Position numbers and translations under genes: made by a program. The notes beneath the pieces were generated by a model. That model had not been told where the DNA came from. It did no database searches and saw only the letters and a program-made list of their open reading frames with translations. 64,000 nucleotides of DNA from Simmondsia chinensis (Eukaryota > Streptophyta > Magnoliopsida > Caryophyllales > Simmondsiaceae), in contig JAGTTD010000005.1 in assembly GCA_018398585.1 (NCBI GenBank), positions 36,210,750 to 36,274,749 on the forward strand, written 5' to 3'. Position 1 is the first letter of the stretch. Each line of letters begins with the position of its first letter. This document shows positions 1-64,000 of this stretch, piece by piece.

Positions 1-2076
1 CAATTCTGGAGGACCCATGCGGTAAGCTCCCATGGCGGGCGGCCTTGCCCCATGCTCCAACTCAATTCTATGATCTACTCCCCTCCTAGGTGGTAGATGT
101 TTGGGTAACTCGGGTGGCATGACATCTTTGAAGGTTTCTAGGACCCCTTGTATTTCCCCGGGTATGTTTGAAGAAGCCTCTCCCTCACCCCCAACTAATG
201 TGGCAATGAAGGTCTCCCTCTTTTTTCTAATCCCCCTCCTAACTTGCATGGCGAAAAGGAGTCTAGCCCCCACTCTACCCCGTAGTAAAGGCACCCCAAA
301 GACTCTCCCCCCATGAGTTATGACCATTTGGTTATCTTTTGTGAAGGAAAAGGTTTTGACCCCATCAAGGAAATCCATCCCCAACACAAACCTAAAGTCA
401 TGTAAGGGCACCACTGTGAAATCCACCGTGCCGCACCAATTGCCCAACTGGATGCGCACGTTCCTAGCTACCCCATGGATAGGTTGGGTTGAGGCATTCA
501 CGGTCTTCAACCAACCCACCCCCTTGTCAAGGCTCAACCTGAGCCGTGCTGCCTCCTCCATGGAGACAAAGTTATGAGAAGCCCCTGTATCAACCAAGGC
601 CTTCGTTTCCACGCCATTGACATAGGCACTAACGAACATCAGTCCCCTATGCGGATCTCCACCGTCGCGTGCCTCAGTTCCCACGGCCCTGACAACCCTT
701 GAGGCCTCCGCGCGTGTCTGCTCCTCGGTCCTCAGAGGATGCCCACCCGGGCGCTTCTGTCCGCGACCTCGTCCCAGCATCTGTGTCAATGACTCCCCTG
801 TCTCGGCCCTGACATGCTCAGTCTCGGTCCTAGCATGCCCTGATCCGCGCCCACTATGCCCAGCGTGCGCGCCCCCTGACGACCCTGTGCGCGCCCCTTG
901 GGACATGGCTCCCAGGGTGCGCATAGCGCCGATGTTGGTGTCCTCCGGTTCCGGTTCAGGCGTTGTCACAAGTGCGTTGAGAGCCTTGTGTTGTGGGCAC
1001 TCACGAACATAATGAGGCCCACCACACAAGAAGCAGTCCCTGCGTTTTCCTTGGTCCTGTTTCCCCTCATGTTGCTTGCCCTTGTCCTCGTGAGTTGGAG
1101 GTTTGTGAGGGCGGTCTCCCCCACCTTTCCCCTTCCCACCCTTGACGTCTTTCTTCTTAGTAGAGTCCCTCTTGTACTCTACCAGACTCTCGGCCTCAGC
1201 AATGGCACTCATCAAGTCCTGAACTCCCCGTCTCTTCAATTCCACTTCGGCCCAAGTTTGAAGGCCATCCATGAAATAGAAGAGGCGGTTAGCCTCTATC
1301 ATCTCCGGAATCTCCAACATGAGAGACTGATACTCAGCAATATAGTCCCACACCGACCCTGAATGCTTCAAGTTACGAAGCCTTTTCATGGCCAACTCAC
1401 CTGCGTTCTCCGGGAAGAATTGTCTCTTGAATTCTTTGACAAACTCATCCCAAGTGTCCATAGTACAATCCCCCCTAGCAATGTCCCCATGGCGAACCCT
1501 CCACCATAACGCGGTGTCCCCCTCAAAATAAAGAGTAGCCGTGTTGATTTTGGAAGCATCATCCCCTAAACGTAATGCTTCAAAGTACCTTTCTAAACCC
1601 CAAAGAAAGCCGTCAACCTCTTTCGCATTGCGCCTGCCCCCAAACCTTGGTGGTTCCGGGACCCTGACACGGGACGTAGACCCCGTGCCTAGTCCACCCG
1701 CGTATGCCTCTTTGAGGAGAGCACACTCGGTCTTCACTAACTCCAAATCTTGTCTCAACCCTAACACGGCAGAAGACAATTTTTGTAATTCCCCCTCGAT
1801 TGTAGCCTTAACCTCGTTCAAAGCCGTGAGGGTTTGGCTTTCAAGCGTGACCACAGCCTCCCTCACTTCTTCAACGCTGTCAAGGTGTTCATGAATTTCC
1901 CCAACAACAACCTCTAACCGAGACACCCTTGTGTCTAAAGCCACGGGCTCCCTATTAACGGAGGGATCCTTGGTCTTAGATTTCTTGGTGCGAGTCTCGG
2001 GTCTACCCCTTGGTGGTTCTTCTCCAATGAGCGAAGTGCTTGCATTAACCTCTTCGTTCACTACACTTCCAGCCAT
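1..2076 (-). CDS. Ty3/Gypsy retrotransposon gag-protease polyprotein, 3' part beyond window
   Basis: The minus-strand frame opens at an ATG at 2076-2074 and stays open for 692 codons to the window edge. The N-terminal third has a coiled-coil-like heptad stretch, followed by a retrotransposon gag core rich in Trp and charged residues. A CCHC zinc knuckle follows with Cys348, Cys351, His355 and Cys360 (CX2CX3HX4C, read as CFLCGGPHYVREC). A retropepsin active site DTGAS starts at residue 496. The last residues resemble the linker before reverse transcriptase in plant Gypsy polyproteins. The product would package element RNA and process the polyprotein. RT, RNase H and integrase should lie left of position 1. 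No frameshift or stop is visible, so the copy may be young. Gypsy membership is inferred from gag and protease style only. Confidence 0.9.
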   Translation of the reverse strand, partial: MAGSVVNEEVNASTSLIGEEPPRGRPETRTKKSKTKDPSVNREPVALDTRVSRLEVVVGEIHEHLDSVEEVREAVVTLESQTLTALNEVKATIEGELQKLSSAVLGLRQDLELVKTECALLKEAYAGGLGTGSTSRVRVPEPPRFGGRRNAKEVDGFLWGLERYFEALRLGDDASKINTATLYFEGDTALWWRVRHGDIARGDCTMDTWDEFVKEFKRQFFPENAGELAMKRLRNLKHSGSVWDYIAEYQSLMLEIPEMIEANRLFYFMDGLQTWAEVELKRRGVQDLMSAIAEAESLVEYKRDSTKKKDVKGGKGKGGGDRPHKPPTHEDKGKQHEGKQDQGKRRDCFLCGGPHYVRECPQHKALNALVTTPEPEPEDTNIGAMRTLGAMSQGARTGSSGGAHAGHSGRGSGHARTETEHVRAETGESLTQMLGRGRGQKRPGGHPLRTEEQTRAEASRVVRAVGTEARDGGDPHRGLMFVSAYVNGVETKALVDTGASHNFVSMEEAARLRLSLDKGVGWLKTVNASTQPIHGVARNVRIQLGNWCGTVDFTVVPLHDFRFVLGMDFLDGVKTFSFTKDNQMVITHGGRVFGVPLLRGRVGARLLFAMQVRRGIRKKRETFIATLVGGEGEASSNIPGEIQGVLETFKDVMPPELPKHLPPRRGVDHRIELEHGARPPAMGAYRMGPPEL

Positions 2077-2089
2077 AGTACTAAACCTG

Positions 2090-2101
2090 GCTCTGATACC
2101 A
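2090..2101 (-). promoter_or_regulatory. Primer-binding site, initiator tRNA-Met type
   Basis: On the minus strand this reads TGGTATCAGAGC, the usual complement of the plant initiator tRNA-Met 3' end. It lies four bases inside the LTR and just upstream of the gag ATG. Confidence 0.9.
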
Positions 2102-2105
2102 CGTT

Positions 2106-2738
2106 TGTCACGGGATGACTAAATTCCTAAGTCCAAGTCCGGTGATGCCACTCAATGTCACTCTAAAAAGTCCCTAATTGAGTCAAGCGTCCAAATCTCC
2201 TTGCAACGGTAAGGAATCTACCCAAAGTCCCTAAGTCTCGTTTGTTTAGTATTTCGATGGAAAGTGAATAATGGAATAAAGATGATTGAATTAACACTCA
2301 CACTCTCACACGGTTGTTTATGGAAGATCAACGCCACAAATGACAATAAGACAAACACATAAACACACGTACACAATCTCTTGTGGGTAAAGGGAAAATT
2401 ACCCATTTCATTGGTGCTTGGCACCTATTTATAATGCACAAAAGGAACCGGTACAATTACATGAAAAGGCATAAATAACTAAACACATCCCTTCCTAAAT
2501 TCTAGCCTAAACTCACGCCTAAAAATCAGGAAATGTAACTACCTAATCCAACCGCCTAAAACTACCTTAACCTCCTTAAGTGCCACGTCACACATCCATG
2601 TCATTACACACGTGGATTTACTAATTACACACGTAGGAAATTGCATATTTACAAGTAAATTAAATACAAGTATTACACACACAAAATACATAGTATAAAA
2701 AGTACTAAAAATCCTACAAACTAAGGCGGTGGGTGACA
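2106..2738 (-). repeat. 5' LTR of the Gypsy element
   Basis: The boundaries are proposed from the terminal inverted motif TGTCAC/GTGACA. On the minus strand the LTR starts TGTCACCCACC at 2738 and ends CCCGTGACA at 2106. A TATA-like ATTATAAATAGG lies near 2440-2425, consistent with a U3/R junction. The right boundary is less certain than the left because the matching LTR is not in the window. Confidence 0.65.
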
Positions 2739-4448
2739 TGCTGCTCACATAAAGGCATCTTAACTTACATAGAGACACATGCTATTCTCTCATCCAAGAG
2801 CAAAATAAAGGAGATAAATGTCTGATGTGGATGTACTCATTTTCTTTTTCACAACCAAAGCAACGTACAAATAATCAAAAACAAACGTACCAACAATTTC
2901 TGAACCTGGGATTCATAGACATGGGATGTTGTATGAAATAGCCACCCTGTGTTCCGAAGCAAGGGACTTTGCTTTAAGGCCACATGTACCCTATTATGCA
3001 GAGAAATTGGTAATGGCCATATCGACACTATTAAACAAAGGAACTTCCTTTTTAGTTTGGAACCTCTAGGCATCCAACTTTTGGTATTGGCAATTAGCCT
3101 CAACATTACCCTCTCATATTCCATATGCGCGGCAATAGATTCAATTGTATCTCTCATAGACCTTCAGTGTTCAAAAGTTCAAAGCCTTCTATCAGAAGCA
3201 GCAAGCTGTAGTGAACCACACCCACAGACCAAGTCCTCGTTCCTACCAAAACAAAGATTACTGCGCTATGGCCCAGACTAAAATTTGGTGTATCAAATTT
3301 GTCAACCTGACATCTTATTACTATTCCCTTTTCTTGTTCTCCCTCGACACTCTAATAGTTGAGACATTATCAATGTGGCATTTTCCATTTTGATCATTCA
3401 CAGGGACAAATGAATATAGTTCAACTTAGAATCATGATATTCAAGTGTTTCTCCCCCTCCTGAAGATAGATGATTTCAAAGGGTAGCTAATTTATTACAT
3501 TTAAGTCATAGAAATCAGTGCAGCCTTAAGCAAGCAGCAGAACTTTGCTACCCCCTCGATAAATACAATCCATTCTAATTTTACAGTTCTTTCAATCCTC
3601 AATGTAACAACAACAGCCCAGTGCCTCAAGGAGGCTCCAAAGCAGGTTCTAGGGAGGGTAAGATGTATGCAGCCTCACTCCTACAGTGTGGTACCTTATA
3701 GAGAGGCTTTTGCCGAAGGACTCCCAACCCTAAAAGGAAAAGAATGAACAAAATTTATAAAATCCAAGTCAAATAAGCAAAATAGTCCTCAATGTAACAA
3801 TTCCCCTATATAACAAGTTCAGCTTCCATCAACCCAAGCAGACAAAATAGTCCACTATTTAGAGAACAGTTATCTGAAGCAGTATTCTCACTTCTTTTCG
3901 GCAAGGATGCGAATTTGTTCTTTCGTGGATCATTCAGACCTTTAAACAGACGAACGAAGCATTATCTGGCCACTAGTTTCAAAGTCAGAATAGATGAAAA
4001 TTCAATATTACTCCAACATGGTGAGACTCCCCGATACCAGTTGACGACAGCTGTATATTGCAGTTTCTGTATCATCAGTTCATGAATCAGAATGATTTGA
4101 ATGTCCATACTGACAGACAACAGAGACACCTAGCGCGGTGATCCTGATTCATGAGTTAAACCAGTATGGTGAGCAGAGTAAAATAACTGAGTGAATACAA
4201 TTTTTTTTTCCCTTTTTTGACAAGAAGCTAGCTTCATAAATGAACGTGCATGTAATCTTTGTAGAGTGTCACAAAAGCAAGCTCTTGTTCTGATCATTCG
4301 GCTATCCATATTGAGTAAACACCATCATAGACGAATCTGGGCAGAGACTCCATTAAAAAAAAAAAGGGAATCTGGGCAGAGACTAACAAGTTTTCACGTC
4401 AGATATGAATTAGTTTATCCTGGGCATCAAGGATCACTGAGACAGTAC
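2739..4448. other. Probable TIC236 intron 5 segment with repeat debris
   Basis: The stretch lies between the Gypsy LTR and the splice donor after TIC236 exon 5. I looked for the next conserved TIC236 exon here and did not find it. A minus-strand frame at 2849-3157 (102 codons) looks protein-like (HMEYERVMLRLIANTKSW), but I do not recognise it. A reverse-orientation SINE/LINE tail lies at 3604-3735. The rest shows no gene. Confidence 0.5.
3604..3735 (-). mobile_element. SINE body copy (RTE-type tail), no 5S head
   Basis: It reads in reverse: the (CAA)n start at 3606 is the complement of a (TTG)n tail. Degenerate versions of the shared body follow ('gtgcctcaag', 'cagcctcactcc', 'gagaggctttt'). 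The 5S-derived head found in related copies at 19.7, 44.7 and 63.0 kb is missing, so this is a 5'-truncated copy. It lies in the TIC236 intron, in sense with the gene. Confidence 0.7.
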
Positions 4449-7400
4449 CTGACACATTAGATGAAGCTCTCCTTCCTCGGGATGAATGCCAAAATCTCCT
4501 GAAACTTCTAACGGAACACTGCCAAACCAGCCACTTGCATTGGGCAAAAATATTTGCTGACCACGAAAAGATAGGTTTGCTGACATGTCCTGAAAAACAA
4601 ATTTCACATAATCACACTACCTCCATAATTTAAAAGCTAGTTGGTCAGCTAGTTCTATAATCTTTCCAAAAACTTTTGTCCACTGATAATATATAATCTT
4701 ATGTTTAATTTCCCTTACACAATGTAAAAATGGAACAAGATTGTACAAAATTGTGTAATCCTAAAAAATTCTTACATAAGGTTGAGAAATAAACTTACAG
4801 AAAGGCAAAACTCAATAGAACTGTGTAATGACTAAGGTTTTCCTCAGCTTTGAGGGATAATCTGAGTAAAACCATTTATAAAACACAAGAGGCCCACATG
4901 GTTTTCATTGATCGACAATAGAAGCCATTCATCTCTTAAGGCGGACAATAGAGCAATACAGGGATAGACAAAAGGATCTCCACATGGTTTTCATTTGATT
5001 TGGAGAAGGCATATGATAGGGTGCCAAGAGAGGGGTTCTAGAGAAGAAAGGCATCCCCGTGCCTTATATCCTAGCCATTAGAGTTATGTACGAGGACGCA
5101 CAAACTAATGTGCGTACTGCGGAAGGGGAGACAAACACTTCCCCCATTACAATTGGGGTACACAAAGGATCTGCCCTGAAGTCCTTTCTGTTTATTCTGG
5201 TTATGGACAAGCTCACTAAGCATATCCAAGGGGGTGTGCCGTGGTGCATGTTTTTCACAGATAACATAGTTTGGTTGGGGGAGTCTTGAGAAGAAGTAAA
5301 TGAGAAGCCGGAACTTTGTAGAAGGGCTTTGGAATCGAAAGGCTTACAACTTAGTAGATCTAAGACCGAGTATATGCAACTTCAGTTTTGTACCTCCACT
5401 AGGCCTAGCATAGAAGACGTCAAGATTGGATTGGAGCCCATACCGAAAAAAGAGTGTTTTAGATACTTGAGTTCCATGATACAGCACGACGGCGAAGTTG
5501 ACAAGGATGTCAACAGCCGTATTAAAGTAGGCTGGCATAAATAGAGGATAGCCTCTGCGGTATTTTGCGATAGAATATAAACGATACCATACACAGAAGA
5601 TGAAGGTGGCAGAGATGAGGATGCTGCAGTGGATGTGTGGACACACAAGGAAGTATATGATAAAAAATGACGTAATAAAAAGCAAATTGGGCGTGGCCCC
5701 AATAGCGGATAAACCGAGAGAGCAACGTTTGTGGTGGTTTGAGCGTTAAGAGGAGACCAACCACTACCCCTGTCAGGAGATGCGAACAACTCGATACTAC
5801 GCTCGAAAGGAGAGGGAGAAGCAGGCCAAAGAAGAGATGGATAGAGACGATTCGACACGACCTCACCCACCTAAACCTAAATAAGGAGATGATCATAAAC
5901 AAAGTTGAGCGGAGAGCTAGCATAAGTGTAGCTGATATAGTGATTTAGAATAGTGGAGTTTATCTAGGCTAGGCTTAGCGCCCCTAGGCCTTTTGTGTCG
6001 CGCTGCTTGTTGCTTTGTCACCTTACTGCTTGTTGCTCTATGGCTTTATTGATTACTGTTGCTTTATGTTCTCTCTGTGCTATTGCTATTGCTATTACCA
6101 TTGCTATTGCTATTGCATTGCTATTGTTATTATGCTTTCAGGTTTCAGGTTGAGGGTCCTCAGACATGGCCTCCCTTTGGAGTAGCACCCTGGAGGAATA
6201 AGGCTGCATACATCTCACCCCCCCAGACCCTACATCAGCGAGAGCCTTTCAGGCACTGGGTTTGTTGTTGTTGTAAGAGGCCCACATGATTTAAAAATTC
6301 TCATTTTCCCTAGTCTTAATTGAACGAAGAGATGCTTACTACCCTCACATTTCCATGGTTTTGCCTTTTCACACTTCTATTCTTTCAAAATTTGGTAAAT
6401 TACAAAAAACTCCCTCGACTTTCTAGTAAAAGAAACAAAACCCTCTCACAAATAAAATCAAGCACTTAATCCCATTTTTCAGAAACCCTTCATCTCACCC
6501 TCAATCCATTAGTTAAGATATTAATTGTATTTTTACAGTTAATTTTATTTTACTGGGTGTTTCATGATTTTTATTCAAAACTATTTAATATTTTTTAAAA
6601 ATTTATGATCAAGTTTCATTTGCTTTAACTTGAAAAAACAAATACAATTAACATCAGAATGGAAATGGTAATGTAAAAGATGATTAGATAAGACCTCATT
6701 ATTAAATATAAAGACAAAATGAAGAAATATTGACGTAAATATAAGGGCAACTTTAGGGGAAAAAAGGCTGCCTTTTAACTAAAAAGTACTGAAATTCCTT
6801 GTATTATGAAACTAGATCACTATACCCTCGTTCTAGAAGGGTAAAATAGCCAAAAATAAAAATAAGGGCATAAACAACATATTTTGGGAGAATCGCAGAT
6901 GTTTTTGTAAAGTGCAAGGTAAAGTGCTTGTTTTTATTTGAGAGGAGGTTTTTTATTTTTTTGTCAAAAGTCAGAAGGGATTTCTACAAAATAGAACCCA
7001 AACATAGAGTAAGGCAGTCCCTCCTCAAAAGCAAATATATATTTGAAGATGAAGGGCACTTCATAGTATCTCCCAACTTAGAAATGGAAGTAAAGCTGCA
7101 AACAACATGGACCTGGAGAAGTAATACACGAAAGGCACGAGGATGAGGACATATATCAAGGGCAGATGTACAAACAATCTTCAGAAAAGATGAATTTGCA
7201 GAAAATACCCATGAAAGCTTTTACTATGGTATATAGATTCACCTAGACAACGCTTAGCTTTTTACAATGATATATGCAAACAAATGCTAGTTATCATAAT
7301 CATTATTCACAATTGAAAGAGAAACCTATTGGGTGAAAATATGAAACACAACGAACAAGAGATATTATACCAAGAAAGGCGAGGGAGCATCCAATATTTG

Positions 7401-10400
7401 GAAAGACAACCCAGTCACATTAATCTGGCCGTGAAGGTTAGGAAAAGTTTCGCCTCTTCCCATGCAAATATGGACCTGCAAGAGATAAGGACTATTTCAA
7501 ATTGAAAGTGAAGGAACAGAGCCTAATCACTCCCAGCCGCAATGGGTAGAGGCAGGGAAAACACCTCCTTAGGGAGGAGAACAACAATTTAGCATGAGAT
7601 GAGATATATTGGGATGATTTTTAGTAAGTCAATCTGAATTCCCAGCATGCTTTATCTAGAAACATGTCATCTACACTTTACAGTTAATCCCTTGTATCAA
7701 CATATATATTTATGCAAAAGCCAGTAAGTTCAGATCAGGTAATCCACGTAAGGTTTCTACTTTGAATCATAACATGGTTTCATTGACCAGAAAAGTTCTA
7801 AAAAATACTAGATTTAGCAGTTTGCTTTGATTTACCTTGTTCTAAAATAATGATGTACTTTGTTCTTAATAATACAAACCACTAAAATAATGATATACTT
7901 TATTCTAAAACAATGATATACTTTGTTCTAGAATTACTATCCATTTATCACCTTCTCAAATATGAAGGAAGCATCATACAGTTGAGCTTTGACAGGTGCA
8001 AGCTATTACAATGAATTTTCTATATAGATTTCCCCAATGAACTCAGGTCTTCTAGACCCTGACACGTCTCCAAATATCCTAAATTCCCATCTCTTATTCT
8101 TCCTAGCAATCTGCATCGCAGAGTAATAAAAGAGGCTTGATAAGCAAGATTTTAGAAACATCACATTAGATCGAAAGGTACATCCTTTCAGATAAAAATT
8201 CCACAGAATAGCCAGCAAAAAAGAAAATATGTTAAATGGGAGCTTGTGCCCATGAAAGAGTGGAATAGCTATCATCAAGCAACAAGTTCTCCTTGTTTCT
8301 ATACGGGTTGACTCATGACTCATCTGTACAAGTTTCTTGTTTTGTATTGCGACTTTGTCACTAATTATCCGGGGGGCAAAAAAAAAATCAAGCAGAAAGT
8401 TGGACAAACTACAAACAAGTATGTACGAGGGAAAACAAAGTAAACTGAAGTCAAATAAGCACCTCACCGCTGGCTCTTCCTTTTAAGAAACTGACAGGAA
8501 TTTCTAGGATCCGTTCAAAAAGCTGCAACCAACAAAAACGAGTGAGAACAAGGGCATTAACAATCTGAGAATATGAATTATACAAGTTTACAACATAACA
8601 TGAAGATCACAAATACCTTACCGGAGCAAATATATTAGCAACTCTCAAGTTGGCATGCCAATTCTGCTCAACAATATCGACAAAAACATCTGTGGATAAC
8701 CAACCTCCATCATCAAACATTTTATCTGACCTCCACATCCTACAGTCGCCACTAAGCTGTACATGCACACGGCCATAGTGATTTTGGAATTTTATTTGCC
8801 CGTCAACGTTCTCCATCTCCCTGTTATTAAAGAATTTTAAAGAGAAGATTAAGAAAATTAACCAAGAAGAAAATAAAGATAACATGTAAATACAGAATAA
8901 CAACATGTATCATGTTGAGTGATACATATCTTTGCAAAATACAGCACATATGAGCAACATTAAATACGCATCAGGCGAGGTATGTCCCAATAGATATGCA
9001 AGAAAAATATAGCTCTTGACAAAAGCGAACAAAAACTATCAACCTTTGCCATGCAAAAAGTGAATGCTCTATTCATAAGGACACTGGGCAAGCTAAGTCT
9101 GCTTCATCAAAATGGTAACACAAAGGGTTTTTTTTTGTTAAATTCACATAAATAGTTCCGACTCCAATCTCAAGCTAAAAACACACTAGAAAAAGGAAAG
9201 TGCCAAAAACATGTTCAAAACAACTCAGAATCAGCAGTTAAGCACAAGCCTGTTTTTGTATCTGAAAGGACAAGCTAATTAGTAGCTCAAAGGTAAGGGG
9301 AAAATACAAATTGACAAGAATAACAAATCCAGTGCTACAAGGGCTCCTGCCAAGGCAGGGTCGCAGGGAGAGAGGGGGGCTTGTACACAGCCTTACCCCT
9401 TCAAGGTGCTACCATAAAGGAAAGTTGTGTCCGAGGAATATACAAATTAACCTTAAATATATTTTGCCGAGTTTTGGATTTACTTCTCTTTGGTTGATTG
9501 AGTGTGTTTATGCTTCACAGAGAACAGTTATAGTCATAACTTAGACCAACCTGTTGTGACTGTTCTGCAACTATAGATGCTATATTCTCCTGACCCATCC
9601 CCTCCCGGGTCATAACCAACCTAAATCCTGGGAGACCCACTTCCCTCACCTGCCCTTTAACATTCTCAAAAACTTCATTCACAAGAAACGCATATCAAGG
9701 ATTTGTCCAGCCTATGTAAAGAAAACCTGGATTAGAGATGGCAGAAGCAAGCACTCTGTCTCTTAGGTTGCAATTTACATTCACATTAGCGAGTATCAAG
9801 CTTATAGGAAAAAAATTCTTAACCTCGATGAATTAGATTTTTCCTGGCAGTATTCAAAGTGAAATTTATGCCTATAATACTATCATGGCAAATCAATGAG
9901 AAACCTTCAACATTTCTTCTTAACAAGATCTTGACATTTCTCTTGATGAAAGCCACAGCAAGTCTCCCCATGGGCTTCATCCTCATCCATCCCGATCTTC
10001 CTCCCTAAAAGGCGTTCCAATCCACTCTCCCTAGTCTTCAAAAGTCACACACCAATTCAAGCCCGCAATAACAGAGCAACTCTCTACGACCTCTATAAAC
10101 AATTGATTCAGTAAACATATGACCATGTCTGCAGTGGCAACTTAATACCTAATAACTTCCAGTTATCCATTCTCTGGTTACTTGCTCGAGCTAATCTTCT
10201 CCGAATATTCACTGCTATCTAAATCCACCCAGAATTTTTTATCTCTTATCATTTGCATAAAGATTAGTACCCATCTCGCCCATAAGATATCATCACTAGC
10301 TGCGCTCCAGAGCAAAACAGTACACCTCCTCGCCAACATTTTCCAAGACTCTAAGGCTCCATTTTTTTATTTTTTTTTGATGGAAAACCTTTGACATCTC

Positions 10401-11248
10401 AATTCTATTATTTGTTTACATAATTTCATAGCAATAACCATAAATTCGAAAAATATTTTCCTCTATTGAGGGGAAATTGACTTCCCCTGAAAAAAGGCGA
10501 AAACATTTTCCTTCACAAAAGGGAAAATGAGTCGTAATTTCACAGCATATGCTTCATTTCAACAACAAATTGGCCAAGCATGAACCTCATACAAATGCAT
10601 AGAATAAAACAATTTTCTTTAGCAAGAAAGATAAAAAATTTTAAGAAATAAATAATTTTAACTGAAAATATTTTGTGAACCAAATGTTTTTGCAAGAAAA
10701 ACATTTTCCATTCCACCAAATGATGCATAAGGCAACGGGATTCAGTTTCAATGAAATGAAAGCTAGTCTGCCCCGTCACTACAACCCATAGTTGCAGGAC
10801 ACTTCTAAAATACTAACGTTTCACGCTTCGGAAATGCGATTAGGCGTTTCCAAGTCAGAATCGCATTTCTGACACGTATCAAACTCGACGGAAACACTAT
10901 TCAAACAATTATAAAAGCATTTTGATAAGAGAATACTTATTAGATTATTTGTCGACTAATTATATCATTCGGTTTTAAACAATGATTGAATTGTATGGAC
11001 ATGTTAGAGTCAATTTTCTAGATCTTATTCATTAGAGTACTTAATTTTCTTGGTTATTGCTTAATATTGACTTTATTCAGATATTTATGATTTAACAGCT
11101 CAATTGATAACATTTCATTATTTTTTGTTGTATATTTAATATATAGTTATGTAAGTGCTCCCTCCATATTCCCAACCTTAGAAACTTCCATGACTACCCG
11201 CTCCTGTGTTTCCACTCTTGCTCCCATTCCCGCTTCATGCAACTATGC

Positions 11249-11279
<31 letters not shown>

Positions 11280-13596
11280 AAAACCCACAAAAAAGACATT
11301 CCAACCATTTCCTAAATCGTAAAGGGTGATCTCCCCCATTCACCAGCCTCGTGCTGGAGCTCAAAAGGACAAATTTAGTTGCATGCAATAATCATGTATT
11401 TTAAATGCGTCAAACTACTGAATTTCATGTATTTTTACCGTTTTCCACATTTTTTTGACACAATTATGTTTATGAATGAAAATCTCAGCTAAAAAGTCAA
11501 ACAAATCACGATGGCTATGTTTAATGTGTATTAGGACCTAGGCCAAACCTGGGTTCTGTGTCACCAAACGCAAGTAGCATGAGCGTTCCTCCTTGAAAAT
11601 AAACGGAATCAATTGTGACTGGAAGCATCTTATCAATACTTTCAGTCTGCACTTCATCTACCTCCTCAACAAGCTCTGCCACAATATCATCAAATTTATG
11701 ACCCATGCCTAACTTCAGCTTTTGGAATGGAGCTGACAGCAAATAGGAGAGACGCTCCCCAATGTTCCTGGGGGCAAGGGAAGGACTCAATTTCAAGCCT
11801 AGAGGCCACCCAGATACTGACCGCTGCTTTGAAGATTCAGGTACGACACCTGTGTCAGAGGACTTAGGATCACCTTGACCATCAGATCCGCTTCGGACAG
11901 ACTTAAGTTCTATCTCCCTAACTCCAAACGATCCATGTCCGATGTTCATATGTCCATTCAAAAGATCAGATCTTTCTACAACTCTGCTATCCTTATCAGT
12001 CCAATTCTCTTTTTCTTTTCCATCCACATTCCTAAGAATTGGGGGTTTCTCATTGTACTTCTCAGATTTGTTGACTTCAGAGGTAGTCCCCTCACTGGCA
12101 TTCTGCTCCATGAGAGCAGGCCTATGTGAAGAATCGAAATTATTTCTTAAATATGAGTGTCCCTTACTATAGAAAGAAGCTTCCAGTGTTCCATGGTCAG
12201 CACTTCTCTCACTTTTCATATCAACAATGCTGTCTTCCCTAACAGCAGCAGTACTTTCATCAGCTGCACCGGATACAGAAGTATAAGCATTACTGTTAGC
12301 CTCCCCATTAACCACAATATTGTCAAAACCAGTGATACCGTACATTCCATCTGAACGTAGAGACTCGCTCATCCTTTCATGTAATTGACGCTGGAAGTAT
12401 TCAACAGCTGCTGCTGCGCTACGATCAAGAATTCTTCTTTTAGCAATAATACCACAAACAGATGTCTCCTTCCCACCAGTCTTCTTTTTGAACTTTGACC
12501 TCAGTGGTCCAAAAACACTTCCTGAAAGTGACTTAAGCTTTGATCGAGGAAAGCTCGCCCCAAATGACTTCTCCAATTCTGCATGTTTTACATCATACTT
12601 GGTGCCTGTGTCCATGGAGTGATGATCTCTCCAATGCACCCCCTCATCTGTGCAAAAAAACGACTTGCCATCAGATGGCATTCTTGAACCATTTGCATCC
12701 ACCCCAACATAACGCTCAAACAAGCTAGAACCACGTTCAGGCAAAATGTACCCAGTTTCTGCAGCTCGCCGAGCCCCTTCATCCCTTTCTCTATCCCAGT
12801 TAGCAGCTGCTACTTCTCTTGCAGCCCTCCTAGTTCTCGTACGATGATCAATCCCTTCTTCTATTGAGAGATGTCTTTGTAAACTGCCTTCAGAGAAGGG
12901 TAGTCCGAGCCATGTAAAATCCTTCTTTTGTGCAACCAATAATGTTGGCTGTGACAAAACCGCATCAATCACAATTTTTCCCCTCCTCAAGCTCACAAAA
13001 GGATGCACCCTCAGCTTCAGTGTAGGCGCCTCACCACATGAAAATTCTTCCGAATGAGGCCCAATTGAGCACGACTCCAATGTAATACTTAAAGGAGAAA
13101 TCCTCTGAACTTTCCCAAAATCAATATCACGTTGTATATACTCGCTCAGCACGGAACAAACTGAAGGAAGAAGCTTCAGTTCAACAAACTCTTTGGCCTT
13201 TGCCCGTCCATACCATAACAACAAGCACACCCCAGATATCACAGCAGCAAAAATCGAGCACCTAAACAACAGTAGCCCTTCTTGCCACAATGGCAAAATC
13301 GTTGATCTTACCAAATCTCTACCTCGCGAAAGACGCTCTCTCACATAATTGACTTTCAATCCATTCCTCACTTCGGATTCACCATTCAGTAACTTTACAA
13401 TCTTACCATAAAATTGAGGAAACCAAACATGTGATGGCCAGTTATCCTTCTTCCAACATGAGCACCTTCTATGATTTCTTCTCACAATCAGCCTTCTTCC
13501 CAGATACCCAACTACACTCTCTCTCCTCTCTCTTCCTCCATGTACAGAACCATGAATCGGTGCACCAAGAAATGAGCATTGAAGTTTAACGCTCAT
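4449..13596 (-). CDS. TIC236: TIC236 / EMB2410-like chloroplast inner-envelope translocon protein, N-terminal 851 residues
   Basis: Five coding exons were assembled with GT/AG splice sites and a preserved frame: 13596-11549, 8820-8622, 8522-8463, 7475-7371 and 4589-4449. The start ATG is at 13596-13594. Residues 1-100 are basic and fit a transit peptide. A membrane span follows at about 108-129 (LLLFRCSIFAAVISGV). The later exons match the conserved plant series remembered from Arabidopsis At2g25660, for example KFQNHYGRVHVQL, EDGGWLS-like DDGGWLS, KGRASGE, RGETFPNLHGQ and NASGWFGSVPLE. The family is TamB-related, about 2150-2200 residues, and bridges the outer (TOC75) and inner (TIC) chloroplast import machinery; Arabidopsis null mutants are embryo-lethal. 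Here about 40% of the expected length is visible. The remainder must lie left of the window or the gene is broken. Introns 1, 3 and 4 carry LINE or SINE insertions. Confidence 0.93.
4905..6274 (+). mobile_element. 5'-truncated RTE-type LINE with dead reverse transcriptase
   Basis: The insertion is bounded by an 18-bp target duplication (4887-4904 and 6275-6292, AAGAGGCCCACATG then G/ATTT, one mismatch) and ends in (TTG)n. It encodes RT fragments in shifted frames: 'LHMVFI' near 4980 with a one-base insertion breaking 'DLEKAYDRVP', then LAIRVMYEDAQTNVRT at about 5068-5115, then KSKTEYMQ-like and ECFRYLSSM. The catalytic box, normally F/Y-ADD, reads FTDN near 5257, and a TGA follows at 5287. 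A late RTE segment (MRMLQWMCGHTRK-like, then RGRSRPKKRW near 5815) follows out of frame. Clade assignment rests on these motifs and the TTG tail. It lies antisense in TIC236 intron 4. Its last ~125 bp are shared with the SINEs listed here. Confidence 0.85.
5059..5940 (+). pseudogene. RTE LINE reverse transcriptase remnant
   Basis: Reverse-transcriptase coding fragments broken by frameshifts and stops (TGA at 5287-5289, TAA/TAG after 5540). The polymerase aspartate motif is degraded to FTDN, so it cannot encode active enzyme. Upstream endonuclease and most of the palm N-terminus are absent through 5' truncation. Confidence 0.8.
6275..7370. other. TIC236 intron 4, right part
   Basis: AT-rich intron sequence. 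6380-6890 has a repeat-like character (runs resembling 'aaaaaactccctcgac' and 'gggtaaaatagcc') and may be a decayed foldback or MITE. No gene is seen. Confidence 0.4.
7476..8462. other. TIC236 intron 3 with LINE 3' end
   Basis: Intron between exons 3 and 4. It includes repeated 'ataatgatatact' motifs near 7850-7930 and a LINE 3' end near 8285-8395. Nothing else is recognised. Confidence 0.45.
8285..8395 (+). mobile_element. LINE 3'UTR fragment with A-tail
   Basis: It ends 'ttgcgactttgtcactaattat' then a short G-rich break and a run of A. The same 3' terminus occurs at 39.69 kb ('cgcgactttttcactaattat' plus A-tail) and, more diverged, at 51.06 kb. This marks a severely 5'-truncated member of the ORF1-only LINE family. 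Confidence 0.55.
9310..9445 (-). mobile_element. SINE body copy (RTE-type tail)
   Basis: Reverse orientation. It carries the diagnostic series 'ccagtgctacaagggctcctgcc', 'cagccttaccccttcaagg' and 'gtgtccgagg', matching the body of the 5S-headed SINEs. No 5S head. In sense with TIC236. Confidence 0.7.
11254..11283 (+). repeat. C18-A12 homopolymer junction
   Basis: A run of 18 C is directly followed by 12 A. A larger version (57 C then 10 A) occurs at 45617-45683. Confidence 0.9.
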
Positions 13597-13705
13597 TATC
13601 TATCCTTCAAAAACGCACGACAAATTCATTAAACGGGGACTAAGAACCCTGATCTTTAGTCCCCTTGCAAGCCAAATTACCGCGCAATCCCAAAACATTT
13701 ATATC
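13597..13705 (-). other. TIC236: TIC236 5'UTR, start-codon-proximal part
   Basis: A pyrimidine-rich splice acceptor reading TTTGTGCAG ends at 13706 on the minus strand. The exon would run 13705-13597 into the start codon. An ATG at about 13698 opens a short upstream frame. Inferred from splice-site sequence only. Confidence 0.5.
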
Positions 13706-13763
13706 CTGCACAAAATCAACAACAACAACAATTACCCAAAATTGGCATATCTATCACACATTA

Positions 13764-14128
13764 TGAGAGTTATTTACACCGTTGGTCCCCCATGTTTTTA
13801 AATTTGTCCAAATTGGTCCCTTATCTTTTCTTTTGCCCAAAACGGTCCCTTGTATATGTAACTTTGTTCAAGTTAGTCCCTCGTCTTTTCTTTTATTCAA
13901 AATGGTCCTTATGTTTTGTTTTATCACAAAATTGGTCTCTCATCTTTTTAACTTTTACCTAACTTTGGTCACTTTGCAGGGGATCAATTTTGTCAATAAA
14001 CAAAACATTAGGGACCAAATTTGAAAAAAAAATATAAATATTAGGGACCATTTTGAACAAAAGAAAATATGAGAGATCATTTTGAATAAATTTTAAAATA
14101 TGAGGGACCAATGGTATAAATAACTCCA
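13764..14128. repeat. Foldback element, 'ggtccc' family
   Basis: The left end is GAGTTATTTACACCGTTGG; the right end, on the opposite strand, is GAGTTATTTATACCATTGG. Each arm is made of repeated short units of the type 'ggtccct..tttgttcaaaatg', in opposite orientation in the two arms, so single strands could form a long imperfect hairpin. Same family at 14508-15120 and 35052-35420. Confidence 0.75.
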
Positions 14129-14129
14129 T

Positions 14130-14405
14130 ATTAAAAACAACCTATTCCAAAAACTTACGTCGAATGGATGTAGGCTCAATAATGGCTTTACACTCAAACG
14201 TGCTCTCTCATGCATTTGTGCACTAGGATTCAAAGCATGAATAGTGCACAGGCCCATCTCACACCTTGTGCTAAAATTGTACTAATAATGAGTGTAGGGC
14301 TGTTGAGATTCAAACTCGTGACCTATTGGTCAATAAGGCTCTAATACCATGTCAATGAACCAACTATACGGTTGAAGGCTCAACAGCATTGTTATACTCT
14401 AACTT
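14130..14405 (-). mobile_element. TRIM (miniature LTR element), degenerate
   Basis: The minus-strand order is LTR-like repeat (14403-14353), primer site TGGTATTAGAGCC (about 14352-14340), a short non-coding middle, then a second LTR-like repeat near 14196-14135. It shares 'gtgcacaggcccatctcacac' and 'cgtgacctattggtcaataagg' with copies at 17.6 and 40.4 kb, and is related to the cleaner copy at 47.5 kb. Confidence 0.6.
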
Positions 14406-14507
14406 ATCGTGAGTCAAATCATTCAAACCATACTAAAATCCGAAACATAGAAGCAACTGCAGCATCCTTCAAGAGAAATCATTCAAAAATTCCGTAGCTG
14501 TTTGGAA

Positions 14508-15120
14508 AAGGTGTTATTTACACCGTTGGTCCTTCATGCTTTTAATTTTATTTAAATCAGTTCTTCGTAATTTTTTTTTTTCCCAAAATAGTCTCTAATA
14601 TTAGTAATTTTGAATTCAAAATGAATTTTAATATTTGTAATTTTGTTCAAATTAGTCTCTCATCATTTCTTTTGTTCAAATTAGTCCTTCATCTTTTCTT
14701 TTGTTCAATATCATCCCTAATGTTAATAATTTTGGTCAAAATGATCCCTAATATTAGTAATTTCATTCAAATTAATCCCTCGTCTATTTTTTGTTCAATA
14801 TGATACCGAAGGTCAGCAATTTTGCTCAAAATGATCCTAAAGTTAGCAACTTTATTCAAAATGATTCCCAATTTTCAAATTTTATTTAAATTAATCCCTC
14901 ATCTTTTCTTCGGTTCAAAATAGTCCTCAATGTTTCATTCTACAACAAAATTAGTCCCTTCGGTGACAAAAATTAGATAAAACTAAAACAACAAACGACC
15001 AATTTGAACAACAGAAAAGACGATGGTGACAAAAATTAGATAAAACTAAAACAACAAACGACCAATTTGAACAACAGAAAAGACGATAAATCAATTTAAA
15101 CAAATTTAAAAACACAACAA
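14508..15120. repeat. Foldback element, 'ggtccc' family, long copy
   Basis: It begins with 'tgttatttacaccgttggtcc'-like sequence and contains about eight units alternating 'ttcaaaatgatccc' and 'gtcccttatcttttc'. It ends with inverted units. A ~57-bp piece starting 'ggtgacaaaaattagataaaac' is repeated directly near 14960 and 15024. Confidence 0.65.
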
Positions 15121-15156
15121 ACTAATGGAGTAAATAAAGAGAGAAAATGCGAATAC

Positions 15157-15310
15157 CTGAACTGAATAGATGAAACATACAGTAAATTTTTCAGCAAGTA
15201 AAGAACTTTTGATCGACGAAGATTTAATTTGATTTTTCCGGCGACGAAATTTGATGCCTGTGAGGTTTGTCGAGAGAGGGCATTGCGCATTTGGTCGAAA
15301 ATGAAAATAC
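15157..15310 (-). other. TIC236: Candidate first (non-coding) exon of TIC236
   Basis: This GC-richer island in very AT-rich DNA reads on the minus strand like a 5'UTR. It ends TCAG|GTATTC, with the donor at 15156-15155. It pairs naturally with the acceptor at 13707-13706, giving a 1.45-kb 5'UTR intron that contains a foldback element, a TRIM and a second foldback. The upstream limit is a guess. RNA evidence is needed to confirm it. Confidence 0.45.
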
Positions 15311-15327
15311 TTAGGCTGAGTGAGCCC

Positions 15328-15680
15328 GAAAGGTCCAATACTTTGTTTATTATATTAGTTTAGTTTTATATTTTTAATTATAATAATTTAATTTTCAAAT
15401 AATTTAAAATATATTAATTTAATCTTTTGATCATATTTAAATTAAATTAATAACATGATTTTAAATATTAAAATTATGTTAAATATAAGTAACTTATTAT
15501 AAATTTATCAATTTACTTATTTAACCCATTTTGTGACCGAATTATTAAAAATTTAACATAAATTTTCTCAAATGACCAAATTGGCATATTTTAAATTGTG
15601 TAGGGACTAAATTGATACAATTAAAAATGAAATGACTAAATTGTCATAGTATAAAAAATACAGGGATCTTTGGCGTAAAA
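15328..15680. repeat. Foldback element, 'gtcaattta' family
   Basis: The left arm starts 'aaaggtccaatactttgttt' and the right arm ends 'acagggatctttggcgtaaa'. The arms are inverted versions of units like 'tgtcaatttagtcc'. The centre has 'aagtaacttattataaatt'. The full layout matches copies at 23.1, 39.9 and 40.9 kb. Confidence 0.65.
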
Positions 15681-15689
15681 ATTTAAAAG

Positions 15690-16325
15690 ATTTAACGCAT
15701 GTTTGATATTGCTATAAAAAAAATTACTTTTTATAAAAATATTTTTTACAAAAAGTATTGCTTCAAATAAGCAGAGCATTTGTTATAATGCTATGAGTAT
15801 TTGGTCAATATGTAAAAAAGTACTTTTTTTTTAATAAGAATATAATAGAAGTCTTTTATAGTTGAAAACAATCACCCAACTCAAGAACTATTTTAAATAT
15901 TTAATATATTTTTAAATATTTATATTTTTCCTTAGTTAAAATATTTTATGAATATATAAAATATCTTTTAAATACTTAAATAAATTTTTATTAGTTTTAA
16001 AATATTTTTCTATATTTCTAAAATATTTTTTCAATATTTTTAAAATATTCAAAATTTAAAAAATAAAGATATTTTCAAATATTTAAAATATTTTCCAAAT
16101 ATCATAAATATATTATTAATTATTAAAATATTTTTTATATTTAATTAATTTTTAAAATATATAAACTATTTTTAAATATATAAATCTTTTTTCAATATAT
16201 AATTGACTTTTAAATATATTAACAAACTTTAAAATACCTGAACTAAATTTTCTCAATTATTTAACTTCTACTTCTGCTTTTAATAAAAAGTGTTTTTTCA
16301 TGACTGTCAAACACCCTTTAAATCT
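15690..16325. mobile_element. AT-rich MITE-like element
   Basis: The ends are inverted: 'gcatgtttgatattgc' at the left and 'gactgtcaaacaccct' at the right. The ~630-bp core is dense in 'aaatattt'. No coding capacity. Family not identified. Confidence 0.5.
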
Positions 16326-16422
16326 CATAAAAATGTAGTATTCTTTTTTAGTACGTTTGTAAGTGCCTTTTTTATAGCTTTTTATATAGCATTTAGTGCT
16401 GTGACTTGTCAAATGGCTAAAC

Positions 16423-16704
16423 TTTTTTTTTTTTTTTGATAATTATCGGCAGAGCCGAAGTACATACCGGGCCTCGACAAGGCGAGACCTCAACCATCCC
16501 GTAAATGGAGATGGGTACAAAAATCCAGAACAAAACGGGAAAAATCAGACACCAAAAACAAACAGGACAACATCGCACAAACAGGAGATAACCAGAAACT
16601 AGCAAGGCACCAGTTGAATCCGAAGCAGGCACACACGTAACCACACCTCCCATTCAAAGACGGACAACCTCAAGAGGGTGAACAACAGGAAAGGAATTCC
16701 CCCC
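16423..16704 (-). mobile_element. 5'-truncated LINE 3' end with 14-bp target duplication
   Basis: A perfect duplication TCAAATGGCTAAAC flanks it (16409-16422 and 16705-16718). On the minus strand it ends '...cggctctgccgataattatc' followed by an A-tail. That terminus matches the LINE at 20415-22560. This is a clean L1-type insertion of the 3'UTR only. Confidence 0.88.
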
Positions 16705-16719
16705 TCAAATGGCTAAACA

Positions 16720-17530
16720 TTGTATTGGTAAAAAAAAATTTGCCAACGTTTAGCTATTTGACTAATCAAAACGCTAAAAGCTACTTTTGGTAAATGTGTC
16801 TTACTTAGCATTTTTAATTAGGTTTTAGCGCTTACGATAGCTTTTTGAGAAACGTTTGAAAAACTATGCATAGTAGTTTTTTGATCCTAAAAGCTAACTC
16901 ATGGGGAAAAAGTATACTTTTGTATAATAATTCTAAACCCATACACATATGATAAATCTGTATTTTTAATTTAAATTTTATTTATACATATTTTTCAATA
17001 TTTAGTCAGTGAAAGAGTTAGTTGATAAAATATATTTATTTTTCATTTTATAAAATAGTAATATTTTTATATATAGTTAGTGTACAACTAGGACCCAAGA
17101 ACTATCTTCCAGTGACTAATATCTAACAACTAGCAGCTAACAACTGACTTTTACTGGTTAATGCCAAACATAGCCTTAGTCAATCAACATGGGACTACAA
17201 GCTTCATTAAAAGCATAAATAGATCAACCTCAACATAACCACAAATAAGCATGATGCGCCGCATGGATGAACCAACATAAAATACTTGCTAACCAATCAC
17301 TCTATGATTCGCTTGGCCCTTTTTCAGGTATTCTCATAGGTGAACAATTTTTTCTTTTGGCTTAAGTTTTATCCCCATCGATGCTATCCAAATCCTAACT
17401 TTAGCTAGAATTTTTATACCCTTGAATCATATAATATCATCATTGTTGCCTTCAGTGTCAGATCTGGACCTAACATTCTTATGGTATTTATCATGTACTG
17501 TTCTATTAATAATGATATTGTCTTGTTGCA
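16720..17530. other. AT-rich repeat debris
   Basis: It includes a MITE-like segment at about 16730-17180 ('tttagctatttgactaatc' through 'taatgccaaacatagcc'). The rest is unremarkable. No gene is seen. Confidence 0.4.
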
Positions 17531-17575
17531 TTAACACATGAGAATACAATATAATACATCATTTTTGTCAAGAAA

Positions 17576-17795
17576 CTATTTTTCCCAAAAGCTTAAGCTA
17601 ATAGGTGAAGGCTCATGAATAGTTTTATACTCTAACATGCCTCCTCACGCAAATGCCAATTGGGCTTGAAGTGTGGATAGTGCACAGACCCATCTCATAC
17701 TTTGTATTTAAATTGTCTTTAATATTGAAAGTTGATGCTGATGAGATTCGAACTCATGACCTCTAGGTCATCAAAGCTCTAATACCCTGTAAAAG
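17576..17795 (-). mobile_element. TRIM, partial (one LTR, middle, primer site)
   Basis: The 3' LTR is at 17576-17637 on the minus strand (TGTTAGAGTATAAAAC to its TTGACA end). The middle follows, with a primer-site-like GGTATTAGAGC near 17786-17775. The second LTR is not recognisable. Confidence 0.6.
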
Positions 17796-17839
17796 TTCAA
17801 ATATATAAAAGACTAACAATGGAATAAATTAATTTTGTA

Positions 17840-18527
17840 TTGGATGAACTAAAATAATACATGAGCTAACCTATTTATACAAGAGTAAACCTAAATGAAA
17901 AGACATGCCTCATCACCTCCCTAAGCGAGAAGTTACATGAATTAACACATCAAGTAAATAGGCCATAATGGGGCCGATTGGGAAGGGGAATAGAAGAGGA
18001 AGAAAAATGAATGTTACCTAACTACTGATTACAATTGAACTATCTAGAATTATGATTACAATGGAATATTCTAAAGGAATAAATACGCATACAAATATGA
18101 AAATACAAAATAGAGAAATACTAAATTCTACAATTTTCACCATTTTTGCAAACAACATGGGTTTGTCATCGCCTCCTTACATAATTGGCACTACATTGCT
18201 TTTGATACTTGCCCAACAACGAACTCCCATGCCATGTGTGGCAACGTCCAACACAGACAACGAATCAATTTCAAGATGCCACTATCCCATGATTGCCTCC
18301 CCATTCATGACCCTAGGGCCAATCGTACAATACATCACAACATCCGCTTCTAAACAATATACCTAATCACAAGAATGTGTGATGAAGTATCATATACTCG
18401 AAGTGGTAAGATTGGAGCTATCAATTTGCCTTGTGATAATCTTTGCAATATCAAAAAACTCTCATACGGGACATATGTCATGAACACTATGTGGGATAAG
18501 TACTCAAGATCGAGCTTTAATACCAAT
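17840..18527 (-). other. Internal region of a degenerate LTR element
   Basis: It follows the primer site of the LTR at 18528-18922. No gag or pol is recognised; the plus-strand frame at 18052-18366 does not look like a known protein. A second promoter-like TATA (minus strand, near 17885) suggests further LTR debris. Confidence 0.4.
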
Positions 18528-18922
18528 TGTCATGACCCGAGGTGGATCTTCGATCATGACTAAGAAGAATTAGAGTTTGGAGAGAGGAAGAATTGAGAAA
18601 GAGATGAGAACCAGAGAGAATAGATGAAGTAGAGGGAATAGAGAGAAGTAAAGAGGATTGAGTATTGTATTATCATTGAATGCCTCATTATAATTCAACA
18701 ACTACTACTTACACTAACTACGCAAGAGATGGATACAAACTAACGCAAAATATCTTAGCTCATCTAACGAACCTAACTAACTAACAACTCGACTAACAAG
18801 TACTTAGGTTCTCTGCGCATCCTATTATAATAGTGCAATTACAAGACTAATACCATCCAATACATACGTTCTAATTCATTCTAACTATCTTTGAGTATTT
18901 ATCCCATATAGTATTCATGACA
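18528..18922 (-). repeat. LTR with tRNA-Met primer site
   Basis: It is bounded by perfect inverted octamers TGTCATGA and TCATGACA. Next to its inner end, on the minus strand, is TGGTATTAAAGC (18525-18514), a near match to the initiator tRNA-Met primer site. It is therefore the 5' LTR of a minus-strand element. The 3' LTR was not found. Confidence 0.75.
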
Positions 18923-19032
18923 ACATACCGACTAAATTAAACAAACTGGCCACTGGTAAACATTTAATTGTTTGATAATGCTCTTAAGTTGGCAATACGC
19001 CATAGAGTGATTTAAGACAATCGTACATATAG

Positions 19033-19321
19033 GGTGGCGTTTTTATGAGAGGGTGAGAGCGTGAGAGGGGCAAACCTTGGCTCTCCATGGTAATGGACGG
19101 CAAAGATTTGTTGGACATTAAATAAAAATAATAATTTACGGTCCATACCACTTCATGGAGTGGAAAGAAATAAGGGGTAAGGAAGGGAAATTATTTTTTT
19201 TCAATACTCAACAAATTTTGGCCATAAATTGTTATTTTTATTAATGTCCAACAAATATTTGCCGTCCATTACAATGGAAGATCAGGATTTGCCTCTCTCA
19301 TCCTCTTATAAGAACACCACC
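19033..19321. mobile_element. MITE with GGTGGCGTT termini, copy 1
   Basis: The left terminus GGTGGCGTTTTTATGAGAGG is mirrored on the right by CCTCTTATAAGAACACCACC. A near-identical element lies at 53529-53790. The flanks are (AT)-rich and the target duplication is ambiguous. PIF/Harbinger is possible from the terminus style. Confidence 0.75.
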
Positions 19322-19324
19322 ATA

Positions 19325-19361
<37 letters not shown>
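19322..19361. repeat. (TA)n microsatellite
   Basis: TA repeat with one interruption, abutting the MITE. MITEs often sit beside TA tracts. Confidence 0.9.
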
Positions 19362-19364
<3 letters not shown>

Positions 19365-19739
19365 CTCTAAGCAAAACATACTTCAAAGGTTAATTATAGA
19401 GCTTAGATCAATTATGGATTTTATTTCATTGGTACTACAATGTTTGACATTTTGTTTAAAATTACAGTCTATCAAAACGAGTAAAGCCTAATAGCACTAT
19501 TATTTTTTTAAGGTAAAGACAGACGCTTAGGACTTGACTCTGAGAGCAGGCTTTCCTAAGGAATCAAGAAGAACTAAATCCGGGAGCGCTTGATGGATAG
19601 GCACTTCCCAAAGGGAGACCCCCTTCTCGGTTGATGCCTTATTTGGTTAACCAAAGCCTAGTAGCACTATGATGCAAACAAAGGAACGATCAAAAACTAC
19701 TTACCATATATTTCATCATATCTATTTCTTAAAGAATTA

Positions 19740-19984
19740 GGGTTCATTTCTCAGACACTAATACATCGGATCCCATTAGAACTCCGAAGCTAAGCGTGTT
19801 TCAGCGAGAGTGGATAGGTGACCTTTTGGACGGTTCTCGTGTTGCCAACCCTATAAGGTCGGGGGTCCTCGAAAACAGCCTTTCGGCAGGGTTACACCCT
19901 GAAGGGGTAAGGCTGCATACATCCACCCCCCAGACCCTGCTTAGGCAGGAGCCCTTGAAGCATTGGGTCTGTTGTTGTTGTTGT
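19740..19984 (+). mobile_element. 5S rRNA-headed SINE, full length
   Basis: The head (about 19740-19846) follows 5S rRNA: 'cactaatacatcggatccc', 'ttagaactccgaagctaagc', 'gcgagagtggata', 'ggtgacctttt', 'ctcgtgttgcc'. The body follows with 'gggggtcctcgaaaacagcc', 'accctgaaggggtaaggctg', 'cccccagaccctgc' and 'gcattgggtctg', and it ends (TTG)n. The 5S internal promoter region is recognisable, with a gap of about ten bases around the intermediate element. No clear target duplication was found for this copy. Confidence 0.88.
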
Positions 19985-20414
19985 GGGTAGAGATCAATAC
20001 AAAAAAGAACAAAAATCAAAACATCAAGATCTACCTATGGCCACTTATTCATGGAGGTACAGGTAACTTGACCTAAATTAATTAGATATCCAACCAACCC
20101 GATCAATTTATGGTGGATTGGGATGTGAAAAATGAGTTTTAAATGGATTTGGTTATTGATATTGATAAATAAGTTTTGGGTCGAATTGGATTTGGATGAC
20201 ATAAAATCTAGCCTAGGCCTGACCCAAATACGGCCTGAAATTATATTTAGTGTATAAAGATTATTGGATAAGTGTTTTTTTGAATGAATTGTCTAATATT
20301 ATATTACTATAATTATATGTATTAAATCCAAAAAAAGAAAAAGATGCAACATGCAACAGTTAATCCAAATATTGATTGACTTTTATTGTACAATTGTTGC
20401 ATTATTATTATAAA

Positions 20415-22560
20415 TTTTTTTTTGATAATTATCGGCAAAGCCGAAGAACACACGGCCCTCGAAAAGACAAGGCCAAGGCCGCTCCGAAAACGGAGGGAGG
20501 AACAAGAAGGGCAACAAAAAACAAAGCCAAAACACCCAAAACCCGAAAAGACAGACAACGAGCACACGCAACCCAAAACACGCACAAACCAAACAAAAAC
20601 CGGGAAACCAAAAGAAGAAGAACCGAACCACCCACGCAGGAGACCACAGCAAGACCGAGCCTCAACGACAAAAATATCTGCCTCATTTAGCCAGCAAATC
20701 TGCCACCATGGGAGGGTCGAATCCATCGAAATTATATCCAATCCTTCTCCCCATGTCAATTACCCGCTCCGCTAGAAGGATCATCTCATCATACTTTTCT
20801 TCCGAGATCAAATCGCATCTATTCTCCCTATTTCGTTTCTTCTTCCTCCGAGGTGCCTTTGACGATTTCCCCCATTTGACCTGCTTCCCCTTATTTCGTT
20901 TGCCTGATTCCTTGTTCTTTTCCGGCGTACTTTTCCTAGGCGACATGTCCTCAAGAAATTTTTGCAGCTCCCGCTTTTCACTCTCATTTTTCTTTTGCTT
21001 CAACGCCTTTCTGTTCCTTTTTGTTAGTAAATCTTTTCCTTTTCTCATCCCATCTTCACTGGATCTCTCCACACAAGACTCTGACATGTACACGATAAAT
21101 GGCTCAAAACCTAGGGGAAATTCCGGTCCTGATGACACAGAATCATCTTCACTTGCGGAGTCACGAGTTAAATTCTCAAGATGCGATATCTGAGCGTGAG
21201 ACTGATCTAAACTGGCTATATCACTTTCCACCCATTGGATCAGAGGAGGCATATGCTGGTTTTCCGGCACAATCTGAACTGGATGGACACCACTTTGAGA
21301 TGGCGGATGGAGAGGAGAAGCATGCGGCCAGCTGCATTCCACAGACCACCTACCAATATACTGACCTTCAACGCGGATAGACAGCTGACCCCGTGACAGC
21401 TCATCAATGCTAACATCGGCATACACTGGCCTGATACTGTGACTTCCATGATCCCCTTCCCTCAACACTCCTATCCTATGAATAGGGGAATGTTGTGTCA
21501 GTGTGGCAGGGCGCACTAGGGTAGAGCATTGATGTTCCGGTTGCGGACCCCATGTTGAAAAGGTCCGTTCTCTCGCTATTCTAGTCGACGCAGCTAAAGC
21601 AACAGCACTAGGAGAGTAATCTGAAATCAGCTCTGTCCTGCCCTCCTTGACCAGGCCCAATCGGGTCACCCCATTAAAATGGACTTGCACCATTTGAGGA
21701 ATCAGTGAAGGTGAGCATGTTTCGATGAGAAATCTGGCAGCATCAATGCATCTCATGGATGACATCCTCGAGTCCGCCCTGATAAACTTCCCCCATAATC
21801 CCGCGAGGTCAGAAAAGCATTCCTTAGCCCAACATTGGACAGGCAGACCAAAAACCTCAATCCATACTCTGCTGTTAAGTGAGCCAAGAATCTCGCCAGA
21901 GTATTTAGAAACCTTGCTGAATTTCCTAAGCAGAACCTTGCGATGGGGGCCGAGGTAGAGCTCCACAGTCTCATCGGAATTACAGACCAGGACGAATGTG
22001 TTGGTGCTTAGCCCTTTAGGGGTTAAGCCGTGAAGGTCGTTCTATGTGATAAAGGTGAGAATACTATCCAGACTCGCCTCACCCGATGTGTGCGCAATAA
22101 TAGACCGCTGAAGCCAATCCTCCACATTCTTGTTGGTGTTTGAAACCACGATCCTTGGAATGTCAGAACCTACATAGTCTTTGGTCTGAGTACGAGGTGT
22201 CACATCCTGAACATGTAATCGGCCGGTGTCTCTGCTCTGCTGAAAGACCCTAGAATGATACTGGCTTCGGCCTGATGACTCCGTTGATCTTCTTGGTGGG
22301 TTAGCCCATTCAACCCTAAGCTTAGCTTTCACCACCCATCTACTATTCATAGTTGAAATTGCTCTAGCAGCTTCCCTCGGATTATGAAATCGGACAAAAC
22401 CATATGAGCATCTAGACCGTAGCCTCTTCTTAGCAGGAACAAATACATCATAAACTGACCTAAAATTACGGAAGACATACTTGAGCCAGGAATTTGTTGT
22501 TCTCTCAAGTAAGCCATCAACGAAAATGGACACCGTTTCTCGGGGTATTGGCATTGGTCT
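20415..22560 (-). mobile_element. LINE with ORF1 but no ORF2 (half-LINE)
   Basis: On the minus strand, ORF1 (22554-20683) is followed by only ~265 bp of G/T-rich 3'UTR and an A-tail at 20424-20415. The endonuclease and reverse transcriptase (normally ~3.5-4 kb) are absent. The 3' terminus matches that of the tail-only copy at 16423-16704. A GC-rich stretch up to about 23110 may be the element's 5'UTR and promoter. Confidence 0.8.
20683..22554 (-). pseudogene. LINE ORF1 protein with RRM, one in-frame stop
   Basis: A single frame of 623 codons is broken only by a TAG at 22044-22042; the reading frame is the same on both sides. Residues ~8-85 form an RNA-recognition motif, with SIFVDGL as RNP2 and CSYGFVRF as RNP1. 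The middle carries a DUF4283-style block (VWIEVFGLPVQCW, then WGKFIRAD), typical of ORF1 of plant L1-type LINEs. The C-terminal ~120 residues are very basic (KRNRKALKQKK, RRKKKRNREN), fitting RNA binding. The near-intact state suggests a recent insertion or selection on ORF1 in the source element. Confidence 0.85.
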
Positions 22561-23125
22561 TCTAGTTAAAATGAAAAAATGATGGAAGAGAAGGGGGGTG
22601 GTGGGTCTGTTGGTGGTGGTAGTAGGAGGAGGGATAGGGTTAATGTTTGTATGAAGAGGAGTATAAGTGGAGAGGTGGTGGGTGGCAGTGGCGATGGCGG
22701 ACGTCCGGTGCGGGGAGCCGGTACCGGTGGCGCTGGTGGTGGTCTATTATTGATTAGGAGAGATGGGGGGGGCGGAGTGTTGGAGAGAGAAAATGGGTGA
22801 TTAGGGATGATGAGGGGTAAAGCGTTTTTGATGGAGAGTCAGAATATTGGAGGCGATTTGTGGCGTTTGTTGGTGTAGATGGAGGCCGGAACGGGAAGTC
22901 GGAGGAGAAGACGAAGTTGATGGGGTAGACGGTGGCAGAGGTTGGGGTTGATGATGACGGATGGACAAATTGCTTGTACGAACGGAATGGCGAGGCGGCG
23001 AGGATTTTGGTGGTGCAACTCCGGCGCCCTGACTCCGGGTGACACGCCCTCACACGCCGAACCTTAGCGGTGCGTGGGTGTCCTGTAGCTAGCCGTTGTG
23101 AGAGAGAGAAAGCCCCTGTACAAGC
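22561..23125 (-). other. GC-rich region, possible LINE 5'UTR/promoter
   Basis: Markedly more GC-rich than its surroundings, and it directly precedes ORF1 of the half-LINE. An open frame at 23158-22754 has low-complexity Ser/Pro/Thr composition and is probably not coding. It ends at the foldback element at 23126. Confidence 0.45.
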
Positions 23126-23508
23126 AATTTGTGCCAAAGGTCCATATACTTTATTCATTGTGTCAATTTAGTCGTTGTAATTTTAATTGTATCAATTTAG
23201 TCCCCGTGCAATTCAAAATGTGTCAATTTTATCCTTAGAGAAAAAATTATGTTAAGTTTTTAATGATATCTTTAAGCGGTTCGGCCACGAATTGGGCTGA
23301 ATTGAGTAAACAAATAATTTCTAACAAGGTATTTGCATCTAACATAATTTTACCATTTAAAATTACGTTATTAACATAACTTAAATTTGACCAAATGAAT
23401 AAATTGACACATTTTGAATTATTCAGGGATTAAATTGACATAATTAAAGTACAAGGACCAAATTGACACAATGGGCAAAATACAGGAATCTTTGGCGTAA
23501 ATAACCCT
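23126..23508. repeat. Foldback element, 'gtcaattta' family
   Basis: The left end is 'gccaaaggtccatatacttt'; the right end is 'caggaatctttggcgtaaat'. The inverted arms hold 'tgtcaatttagtcc'-type units. The centre reads 'aacaaggtatttgcatctaa', as in the 41-kb copy. Confidence 0.8.
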
Positions 23509-23744
23509 AAAAATTAATAATAGAATTATACTATTATATTTTTTTCTAGGGTTTAAATGGGTTATGTATTTGGATCGGGTATCTGTTCCACTTGATGAAT
23601 TTGGATTTGGGTTGAATTTTTATAAAATAAATGGGTTTTTCAGGATTCAGGTTGGGTTGGGTCTTTTCTTGGTTGGATCTAGATGAAGGCAAACCCAATC
23701 CATTGCCATTCCTAGGTACAGATGCTGGCAAATTCATCACGACT

Positions 23745-24310
23745 TCGCCCCGAGATGGCAATGAGGCGGTGCAGGTACGGGGGTTGCTCCTCCATACCAG
23801 TGTCCACAACCCAAATCCATACCCATACGCGCCCCATTACCTACCGTGGTATAAAGTAGATACCCATACTCGCCCTATCAAGTACAAGTCCACACTCATA
23901 CCTACCCCATTACCTGCAGATATCCTACGCGTATCCATTATTTGCCCCATACCTATCCTACTATGGGTACGAAACGATTATCTATACCTACCCATATTAA
24001 TTATTTAATAGTATATTTTAGAATTTGATTACAGTTTGCTCTAATATTTGACATAAAATTGAGTAATTAAATTAAATATATGTTTTCTTATTTTAAATAA
24101 AATAAAATACAAATTGGGCGGGTTTGGGGTGGGGCGAGGCAGGTATGGAGCGAGGTGGGGCGCGTAAAACATCATACCCATACCCGTCCACATCCCTGGT
24201 GGGTATTGTAGTTTAATCTGACCAATACCCGTTACCTACCTTACTTTTTGTTCCCATATCCCCGGATAATGAGTTTTACTTGCCCTATTGCCATTTCTAC
24301 TCCTGTCAGA
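23745..24310. mobile_element. hAT-like MITE rich in 'tacccatacc'
   Basis: The ends are inverted around 'gagatggcaat' at the left and 'attgccatttc' at the right. The interior is dense in 'tacccatac' and 'ggggcgaggc'. Similar 'GATGGCAAT'-ended MITEs are common in eudicots. The target duplication was not resolved. Confidence 0.55.
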
Positions 24311-24469
24311 TTGGCTTGGTGTTATCACAGTGACTCAAATATATCTCTTGGTTGGGGCTTTCACGGCTACGTTTTAGGAAATTTTGAACTCTAGATTTTA
24401 ACAAAGTATATGAATTAAAAATTAAAACACCAAATCTCATGGTATTAAAGTTGCATTTGGTTCAACTTT

Positions 24470-25180
24470 TTAATAATTTAAAGTTGTGTAACAGATTTAA
24501 TTGACTGTAAGGCTTGTGTTTGGTTGTTAGAAGATTTTTTACATATTTTTCATAGCTTAAATAAGAAGATAAAAAAAACTATTTTATAAAAAAGTAGAAA
24601 AAGATGCAAAACTGATGCAAATAAGGACGAAAATAACCCGATTAGGACAAGAAAAGAAGGAAAAGAAGCCCGATAGTGATTGGAGTCGCATTAGAGCTCA
24701 GAAAAAGGAGCTTTGGTCGTCTTAAGCATGAAATAGTGACAGAATTAATTAGGATTTTTAATTAGAGTTTTAGGGTTTTTGCGTAATACTTAGTCAAGTA
24801 TTCAGGCTTGTAGCCATCATTGTTATTATTTTCTTATTATTTTTATGTTATTGAGTTATATTAGAATCAGTCTGGGGCTTTGAATTATACTATATTTAGT
24901 TTTTTGAATTATATTATAATTAGGTATTTGTTTGGCTGCCTATAAATACGCCATAGGGTTTATTTGTTAGCAAGCTTTTGATTAATCGATAAACTTGATG
25001 AATTTTATGTTTACTAATTAGTCAAAAGCTTCCTAACAAAAATTTGGAGTAAAATATTATTTTAATTTATTAGACCAAATCTTAAGATACTAATATATAA
25101 TTTATCCTTTTATTTATCATGGGCTTTTATGTGTATGTTTCTTTCATTTTAGTTGTCAAGCCCAAAGTGGCCCACTTAGT
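24470..25180. other. LTR-like debris with a strong hairpin
   Basis: It contains a TATA-like 'cctataaatacgcc' at about 24938-24952. Just downstream is an imperfect 29-bp inverted repeat at 24967-25038 (left arm GTTAGCAAGCTTTTGATTAA; the right arm is its near complement). No coding sequence. The source element was not identified. Confidence 0.4.
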
Positions 25181-25184
25181 TAAA

Positions 25185-26110
25185 TCAGGAAGGATAAAAG
25201 TAAAGAGAGATAAATAACTTACTTTTATTTAATAACTGGGTAAAAGGATAAGGTAAAAAAATTATAGAAAAAATAAGTATAAAATTGTCCAAATTTTTTA
25301 AAAACTTATCTTCTCTTCCTTTACCCCAAATTTAGGGTTAAAACAATAGGGGAAAGAGAGGTAAAGGGGAATAATGCTAAGGAAAAAAAACAACATTTCT
25401 AATGGCTCAAGGGCTCCCGCCTAAGTAGGGTCTCAGAGGGGTAGATGTACGTAGCCTTCTCCCTTCAGGGTGCTACCCTGAAGGGAGACTGTTTCAGAGA
25501 ACTCCTAACCCAAGGGGTACACGAGGACTTTTCAGGAGGTCATTTATCTTGGTACTATACTCGTCCAAGCGTGTTTAACTTCGGAGTTCTACTTGCTTTG
25601 TTTGGCAACTGGGTCAAGGGGGGTAAAGAGGATTAAAGAGGGGAGGATAAGGTAATATCCTACCCTTATTTAGATATGTTAAATTAAGAATGGTAAAGGT
25701 AAAGAGGGGTAAATGAGTTACCCTTATTTGACAATTGGGTAAAGGGGTAAGGGTAAAGAAAGTTGTAGTTAAAATAAGGATAAAAGTGTCCAATAATTTT
25801 AAAAAATTACCCTTGTCCTTATTTACCCCTCAATTTGGGGGTTAAAAAAATTGGGGGTAATGGGGGGTAAAGGGGGTTAAGAAATTTACCCTCCATTATT
25901 CCCTTTTACCCCTTGAACAAATATGTCAAATAAGAATAAAAAATTACCCTCTTTTACCCTTACTCCTCTTTACCCCCTCGCCAAACAGGGGTAAGGGAAA
26001 CTTATCTCCTTTACCTCTCTTAAAAATTTGTCAAATAAGGGTAAGAGTTTACTTCCATTACCCTATTACCAAAAAAGGGAAAGGCTTTCTAGTGCTAAGG
26101 GAAAAAAAAA
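25185..26110. repeat. 'gggtaaagg' MITE array, interrupted by a SINE
   Basis: Purine-rich units like 'gggtaaaggggtaa' on one side and complementary 'ttacccctttaccc' units on the other make a large self-complementary region. The sequence 'aatgctaaggaaaaaaaa' recurs near 25374 and 26092. A 5S-headed SINE interrupts it at 25402-25592. Related fragments lie at 36.6-37.0 and 43.9-44.05 kb. Confidence 0.55.
25402..25592 (-). mobile_element. 5S rRNA-headed SINE, 5' end trimmed
   Basis: On the minus strand: 'tagaactccgaagttaaac', 'gcttggacgagtatagtacc', 'gacctcctgaaaagtcctcg' (5S), then the body with 'cagtctcccttcaggg', 'gaaggctacgtacatc' and 'gcccttgagcc'. The first ~35 bases of the 5S head are missing. 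Confidence 0.82.
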
Positions 26111-26382
26111 AAAAAAAGAGAAAGGTAACAAATGGTGTCTGATTAAAAGAAATTTAAAGCTTTAGAATATTTTAAACTTAAAATAATTTATTTTATATAT
26201 ATATATATGTATAATAAAATATAATAATATAGTATCTAAGTGATAATTTTTCATAAAATTTCCAATATAATTTATTATGGGCTTTTATGGCTTTTTTTTT
26301 TTTTTTTTTCTATTTTCATTTATGCTCTTCTGAAGCCCAAACTGGCCCACTTTAGTTAAATCCGCACCCAAAGGGGGACACC

Positions 26383-26406
26383 TCTCTCTCTCTTTTCTCT
26401 CTCTGC
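26383..26406 (+). promoter_or_regulatory. CT-rich tract upstream of the EPL gene
   Basis: A 'ctctctctct' run about 440 bp before the start codon. Such Y-patches often mark plant transcription starts. Placement of the transcription start is a guess. Confidence 0.35.
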
Positions 26407-26833
26407 AGATTCGCTAACAAAAACAAGAAAAAAAAACCACCGTAACTGAGGGTTTGCTCGCCGACCACCGGTATCAAATCTCTCTCTTCCATGAAATTTG
26501 CTTTAATTTCTTCTTATTTTTTTGTTTATTTTCATGTTTATTCCTCCAATTTTGCGTGTCCAGATTCAACCATGCTAGTTTTGTTCTCTTTTTTTGTATC
26601 TTTTTTGAGATGTGATGGTGATTGGGTTTCATTTTTAGGGTTTTGAAGTGTTCTTTGAGTTTCAAGAAGATAGATCTTGAATTTTTGTGTTTTTGAATGA
26701 GTTTTGATTTGTGGAGGAGAATCGATCTACTCGGTTTGTTATTAATGTTGGAAAAATGGGTTGAAATGGTGAGAATCTGGGCTGCATTGATGGTTTGAGA
26801 GTGAAATTTGGGGGTTTGGGGGTAAAAAAAAGT

Positions 26834-29800
26834 ATGATGATTCGGATACCGAAGCGACGGAGGGATTTGGTTAGGAGGAAGAAATTTGTTGATGTTAATC
26901 AAGGGTTAGGGTTAGGGTTAGGATTGAAGGAGGAGGGAGAGGGAACGTCGAATCGGGATGATAAAAGTAGTTCAGTAAAACTGCCCCCTTTGTCCTTGGT
27001 GAAGTTGAAAGTCGGTACTTCTGATTCTAAAGGGGATTTGAATCTGGCCCGGAATGGTGGTAGCGGTGTTAATGACGGAAAATTGGCTGAAAATGGAGTT
27101 AGCACGAAATTGTTGAAGCGGAAGAGGGATGGTTATGAGGGTGGTGTGGTTGGAAAGGGGAAACGGAAAAGGGTTTCTGGGCCTGCTGATGGTAAAGAGA
27201 AGAGTAGGGTGAGGTTTGATGGGTCGGATGACTTGCTTCGGGATTTGAAAAAGGAAGGTGAGGGTGGTCATTCTTCGGTGCATGAGGATGGTAGTGCTGG
27301 CCCGTCTAGGGATAAGGCAAAAAAGAGTTCTCAAAAGCGGAGGAAGGTTGTTGGGTTAGGCGAGTTCCATGATGCGGCTGCAAAGGAGGTGAAACCTAAA
27401 CCTAGGGCTAAACCTAAACATAGACCGAAGCCTGTGGGTGATGAGCCTATTAGGTTCTCCGATGATGAGGAGAATCTCGAGGCAAATGCGGCAAGGATGC
27501 TTTCGTCTCGTTTTGATCCTAGCTGCACGGAGAGTTCTTCCTTTAGCAGCTCAAAATCGAAATTCCATGCTGCAAATGGTAGTGGGGATTTAGCTAGACC
27601 TGGACCTAGTGCTCAAGCTAAATCAGACAGTACATGTGGTGATGATGCAATGGTTTTAAGGCCACGGGATCGTTGGAAAAGGAAGGGAATTCCAAGAAAG
27701 AGACGGCATTTCTATGAAGTTTTGTATAGGGATTTGGATGCTTATTGGGTAGTGAACCAAAGGGCCAAGGTGTTTTGGCCTTCGGACGGGAGTTGGTGTA
27801 TTGGCAAAATTGTTGCTTATGATCCCGAGAAGAAGAAACACCGTGTAAAATATGATGATCGTGATGAAGGATGGATTAGCCTCCAGAACGAGAAATTTAA
27901 GCTTTTGCTGTTTCCAAGTGAAATTCCTTGTAAGTTCGAGAGAAGAAAAAGATCAACCGTGGAAGATAAACACGCATACAAGGTAAAGGGTGATGCAACT
28001 ACGGATAATGACTGTAGTACTAGTAATTGTATGGAGTCTGAACCTATCATTTCGTGGTTACCTCGTTCTGCACGTTGCAAATCATCTTCTTTTGGGATTA
28101 AGAAGAAACAAAAAACATCCATTCAATCTTCAAAAGCTCAATCATCCTCATATTCTGATGTTAAAATTGATGCATCTGGGAGTTTGGATCTGGGATTCTC
28201 TGAAAAGCATAAAAATGTCACAGTTCGTAGTTCCCCAACACAAGGCAATTCAGATGGTGACATACGGGGTGGAGTGCCCCCGGTAGAGCGCTTCAGTTCC
28301 CCCGGGAATATAAAATCTCCAATAGTTTATTTCAGACGGCGTTTTCGCAGGAGAGAACAACAAGTGAGTGTTGTAGATGATTGCAGATCAGGCTGGTCAC
28401 ACGCCAATCCACTTGTCTGTGAAACTGCGCCGCCGTGTCTTGACTCTCTGTCTGCTGATGTGGACATGTCACGCTCCGAATTACAGCATGATTCTTCTAT
28501 TCGAGTATTGGATTCCGATGGGCCTGTTTGGTGTACTTATGATTCTGGGCTGTTGAAATTAAACCTTAATTTCAAGGATTCGAAGTTGTTTAGGTTTGAG
28601 TTGAGCTTTCAGCTGCCTGTAGTTGCGAATTGCTTGCTTGGACTGGGAAACTTATGGTTTTTGCATGCGCTATTCATGCTTCAGCATGGTGCTGTGACGT
28701 CTGTATCATCAGTTGTCCATCTGGAGATGCTGTTTATCGATAATATCTTTGGCTTGACACTTCTCTTGTTTGAAGGTTGCTTGCACCGGGCTGTTGTCTT
28801 TGTTTTCCTTGTCTTGACTGTATTTTCTCAATCTAATCAGCAAGAAGTGCATGCTGATCAGCAGCTTCCTGTAACATCGATCAGGTTGAAGTTCTCTTGC
28901 TTACGAGATGTCCGAAAGCAGATTATCTTTGCATTTTACAACTTCACCAAACTCAGAGAATCCAAATGGGTGTACCTACACAAAAAGCTTAAGAGACACT
29001 GTTTGTTCATGAAGCAACTGCCTCTATCTGAATGCACTCTGGACAATGTTCGGGCGCTTCAAAGTGGTTCTAACCGGTCCTCTGTTTCCAAGTCCTATTC
29101 AGCGATGGTAAGAACATTTTCTTTTCTCATCCTCTGATTCTCTTATTTTTTCTACTTGTCCTGTGCATCTTCTGATTCTCTTATTTTCTCTACTTGTCCT
29201 GTGCATCTTTCGAAAGGAAAAGAAAATAAATATGGTGAAGTCAAGGGCTGGTCAAGACTCCAAGCAACCCAAGTAGTTGCTTGAGCCCCTAATTTGTGAA
29301 GGGTCCCTTTTGAAAATTAATTATATTATGCGTTTGCTTATTCTGCATATTACTATTCGTAATTAGAAGAGTAACGACCTATATATGATACATCGTGCAC
29401 ATATGCTGAAGGACTTTTATATTAGCTGATGCTTTACCTGACTAATACATCTTCATTACCAAAAAATGGCCCATCGTTCAAAACTTGTTCTGGATCTCTA
29501 AAATCTTGGGGTCAACCCTGGCTGAATTCCAATGCTTTCTGCAGAAAGCCAGAAATCGTAGTTACTTTGTCTCAATTCCGTTTGGTCAGGGACTAACAAC
29601 TTTGTGTATATTTTTATCTATTTATCATGAATTGACTGGTCTTCTGAAAAATGTGGTTTATCTTTTTAGTAATGATGCATAACATTTTAGTTCATGGAGG
29701 AAGGGATAATTCTTGCCGCTCCAATCATGGTCCTCATAAATCCAATTAGAACTTCTATATTTTAATAATCAGTAAGAATCTTCTAACGATTGTACCTGAA

Positions 29801-32800
29801 TAATTTTCGTTTAAACTTGGGAAAATAACGTAAGTCCCTCTGAACTATGCCATTAAACTGATGTAGCATAATTGCTACCCGCAAAACCAAACAGAACAAT
29901 ATTATTCTTTAAAACTAGAAACAATAAATTAGAACTCTATATTTACTGAAAAAAGCTAATTCCTATTGATAATTTAGGAGATAAATACTAAATTAATAAG
30001 GGAACTACTTAATTATTCTACTAATTAAAATAAAGGTGACTAAAATATTTTAGTGATAGAATAGATATTCTATTTTATTCCTATCCAATAGTCTAACAAA
30101 ATTCGATAAAATATTATATCTTCCACAATCATTAAATCTCTTCTTTTGTGCTGCATCTATTCCCCCTTTATTTAAAAAAAAACTTGACCTCTAATTTTGA
30201 ACAAGCATAGAGAAAGAAAACTATGGCAAATGTCTGCCGGAGTGTGGGGCTCCTTCTGGATGTAAAGGCATACTTTTCGCCTTTGGGGAGAACGATTGGC
30301 GAACTCTTTGGCTAAGATGAGATCAATGTGAAGGGTCTCCATGTTATCATTATCATACTCACCATCATCATGTGTACATATGAAATAATTCAATATAATC
30401 TTGCTGCTCTTCTTTCACTTCACCTTGCTCTTCATTTTTGAATTCATTTGTTTCTTCTTGAACTTCTTAGGATGTTATTAATTGGGGAGGAAGTTAGTAT
30501 TTTGGATTTGGATTGTAAGGAAGCTCATAAGTTGGTACAAGGGAGGAAGTTGGAGTAGTTGCATCATGATAAACCCTAAATACACTTGGGCCTTCTCTAA
30601 TAGAAGCACATACAACTAGTGATGGATTTTGAAATCTAAGAAAGTGGATTAAACATATAAACATAAAAAATAAATAAATTATATAATTTATTAGTTTGGC
30701 CAAGCTCCTTTCTTCAGAAAAAAAATGCTTCTTTTCAAGAAAAAGCACTTTTTTCTAGGATTTGAGGGTGTTTGACTCTAAAATAAAAATGCTTTTAAAT
30801 AAAAGCAAAATCTATTTTTCATCTTTAAGTAGAAGGAGAAAAATAATGCTTCTCCTTTGATGTAGAAGTAGAAGCAAAGACTAAAATTTTTCAGACAAAA
30901 ATGCGTCTATCTGCAAAAAGTTCTTGAAAAAAGTAGTTTTTTTTATAGCTTGGCCAAATAGGCCTGAAGTAGTTGTCTATGTTGGCCTGATAATGTGGCA
31001 TTTGTCACATAGATAATTACTTTGATTCTTTTCATTTCGACAGGGCTTACAAAAGAGTAGGTGTTTGCCACACAGGCTTCGCATCCCAACTTGGCAGTCC
31101 GCAAATGTGCAGCTGGGCAGATTTTTTTCAAACAGTGATGAGAAGCTCGGAAACCTCCCTTCGTTTTCTCTTTCTTTCATGGCTGCGCCTACCTTCTTTC
31201 TTAGCTTGCATCTGAAGCTGCTTATGGAACGTAGTGTTCCATTTTGCTCTGAGATTTGCGAACCTGTCTCTTTGTTAGAGCCGTCAGACAATGATGACAG
31301 ATTGGTTGATTTTGACTCTTCCACTGTTGAAGATCACTCTTGTAGGGCGTCAATGTCCGAAGGAAGTAGTCCGAGGATTGTGGTGAGAGATACAAAGATG
31401 GAAGCTTTCTCAAACGTAACTTTGCGGAATGATGCTGAAGGTCCGAGTAATAGACCGTCTGAGTGTCCTCAAGATCTTCTAAAAAACGGTGCTGATTTAA
31501 TCAGTGGATCAGAGAAAGGAAAAGATATCCAGGGAGATACCGAAGAGGTCATTGTATTGGCACTTCCTTCAGGTCAAAGTGATCAGCTTTCACATGACAA
31601 GGCCAGGCCACGTTGCTATCCGATCAATGGAATCACAGTTGAAATTCCATCTTTTAATCCAGTTGAGAAAGATGATGATACCGGGTTGCAAAATAATCCG
31701 CATCGTAGTGATTCGGCATGGAACATGGCTGACGATTATTTTTGCAGCCCAAATCCCACTTCTGCTAGAAGTTTCTGGCATCAGAGTAGGACGAACGGCT
31801 CAAGTTCATCATCGCGGAATCTGGTGCTCGGTTTGCCTGATGGAAAAGAAGACTTTCTTCGCAATGGCCTCAGCAACGGTCCTAAGAAGCCACGAACTCA
31901 AGTTTCATATTCTGCCCCTTTTGGAAGTCCCGATCTTGGCTCACGAAATAAAATTCATCACTCCAAAGGCTTTTCTCATAAACGTATCAGACGAGCCAGT
32001 GAGAGGAGATCGTCAGAAGCTTCTAGAAGTCCACAGAGAAGTCCAGAGTTCTTTTCATGTGATGCGAATGTATTGGTCACACATGGGGACTGTGGACGGA
32101 GAGAATATGGGGCCCGAGTTGTTCTTGAGCTTGTCGACCATAACGAGTGGATGCTTGCTGTAAAACTTTCTGGGGCCACAAGATATTCTTACAAGGCGCA
32201 CCAGTTTCTGCAGCCTGGAACAGTCAACCGGTACACGCATGCTATGATGTGGAAAGGAGGAAAAGACTGGATTTTGGAGTTTTCTGATAGGACTCAGTGG
32301 ATAGTGTTCAAGGAGATGCACGAAGAGTGCTTCAATCGCAACATTCGTGCTGCTTCTGTGAAGAATATTCCAATACCTGGGGTCCGCCTTATTGAAGAAA
32401 GCGAGGATAACAGTGTAGAGGTACTATTTGTTCGGCCTTCTCCCAAGTACTATCGACAGATAGAAACGGATGTTGACCTGGCTATGGATCCAACACGAGT
32501 TCTGTATGACATGGACAGCGATGACGAGCAGTGGATTGGGAAAATTAGATCCTCAGATGTGTGTCAGAGCGGTTCTGTAGATATTTCAGATGAAATTTTT
32601 GAGAAGATGATGGACGTTTTTGAGAAAGTTGCATATTCCAAACAGCGGGATGACTTAACTTCTGATGAACTCGAGGAGTTTGCAGAGGATGTTGGAACAA
32701 TGGAATCAGTCAAAATCATTTACGACCACTGGCGTGAAAAGAGACGAAAAAAGGGAATGCCTTTAATCCGGCATCTCCAGGTAGCTTTAGTCTAGCCTTT

Positions 32801-34488
32801 TGTTTCTTCTTATGTTGCTTTTCTCATCTGGGTCGAATCGAAGTCGAAGGCATTTTCAATGGAAGATTTGGAACATGATATTATCAGGTAAAAAAAATCA
32901 AGGGTTAGTTACTCCGCTAGTCCTTGGCCATTGCTTATTGTGTTAATTTAGTCCTTGAAACTAAAGTTAATTTCTATTTTGGAATTGTGAGAAGGTGTTT
33001 AGAAAGGGTTGGATGTTTACATGGAGTGAATGTGGTGTTAAATTTCAACCATAAATTATTGTTTACTTCAATAGTGTATGGACTACATTGTTACAGTTAC
33101 AAGTACAAGGACTTAACTGACACAATAAGCAAAGTACAATGACTAACTGCATAAGTAACCCAAATATCTATTTGAGAGGCTATAATGTCATTTGCTGTCA
33201 TAGGATTAAGGCTATAGCCACTCGTCTTCATTTCTCATGCCTTATTCTCTGGGAATTTGAGGGCTCAGGGCATGTTTGTGAGTGACAATCGTCGTTACTC
33301 ATCTATGAATTAGCCTAAAGTTTATCGCGTGGTATATTTGTAACGTGGCAATTAATTTGATTTCAATATAATTTATTCAGCCTCCACTTTGGAAGAAGTA
33401 CCAGCAGCAGGTGAAAGAGTGGGAGCAAGCAACGCTGAAGACCAACTCTAGCGGATGTCAGGAGAAGGCGACACCCATTGATAAACCGCCAATGTTTGCG
33501 TTCTGCTTAAAACCACGGGGATTAGATTTACCTAACCGAGGCTCAAAACAGAGATCGCACAGGAAACTTTCTGTTGGTGGGTCAAGTACTGTGTTTTCGG
33601 GGGACCCAGATGGTTTTCAATCTCTTGGTATTACACTCCATCCTATTTTGTTCATTAACCTATTAGGTTCTGTTTGGTGTCGGTTTTTGAGAAACTAAGA
33701 AAATAGTTTTTTTAATTTTTGGTTTTCTATTTTTCTGTTTTCATTCATACTAGGAAAAGCTGAAAACAAGAAACCAAAAACCCGGAAAAAATCATTTGAA
33801 ACATGGATTTTAGTTTCTAAAATACCAAGAATTGCAAATAAAAACTGATACTAAACAGGTGTTTTTAATCGTTGCACTACTGGTGCTTAGCTTACCAATT
33901 CGGTTGTCATTGTTTTTGTTGTTTTGCGTAGGGCGGAAATTAAACGGTGGGTGTGCTTTGAATGATGAGAAGCTATCCTACCATGGCTATGGCTCTTCGG
34001 ATTCTTCTCCTTTGTTTCAGGCGTCGACAAGGGTATTCTCGCCAAGGGATGCTACGGGTGTGGGGTATTTTTCATTGAGTAACGATGGACCCGAAAGAAA
34101 CGACTACCCAAAACTGTACCGAAACAAGTCTAAAAAGATTGGGCCTGTTGTCCCCTCTGATGATCATCAACCGTTTGCTTCATATAGCCCGGGGGTGACG
34201 GGAAAGAGGAACACGAGCTTCAATAAGTGGCCTCGACATATGCATTATCAACCGGAAGGACCCCACAGGCACAACATGGACCAGTTGGATCCTTCCGACC
34301 TCGATGAGTTTAGATTGCGTGATGCATCTAGCGCAGCTCAACATGCCGTTAACATGGCCAAACTTAAGAGAGAGAGAGCTCAACGATTGCTCTACCGAGC
34401 AGACCTGGCAATTCACAAGGCTGCAGTATCTCTAATGACTGCAGAGGCAGTCAAAGCCTGTTACGAAGAGCAAAATAACGGTGTTTAG
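26834..34488 (+). CDS. Enhancer of polycomb-like protein (EPL family), four exons
   Basis: Exons 26834-29107, 31044-32780, 33381-33627 and 33932-34488 join with GT/AG sites and an exact frame (4815 nt, 1604 codons). The first ATG of the frame is used as the start (MMIRIPKRRR). The N-terminal ~280 residues are basic and disordered. DDEENLEANAARMLSSRFDP then precedes a Tudor/SGF29-like block at about residues 289-365 (FWPSDGSWCIGKI, KVKYDDRDEGW-like VKYDDRDEGWI). Residues ~590-850 hold the plant-specific conserved block. An EPL/EPC segment near 1232-1330 has DVDLAMDPTRVLYDMDSDDEQW. The tail carries LKRERAQRLLYRADLAIHKA. Homologues (Arabidopsis At4g32620 and At5g04670) belong to NuA4-type histone acetyltransferase complexes. 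Nuclear location is inferred. The copy appears intact. Confidence 0.95.
29108..31043 (+). other. EPL intron 1 with a MITE
   Basis: 1.9-kb intron. A 'gattctcttattttctctacttgtcctgtgcatct'-type unit is repeated directly at about 29138 and 29172. A MITE lies at 30690-30962. No other gene is seen. Confidence 0.6.
30690..30962. mobile_element. MITE with TTTGGCCAAGCT termini
   Basis: The left terminus GTTTGGCCAAGCTCC is mirrored at the right by AGCTTGGCCAAATAG. The core alternates 'agaaaaagcactttt' and 'agaagtagaagc'. A related element at 45335-46120 is itself interrupted by an LTR. Confidence 0.7.
32903..33163. repeat. Foldback element in EPL intron 2, short copy
   Basis: The left end is 'agggttagttactccgctag'; the right end is 'gactaactgcataagtaacc'. 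Same 'gtcaattta' family with a shortened centre. It lies wholly inside the intron 32781-33380. Confidence 0.65.
33665..33865. mobile_element. MITE, 'ctgtttggt' family, in EPL intron 3
   Basis: The left end is 'ggttctgtttggtgtcggtt'; the right end is 'aactgatactaaacaggtg'. The core is made of 'gttttctatttttctg' and its complement. Further copies lie at 35.6, 36.05, 36.34, 37.6, 41.6 and 55.9 kb. Confidence 0.7.
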
Positions 34489-35020
34489 ATCCTCGCCCCA
34501 TTCATAAGCCTCTTCTGTAGAAATATGCGTAGAAATACGTCATCACCCGAGTCTCAGACGTGTAGAAATACGCGTTTCTGCCATGGTAGATTTGTACCGA
34601 GCAGCGGGTTTTCTTAATGAAACTCTCAGCACTTCTCTCATAGAGGTAACAGGTGCATGAAATTTTTGTCCCCATTGTACAGAAATTTATATTCTATCTT
34701 TCGCTTTGGTTTTTCATTCTTTTCTTTTCGTCTTAACCTTAGTTTTAAGTGTTTGATATTGAAGGAGCAGCTCGCGAAAATAACACAATATGCCAGTGGA
34801 GATTGTTAAAGAAACATGTTATGTATGATCCCAACCGGGCGCTTCGTAGGAAGAGATCGAGTGCGTAGAAAACTGTAAGTAATTATTTCGAAAATTTTAC
34901 CATTTCATGAGAGGGTTAGTAAAATGAATGCCTAGTGCCTACATCTCATTTGGTTTTTTTCGGTTTCGATCTTGCTGCAATTTAAGCCCTCTATTTTGAT
35001 TCGGGTTTGCGTTTTTTGGA
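34489..35020 (+). other. EPL 3' region
   Basis: Probable 3'UTR and flank. 'tagaaatacg' repeats near 34520-34575. Poly(A)-signal-like 'aaaataacacaat' lies near 34776. No further gene. Confidence 0.4.
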
Positions 35021-35051
35021 AAAGTGAGCAACGGAGTTGTATATAGCAACA

Positions 35052-35420
35052 AAGAGAGTTATTTACGCCGCTAGTCCCTGATGTGTTTAAATTGGTCCTT
35101 CGTCTTTTCTTTTGTTTAAATGGTCGCTATTGTTTGAAATTTTGTTTAAGTTAGTCCTCATCTTTACTTTCGTTCAAAATTGTCCCTGGTGGTTTATTTT
35201 AGAACAAACTTGGTCCCCCATTAGGCGATCAAAATTAGGTAAAAATCGAAAGGATGACGGGGCCAATTTTGTTTAAAAAAGACATTGGGACCATTTAAAA
35301 GGGAAAAAAAGATGAGGGACTAATTTATACAAAGTTACAAACATTTGGGACCATTTTGAATAAAAGAAAAAATAAGGGACCAATTTGAACAAACGTAAAA
35401 ATATCGGGGACCAACACGCA
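35052..35420. repeat. Foldback element, 'ggtccc' family, inside tandem unit A
   Basis: The left end is 'gagttatttacgccgctagt'. Units 'ggtccttcgtcttttctttt' run along the left arm and 'gggaccattttgaataaaag' along the right. The right terminus is eroded ('ggggaccaacacgcaac'). Confidence 0.7.
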
Positions 35421-35807
35421 ACAAACAAAAACAAGACTTTGATATGGCCCGATGCCTCGTTTTTAGTTCATTGCCTTTTTAATGAAGCTTGAATATGAAA
35501 ACCGGCTTGAAAGCTTGTCAATGGGTGCCTTTGGGAAAGGAATGATTTTTCGGGAAAAAGTAAGGGCCCGTTTGGTTTGATTTTTAGTTTTCCAGTTTTT
35601 GTGAAACTGAAAACTAGGTTTCAGAAATGATAGTTTAGGTCTTTATTTTTCTGTTTTTGTTTTTTGCCACGTTTGAGCGGAAACAGAAAACTGAAAACTC
35701 AGAAAAATCGATTTCAGTACCGAATTTTTTTACTTCCTAAAAAATCAAAACATGCAAACAAAAAAAACCGTGTTTTGGCCCTCGAATTTGTTTCCGGTTC
35801 GTGTATA

Positions 35808-35894
35808 TATATATATATATGTTTTTTTTTGGAAAGAATGAGCAATGGAGGTGTACATAGCAAGAAAGGAAGGAGAGAGAGAGAGAGAGAGAGA
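35808..35894. repeat. (AT)n and (GA)n microsatellites
   Basis: An AT run near 35806-35820 and a GA run near 35873-35894, both inside tandem unit B. Confidence 0.9.
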
Positions 35895-36599
35895 AACCAG
35901 AAGCAAAGGGATATGTGTTTGCCTTTTTTCTTACCCATTGCCTTGACTTGATGAAGCTTGAGTATGAAAATCGGCTCGAAAGCATGTTATTAATGGCTGC
36001 CCTTGACATTGTGTTTTGAGTTTAGTTTTCGGAAAAACTAAGAGCCTGTTTGGTATGTTCTTTTTCCTTTTCGGTTCTTGGTTCTTGAGAAACTGAAAAT
36101 GGGTTTTGGAAACGATGTTTTTTTAGGTTCTTGGTTTTCTGTTTCACTTTTTGCCATGTTCGAGGGAAAACGGAAAACAGAAAATAGGAAATCGTTTTCA
36201 AAACCTAGTTTTTAGTTTCTAAAGAACCAAAAACTACAATGTAGCCCTTTGATATGTGGTCCTTTGTTTTTTCCTTACCGCTTTGCCTTTACTTGTTAAT
36301 GTAGCGACAATAATTTTTGGTAAAAAAAAATTGAAGCCGGATTGGTATGGTGTTTTCGGTTTTGTGGTTTTTGAGAAACTAAAAACTAATTTCGGAAATA
36401 ATTTTTTTTCAGGTTCTTGGTTTTCTGTTTTTGCTTTTTGCCAAGTTTAAGTGGAAACAGAAAACAAGAAAAAAGGGTCCCAAAACGTAGTTTTAAGTTT
36501 CTCAAGAATCGAAAACAACGGATAGAAAACGGTACCAAACAGGATAACTGCTTGTCAATTATGGTTAGGAAAAGCACTTTTGCAACTAATCTGGCAATA

Positions 36600-36985
36600 G
36601 TAAAAGAATTATCCTATTTTTATTCGTATATTTTAATAGAGAGAGATGAGGGTAAATTTGTCATTCTCAACTGGTAATTGGGTAAAAGGTTAAGAGTAAA
36701 AGAGGAAGGGGACGGGGGAATGTAAGAGATTGTCGAACCCTTATTCGTATATTTTAGTAGAGGTAAGGGGTAAATTGTCACCTTTATTCGATATTTGGGT
36801 AAAAAGTAGAGAACGTTGATAAAAAATGGGGGCAGGGAGCGGGGGTGGGAGAGTGTAAGAGATTATTTTTTTAATTTGAAGCAGGTAAGAGATTATTCTA
36901 CCTTTATATATATATGTATATATAAATAAAGACAGGTAAGAGTAAATTGGTCAATCTTATCTGGTAATTGGGTAAGTTAATGTAA
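36600..36985. repeat. 'gggtaaaagg' MITE fragments
   Basis: Direct repeats of 'ttattcgtatattttaatag' and 'ggtaattgggtaaaaggtta' about 120 bp apart. Related to the array at 25.2-26.1 kb. Confidence 0.5.
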
Positions 36986-37004
36986 GGGGACCCATCAGGG
37001 TCTT

Positions 37005-37190
37005 GCTTTAGTGGCACGAGACAGGTGAAGGGATAAAGTATTGCTTTAAACTAAAAGGTCTGGAGTTCCATTCCCCCTCCTTGATCCTCTCTGTAAAGAA
37101 TCTTTTACTTAATTGGTTCCTGTGGTGTGTGGGGCCGCCACATGAGTTGGAATTTACTGGATAATCAGGTTTCTCGTTAGCAAAAAGTTT
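37005..37190 (+). mobile_element. tRNA-derived SINE candidate
   Basis: A pol III A-box-like 'tagtggcacgag' at about 37010 and a B-box-like 'ggagttccattcc' at about 37063 are spaced as in tRNA-headed SINEs. A non-tRNA body and a short A/T tail follow. No clear target duplication. Confidence 0.5.
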
Positions 37191-37830
37191 TTTTTTTTTT
37201 GTTTTTATTGGGGAGGGGGAAGGTAGGGGATTATCCTACCATTTCTTGTTGATGACTAATGTTGGAGGGCCGAACCTCGAGTTTATTTCATTTCTATTCT
37301 TGAGGATTGTAGAATGTCTAGTATCGCCCTTGATTACACTTTATAGACTCAGATTGGACTGAGAAGATAAAGTAAGTTGTATTTATAAGAATTTAAAACT
37401 GAAATAGACAGAAACTAAATCGAAGTAGTAAAATGAATAGAAAATTGTAGGAAGACATAGAAATGATATTTGACTTCGTTGGTAACTTTTTAATATAATT
37501 TCGAATCGATTTGTAGAGGATTGGGCCGTTCTACTTCCTCTTGGGCTATTGTATTATTCCCGACCCACGGATTTTTATTACATAAGAATTTGAAAATTAT
37601 GTTTTTTTTATTTTTAGTTTCTTCTTTGTTTGTGTGAAAGTTGAAAACAAAAAATAAAAAATAAAAAATTTATTTTTAAGATCTAATTTTTAATTTTTTA
37701 AAAATAAAAAATTACAAACAGAAAATAATTTCAAACAAGCTTTAAGCAAGTTGGGATATATGGATTTTAAAATAGGGCCTCTTAGGCTACTACCTCACCT
37801 TTCTTATATAACATGAAGGAGGAAATTAAC
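37190..37830. other. Repeat debris
   Basis: It contains a degenerate 'tttgtttg' MITE at about 37585-37745. No gene. Confidence 0.4.
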
Positions 37831-38274
37831 TAAGAGAAATTATCACATAAGTATCCTGATATTTTAATATATATAATAGGATACCTTAAGGTTTGATTAT
37901 TTTATCACTTAGGTATTATATATTGGAATTTGATGAATTTTCATAAAAATTTGATCAATTTATACAAAATGCTGATGTAATATGTATAATTCATGCCATA
38001 TTGATGTGTCATTTTTACATTATAGGCAAAAACTCATCAAATTCTAATAAAGATACAAATATATTGACAAATAGTATTTAATTTAAGTAATTTTTAATGA
38101 AAACCGATCTAATTTTGATAAAAGGATACCTGATTCATAAAACTTTAAAAACTTCAGGGTATCTAAAAGATAAATATTTAAAATTCAAAGTATCTTATTA
38201 TATCTATTGAAATGTTAGAATACCTAGATAATAAATGCTCAAAGATACCTAAGTGATAGTTTCTTATTAACTAA
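37831..38274. repeat. Inverted-repeat element, 'gataccta' family
   Basis: The left end 'taagagaaattatcacataa' is mirrored by the right end 'taagtgatagtttcttatta'. The inner arms carry inverted 'aggataccttaagg'-type units. A diverged relative may occupy 38790-39170. Confidence 0.65.
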
Positions 38275-39260
38275 TTAGTTATCGATTTAATTTATTCAAA
38301 TATACCTCTATAAAGTAGATAATATTTATATTCATTTAATATAGTAATCTTAAAGAAACTTAAATCTAGTCTAAATAATAAATAATGATAATTAAAAACT
38401 TAATAAAATTATAATCCTAAACTAATTAGGAGCAAAAGAGATTCCAAATATTTAAATATAATATAAGTTAAATAAATTTTAAATATAAATTTAATATCTA
38501 ATATATATATATTAGAATTTAAATTTAAATATATTAAAGTAATCTTATCCAAATATTCTTACATACCTCTTATTTTAGATTATTCTTGTACTGCATCAGT
38601 TGTTTTTTATGATTTTATCTTAAGTTCGATCCAAATTTGTGGTCAATAATCAGATATAGATATAAAAGATTGATTTAGTTTTTCCGATTCGAATTTGATG
38701 ATTTGATTATTTATCTAACTGTAAATAGGTTATTTTATTTCCGTTCCATTAAAGCTCTATCCAAATACAGGGAATTTATTACTCTGGCCTCCTGAGATTT
38801 TGTTTTTTTATCGTGTATATATATATTGATTTTTTAATATATGTAATAAAATATTATAAAATTTAAAAATTTTATCATTCAGGTACTTTAAGGTTTAAAA
38901 ATTTATCCATCAAGTACCCTTGCCAAAAACTTTGTTAGAATATGGCAAATTTTTGCCGAAAGTATTAATATAGCTCATATATATTATTGTAATCACGTGT
39001 TATATTGACATTTTATGGTGACAATTTGTTTGATTTTAGCAAAACTTCACCCTATTCCAGTATAGGGTACGTGATAAATTTTTGTAAATGTCAAGATATC
39101 TCATTATACACGTATTAAAATTTTAAGATATCTAAGTGATAAATCTCTAAATCTTAGAGTAACTGAGTAATAAATCCACATAAAATCTATGTATAAAGCA
39201 TGTTCCATGTTTATCCTTATATGAATTTTTTTTAAATTATGAACATCAAACAGATATTTC
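38275..39260. other. AT-rich repeat debris
   Basis: 38790-39170 looks like a second, decayed 'gataccta' element ('caggtactttaaggttt' versus 'agatatctaagtgataaat'). Nothing else is recognised. Confidence 0.4.
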
Positions 39261-39261
39261 C

Positions 39262-39690
39262 TTAAGGACATGTCACCCGAAAACAGAGCGAAAAGATCTG
39301 CGAAGGCCTTTGGCAAACAAAAAAAGAGGAATTTGATGAAAAAGGGGAATAGGGTAAAAGATGCTGGTAAGATCCTTGATGCGGAGTGCACATAGGATAT
39401 GGGGAAAAGACTAGAGCTAGGTTTTTGACGGCTATGATCCGCTTATGATGAGTGCTTTACTTCGATAGATTAAGGGTTTGACTGTCCAATATTCCTGTCT
39501 TTTATTTTGTCCTATTTACGAGTTGTCCGTGGTGGTATTTGAGGCACTTAATGTTTGCCCTTTTTGCTTGTATTTTTGTTTATTCTGTTTTCTGCTATTT
39601 TGACCTCCGTTCTTATACGGGTTGATTCAGGACTCCTTTGCTTGAGTTGCTTGTTATATATCGCGACTTTTTCACTAATTATAAAAAAAA
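39262..39690 (+). mobile_element. ORF1-only LINE, 5'-truncated: ORF1 end plus 3'UTR
   Basis: It starts in a basic ORF1 tail (MSPENRAKRSAKAF at 39270). A stop follows at about 39394, then ~290 bp of 3'UTR ending 'gactttttcactaattat' and an A-tail. The start matches the basic motif at 52.0 kb (MSPESSARRSVKP) and, more loosely, MSPRKSTPEK in the 20-kb LINE. No reverse transcriptase lies between ORF1 and the tail. Confidence 0.72.
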
Positions 39691-39854
39691 ATGATTTTAA
39701 TTATTTGTAAAACATTATAATTTATTAAAAAAGGGCGTAATCATAAGGGGGAACTCATTATTTATTTCACAAACAGACAATATTTTAGGAACCAAATTTG
39801 AAAAAGTTTCACATGGCTACAGCTTCTAAAGAAAAGTAATGGTACAAATATTTC

Positions 39855-40228
39855 AAATTAACATACTATAGTTACTTATGTCAAAAGTCTTTATATTTTA
39901 TTTATTATGTCAATTTAATTCATAAATAATTCAAAATATATCAATTTAGTCCTTTGATCAAATTTAAGTTAAGTTAATATCGTAATTTTGAACGAAAAAA
40001 TTATATTAGATGCAAGTAACTTATTATAAATTCATCTGTTTATTCAATTTAACCCAATTCTTGGCTAAATAATTAAAAATTTATTAAAAACTTAGCATAA
40101 AATTTTTTCTAAGGACCAAATTGACGTATTTTGAATTATACAGGGACTAAATTGACACAATTAAAAATATAAGAACTAAATTGATATAATGGACAAAGTA
40201 TAATGACCTTTAGTATAAATAACCGTAC
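39855..40228. repeat. Foldback element, 'gtcaattta' family
   Basis: The left end is 'tagttacttatgtcaaaagt'; the right end is 'gacctttagtataaataacc'. The inverted 'gtcaatttaattc' and 'gaccaaattgacgta' arms and the 'tgcaagtaacttattataaa' centre match other copies. Confidence 0.75.
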
Positions 40229-40402
40229 TATTTATTATAGGGCTATTATGCCAAAGGTCCCTCTAGTTTTTCTTTTTATATAATAAAGGGTAAGAAACAA
40301 ACAAGCAAAATGAATATAAAATTCTGAAAAGGATCACATGTGAATCTATCAACTTTGTCCTACATCTACTCAAACCCATTATTATTAGTTTATAAATTAT
40401 AC

Positions 40403-40711
40403 TGTTAAGAAATCAACTGTCTCAAAAGTTTAAATTAAGGGGCAAAAGTCTAGCAACGGTTTTATTTTGTACTCTTAACATGCTCCATCAAGCGAATGTC
40501 TGCTGGGCTTGATTCATGGATATTGGATAATGTACAGATTCATCTTATACTTTATGTTTAAATTTTTTTTATATTGAAAGCAGGAATTGTTGAGATACGA
40601 ACTCGCAATCTCTTGATCAATAAAGTCTTATAATACCATGTCAATAAACCAAGTTTTTTAAAAGTTTAAACGAATAGATAAATGTTTAGTATTGGTTTTA
40701 TACTTTTAATG
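40403..40711 (-). mobile_element. TRIM, complete but diverged
   Basis: Two LTR-like direct repeats (40403-40477 and about 40637-40711) enclose a ~160-bp middle. On the minus strand TGGTATTATAAGAC, a degraded primer site, follows the 5' LTR. Flanking pentamers TATAC (40398-40402) and TATGC (40712-40716) differ by one base, fitting a 5-bp target duplication. Confidence 0.7.
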
Positions 40712-40873
40712 TATGCAAATATTATATATATATATATATATAAATAACAATTATGACTTTTTACGAGCTAAATAAAAAATTAACAAGTAGAGTATATCAC
40801 TTCATGAGCCTTCACCAATTAACTTAAATTTTTACAAAATTTAGTTTCCTAGAAAAATAATAAAGTGTTTTTA

Positions 40874-41253
40874 AGGGTTATTTACACCAATAGTCACTGT
40901 ATTTTGTCCATCGTGTCAATTTAATTCTTTTATTTTTAATTGTGTCAATTTTGTCCCTCTATAATTGATATTGTGTCAATTTGGTCCCTGAAGTAAAATT
41001 TAAGTTTTTAATGAAATTTCAATGGTTCTGCCATAAGTTGGGTTAAATTGAGTCAAATGGTCGACTTTAGTAAAATTACTTGCATCTAATGTAATTGTGC
41101 CAAAAAATTACGTAATAACTTAACTTGAATTTGAGTGAAAGACTAAATTGACACAATTTGAATTATAGACGGACTAAATTGACACATTTAAAATTATAAG
41201 AACTAAATTGACAGAATAAGAAAAGTACAGAGACCGTTAGTGTAAATAACCTT
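40874..41253. repeat. Foldback element, 'gtcaattta' family, well preserved
   Basis: The left end GGGTTATTTACACCAATAGT is mirrored by the right end CGTTAGTGTAAATAACCTT. Each arm carries three 'gtcaattta.tcc' units. The central 'aattacttgcatctaatgta' is conserved. Confidence 0.82.
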
Positions 41254-42180
41254 ATGTTTAATCAAGAGGGTTAAGTGTTTAAATCCCAATAGCTCTCATC
41301 TTTAATACCAACAATATTATCTAAGCACAAGAGGTATGTCTGTCTAATATTCACGCTTTAAGTCTAATAGACATTCATGTGTGACATGTTACAGCAAAAA
41401 AAAAAAAAAAAAAAACCTATTTGCTGCTTTCACCATCAGTTTAACCTCTTGAAAAGTTGGTTTTGTGACAGTATATCGGTGATGTCATTAAAATATTCAA
41501 GTGGTATAGGAATGTTTTTTGCTCCAATGTTCTTTTCCTACATTATAAAAATATATTTTTAAATTTCTTGAAGACAATAAATTATAACTTTACTAATTAA
41601 TATCACGTTTTATTTTTTTCAAAAAAAGTGGGTTTTGAAATTTTTTTTTTCTCGTTTATAATTTCTTTTTTTTAGTCTTTATTCAAATTAGAGAAAAACT
41701 AAAATTTTAAAAAAACAAAAAAAAATTATTTTTAAAATATAAATTTTAATTTCTAAATGAATAGTTAAGAATTTAAGAAAATGACATCAAACATACATTA
41801 CCCATCGAAATAGTTAAAATATAATTTTATGTATCTAATTTGAGTACAAAAAATAATTTTCATCAAAATAACTTTTTTTTTTCTAACTCAAGAAAATGTG
41901 ACTTCATTTATAAACTTGTATGGGGTTGCTATGTGGTCAAGTTGACTTTAAAGTGCGACATATAAATTGAAACCACTGTAGAAAATATTTTTTGCTTTAC
42001 GAAGGAAAATATTTTTGCTTTTTAGTATGAATAGTTAATTTCCCCTTATCAGAGGAAAATGTTTTCCCCATTTATAGTTGTTATTATAAAATCATACAAA
42101 ATAGTAATAAAATTAAGATAAAAAATATTTTATGTCAAATAAAACGGAGTCTGAATCATAAATTTAATTTTTTATAGGGT
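41254..42180. other. AT-rich spacer with MITE fragments
   Basis: It holds TRIM-like debris ('aaatcccaatagctctcatc') and a degenerate 'tttttt...gaaaaact' MITE at 41610-41800. No gene. Confidence 0.4.
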
Positions 42181-42182
42181 TA

Positions 42183-42787
42183 TGCTAACGGGTATCAATT
42201 GACACCCGTTAACACAATAAAATCATTTGGGATTGGAAAAATAAGGAAAGAAAAATGAGAAAATTAATAAAAAAGAAATTAGTAATTATAGAGTAATTTT
42301 AATAAACCTTTTTATTTAATTAAATATTTAAAGGAGCTGATATTCACTTTTTTAGTTTAACTATATGTTTTAATGATAATAATTTAGAGCATTGTTTTTG
42401 TACAAAACTGCATATCGGATAAATGGAATAAGGAAAATAATCTGATATTACCTGGAGAACAGTGAACTATTAGGTCACATCTTCATCCTTACCTTAATTT
42501 TTCTCATTGTTGAGGTTGTCTATCATATATATTTTTTTCCTCTCAATCATAGTTTTACAGAAGAAAGATATTTAATTTGCTAATCTAAAAGATTATAATT
42601 AAACTAAAGAAAGTATAATCACCATCCTTTATAAAAATATCACTAAAAATTTATTTATTTTTTTGTTATTTCACTAAACGCAGCAAAATCCGCTTTAATT
42701 CCTTAGTTTTCTCATTTTTCTTTCCTTATTTCTCTCCTCCCACTTGATTTTGCTGTATTAACAGGTGCCAATTGATACTCGGTAGCA
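42183..42787. mobile_element. MITE with ~50-bp terminal inverted repeats, abutting the thionin-like promoter
   Basis: The left terminus TGCTAACGGGTATCAATTGA matches the reverse complement of the right terminus, TGCTACCGAGTATCAATTGG. Similarity extends about 50 bp, through 'ttaacacaataaaatca' versus 'ttaatacagcaaaatca'. It ends only 11 bp before the TATA box of the gene at 43094. Superfamily undetermined. Confidence 0.78.
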
Positions 42788-42798
42788 CACTCAAATTA

Positions 42799-42808
42799 CT
42801 ATAAATAA
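42799..42808 (+). promoter_or_regulatory. TATA box of the thionin-like gene
   Basis: CTATAAATAA about 285 bp upstream of the start codon. Transcription would begin near 42830. The leader would then include a run of A (42887-42911) and a tRNA-like segment. Confidence 0.6.
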
Positions 42809-42914
42809 CCCCCTAACACCCACCTCACCTTTTGTGCCCTTTTACTCCCAAAATCTCCCCTGCCTATTTGTCCCATCAAAACCCAACAAAAAAAAAAAAA
42901 AAAAAAAAAAACCC

Positions 42915-43020
42915 ACCGTAAAAGTTAGTCTAGTGGTAAAACTGTTCACCTTTAAGCTGTTTATGTTTCTATTCAGATCCCATCATCCCAGTTTCTTGTT
43001 ATAATCCTTACCGATCTTAA
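42915..43020 (+). mobile_element. tRNA-headed SINE remnant in the thionin-like 5' leader
   Basis: 'ttagtctagtggtaaaac' resembles a pol III A box. 'tattcagatcccatcatccc' resembles a B-box region about 45 bp later. A poly(A) run lies just upstream. Too degraded to be a tRNA gene. Confidence 0.45.
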
Positions 43021-43093
43021 AACAGACGAACCCAGAACAGAAAAAATCCGATTATCATTTTTTTTTAATATTTTTCATTTTTGAAGTGGAAAA

Positions 43094-45240
43094 ATGGCAA
43101 AAATAGCTATAATAATAATGATAATTATGGGATTGATGATGAAGGGAGAAGGAGCAACATTTCAAGAGTGCTATGTGCCATGTTATATTTTATGTGCAAT
43201 TCAACCAACTCATACACTTTCTTATTGTGCTTTTGAGTGTCTTAGAGATTGTATTATCCCTTCTATTAATGCCACTCATCCTTTTGGTCCCTTTCAATTT
43301 TGCCATCTCGGGTGTGCTACGACGCACTGCACCAACATCAGCAGCTCTCGTAATCCCGGTATGTATCTGTTCTGTTTTCTTTTGTTTTTCGATAGTTGTA
43401 GTAGGGAGGAGTATCGATCGATAGATTTGGCTAATGGGTTGGCTTGGATTGATCAGTGACTGAAATTGCTCGGCTTAGTGGTAGTTATCGTAGGGATGCA
43501 TTGCACCAACCTCAGCAGCTCTCACAAGCTCAGTGTGTATCTGTTCTATTTTCTTTTGTTTTTCGATTGTTATAGTAGGGAGGAGTGTAGATCGATAGAT
43601 ATGGCTAATGGGTTGGCTTGGATCGATTAGTGACTGAAACTGCTTGGCTTGTTGGTAGTTATAATGCGGATGTACTGCACCAACTTCAGCAGCTCTCACA
43701 AGCCTAATGTGTATTTGTTCTGTTTTTCAATAGTTATGGTTGGGATGAGTAGCGACCAACGGATATGGCCAATGGGTTGGCCCAAGTCGGCTAGTGACCC
43801 AAACTGCTTGGCCTATCGGTACCCGTGCATGCATACTTAGGATGTAGAAGAACATAACATGAGTGATTCGGCATATTGAGATTCCTATATTTCCACTAGG
43901 GTTAAGGGTAACTCATCTGCTCCTCTTTAAACATATTCAAATAAGAGTAGGATAACCATTTACCTTTGTTCTCTTGTATTCTTCTTTACCCTCCCCGTCT
44001 TTACTTCTTACTACCCATCCTTTACCAAATTGCCAAACGGAGAGCAAAATAACTAAATGTTTGATGAGCTACTTGTGTTTGAATTGGTAGGGCTTGCTTG
44101 TGTTCGTTTTGGGGAGCTCAATAGCTTATTCAATTAACTTAAAGTAGGCTTGACAAGTTTAATAAGCTACATTTAAATATTTGCGAAAATATTTGATAAG
44201 AACTTGTTAAGGACTTTGTACCTCGATAATGAATTGATAATGGCTTGACAAGATGGACTTGATAGCGAACTTGACTCATTTATGTTTCCACGTTGCGCAA
44301 CACGTGAGTTAAGAATAGCGTATGTGAGTTAAATGTGAATCCCAATATATAAGCCTAGTAAGTTACTCTACCAAATACCAATTGGTTTTAGTATGTAATC
44401 TCACTTGGGATATGTGGACATTGTATGTTCCAACTCTGTGAGTCGGGGCTAAAAGGCCCGGCAAAATTTAACATGATATTAGAGCGAGTGGATGATCCCG
44501 GGCTCTTATTTGTCGGCACCAGCCAGAATATGTTTTATAAAAAAAATTCTAGGAAACAACCTCTCTACAGATATAAAAGCAGGATTAACAAAACCAAATA
44601 CAACTTAATTTATCTCTCGCCCGGATATGTTATATAAAAAAGTATACAGTAGTAGTATATAACTTGAATAACTCACAGAATTCCATATAACTTCATAAAC
44701 AGATTAAAGGAACATACCCAATGCCTCAAGGCCTCCCACCTACGCAGGGTTTGGGGGGGCGGATGTACGCAGCCTTCTCCCTTCAGGGTGTTAACCTGAA
44801 GAGAGGCTGTTTTCCAGTGCCCTCAACCTGAGGGTAAGGACTTCCCACGAGGTCACCCATCCTGGTACTAGTCTTGCTCAAGCGCGCTTAACTTCGGAGC
44901 TCTAATGGGATCCGGTGACGGCGTGTTGGTGCCCTCTCTGGCTTCATAAACAGATTAAACATGTTAAAATTAAGTCATTGACCTAATCCAAGCCCAAAAC
45001 CAAATCCGAACCATTTACTTAAACGGGTTAAACGTGTAAGCCCAAATTCAACCTAACTCTAGAACCCTCGACCCAAACTCACTACTTTCATATCATTTTC
45101 GTATCATTTTAGCATATCGTTTCAGATTAGATGAATTTTTACTTAAAAAAATTGAAATTATTGCAGGTGGAAAGGAAGTAGAAGGATGTGTAAACTCTTG
45201 TGCCGGGGTTTGCAAGAAGAATTACCTCATGGCTCCATAA
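43094..45240 (+). CDS. Thionin-like secreted cysteine-rich protein, two exons
   Basis: Exon 1 is 43094-43358 and exon 2 is 45167-45240, joined in frame (339 nt, 112 codons) at GT/AG sites. Residues 1-20 are a hydrophobic signal peptide ending near GEGA. The mature chain has 12 cysteines, nine in exon 1 and three in exon 2. Its spacing resembles the plant 'thionin-like protein 2' group (Arabidopsis At1g12660 type), which are predicted secreted defence or reproductive peptides without proven toxicity. Exon 1 ends inside the first copy of a triplicated segment, so only the first of three possible donors is used in this model. The 1.8-kb intron holds a 5S-headed SINE. Confidence 0.82.
43310..43820 (+). 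repeat. Three tandem copies of an exon-intron junction, period 174 bp
   Basis: 'tgcaccaac' followed by 'tcagcagctctc' begins at 43328, 43502 and 43676, exactly 174 bp apart each time. Each unit spans the last ~30 coding bases of thionin-like exon 1, the splice donor and ~140 bp of intron. Units 2 and 3 have decayed donors (AGTGTGTATC, AATGTGTATT). Confidence 0.9.
43915..44690. other. Intron repeats in the thionin-like gene
   Basis: Fragments of the 'tttaccc' MITE (43915-44045), a 'gctcgataagcttg' hAT-like fragment (44050-44280), and an LTR-like piece with a primer-site-like TGATATTAGAGC at 44474-44485. No coding sequence. Confidence 0.4.
44709..44941 (-). mobile_element. 5S rRNA-headed SINE, 233 bp, with perfect 18-bp target duplication
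   Basis: Flanked by identical CTTCATAAACAGATTAAA (44691-44708 and 44942-44959). On the minus strand the head reads 'cgtcaccggatcccattaga', 'gctccgaagttaagcgcgct', 'actagtaccaggatgggtga', 'cctcgtgggaagtcc': 5S rRNA with the box C region intact. The body follows ('aaaacagcctctcttcagg', 'gaaggctgcgtacatccgcc', 'aggccttgaggcattgggta'). The end is a short 'tgttcc' rather than a long (TTG)n. It lies in the thionin-like intron, antisense. Confidence 0.95.
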
Positions 45241-45429
45241 ACCCTAAATTTAACTTCTTGTTTGTTATTATTTGTTCGGGTCTATTTGGTATTTTTTTTT
45301 TTTGGTTTTTAGTTTCCGGAGAAGTTTTCGGAAAATTAAGGACTTGTTTAGTCAAACTTTAATTTTTGTAAAAGAGTGTTCTTTTTTAAGAAAAAGAATA
45401 TATTTCTTATTACAAGGGTGTTCGATAGT

Positions 45430-45615
45430 GAAAGCTAAATGCTTAGAAAATTATGTAGAACGAGTAGCTGAAGGGTTTCTGGAGCAGTTGTACCCGCTAG
45501 AATCCTAAACGGGTGGACCGGAAGCATTAATTTGCACAAGCAACTTCAAATGGCCTTAACTTTGATCCATAACTCGTCAAAACGAAGCTATCGGACTGAA
45601 TAAGGAACTTTAGCG

Positions 45616-45684
<69 letters not shown>

Positions 45685-45957
45685 TCCCCAAATACGGCTT
45701 CTAAATGTGTTTTCGTGCCACTTTTATGTTTTCCGCATAGTCTAGGGGCATTTTCGTAATTTCGTATTTTAGGGTATTTTCGTAATTTTGCATTTTACGG
45801 TTTCTTGTTTGCCTATAAATACTCATTATAGTTGTCGTTTGATTCAATCATTAATATTTCTGAATATAAACCGTAGTTATTTTTCTCTTTCGGTGGATCC
45901 AAGCTTATTTCTTCAAAATTGACGTGTTCGATTCGAATTTACATTTCTGTTCCACAT
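45430..45957 (+). repeat. LTR-like sequence containing a 57-C tract
   Basis: It resembles LTRs of plant Gypsy elements ('aacgaagctatcggactgaa', 'gggcattttcgtaatttcg', TATA-like 'gcctataaatactca', 'gacgtgttcgattcg'). It starts TG and ends CA. No internal domain follows, so it is probably a solo LTR. No matching 5-bp duplication was found. Confidence 0.6.
45617..45683 (+). repeat. C57 tract followed by A10
   Basis: 57 consecutive C and then 10 A. It could fold as an i-motif, with G-quadruplex on the complement. It may also be a sequencing or assembly artefact in length. Confidence 0.95.
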
Positions 45958-46329
45958 CAGAAAAGCAGAAATTTTGCTCCGTCTTTCATTAGAAATAGAA
46001 AAATAATATATCTTCTTTAAATCAACAGCAGAAGCAAGAACGAAAAAACTTTCAAATAAAAATATTCATACTGAAAGCATTTAAAAAAAAAAAATAGTTT
46101 TTCGTAGTTTAGCCAAACAGCCCGAGTCTGCTTGAAAAGTTTCTTTTCTAAAAAAAAATGTTATTTTTTTTAGGAAAAAAAACACTTTCTTGAAAATTTA
46201 ATGATGTTCAACCTATAAGAAAAGTGTTTTTTAATGGAAATTGAAAGTTTTTTTCTTTTCTTATAAATAAAGTTAGACAAATAATATTTATCTTTTAAAG
46301 TAAAAATAGAAGTAAAATCTAATTTAAGC

Positions 46330-46437
46330 CTTTTTTTAGGATAACACCTTGAAGAGGTAAGACTGCATACATCCCTCCCCCTCAAACCCTTCTTATACGG
46401 AAACCCTTGAAACACTGACTCGGTTGTTATTGTATAT
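46330..46437 (+). mobile_element. SINE body fragment (RTE-type tail)
   Basis: 'aacaccttgaagaggtaaga', 'ctgcatacatccctcccc', 'gaaacactgactcgg' and a TTG-like end. Head missing. Confidence 0.65.
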
Positions 46438-46483
46438 ATAATAAATATATATAATAAAACTTATTAATTTACAAAAACAACTT

Positions 46484-46800
46484 TTTTTTTTTTTAACATT
46501 AAAATACCCGAAGGCCAATGGCTAAACAAGACCAATATCAGCGTTAACAATTTGATTGAGACCAGGAGGGACAAACCTCCACCAATTATGCTGACAAGAG
46601 GGAGAGCAATGAAGTTTCGCTACACAATGAGCGACCCTATTACAACTTCTAGGGGCCCAAACAAAAGAAAAGAACTGCAAAGAGGAAACCATAATGTTAA
46701 TACCATTAACAATAGTCTCGATTTCCCAAAGCGGAGGACCCATCTTCTATATGTACTGAATGAGGCTCTTGGTATCGGATCGAACTAATATAAAATATAG
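46484..46800 (-). mobile_element. L1-type LINE 3' end: ORF2 RNase H remnant
   Basis: The minus strand encodes SDTKSLIQYI, then after a stop FVWAPRSCNRVAHCVAKLH, the C-terminal part of the RNase H-like domain carried by plant L1-type ORF2. It then runs into an A-tail at about 46494-46484. Unlike the ORF1-only copies, this comes from a complete type of LINE. Confidence 0.72.
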
Positions 46801-46859
46801 TCACGGGCATCACTAGAAGTATATTCTAATTTCTATGACAGCAAATAGAATAATTTTTT

Positions 46860-47505
46860 TTTTTTGGTAAAGTTTACCACATTGTTTAATAAAAGGGGGA
46901 ACCCGTGAATGTTTCGTGAGCCAATGATACACATTTGTGTCACGGGTCCCCTTCCCTTTTCATGTAGTCAAACTCCGGTTACTAAAATACGGTACGAGAA
47001 TCTTAACATTGAAGAACATATAGGTAAATAATTAATGTAAGGTTTACAGAATATCTCAATTGTAGAATAGGATCTGAACTTATCTTACTGTTAGACCTGA
47101 CAAAATCTGACACGACATGATAATATGACATGAAGATAGCGGGTTTGGGTCGGGGTTTTGGAAGTCGGGTTGAATTTGAGTCGACCCGTTTGGGTTGAAT
47201 TTGGGTTTGACCCATTTAACTTGTTTTGAGACGCTTCACCTATTTATAGAGTTATATTAGGTATTTGAATGGTTAATTATTATTATTTTTATTATATATT
47301 GACACAATTAAAAGTATAAGGACTAAATTGACACAATGAACAAAGTACGGGGACCTTTGGCGTAATTAACCCTTAATTAAAATAGTGGTTGACTAAGTTA
47401 GCGTCCAACAAACATGATTTAATATTTACGTGTATTATTTGGCTTTATATATGAAAATTTTGAAGTCACAAGAATTATAAAATTAAATGATAGTATTACC
47501 CATAA
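46860..47505. other. Repeat debris
   Basis: It contains 'cgggtttgggtcggg' degenerate repeats (47095-47230) and a right arm of a 'gtcaattta' foldback element (about 47296-47376). No gene. Confidence 0.45.
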
Positions 47506-47506
47506 T

Positions 47507-47805
47507 TCTAAGAGTATAAAACCAATCTCGGGCCTTCTCCTATCAACTTAAGTTTTTGAGAAAATTGGTTCCTTGTCATAGTACCAAAGCCTTAAAGACC
47601 AAGAAGTCACGAGTTCAAATCTCAACAACTCACGCTTTCAATATTAATATCATTTCAGCACCAGACAATGGGGTGGACTTGTGAATGAGTGATCCACGCT
47701 TCAAGCCCTAATGGGCATTCGCGAGAAGGGGCATGTAAAAGTATAAAACCAATATTGAGTCTTCTCCCATCAGTTTAAGCTTTTGACAAAGTTGGTTCCC
47801 TAACA
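47507..47805 (+). mobile_element. TRIM, complete, with 5-bp target duplication
   Basis: Two 72-bp LTRs (47507-47578 and 47734-47805) flank a 155-bp middle. A degraded primer site (TAGTACCAAAGCC) begins at 47579, and a purine run 'gagaaggggca' precedes the 3' LTR. Both sides carry ATAAT (47502-47506 and 47806-47810). No coding capacity, so it needs an autonomous partner. Confidence 0.88.
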
Positions 47806-48035
47806 ATAATAGCGATCATGGAGTCCTAATGCATAATAAATGATCTGATGTAATCAATAATTTGAGAGCTAAAATGACAAATTTAGTAAAATATAGAATG
47901 GGGATTTAACTTAGGTATATATATATTGATTATTTTTAATTGTCATTATTTTTCAAATGGGAAAAATAGTGATTCGTGTTATTATACGTATATTATATAG
48001 ATAACATCAAATAATGTGTACTTTACTATAAAAGC

Positions 48036-48145
48036 AATATACTCAGTGCCCCAAAGGCTCCCGCCTAAGTAGGGTCAGGGTATTATATCTGAAGAGAGGC
48101 TATTTCCGAGTGCCCCTTGACCCGAGGGTGAGGACTATATCATTG
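48036..48145 (-). mobile_element. SINE body copy, deleted
   Basis: Reverse orientation: 'cagtgccccaaaggctcccg', 'cctaagtagggtc', 'gaagagaggctatttccgag', 'gggtgaggact'. The last bases touch the 3' end of the 5S head; the rest of the head is lost. Confidence 0.65.
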
Positions 48146-49090
48146 GCAACTTTGAGTAAGTGCTCTTTTTCAATAAAAAATATAGATACGAGTCCAATAT
48201 GCATATTGTACTGGTTTTTTATTGATAGAGTGTCAAACTCTAATTAAAACAAGACAATTTTTTTTCTTACAATTATACGAGATTAGGACCTCAAGAGTAA
48301 AAATTATCGTGAGTTATTGAAGTAATAACGCAACAATCCACCTATAATATCAGACTCTTTACTTGTGTGAACAAAATATATAATTTGGAAGTTTAGAAGT
48401 AACACTGCATTTTGTTTATCAAGAAATTTCACTTCTATGTGTTACTGTGCATGAAGCCCCCTTCTGCCTTCGGGATGCTACTGAGGTAGAATCAGATTCG
48501 GTTGTTGCAACTTCAAATGTACATTTTTTTTATAATATAGAACAATGAAGATTTGTTTCTACGGGAAATAGGAATTTGGAAAGGCTTTATGAGATTTGAT
48601 AAGATTCAATTAAACGGTGATAGTAAAATTGTGATTAAAACCCTGAGAAGAGAGGTGAAGTGTCTAAGGAAGATGCACCGACATCTTTTATGGTTTTATA
48701 CTGTGTTGTGCTATATGTGATATGATTACTTTTCATTAATGTACCGTGAAAGCAATATGACAGCGAATTAGGTGGTTGGTGAAATCGGGCACTCTTTTTC
48801 CCTTCTTGTTCTTTAGTATTCTCCGTCGGAAAGTGATATATACTCTATTACTTGGGCAGATGCGTTAAGTTGATCCTTTCCTAGAAAGGTTGCTTTTTTT
48901 TTTTTTTTTTGGGATAAGTGGGGAAAACTCGAAGTTACAGGTATGGCTCCCAAATACAACAAGAAAAATAACACGCGAAAAATGACAGACTTAGCACAAT
49001 GAACCATCTCCCGTGGTTTATATAGAAAGTCACTACACCAAGCTTTGACCAAAAACCGAGTCTCATATTAATACTATAAGAGAGAGTCTC
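48146..49090. other. No gene seen
   Basis: AT-rich sequence with a T-tract at 48893-48910 that may be the A-tail of a minus-strand insertion running to about 49060. Not identified. Confidence 0.35.
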
Positions 49091-49097
49091 ATATGCT

Positions 49098-49252
49098 CTA
49101 TGCTGCGGACCAACCTCTCAGGTTGGGGGTCCTCGGAAACAGCCTCGCTTCAGGGTACCCCCTGAAGGGGAATGGCTGCGTACATTTACCCCCAGACCCT
49201 GCTTTTGCGGAAGCCCTTTGCAGGCACTGGATTTGTTGTTGTTGTTGTTGCA
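49098..49252 (+). mobile_element. SINE body copy with (TTG)n tail
   Basis: 'caggttgggggtcctcgga', 'aacagcctcgcttcaggg', 'ctgaaggggaatggctgcg', 'caggcactggatttg' and a (TTG)5-like end. The 5S head is absent; it starts about where the head would join. Confidence 0.75.
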
Positions 49253-49985
49253 GGCCCAAACAATCATGTGATTGCCAAGATAACCTGTTAGCTTAAACCA
49301 AACTCGGTTTTAGAGGAACTAGCATGTGGAAGAACAATGCTACAATCTTCTCTTGTCTTGACAGAACGTGTCTACACCAATTCAAAGTCCAACCCAAATA
49401 AAAGAATTTGGGATAATTCCATATTAGTACCGTAACATTTGGTGTATTAATTTTTTTAGTCTATAAACTTTATAAAAGTAACATTTTAGTCCAAAAATTA
49501 CATGTATTTAATGAATAGTCCTATTGGCAGCGTGTAAAGGTGTAGCATAGTCATATCATCTTCACTAACAGTGTCATAACATTGCTGTACGTATGGGATG
49601 AGACAAATATCGAGGGAAGAGTGAGTTTACCAACACATAACGGCAAGTTCGGTATCTGTTCGCACCATCATTTGAATTGTTTATTAAATATATGTAATTT
49701 TTAAACTAAAAAATTAATGCATGAAACCTAAGGATACTTCCATCTCCCTTATGGTGAAAACAATTAGATTCTCCTTGTTGATGAGATGCACTGATATTGC
49801 AAGGGTTCTTATCAACACATGTTTCACATCCATAATCCAACAACTAGTACAAGTGCGCCACAAATAAAATGATCTCAAATTGCTCTCCAGAAGTAATCGC
49901 CACCGTCACCTCTGCTGGACTTTCCAAGGGGAAGGCTACATCTTCTCAACATGATTCAGACATCAGAGTTGGCAAAGATTACTTC
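49253..49985. other. No gene seen
   Basis: 49405-49740 has inverted motifs ('ttagtctataaactttat' and 'taatttttaaactaaaaa') suggesting another decayed foldback element. Confidence 0.35.
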
Positions 49986-49989
49986 GTTT

Positions 49990-50614
49990 AGTTCGTTTCC
50001 TCTTACATGAGAATTTGGCTGGTGGTATGAGAGATTGTAGGGATTTGTTGAGGCTCCACCCAAGGTTGGTTATTGAAAACGTGAGGCCCAGCCAGCTTGG
50101 TGTGGTTCAATTTAGTTTTTATGTTGACGGCCATGTTATAGGTATATGGGCCTCGAATTACTTTTGCCAAAGTCCGATCCTTCTAAGTCAACCCCTCAGT
50201 CAGGCCCACGATAATCGGCCAGGCAATTCATCTTCCTCTTGCCTTACCCTGGCCCGGGGAGACCCTAGATAATCAATCAAGCCTGTGGACTCTACTGAAA
50301 TCCAAGTTTGGAAAGGCGTAAGTGATAGTAACTCTGAGTCGTCAAGGCCCGAATACCCACTAGGTTTCAAGCCCTTCATCCATGTTGATGAGAGTTTTTC
50401 GAGAAATGTTTAGGTGCTAAGCACAGTGGAGTTTAGTAAGGCTATGGAGAAAAGGGAGAAGGTGGTAGCTGAATATCAGGCCACCAACTTCGTGTCATAA
50501 AAGAAGAGTCGGAAAGCCTAAAAGTGTAGGTTTAGAGAACAAGTGAAGCAAAACCTGCAAGAATTTTTGAAGTATATGTTATCTGGGAGTAGCACAAGAA
50601 GATCGGTCAAGTCT

Positions 50615-50648
<34 letters not shown>

Positions 50649-51077
50649 GAGAAGAAAAAGCTGGCAAAGAAGGGTTATGGATTATAGATGCTCATAAGCT
50701 TTTTGATGCAAGACATGCATGCGAGATTGAGAAAAAGCTTGGCCTTAGCTTTGATAGTAATGAATCGGTTGTGATTGAGTGCATTTCTATGAGGAATTAG
50801 AGTATTGGTCCATCTCTTTCTCTGTTAACTTTAGTCTAGTTTTGATACATTGGGTTTTTCCTTTATTCCTGATCCATACCGTCTAGTGTTGGTCATAGTC
50901 ATAGTCCCTATTGGTTGTTTGCCTATGTTTTGTCTTTTAATCCTATTTTCTTGGTCTGTTGTTTTTTTTTTCCTTATCTTTGTTTGTTCTCTATTATGCT
51001 ATAGCTTGAATCAGATCTCGTTTGTATAGATGCCCGTTGTATCGCAATTTTATTACTAATTGTGGGGAAAAAAAAAT
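49990..51077 (+). mobile_element. ORF1-only LINE, 5'-truncated
   Basis: It carries the middle and end of ORF1 with several stops: CRDLLRLHPRLVIENVRPSQ, then EYPLGFKPFIHVDESFS (compare EFPLGFEPFIVYMSESC in the 20-kb LINE), then KLGLSFDSNESVVIECISMRN-type end at about 50740-50800. The ORF1 stop (50798-50800) is followed by only ~270 bp of 3'UTR and an A-tail at 51068. No reverse transcriptase is present. A 26-base A run interrupts the frame at 50621-50646. Confidence 0.78.
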
Positions 51078-51334
51078 TTATTCTCCCATATAAAAAGCAA
51101 GGGCACATATTTCTCAACCATTAGTGTCCTCTCATTTCCCAGATGCTCCCTTTCATTATTTTTATAATTAGTTAATGCTCGACATCAATATACGACTCAA
51201 ATTACAGATTAAATAAAGTCTGCTAAATCGACACATAGTTTAAGAGATTAATGTCCTCATTTCCATGTTATTACACTAATCTTCGCGTTACGTCTTCATA
51301 GTTATATTTGCTTTCATCGAATACGAATAAGTAG

Positions 51335-52229
51335 TAAGAACAAGGATCATTTGTGTCGTATATTTCTTATACTTTTTCTATTGTCAATTTACTTATATTT
51401 TTGATTGTGTAAATTTAATCCATGTATAATTTACGTTACGTCAATTTATTCCTAGAGTAAAGCTTACAATAAGTTGGCGACATAGTATTTAATGGTTAGG
51501 TCACAAGTGAGTTTAAATTAAGTCAATGAGTAGGTTTGTATCGAATTACTTGTGTTTTTCTGCATAATTAGCGACGAAGTAGTAATACAAAATAGGCACC
51601 TTGTACAAACAAGTCCCAAGTCGACCGGTAACAAAAATGGAGATCAAAACAAAGACAAAAAAGCATATAATAGGTTAGAAAAATAGAATTATAAGATAAA
51701 ACACAGGCAATAAACTAAGAGGAGTTATATTACTATGACCACCACTGGATAATATGGACCAGGAATAAGAGAAAGATTTAGTGTACAGAGAAACAAATCA
51801 ACCAGTACCCTAATTTACCATGGTAATACACTCAATTATAGCCGATTCATCATTATTAAAACTTAGACCAAGCTTTTCCCTAGTCTCCCACGCAAGGCTT
51901 GCATCAAGAAGCTTGCCAGTATCTGCAACTCTCTTACCCTTTTTTTGTAGCTTCTTCTATTTTTGTTTACAAGTAGGCTTGACCGATCTTCTCGCGCTAC
52001 TCTCGGGTGACATGCCCTTCTTCACTTGTTCTTTGATTGTATTGAGTCACTTGTATATGACATAATCAAATAGTTAAAATAATATTATTAATTTAATTTC
52101 AACTTCATCAAAGGACTATAATGATACAATATAAATTATATAAAGATTAAATTAATACAATAAAAAGTAAATATAAATTGACACAATAAATAAAATATCA
52201 GAACTTTTAGCATAAATAAGCCTAAAAAT
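51335..52229. repeat. Foldback element, 'gtcaattta' family, split by a LINE
   Basis: The left half is 51335-51555 ('gtgtcgtatatttcttatac' to 'gaattacttgtg') and the right half about 52046-52229 (to 'agaacttttagcataaataa'). The break falls in the conserved central 'attacttgcat' motif of the family. Confidence 0.65.
51556..52045 (-). mobile_element. ORF1-only LINE inside a foldback element
   Basis: The minus strand encodes MSPESSARRSVKPTCKQK at about 52012-51960, then after a stop KGKRVADTGKLLDA and EKLGLSFNNDESAIIECITM. The stop near 51818 is followed by ~260 bp of 3'UTR ending 'cgtcgctaattatg' and an A-rich tail at 51556. Flanks 'ttacttgtgt' and 'tcacttgtat' may be a decayed target duplication. 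Confidence 0.75.
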
Positions 52230-52281
52230 AATGATAAAAAAAGTTCCAAAACTTATACTAACTAGCAACTAATATCCTACT

Positions 52282-52437
52282 AACCTGTCATGAGCGCGTC
52301 TTAGTTGGTGGCGTTTCCTACCCATGCGGTCATCGCCCAGGGGTCAGGAGTTCGATTCTCATTGACGATATACTCATGACTTCTCATGGTTCGGGATTAG
52401 TTGGGGCAACTCAGTCCCTCGTTACAAAAGAAAAAAG
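52282..52437 (+). mobile_element. tRNA-derived SINE
   Basis: A-box-like 'ttagttggtggcg' and B-box 'ggagttcgattctc' are spaced as in a tRNA, followed by a body ending 'tcagtccctcgttac' and an A/G tail. CTAATATCCTACT (52269-52281) and CTTATATCCTGCC (52438-52450) look like a 13-bp target duplication with three mismatches. Confidence 0.72.
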
Positions 52438-52579
52438 CTTATATCCTGCCTTGTCTACATCAAACTCGTAAAAATCGAATCTCATTCCCTTGCATAGCTA
52501 CACAACACAATTAATTTTCTAACCCAATTACAAATATTTATAAAACTAGCTTAATTTTTAAAAAAATCTACTAAGAAAA

Positions 52580-53395
52580 TAGAATTATTTATAGCAATAG
52601 TTCTTATATTTTGTCCACAGTTTCAGTTTAGTATTTTAACTTTTATTTGTGTCAAGCTAGTACCTGTAAAATGTATATTATGTCAATTTAGTTTCATAGT
52701 GAATTTAAAGTTACCATAGTTTTTACCAGCTTGATCATGTGAGATGCAATTAATCCAACACTGTTGGGTTATGTGTGGAGTCTGGTTGTATTGGGCCTGA
52801 TTTATAAGGGTAGGATTGGGCCAATACTATTGAGAGGCCCATGTCATACTCGAGCTTAGTATGAGAGGCTCTATAAATACACGTGGATATGTATGTTACC
52901 CTTAGGGTTGAGAATGGTTTGAGTGAGGAAAGATTGATACATCTCATGTAAACTCCATTGATAATGAAATTATTAAGCTCCCGTCCGTGGATATAGGCTT
53001 TGGTTGAACCACGTAAATTCCAGTGTTCTCCTCCATCCCTTTCGTTTATGATTGCTACTTTGATTTATGGTTTATATATTCAATGGATGATCTTAATAGA
53101 TGGTATCACAAGCCCATCAAATACAAATCCACCTGTTGATCTAATTTAAATCCATATGTGATCTGACCATTAAGAGTTCTGCTAGAAGTTGGCTCAATAG
53201 GCCGGTTTTAATTTGATTAACGAGTGGATAAATATTGAGCCGCTTGCATTTAATATAAGTGGTTTGTTAATAATTACGTCAATACTTAACTTCAATTTCA
53301 TAATACGACTAAACCAACACCAAACAAACTATATAGCGATTGAAAAGGCGAAGCTAACGTAATAGATAAAGTATAGGAATTTTCGCATAAAAAAA
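52580..53395. repeat. Foldback element, 'gtcaattta' family, split by a Copia-like LTR
   Basis: The left arm is at 52580-52740 ('atattttgtccacagtttca') and the right arm at about 53200-53395 ('gataaagtataggaattttc'). Between them lies the LTR at 52762-53100. Confidence 0.6.
52762..53114 (+). repeat. Copia-like 5' LTR with primer site
   Basis: It starts TGTTGGGTTATG and has a TATA-like 'ctataaatacacg' at about 52871. It carries the Copia-style 'cccgtccgtggatataggc' and 'gaaccacgtaaattc'. A primer-site-like TGGTATCACAAGCC begins at 53101. No coding internal region follows. Confidence 0.75.
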
Positions 53396-53528
53396 GATAT
53401 ACATAGGGATCATCATCCTAAGGTCAACTCATAATGTCTCCCTCAAATGTTGCATTAGATTCTCCAATGAATGATGGCCTTTCATCACCTAAAAGGTCAT
53501 ATTAATTGGATGCCTTTATACATATACG

Positions 53529-53790
53529 GTGGCGTTTTGATGAGAGGGCAAGGGTAGGGGCAAATCCTGGATGGCCGAGATTTATTAAACATTAAAAAAA
53601 ATTAACAATTTATGGCCCATACTCTTTCATGGGATAGAAAGAAAGAAGGGGTAAGGGTGGGAAATTATTTTTTTAATACTCGACAAATTTTAGCTGTAAA
53701 TTTTTTTAATGTCCAACATATTTTGACCGTCTATTACAATGGAGGGCCAGCTCCTGTCACGCTCTCACCCTCTCATAAGAACACCACCAC
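53529..53790. mobile_element. MITE with GGTGGCGTT termini, copy 2
   Basis: The left terminus GGTGGCGTTTTGATGAGAGG is mirrored by CCTCTCATAAGAACACCACC. The interior ('ttatggcccatactctttca', 'ccgtctattacaatggaggg') matches copy 1 at 19033-19321. Confidence 0.78.
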
Positions 53791-54244
53791 ACATATATAT
53801 ATATATTTTTTTAAATATTGGTAATATCTGGAGAGTGGAATGGCAGATTTGAACTCATAGTGGGACAAACAGGGGACCGACGATCCACATTTTATATTCA
53901 TAAGAGGAATATAACTTTTTTAAAATCGGGAAACTAATATTGCTCTACAGTGGATAGGGGATGAATTTCGAGCTTAGGAACTCTTACTTGAGAGTGGGTA
54001 GCTTAACCACTGGAAAAGGTCCGTTTTTACTAAGTTACGAAGAAACTGTTTCTTTCAAAAATATTGTTTGTAGCACTTTTGTAAAAATTGCTTTCATTAG
54101 GGGTGTTTTTATCTGAGGAATCTTTAGTTTTTGCATCAGTTTGAAATGAGAACTATTTCTACTTGAAAGTAAAAAGGAATGTAACTTCTGCTTCTATTTA
54201 AAAATATGTTTCTTTCTATGCAAAAGTTCCCAAATCCTAAAAAA
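53791..54244. other. Repeat debris
   Basis: An AT microsatellite near 53794-53808. A possible minus-strand tRNA-headed SINE remnant at about 53880-54015 ('agtggttaagc' A-box-like). No gene. Confidence 0.35.
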
Positions 54245-55405
54245 AAGGCAAAATATAATAACACCCATGAACTTTACAATTAATCATAACACATCTCTCT
54301 ACACTTTCAATTTTAAAAAAATAGTCCCCTGAATTTTATAATTGAACACAACATACCCATGTACTTTCAATTTCATATAATAGCCCCCTGAACTTTATAA
54401 TTAAATACAATACAATCCTGCACCAATAATTTCATAAAATAGGTCCCTGAACTTTGTTATTACAAGCAACTTACCCCCGCACTTTGTTACTAAACACAAC
54501 TCACCCCTTAGATATTAATAAATTTAAAATTAAAAAAAAATTAAAATAAATTATGAAAAATATTTTGGAAAAATTTTGAAAAAATATAATAACATTATTT
54601 TAACTTTAACAAAAATTATAATAATAAATTTAAAATAAGAAAAAATACATTAAATTAGAAATTAGGAATTCTCTAGTTTTATACAAAATATAGAAATTCA
54701 TGTTTTTAGACGATAGATAGGAGGTTTGTATCAAATTAAAAATTAGGATTTTTGTAGTTTTATACAAAAGATAGGAAATCATATTTTTAGGCAAAAGATA
54801 GCAGATTTATATTTTTTAGGTAAAAGATAAAAAAAGTTCTGATATTTACACAAAATAATTATTTTAATTAATTATAGTAAAAATATTATAAATTTAGAAG
54901 ATAATAAAATATTTTTTAAAATTTTCATAAAAATACTATAAGATAAAGTACTAAAATTGGAATAAAAATTTAAAACTTAAAAATATACGAAATTAAAATT
55001 TTAAAAATAAATACTGAAAAATAATTTTATAAAAATATTGAAAATTAAAACTTAAATTATCATTATATTTTTTAAAACTGTTTCCAAAAAATATATTTCC
55101 ATAATTTGTTTCAAGTTTTTTAATTTCATGCTTTTAATCTTGAAATTTATTAATGCCTAAGAGGTGTGTTATATTTAGCATCAAAGCTCGTGGAATGAGT
55201 TGTGTGTGATAATAAAGTTAAGAGGGCTATTTTATAAAATTAAAAGTGCAGGAAGTGTGTTATGTTAATTTAAAAAGTTCAGGGAGCTATTATTTAAAAT
55301 TGAAAGTGCAGGGAGTGCATTACGTTTAATTGCAAAGTTCAAGGAATTATTTTCGAAATTGAAGTGGAGGGGGTGTATTGTGATTAATTGCAAAGTTATA
55401 TTAAA
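54245..55405. repeat. Large foldback element with repeated arm units
   Basis: The left arm (54250-54515) carries four to five units of the type 'cccctgaactttataattaa'. The right arm (55160-55400) carries inverted units 'aattgcaaagttcaaggaat'. The ~640-bp centre is AT-rich and non-coding. Confidence 0.75.
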
Positions 55406-55639
55406 TAACAACTTATACAATCTAAATTTCGATATAAACTGATATTTAAACACTTCTACTCTTTAAGCAAACTTATCTATATATAAAAAATTAGTCACAC
55501 ATCAAACTCAAAATCGATTAAATCTCATTCCCTTACACAACTACGCAACATAATTATTTTTGTAACCCAATGACAAATATTTATGAAAATGACTTCAAAC
55601 TTTTTTTATACCTACTAACAAAGGATAATGTATATTACA

Positions 55640-56225
55640 TGTCGATTTATTTGGTCCACAACATCTATTTAATCCTTATACTTTTTAAATTCATAAATGA
55701 ATTCTTTTTATAATTTACGTGCTATCGATTTAGTCATAGAATAAAACTAATGTCGTTGACGAGGAAATTTTCAACGGTCAAGTTACGGGCATAGGCGGGT
55801 TCATATTAGAATACTTGCATTTGATAGGATTGAGTAATTAAAATTATGTTATTAACTTAATTTTAATTTTATTGTATGATTAAATTCGTATAAAGTAAAT
55901 TAAATGGAAATTAAATTGACATAATTAAAAGTAAAGAGCCTATTCGATATTTTTTTGGTCGGTAGGTTATTTTTTTTTTAGAAATTAAAAATAATATTTT
56001 GAAATTTTTTTTCTTATTTGTGGGGTTTTTATTTTCAACTTTTTCCTAATTTGAACAAAAACTGAAAATAAGAAATTATAATAAAAAAAGAAAAGATCAT
56101 TTTCAAAACCTAGTTTTTACCTTAGTTTCTTAAAAAAACCAAAATTATAAACAAAAAATGATATTAAAAATTACCCTAATGACTAAACCAACACATTGAA
56201 TAGAGTGAATAGACTTTGAACATAA
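55640..56225. repeat. Foldback element, 'gtcaattta' family, split by a MITE
   Basis: The left arm starts 'tggtccacaacatctattta'; the right end is 'agactttgaacataaataac'. A 'tttttt/gaaaat' MITE sits at about 55935-56175 inside the right arm. Confidence 0.6.
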
Positions 56226-56353
56226 ATAACCCACAAGGCGAGAACTCGGTGCATTTGTTTTGCACAAAAGCCCTATACGGGCATAATTCAGATGATAGCG
56301 TGAGTCATCTCTACAATGACCGTAGATCTAAATCTTACTTTGAATCATGTCCC

Positions 56354-56380
56354 ATATATATATATATATATATATATAAG
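56354..56380. repeat. (TA)n microsatellite
   Basis: A run of TA bordering the next repeat block. Confidence 0.9.
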
Positions 56381-56384
56381 TCTC

Positions 56385-56705
56385 TTTTTTGCCACTAAAG
56401 TGACAAAAAATAAACCTTTTAGCCACCTCAATCAAATTTTGGAAGAATTAGTTGCCCGACTCCTAATAAAAGTTCTTTTTAGTCACGCAAGTGGATTAAG
56501 CTCGACAAATTGGTCACTCTAGTCAAATTTTGAAAGATTTAGTTTCCTAACTGATAATAAAAGTCTCGTTTAATCGCCCAAGTTATTTAAAATGGACAAG
56601 TTCGTCACACAAGTCATAATTTGGAACATTTCATCATCCAGCTTTAAATAACAACTCATTTTAGTTACTAAAGTGACTCATTTTTTGTCCTCATATTTTT
56701 TTTAA
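56385..56705. repeat. Repeat block with 'gtcacgcaagt' units
   Basis: Three or four direct units like 'ttggtcactctagtcaaatt' and 'cgtcacacaagtcataattt', bounded by 'ccactaaagtgacaaaaaat' and 'tactaaagtgactcattttt'. Probably half of another foldback-type element. Confidence 0.55.
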
Positions 56706-57000
56706 AATTTATGTTTTATTTGTAATGAATTGGTGCACATATGAAGATCAATAAAATAAATAAGTCAAAAATATAATATATTCAATTTTAACCATTTTGA
56801 TGACCAAAAAAAACTTAAATTATATATATAGATAATTAATATTAAAAATATATAATATATTTATTTTTAATAAATACACTGTTAATCAAAAAATATCTTC
56901 CTTCTTATAAAAAAAGAAACCTTTAAGACCAATAACATCTCCACAAAAGATTATCACTCAATTCAAAACTCTCAACTTTCAATTTAATCTCCCTCCACAA

Positions 57001-58455
57001 ATGGAGGACCCTCAAACCCTAGAATCCCCAAATCCTCAAAACCCCAAATCCCCCAAATTCCCCTTAAATTTCCTCTCAAAATTGCGCCAAAATCTCACTT
57101 TTCAATCCAAATGGTCCGAACTCAACGGCGCAATGGGCGATTTAGGCACTTATATCCCCATAATTCTAGCCCTAACCCTGGCTAAGAATCTCAATTTGGG
57201 CACAACCCTATTGTTCACTGGAGTATACAACATCGTAACCGGCGCGATTTACGGTGTTCCGATGCCGGTTCAACCGATGAAATCTATTGCAGCCGTTGCG
57301 ATCACCGATCCCGGTTTTGGTATCCCTGAGGTAATGGCTGCTGGGATATGCACTGGTGGTGTTCTTTTTGTATTGGGTGTTAGTCAATTGATGGAATTTG
57401 TGTACAAGTTGATACCTTTATCTGTTGTTAGAGGGATTCAGCTCTCACAAGGGTTGTCATTTGCTATGTCTGCAGTTAAGTATGTAAGAAAGAAGCAGGA
57501 TTTTTCTAAGTCAAAGTCTGTAGGAGATAGAGATTGGTTAGGGTTAGATGGGATGCTTTTAGCTCTTGTTTGTGCTTGTTTTATTGTAATTGTGAATGGG
57601 GCAGGGGAGGAAAGGCAAGATGAGTGTGATTTAGGAGGTGGTTTAGGGTTAGAAGTTGAAGAAAATGAAAGAAATGAGAGAAATTTGAGACGGGGTTGGA
57701 GAAAAATCATGTTTTCAATTCCATCTGCATTGATAGTGTTCTTGTTAGGTGTTGTTTTGGCATTTGTTAGAGGTCCTAATGTTGTGAAAGGGTTCAAATT
57801 CGGACCGTCTCGGATTGAGATTGTTAAGATGAACAAACAATCTTGGAAACAAGGGTTCATTAAGGGCACTATACCGCAGCTGCCCTTATCGATCTTGAAC
57901 TCAGTTGTAGCGGTTTGTAAGTTGTCTTCTGATCTATTCCCGATGAAACGCACGTCGGCAACGTCGGTTTCAGTGACCGTAGGGTTGATGAACATGGTGG
58001 GTTGTTGGTTTGGGGCTATGCCGTGTTGTCATGGGGCGGGGGGGCTAGCAGGACAGTACAAATTTGGAGGGAGAAGTGGCGGGTGCGTGGCGATTCTAGG
58101 GGTGGCTAAGTTGGGCTTGGGGCTAGTTTTAGGGAGCTCAATAGTGAGGGCTCTAGACCGGTTTCCGGTTGGGGTTTTAGGGGTGCTTTTGTTGTTTGCT
58201 GGGTTAGAGTTAGCCATGGCTTGTAGGGACATGAACACAAAGTGGGAGTCATTTGTTATGTTGTTGGTCACTGCTGTTTCTCTTGTGGGTTCTGGTGCTG
58301 CTGTTGGGTTCCTTTGTGGTATTGTTGCTCACTTGCTTCTTAAGTTGAGGGATAAAGTGCAGCGGAATGAAAGCGCATCTGAGATTTTAGGTATTCAAAG
58401 CAAGTTTAATCGATGTATATATTACATATGTATATATGTGCTAATAGGTCCTTGA
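57001..58455 (+). CDS. MOT1: MOT1-type molybdate transporter, single exon
   Basis: 484 codons without introns, as usual for this family (Arabidopsis MOT1 proteins are about 460 residues). It imports molybdate across the plasma or endomembranes for molybdenum cofactor. Conserved blocks seen: GAMGDLGTYIPI at residues 43-54, PMPVQPMKSIAAVA at 87-100, and GLMNMVGCWFGAMPCCHGAG from about residue 327. About ten membrane segments are expected. A Glu-rich loop lies at about 200-225. The family core ends near residue 452 (LLKLRDKVQ). The ~30-residue tail looks unconserved, and its last codons and TGA lie in SINE-derived sequence. Whether it is MOT1;1 or MOT1;2 cannot be told. Confidence 0.95.
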   Translation: MEDPQTLESPNPQNPKSPKFPLNFLSKLRQNLTFQSKWSELNGAMGDLGTYIPIILALTLAKNLNLGTTLLFTGVYNIVTGAIYGVPMPVQPMKSIAAVAITDPGFGIPEVMAAGICTGGVLFVLGVSQLMEFVYKLIPLSVVRGIQLSQGLSFAMSAVKYVRKKQDFSKSKSVGDRDWLGLDGMLLALVCACFIVIVNGAGEERQDECDLGGGLGLEVEENERNERNLRRGWRKIMFSIPSALIVFLLGVVLAFVRGPNVVKGFKFGPSRIEIVKMNKQSWKQGFIKGTIPQLPLSILNSVVAVCKLSSDLFPMKRTSATSVSVTVGLMNMVGCWFGAMPCCHGAGGLAGQYKFGGRSGGCVAILGVAKLGLGLVLGSSIVRALDRFPVGVLGVLLLFAGLELAMACRDMNTKWESFVMLLVTAVSLVGSGAAVGFLCGIVAHLLLKLRDKVQRNESASEILGIQSKFNRCIYYICIYVLIGP

Positions 58456-58563
58456 AACAACCACCTTTCAGGGTATCACCATGTAGGGGTAAGACTGCGT
58501 ACATTTTACTTCCAAGACCCTACCTTGGCGGGACCCTTCCAGGTACTGGGTTTGTTCTTGTTG
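58445..58563 (+). mobile_element. SINE body copy overlapping the MOT1 stop codon
   Basis: 'aggtccttgaaacaaccac', 'ctttcagggtatcaccatg', 'taggggtaagactgcgtac' and 'aggtactgggtttgttcttg' follow the SINE body from its 'gggtcctcgaaaacagcc' segment to the TTG tail. The start overlaps the last codons of MOT1 (stop TGA at 58453-58455). Confidence 0.78.
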
Positions 58564-58657
58564 TACACGTGTATTTATAATGTATTTGATATAGAGGTCA
58601 TTATCTCTTTATTTATGAATAGTGTGATATACAGTAGATGCAAAGTGATAATATAAT

Positions 58658-59465
58658 TGTTAGGATATTTTTTACCTCAAAATTAATATATAAAAGAAGA
58701 AAAAAGAAAAAGAAAAAATTTGGAAAAAAATCAAAAAAGAGAAAAATGAAAATGGAAAAGAAGAAAAAGAAAAAATTGGGAAGTTGAGTCTTTCATGGGA
58801 AGTTTACTTGTACAAGTAAATTAATATGTATTTTTTGTTTTTTTTTTTTTGCTTGGTGTTTTATTATAAATAAAGGGGTCGGTTGTGATAGAAGTGTAGA
58901 GAAAAAATAGAAAGAAGAAAAGAAGAGAAAATGTAGAGAGTGAGTTGGGTTTGTAAAGGGGTGTCCGGGGGCACCCGGGTAGGGGGAAAGTGTGAAAATA
59001 ATTGTTGAGTGTTTGTGTTTTGTATTGTTTTGTTGAGATATTGAGTGGGGTTCACCCGAATATGAAGGGAGTCATACTCGGGTGCGTTGATTGAGATTGT
59101 TGAAGAGAGTTTTGTAGCTTTCTCTGTCCAAAGCTATATTGTGGGAGGACTGGTGACTTGCCGTGCAAAGCTACATTGATTCGAGGGCTGGTGGCTTGCC
59201 GTTCAAAGCTACATTGGGAGAGGGTTGGTGACTTACCGTGCAATAGTCACATTTGTTGAGATGATGATTGTAATATGGGGTTTTGGGGGTTATGATTGAA
59301 GATTGTAATTCCTAAATTTCATAGTGGATTTGGTACCCCTTTGGGTCCCGTGGTTTTACCCTCTAGTTGAGAGTGGGTTTCCACATAAAAATATCGTGTG
59401 TTCATTTTTGTTGTTTTTATTATTTTTCGCTTTTGTTGTGTTTGATGTGTGAATTTTTTCCAACA
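58658..59465 (+). repeat. Solo LTR, 808 bp, with 5-bp target duplication
   Basis: It starts TGTTAGG and ends CCAACA, with ATAAT on both sides (58653-58657 and 59466-59470). A TATA-like 'attataaataaaggg' lies at about 58863. The 3' part resembles Copia LTRs ('ggtcccgtggttttaccctc', 'gtgggtttccacataaaaat'). No internal region remains, so recombination between LTRs is inferred. Confidence 0.88.
59115..59250 (+). repeat. Three ~45-bp tandem repeats inside the solo LTR
   Basis: Units of 'caaagctacattg' followed by 'ggctggtggcttgccgt' with small changes, three to four times. Confidence 0.8.
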
Positions 59466-59470
59466 ATAAT

Positions 59471-60205
59471 TGATTTTCAGAAGGAATTCTTATGAATGGG
59501 GAGACCCGTGTAACTACTCCCGTTGCTTGGGGTATTGACCAGTCAAGAAAGATTCTTGCTCCCGAAAGAGGGGTCACAACCGTGTTGTGTCATGTCATGT
59601 GTATAATCTAACTGTGTTTGGCTAATACATGACAAATTGTGACCGAACATGTTGATTAGTTCAATTGCTCAGGATTTGTCATTGTTTCCTTGTCGTGTTT
59701 GCATCGTGTTATTATGCCATGTCGTGCTCTATTGTAGCTGCGATATACACTTACGTGGGATTTTGACATTTTCCTTGATGGAATGAAAGATAAATTATAT
59801 TTTAGTATCCCGAGGTTTAGTGAACCTATTTTTTTGTTCACATACTTCGCATTTGAAATTATTCGTCCCTTGTTATGGTGAAATAAATTTTATAGTCTAA
59901 CTGTCAGTGATTCATCAACCATATTTTACAAAAAAGGCGACCTTATACCGTAGAAGGTGATGTCGTACTCTAAATTTTGCACTAAAAATGTATTTCACCC
60001 TAACCAGTTGACTAAAAAATTCAAGACAAAATTTTGGACTTAAAATTATTTCTATCAAAACTCAGAGGCTTTTAAAGTATAGTTAACTCGAAAAATGTAG
60101 TTTCCTTTTATTTGTTAACTAACTGTATATGGCACCCTCCACAGTCTCTTTATTCAGTTTCTTATGTTCCGTAGTAAGGTTGTTTATTGATTCTTTTTGT
60201 AATAC
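59471..60205. other. No gene seen
   Basis: AT-rich intergenic sequence with possible foldback motifs near 59790-60100. Nothing can be supported. Confidence 0.35.
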
Positions 60206-60206
60206 G

Positions 60207-60350
60207 TTGCAGCAGCAGCAACAGCAGCAACAAATCAAGTGCCTCAAGGGCTTTCGCATATAAAGGGTCTGGGAGGGTGGAATGTATACAGCCTTATCCC
60301 TTCAGGGTGCTATCTTAAAGAGAGGCTGTGTCCAAGGACTTCCGACTTGG
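60207..60350 (-). mobile_element. SINE body copy with (CAG/CAA)n start
   Basis: Reverse orientation. 'gcagcagcagcaacagcagc' is the complement of a TTG/CTG tail. Then 'aagtgcctcaagggctttcg', 'cagccttatcccttcagggt', 'gagaggctgtgtccaaggac'. Head missing. Confidence 0.75.
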
Positions 60351-61212
60351 GATTTTGAAATACGTTGCATTTAGATAGAAATCACTTTCTTAGGTCTTTT
60401 TTTTTTTTTTTTAATAATTGTTCTGTTGTATCTCAAAAAAATTTTCGATTTAGAAAGAGAGGTTGGTATTCGACTACAATGCCTAGAGCCACTCTTGACA
60501 ATTTCGGGGCCTCAAGCGAAAGTTAGAAACGGGGCCCTTCATATATTTGAACGTTTCTCTTAATAACACTAAAAACTCTAAAATATGGGGCACCAAACGG
60601 TTGCTTTGGTCGCATGTGCCTATGTCCGACCCTGACAATGCCCGGCCCTGCCCAGCCCCGTACGGCATGAACCTTCTTTTTCTGCTTCCGCCTGGCAGAC
60701 CCATTTGTGAGAGTTCTTGGGTTTCTTTTCTTTCCTATATATATATATGGTGCTACGTGTTGAAATCCGTTGTATCCTTCATTCTTCGTGGATTGGTTCC
60801 TTTATATGCCTCTAGTTTTAATTTCGAAAGGTTTTTTATTTCCGTAAATCTGTTGTCGTGGTTTTCTCTTTATCTCATCTCTTCTCAATTTTTTTTAGAT
60901 ATGTTCGTTTACATTTAATTCGAACCCTATTCTTGAATATTTAGCCTAATAATAATTATGTAAATCTTAATATACTCTACATTTTGTACTGACTATGTAC
61001 GAATATATTACATTTGATTCGTAGATTGATTGATTCGTTGGTAGATTGATTTGGTTTGTATCATAATGAGTTGATGTGAATCCAATAGGGTTGAAAAACA
61101 ATTCTTAAATATTTGAATCCATATATGCATAACCAAACATTTCTAATTGTGCTCGGAGCAATGGATTCATCATATTCCTTGAGTTTGTAAATACTGTTCC
61201 TTCTTTCTTTTT
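60351..61212. other. Repeat debris, possible LTR fragment
   Basis: 60940-61075 shares 'gaatatattacatttgattcgtagattgattgattcg' character with 63355-63400, suggesting two fragments of one LTR family. No gene. Confidence 0.35.
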
Positions 61213-61345
61213 AGGGTTGGTGGCCCTTCAGAAATAACCTCTCTTCATGTAAGCATCCTGAAGGGGTAAGGTTGCATACATCTTACCCTTTCCAGAATCT
61301 GTTTTGACGAAAGCTTTTTTGAGGCGCTTGATTTTTGTTATTCCT
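61213..61345 (+). mobile_element. SINE body copy, degenerate
   Basis: 'ggttggtggcccttcagaaa', 'taacctctcttcatgtaagc', 'ctgaaggggtaaggttgcat', 'gaggcgcttgatttttgtt'. Head missing. Confidence 0.65.
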
Positions 61346-62008
61346 TGTTCTAGCTGCTCTTGTTTTGGGCAGTTTAGGATGAATTTGTTGTTGCAGATGA
61401 CACTAGGTACAATATTTAGTATGTTAGCATCACAGCAGAATCTTATTGTCAGGGATGTTGATTACCAGTTAACCGTACTGTTTAACTATAATTGGTTTGG
61501 TAACCGTTTAATAAATTTGTGAAAATTCAATAACTGTTACACTTGTTTGAAATTGGGGTTCGGAGTTTCGATTATTGGTTAGTTTGGTTCTTTTAATTGG
61601 TTAAGCACTTATTGAAAAAGAAGTTCAAATATATTTTTTTGCCCGATTAACTCCAAATTTTTTTACTATTATTTGCTAAAAAACTGAATAAAATATCTAA
61701 TATTCATTACCAAACAGCGCTTGGGGCCAAGTATTAGTAATGAAAGTCTTTTATATGAATTTAAAAAAAAAAAAAGAAAGAAAAAAATTACTGAGATTTA
61801 GAGCGGAAAAGAGGAATTGAGGTTTTGAGTTTACGCAAGCAAGCAAAATGGCTACGAATGTAAAAAGTCGAAACTAAACGGAATCGAACTTGTGACCAAA
61901 TAAAATTAAATATGAGTACTCATCCGTTTTGTTGTAACTTGTAATGCACAATCATGATGCTATCGCAAATATAATAATCGGTTTATTCGGTTGGCCAATT
62001 TAGTGAAA
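61346..62008. other. No gene seen
   Basis: AT-rich sequence with short low-quality frames only. Confidence 0.35.
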
Positions 62009-62024
62009 CACGTGAGCCACCACC

Positions 62025-63018
62025 ACCACCACCAACAACAACAGATCCAGTGCCTCAAAAGCTTCTGCATAAGCGGAGTTTGGGAACGATGGATGTACGC
62101 AGCCTTATCCCTTCGGGGTGTAACCCTATTGAGAGGCTGTTTTGGAGGACTTCTAACCTTATAGGGTTAGCAACACGAGGATTAGGGGTGTAAATGACCC
62201 GAGCTGGCTCACAAGGACTTGTGAGCCAGCTCAATATAAAGCTCGTATAGCTCGGCTCGTCACAAGCCCGAGCTGAGCTATCATGCTAAATGAGCCGAGC
62301 TTGAGCCTCACATAACTCAGGCTCGTGAGCCCGCGAGCCTAAACGAGCTTTATTATTAACATTTTAATTAACAATAATAATTGGTATGTGCATAACATTT
62401 ACTTCTACATTAATTGATATTGCTGGTTTCTAGTTATCCATATCTCATCTCAATGTTTAAAAAAGTTTCCCTTATCTATAATTAACGAACTTTTTCATTC
62501 CCACGAATGCATTTAATACTAGTTTGTTTTTCATTATTTCGAAGTCTACAAATGCATAATTTCAAAGCCTTTTCACGCCAGGAATTACTGGTCCATCTAA
62601 TGAAGCGTCAATAAGTTTTGCATGCCATTTATTGCTTCTTCATTTGAGGTGTTTTACAGTATTTGTTTCAGATTTCATCAATAAAATTAAGCTTCCACCA
62701 TTTTTCAAGTAATTCCCTACCGATTAAATCATGAGCGGACAATAATGACATTATGTTTTGTGAGCGTCGAGCCAAGCTTAAGCCCAAAATTTCTAGGCTT
62801 GGCAAGCTTCAAGCCGAGCTCGGGTCGAGCAAAATGATTTCGAGCCGAGCCTCGAGCTTGATAAGCACGGGCTCGGCTCGCTCGGCTTATTTACATGACT
62901 AACGAGGACTTTCCGGGAAGTGATCCATCCTAGTACTACTCTCACCCAAGCATGCTTAACTTCGGAATTGTAATGGGATTCGGTTGCATTAGTGCCTGGT
63001 AAATGATCCCTGGTGAAG
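62025..63018 (-). mobile_element. 5S rRNA-headed SINE split by a hAT MITE
   Basis: The head is at about 63012-62910 on the minus strand: 'gggatcatttaccaggcact', 'aatgcaaccgaatcccatta', 'gaagttaagcatgcttgggt', 'gagagtagtactaggatgg', a nearly full-length 5S sequence. The body is at 62174-62030, ending in (GTT)n and (GGT)n. The MITE sits just after the head. Diverged 16-mers CACGTGAGCCACCACC (62009-62024) and CACATGAACCATAACC (63019-63034) fit an old target duplication. Confidence 0.9.
62183..62901. mobile_element. hAT MITE, 719 bp, 8-bp target duplication
   Basis: The termini TAGGGGTGTAAATGACCCGA and, on the other strand, TAGTCATGTAAATAAGCCGA are typical of hAT. ACGAGGAT (62175-62182) and ACGAGGAC (62902-62909) differ by one base; the second form is the expected 5S sequence. 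Subterminal regions are dense in 'gagctcg' and 'gctcggctcg'. No transposase. Confidence 0.9.
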
Positions 63019-63034
63019 CACATGAACCATAACC

Positions 63035-64000
63035 ATCTAAATTAAGAGACTTTTTGCCAGTTCAATAATGATACAAATCAGAATGTATTGATTAAATGAG
63101 AGGTATTTTAGGTATTAATAAGTAGGCTAAGTATTTTATTATCAATTATATCCTCCTTTAACTCTATAAATGGGGACCTTCAGTGTAGAGGTGTATGGAT
63201 GTATTGATTTGAGTTTCCCTCTTCTCTCTCTCTCTCTCTTTAGGTCTCTCTCTCTCCCCCTTCTCTCTCTCTCAGTTATCTCTCTCGATCTCCCCCCTCC
63301 TATACAAATCTTACTGTTACTTGTAAATCTCTATATCTTGTACGGATTATCCAAGTACATACAAATATACTACTTTTGATTCGTGGATTGATTGATTGAG
63401 TTGGTTCATTCGTTTTTGAAATGATATGGTTCATACCAGGTAACCGAACCGCTTTTTCCAACTCAATCTCCGAAATTTTCAGTTTGTTTTTCTCAATTTC
63501 CGTTCGATTTTTTTTATTTTGGGTTTTTGTGTACGCCTCTAGTTATGAGAGTCAGAGTTTCATCCGATTCTTTGGTGGCGACGATGGACCTATGAAGCCA
63601 GTCTAGAATTTCAAATTTTCGAGTGCTAGATATGGTTTGACGGCTCACATGGAAGAATGATGCCAAGAAATGCTTCTCAACAAGGTAAAGGCAACCATTG
63701 ATGTCTAGGACACCGGGGTGAACAAAAATCGATCCAGATTGGACAAGATCAACCATATATCGGTCCGGTCTTCGATTATAGTATATGCGCTTAATCAGTT
63801 TTGCCGAAGATCGATCAAGATTAATTTCGCATTAAATATTTGGTATATAATTTTGATATATAATTAATATGTACTATATATATCTAAAAATATTAAATTT
63901 TTTGATAATTAAATATTTATTTTTATTATTTAATGATTATCTGTATCTTGTAAATTATTCTTAAATCATATTTATATTATGAATATTATACCATTACCAT
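63035..64000. other. LTR-like sequence and (CT)n tract; no gene
   Basis: A TATA-like 'ctataaatgggga' at about 63163 precedes a (CT)n-rich stretch (63213-63285), as in some LTR R regions. Frames at 63421-63606 and 63514-63756 are short and unrecognised. Confidence 0.4.

Follow-up and report, generated by a model that had tools for sequence, protein, structure and literature searches.

A probable SINE3-type retroposon with a 5S rRNA head and a LINE-type tail in the genome of jojoba (Simmondsia chinensis)

Introduction

The closest described counterparts of the element reported here are the SINE3 elements of animals, among them zebrafish SINE3, AmnSINE1, HaSE3 and Ped-1, in which a head derived from 5S rRNA is joined to a tail derived from a LINE. 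A passage of a 2020 paper places SINE3 in vertebrates and some insects, and names an RTE-clade LINE as the element thought to mobilise the insect HaSE3 (PMC7245038); a list in another source enters the springhare Ped-1 with a BovB tail (PMC3747384), and a 5S-related SINE is reported from a fungus (PMC5063351). Going by these excerpts, the architecture of a 5S head and an RTE-type tail is already known, in the moth HaSE3 and the springhare Ped-1.

In plants, SINEs of the Angio-domain superfamily are defined by a conserved 37-bp Angio-domain at the 3' end and, like tobacco TS and the legume SINEs, have a tail in common with RTE-clade LINEs. In the passages that treat them, TS is described as ending in TTG repeats like its LINE (PMC3747384), and the legume SINEs as ending in Tn, their LINEs in (GTT)n, with a Tn-TA insertion signature (PMC13295347). 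As regards heads, a section of a 2022 review derives plant SINEs from tRNAs (PMC9033089); AnnoSINE includes a 5S option among its plant SINE classes, and the passage that lists it names no family (PMC8825457). Among plant retroelements, Cassandra, a TRIM that carries 5S within its LTRs, is known for a pol III promoter derived from 5S, as extracts of two papers describe (PMC10853983, PMC10886601). One of these extracts points to animal SINEs as the established example of elements acquiring a genic promoter such as that of 5S (PMC10853983), and the other speculates that the 5S promoter of Cassandra came from a SINE3 (PMC10886601).

Here we analyse an element in a 64-kb stretch of the S. chinensis genome (the window, meaning the whole stretch) that a first-pass annotation had read as a plant 5S-headed SINE inserted with a target duplication. 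We consider it very probable that the element is a non-autonomous, non-coding SINE of the SINE3 type, with a 5S rRNA head and an RTE-type LINE 3' tail, which pol III transcribes and an RTE-type LINE mobilises. It has the head and tail arrangement of SINE3, but the SINE3 systems named above are animal, whereas this element belongs to a plant, carries what appears to be the tail of a plant RTE-type LINE and has a young subfamily ending in a T-run. Its tail appears to be shared with RTE-type LINEs, as in tobacco TS, the legume SINEs and the Angio-domain superfamily, yet its head is 5S where the plant SINEs of the 2022 review are tRNA-derived. It resembles Cassandra in its 5S-derived, predicted pol III promoter; however, Cassandra is an LTR retrotransposon with 5S inside its LTRs and another integration route, and the element described here is non-LTR.

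Results

An exact 18-mer, CTTCATAAACAGATTAAA, occurs at positions 44691-44708 and again at 44942-44959 of the window, with 233 bp in between, as seen in the window sequence and by blastn. The 18-bp duplication around a 233-bp unit that the first-pass annotation had proposed is therefore exact. The unit, at 44709-44941 on the minus strand, is a full-length copy of a subfamily that we call B, placed by its own sequence and by an alignment of 30 copies that includes it; the duplicate at 44942-44959 lies on its 5' side and that at 44691-44708 on its 3' side. The extent of 233 bp holds for what lies between the duplicates, but comparison with other copies suggests a canonical element with one more base at its 5' end, the A that precedes CCAAAG, and a T-run at its 3' end. 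Rfam model RF00001 matches the copy at 44942-44825 on the minus strand (64.5 bits, E 2.9e-11), in agreement with the 5S head originally proposed. Aligned with a host 5S gene, the copy begins with a 5' end that has diverged from 5S in subfamily B (44918-44941, minus strand), followed by a 5S core that corresponds to nucleotides 26-105 of the gene and would contain the internal pol III promoter (44838-44917, minus strand; consensus, same register, and Rfam); the RTE-type LINE 3' tail, placed by the consensus comparison given below, occupies 44711-44831 on the same strand. By the usual 5S numbering, box A should lie at about 44879-44893 and box C at about 44846-44863. Regions at both places are present, so that the box C region claimed for the unit stands; at the place that we take to be the intermediate element (IE) the copy departs from the family consensus by mutations, and on these grounds it may be dead or inactive.

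With the unit as query, blastn and nhmmer detected 13 copies with a tail in the window and a single head piece lying apart. Head and tail are both present in four copies, the others being truncated, and only two of these four reach the Rfam gathering score. The second is a copy of subfamily A at 19736-19985 (plus strand; RF00001, blastn/nhmmer and alignment) with a complete 5S head and a (TTG)n end; it gives the window's second Rfam 5S match (RF00001 at 19736-19850, 39.3 bits). The third, at 25392-25612 (minus strand; blastn/nhmmer and alignment), is divergent and eroded at its 5' end. The fourth, again of subfamily A and found by blastn/nhmmer, lies on the minus strand in two pieces, a 5' piece with the 5S head at 62903-63005 and a 3' piece with the end of the 5S and the LINE tail at 62040-62181. 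A convincing target duplication was absent from all three in our duplication test and is found, among the copies described here, only in the one at 44709-44941. Another copy, truncated at its 5' end, keeps the junction between 5S and tail (48036-48138, minus strand; blastn/nhmmer).

The 721 bp that interrupt the fourth copy (62182-62902) carry imperfect terminal inverted repeats (TTAG...CTAA), with TCCTCG at both edges, and resemble a non-autonomous DNA transposon. Genes surround the window's SINEs, such as a frame with a Pfam EPL1 match (enhancer-of-polycomb-like; 31026-32795) and a molybdate transporter 1-like (MOT1-like) gene (56911-58455). In a tree of 35 relatives chosen from 120 listed, the MOT1-like gene groups with Caryophyllaceae and Amaranthaceae (support 96/92), which puts the host among core Caryophyllales, on a lineage that split off ahead of these two families, a placement from one gene on a long branch; the highest single identity in the alignment, 77%, is to Hibiscus. 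Frames at 20683-22743 (minus strand) carry an RRM domain and DUF4283, as does ORF1 of some plant L1-type LINEs.

The head of the family is 5S and not tRNA. Over nucleotides 26-105 of a host 5S gene, the subfamily B consensus is identical at 77 of 80 positions and keeps the same offset from the start; both the first 25 nucleotides and the last part of the 5S have been replaced. In subfamily A, the majority sequence of six copies (a seventh, L092, was left out) is 94% identical over 104 columns to 5S nucleotides 12-114, and a short linker separates this part from the tail. The block retained in subfamily B holds box A, IE and box C at what we take to be their positions. ARAGORN found no tRNA in the window, where degenerate tRNA heads might escape detection. 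A pattern for an intact plant 5S core, at up to three mismatches, had no match in the window, since the copies there have diverged. The predicted fold of the consensus RNA is no better than that of shuffled sequences (z -0.82; 36 of 200 shuffles as good), and secondary structure was dropped as a functional mark. One fetched copy, L030 (G000:C16 near 4711990), carries an extra stretch of the 5S 3' end directly before its head, inside a target duplication visible by eye; this single copy looks as if it came from a head-to-tail dimer or from a longer form with a double 5S.

A loose first look with RF00001 gave 51,838 candidates in the genome, 47 of which were scored, and 46 of these 47 lie in arrays on a single contig (C8), the source of the host 5S gene used for comparison. 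Simple annotation of 5S in the host genome could be much inflated by the SINEs.

The non-5S body noted at first pass is real, and it proved to be a LINE-type 3' tail. A query of the tail alone (window 6143-6275) yielded 3,928 first-look candidates, of which 40 were scored; 20 loci were fetched. Nine of the 20, chosen as having several hundred upstream bases common to all nine, gave a LINE 3' consensus. To this consensus the SINE body is 83.6% identical over 122 nt in subfamily B and 84.8% over 132 nt in subfamily A; for the three other 5S-headed copies of the window the figure is 74-82%. The SINE thus has its tail in common with a LINE of its host. The LINE and subfamily A copies end in (GTT)n, and subfamily B copies in T-runs. 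Eight of the nine loci were translated and have reverse-transcriptase-like frames upstream, which we take to resemble an RTE-type reverse transcriptase in its C-terminal part. One LINE fragment matches 102 proteins; the few that are named come from the plants Malus, Platanthera, Chenopodium and Dendrobium, several are labelled reverse-transcriptase domain-containing, and one of the 102 is filed under the bacterium Chromobacterium. RVT_1 was found in all three matched proteins scanned, in one of them below the curated cut-off, and the three host LINE fragments themselves are weak in Pfam (RVT_1 E 0.11 for one). What is probably the partner LINE survives as a remnant within the window at 5239-6275 (plus strand); it finishes with the shared tail and (GTT)n, and was recognised by its upstream homology with other LINE loci and by the reverse-transcriptase-like frames of the fetched locus L041, which spans these positions. 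The tail, the (GTT)n end and the insertion signature described below point to a partner LINE in the RTE clade, and the SINE tail also seems to us to resemble the Angio-domain. Among tail-only copies, from the window and the fetched loci, eight of 20 have a target duplication scoring above 15 shuffles; six of these eight duplications lie inside the tail, as expected of 5'-truncated insertions.

Truncated LINE tails are abundant in the window, and a 5S retropseudogene could by chance have come to lie beside one and then have been carried along in segmental duplications. Genome-wide counts make this hardly conceivable. We searched the assembly (831 Mb in 35 contigs) for short patterns, whose counts span the whole genome and are free of the limit set by sampling only near copies. 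The 23-mer across the junction of 5S and tail in subfamily B has 10,452 matches at up to two mismatches (5,220 forward and 5,232 reverse), and its reversed control has none; the junction of subfamily A has 6,759 at up to three mismatches in 27 positions, again against none for the reversed control. Fusion of head and body is therefore not a matter of chance, and the two junctions together give 17,211 matches on both strands. Chance adjacency, the point on which the first-pass reading would have fallen, is ruled out by these thousands of fused junctions, and 21 of the 30 fetched copies have a credible target duplication of their own. A 22-mer from the 5' end of subfamily B likewise has 6,519 matches at up to two mismatches (control 0), and on one contig (C1, below 33.11 Mb) 24 of 58 exact 5' ends have an exact same-strand junction start 94-96 nt away, as counted by eye among exact matches. 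Sixteen 5-kb stretches (80 kb in all) contain four 5S-headed copies. Each stretch is the first half of one of 60 places drawn at random from 17 contigs of known length; the 16 were hand-picked for contig spread, the second eight at the time when the first result was obtained.

As had been suggested at first pass, the genome was searched with the 233-bp unit. A first look returned 7,380 candidates; scores were computed for the best 40, and 30 copies, the window copy (L001) included, were fetched. The other 39 scored copies are 91-94% identical to the window copy and cover nearly its full length. The consensus of the 30 is 237 nt long, and together with the subfamily B junction matches on both strands it describes a family that is short, non-coding and dispersed. 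Distances to this consensus are 1.3-4.2% in 28 of the 30 copies (mean about 2.4%), 5.9% in L030 and 6.75% in the window copy, values biased, like the rates of target duplication, towards young copies because the fetched copies are the nearest relatives of the window copy. By eye, the differences among the 30 are mostly private, with some shared sites, and in this nearest-copy sample such a pattern suggests that subfamily B arose in a young burst. There may be more subfamilies than A and B, as the copy at 25392 and a second copy at locus L010 look intermediate.

The flanks of the copies bear directly on how they were inserted. Scored against a null of 180 mismatched-flank pairs (maximum score 9), 22 of these 30 near relatives have a target duplication above the null maximum, and 21 of them, 12-23 bp long, are credible once L004, an AT repeat, is dropped. 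The remaining eight of the 30 have none above the null; L030, where a duplication is visible by eye, was missed by the test, and its extra 5' sequence is likely to blame. Duplications of this kind, typical of target-primed reverse transcription, thus characterise 21 of the 30 copies. Ten bases before the start of the duplication, 15 of the 21 have a T (background 0.33, binomial p 0.0004), and none of 200 upstream positions has a higher count. Positions -12 to -8 together hold 51 Ts, where the null mean is 34.3; eight of 10,000 random placements reach this number. Ten of the 21 duplications start with TA, where 1.7 are expected, although trimming of leading Ts favours this count. The Tn-TA signature of plant SINEs mobilised by RTE elements is therefore present, and this footprint of a T-stretch and TA corresponds to the RTE insertion signature as set out in part of PMC13295347.

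The same flanks argue against a second reading, in which the unit is a solo LTR or fragment of Cassandra, by virtue of the 5S promoter for which that plant mobile element is known. Duplications of 12-23 bp differ from the 5 bp that we take to be usual for such LTR elements, the 3' half is a LINE tail, and the elements start with A-CC and end in T-runs. Furthermore, in 28 of the 30 loci the 1.5 kb fetched contains no further 5S-like segment on the same strand (E <=1e-5, a threshold below which the short extra 5S piece of L030 falls), and the two exceptions, L004 and L010, carry separate 5S-headed SINE copies with tails of their own. Neither paired LTRs nor short duplications were found, and the length of the duplications, the identity of the tail and the lack of paired LTRs rule out a Cassandra LTR; we regard an origin from Cassandra as very improbable, if a shade less so than chance adjacency.

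Discussion

A third alternative accepts the element as a SINE and differs on its head, which would no longer act as a promoter, copies arising by pol II read-through or by recurrent template switching of the LINE onto 5S RNA. Template switching is a plausible route for the birth of such an element. The copies, however, have a common fusion point and diverge little from one consensus, which indicates that the fused unit itself has been copied, and the internal promoter falls in the region conserved at 77 of 80 positions, whereas the two ends of the 5S have decayed. We therefore hold this alternative to be improbable, though less remote than the other two, and prefer a SINE3-type element whose 5S-derived head includes a predicted internal promoter and whose structure, junction counts and target duplications support the original reading of a plant 5S-headed SINE. 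To that reading our analysis adds the RTE-type LINE tail as the body, further 5S-headed copies in the window and at least two subfamilies.

Judging from its sequence and from what is generally known of 5S genes, such an element might spread as follows. The 5S factors and pol III would read the retained internal control region, within nucleotides 26-105, and start at the first base. A real host 5S gene runs directly into TTTTT; the SINE consensus contains no TTTT, and with the 5S gene's own T-run terminator gone, the transcript would cross the tail and stop at a terminal or flanking T-run. A run of at least four Ts lies within 30 nt past the end in 15 of the 30 copies; the other 15 have none, so that termination is unsupported for them. 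The LINE protein would then recognise the shared tail, as its homology implies, and an enzyme of the LINE would presumably nick the target about ten bases downstream of a T-stretch, where the footprint lies, the SINE RNA being reverse-transcribed into the nick with 12-23 bp duplications as the outcome. Subfamily A, with its complete 5S head and a (GTT)n end like that of the LINE, is probably the older, and subfamily B, with a trimmed 5S and a T-run end, would represent a later expansion, with the window copy among its members.

We recognised no plant 5S-headed SINE among the matches listed in searches of the full-text literature, and the family is probably the first 5S-headed SINE in plants. 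Patterns for 5S box C plus tail, or for the 5S core alone, had no match in viral contigs, and among genome contigs they matched 17 bacterial or archaeal records, which we take as chance; these collections, of viruses and prokaryotes, are uninformative on distribution in plants. With moderate confidence, we lean towards seeing in the family the first land-plant lineage of the SINE3 type, born independently of the animal ones from 5S RNA and the tail of a plant RTE-type LINE, and grown, within a single core Caryophyllales genome, to a copy number above 15,000. It would also be a plant SINE3 of the sort postulated, with no plant example among the papers listed, as donor of the 5S promoter in the Cassandra LTR.

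For the host genome, thousands of dispersed 5S-like repeats would confuse both the annotation of 5S rRNA and the mapping of small RNAs. The family also provides a natural experiment on which 5S promoter parts a retroposon has to retain, as subfamily B has kept nucleotides 26-105 and lost both ends. The idea of a SINE3 donor for Cassandra is now open to direct comparison within a plant, and a plant family with thousands of copies means that capture of 5S by a LINE tail recurs across kingdoms.
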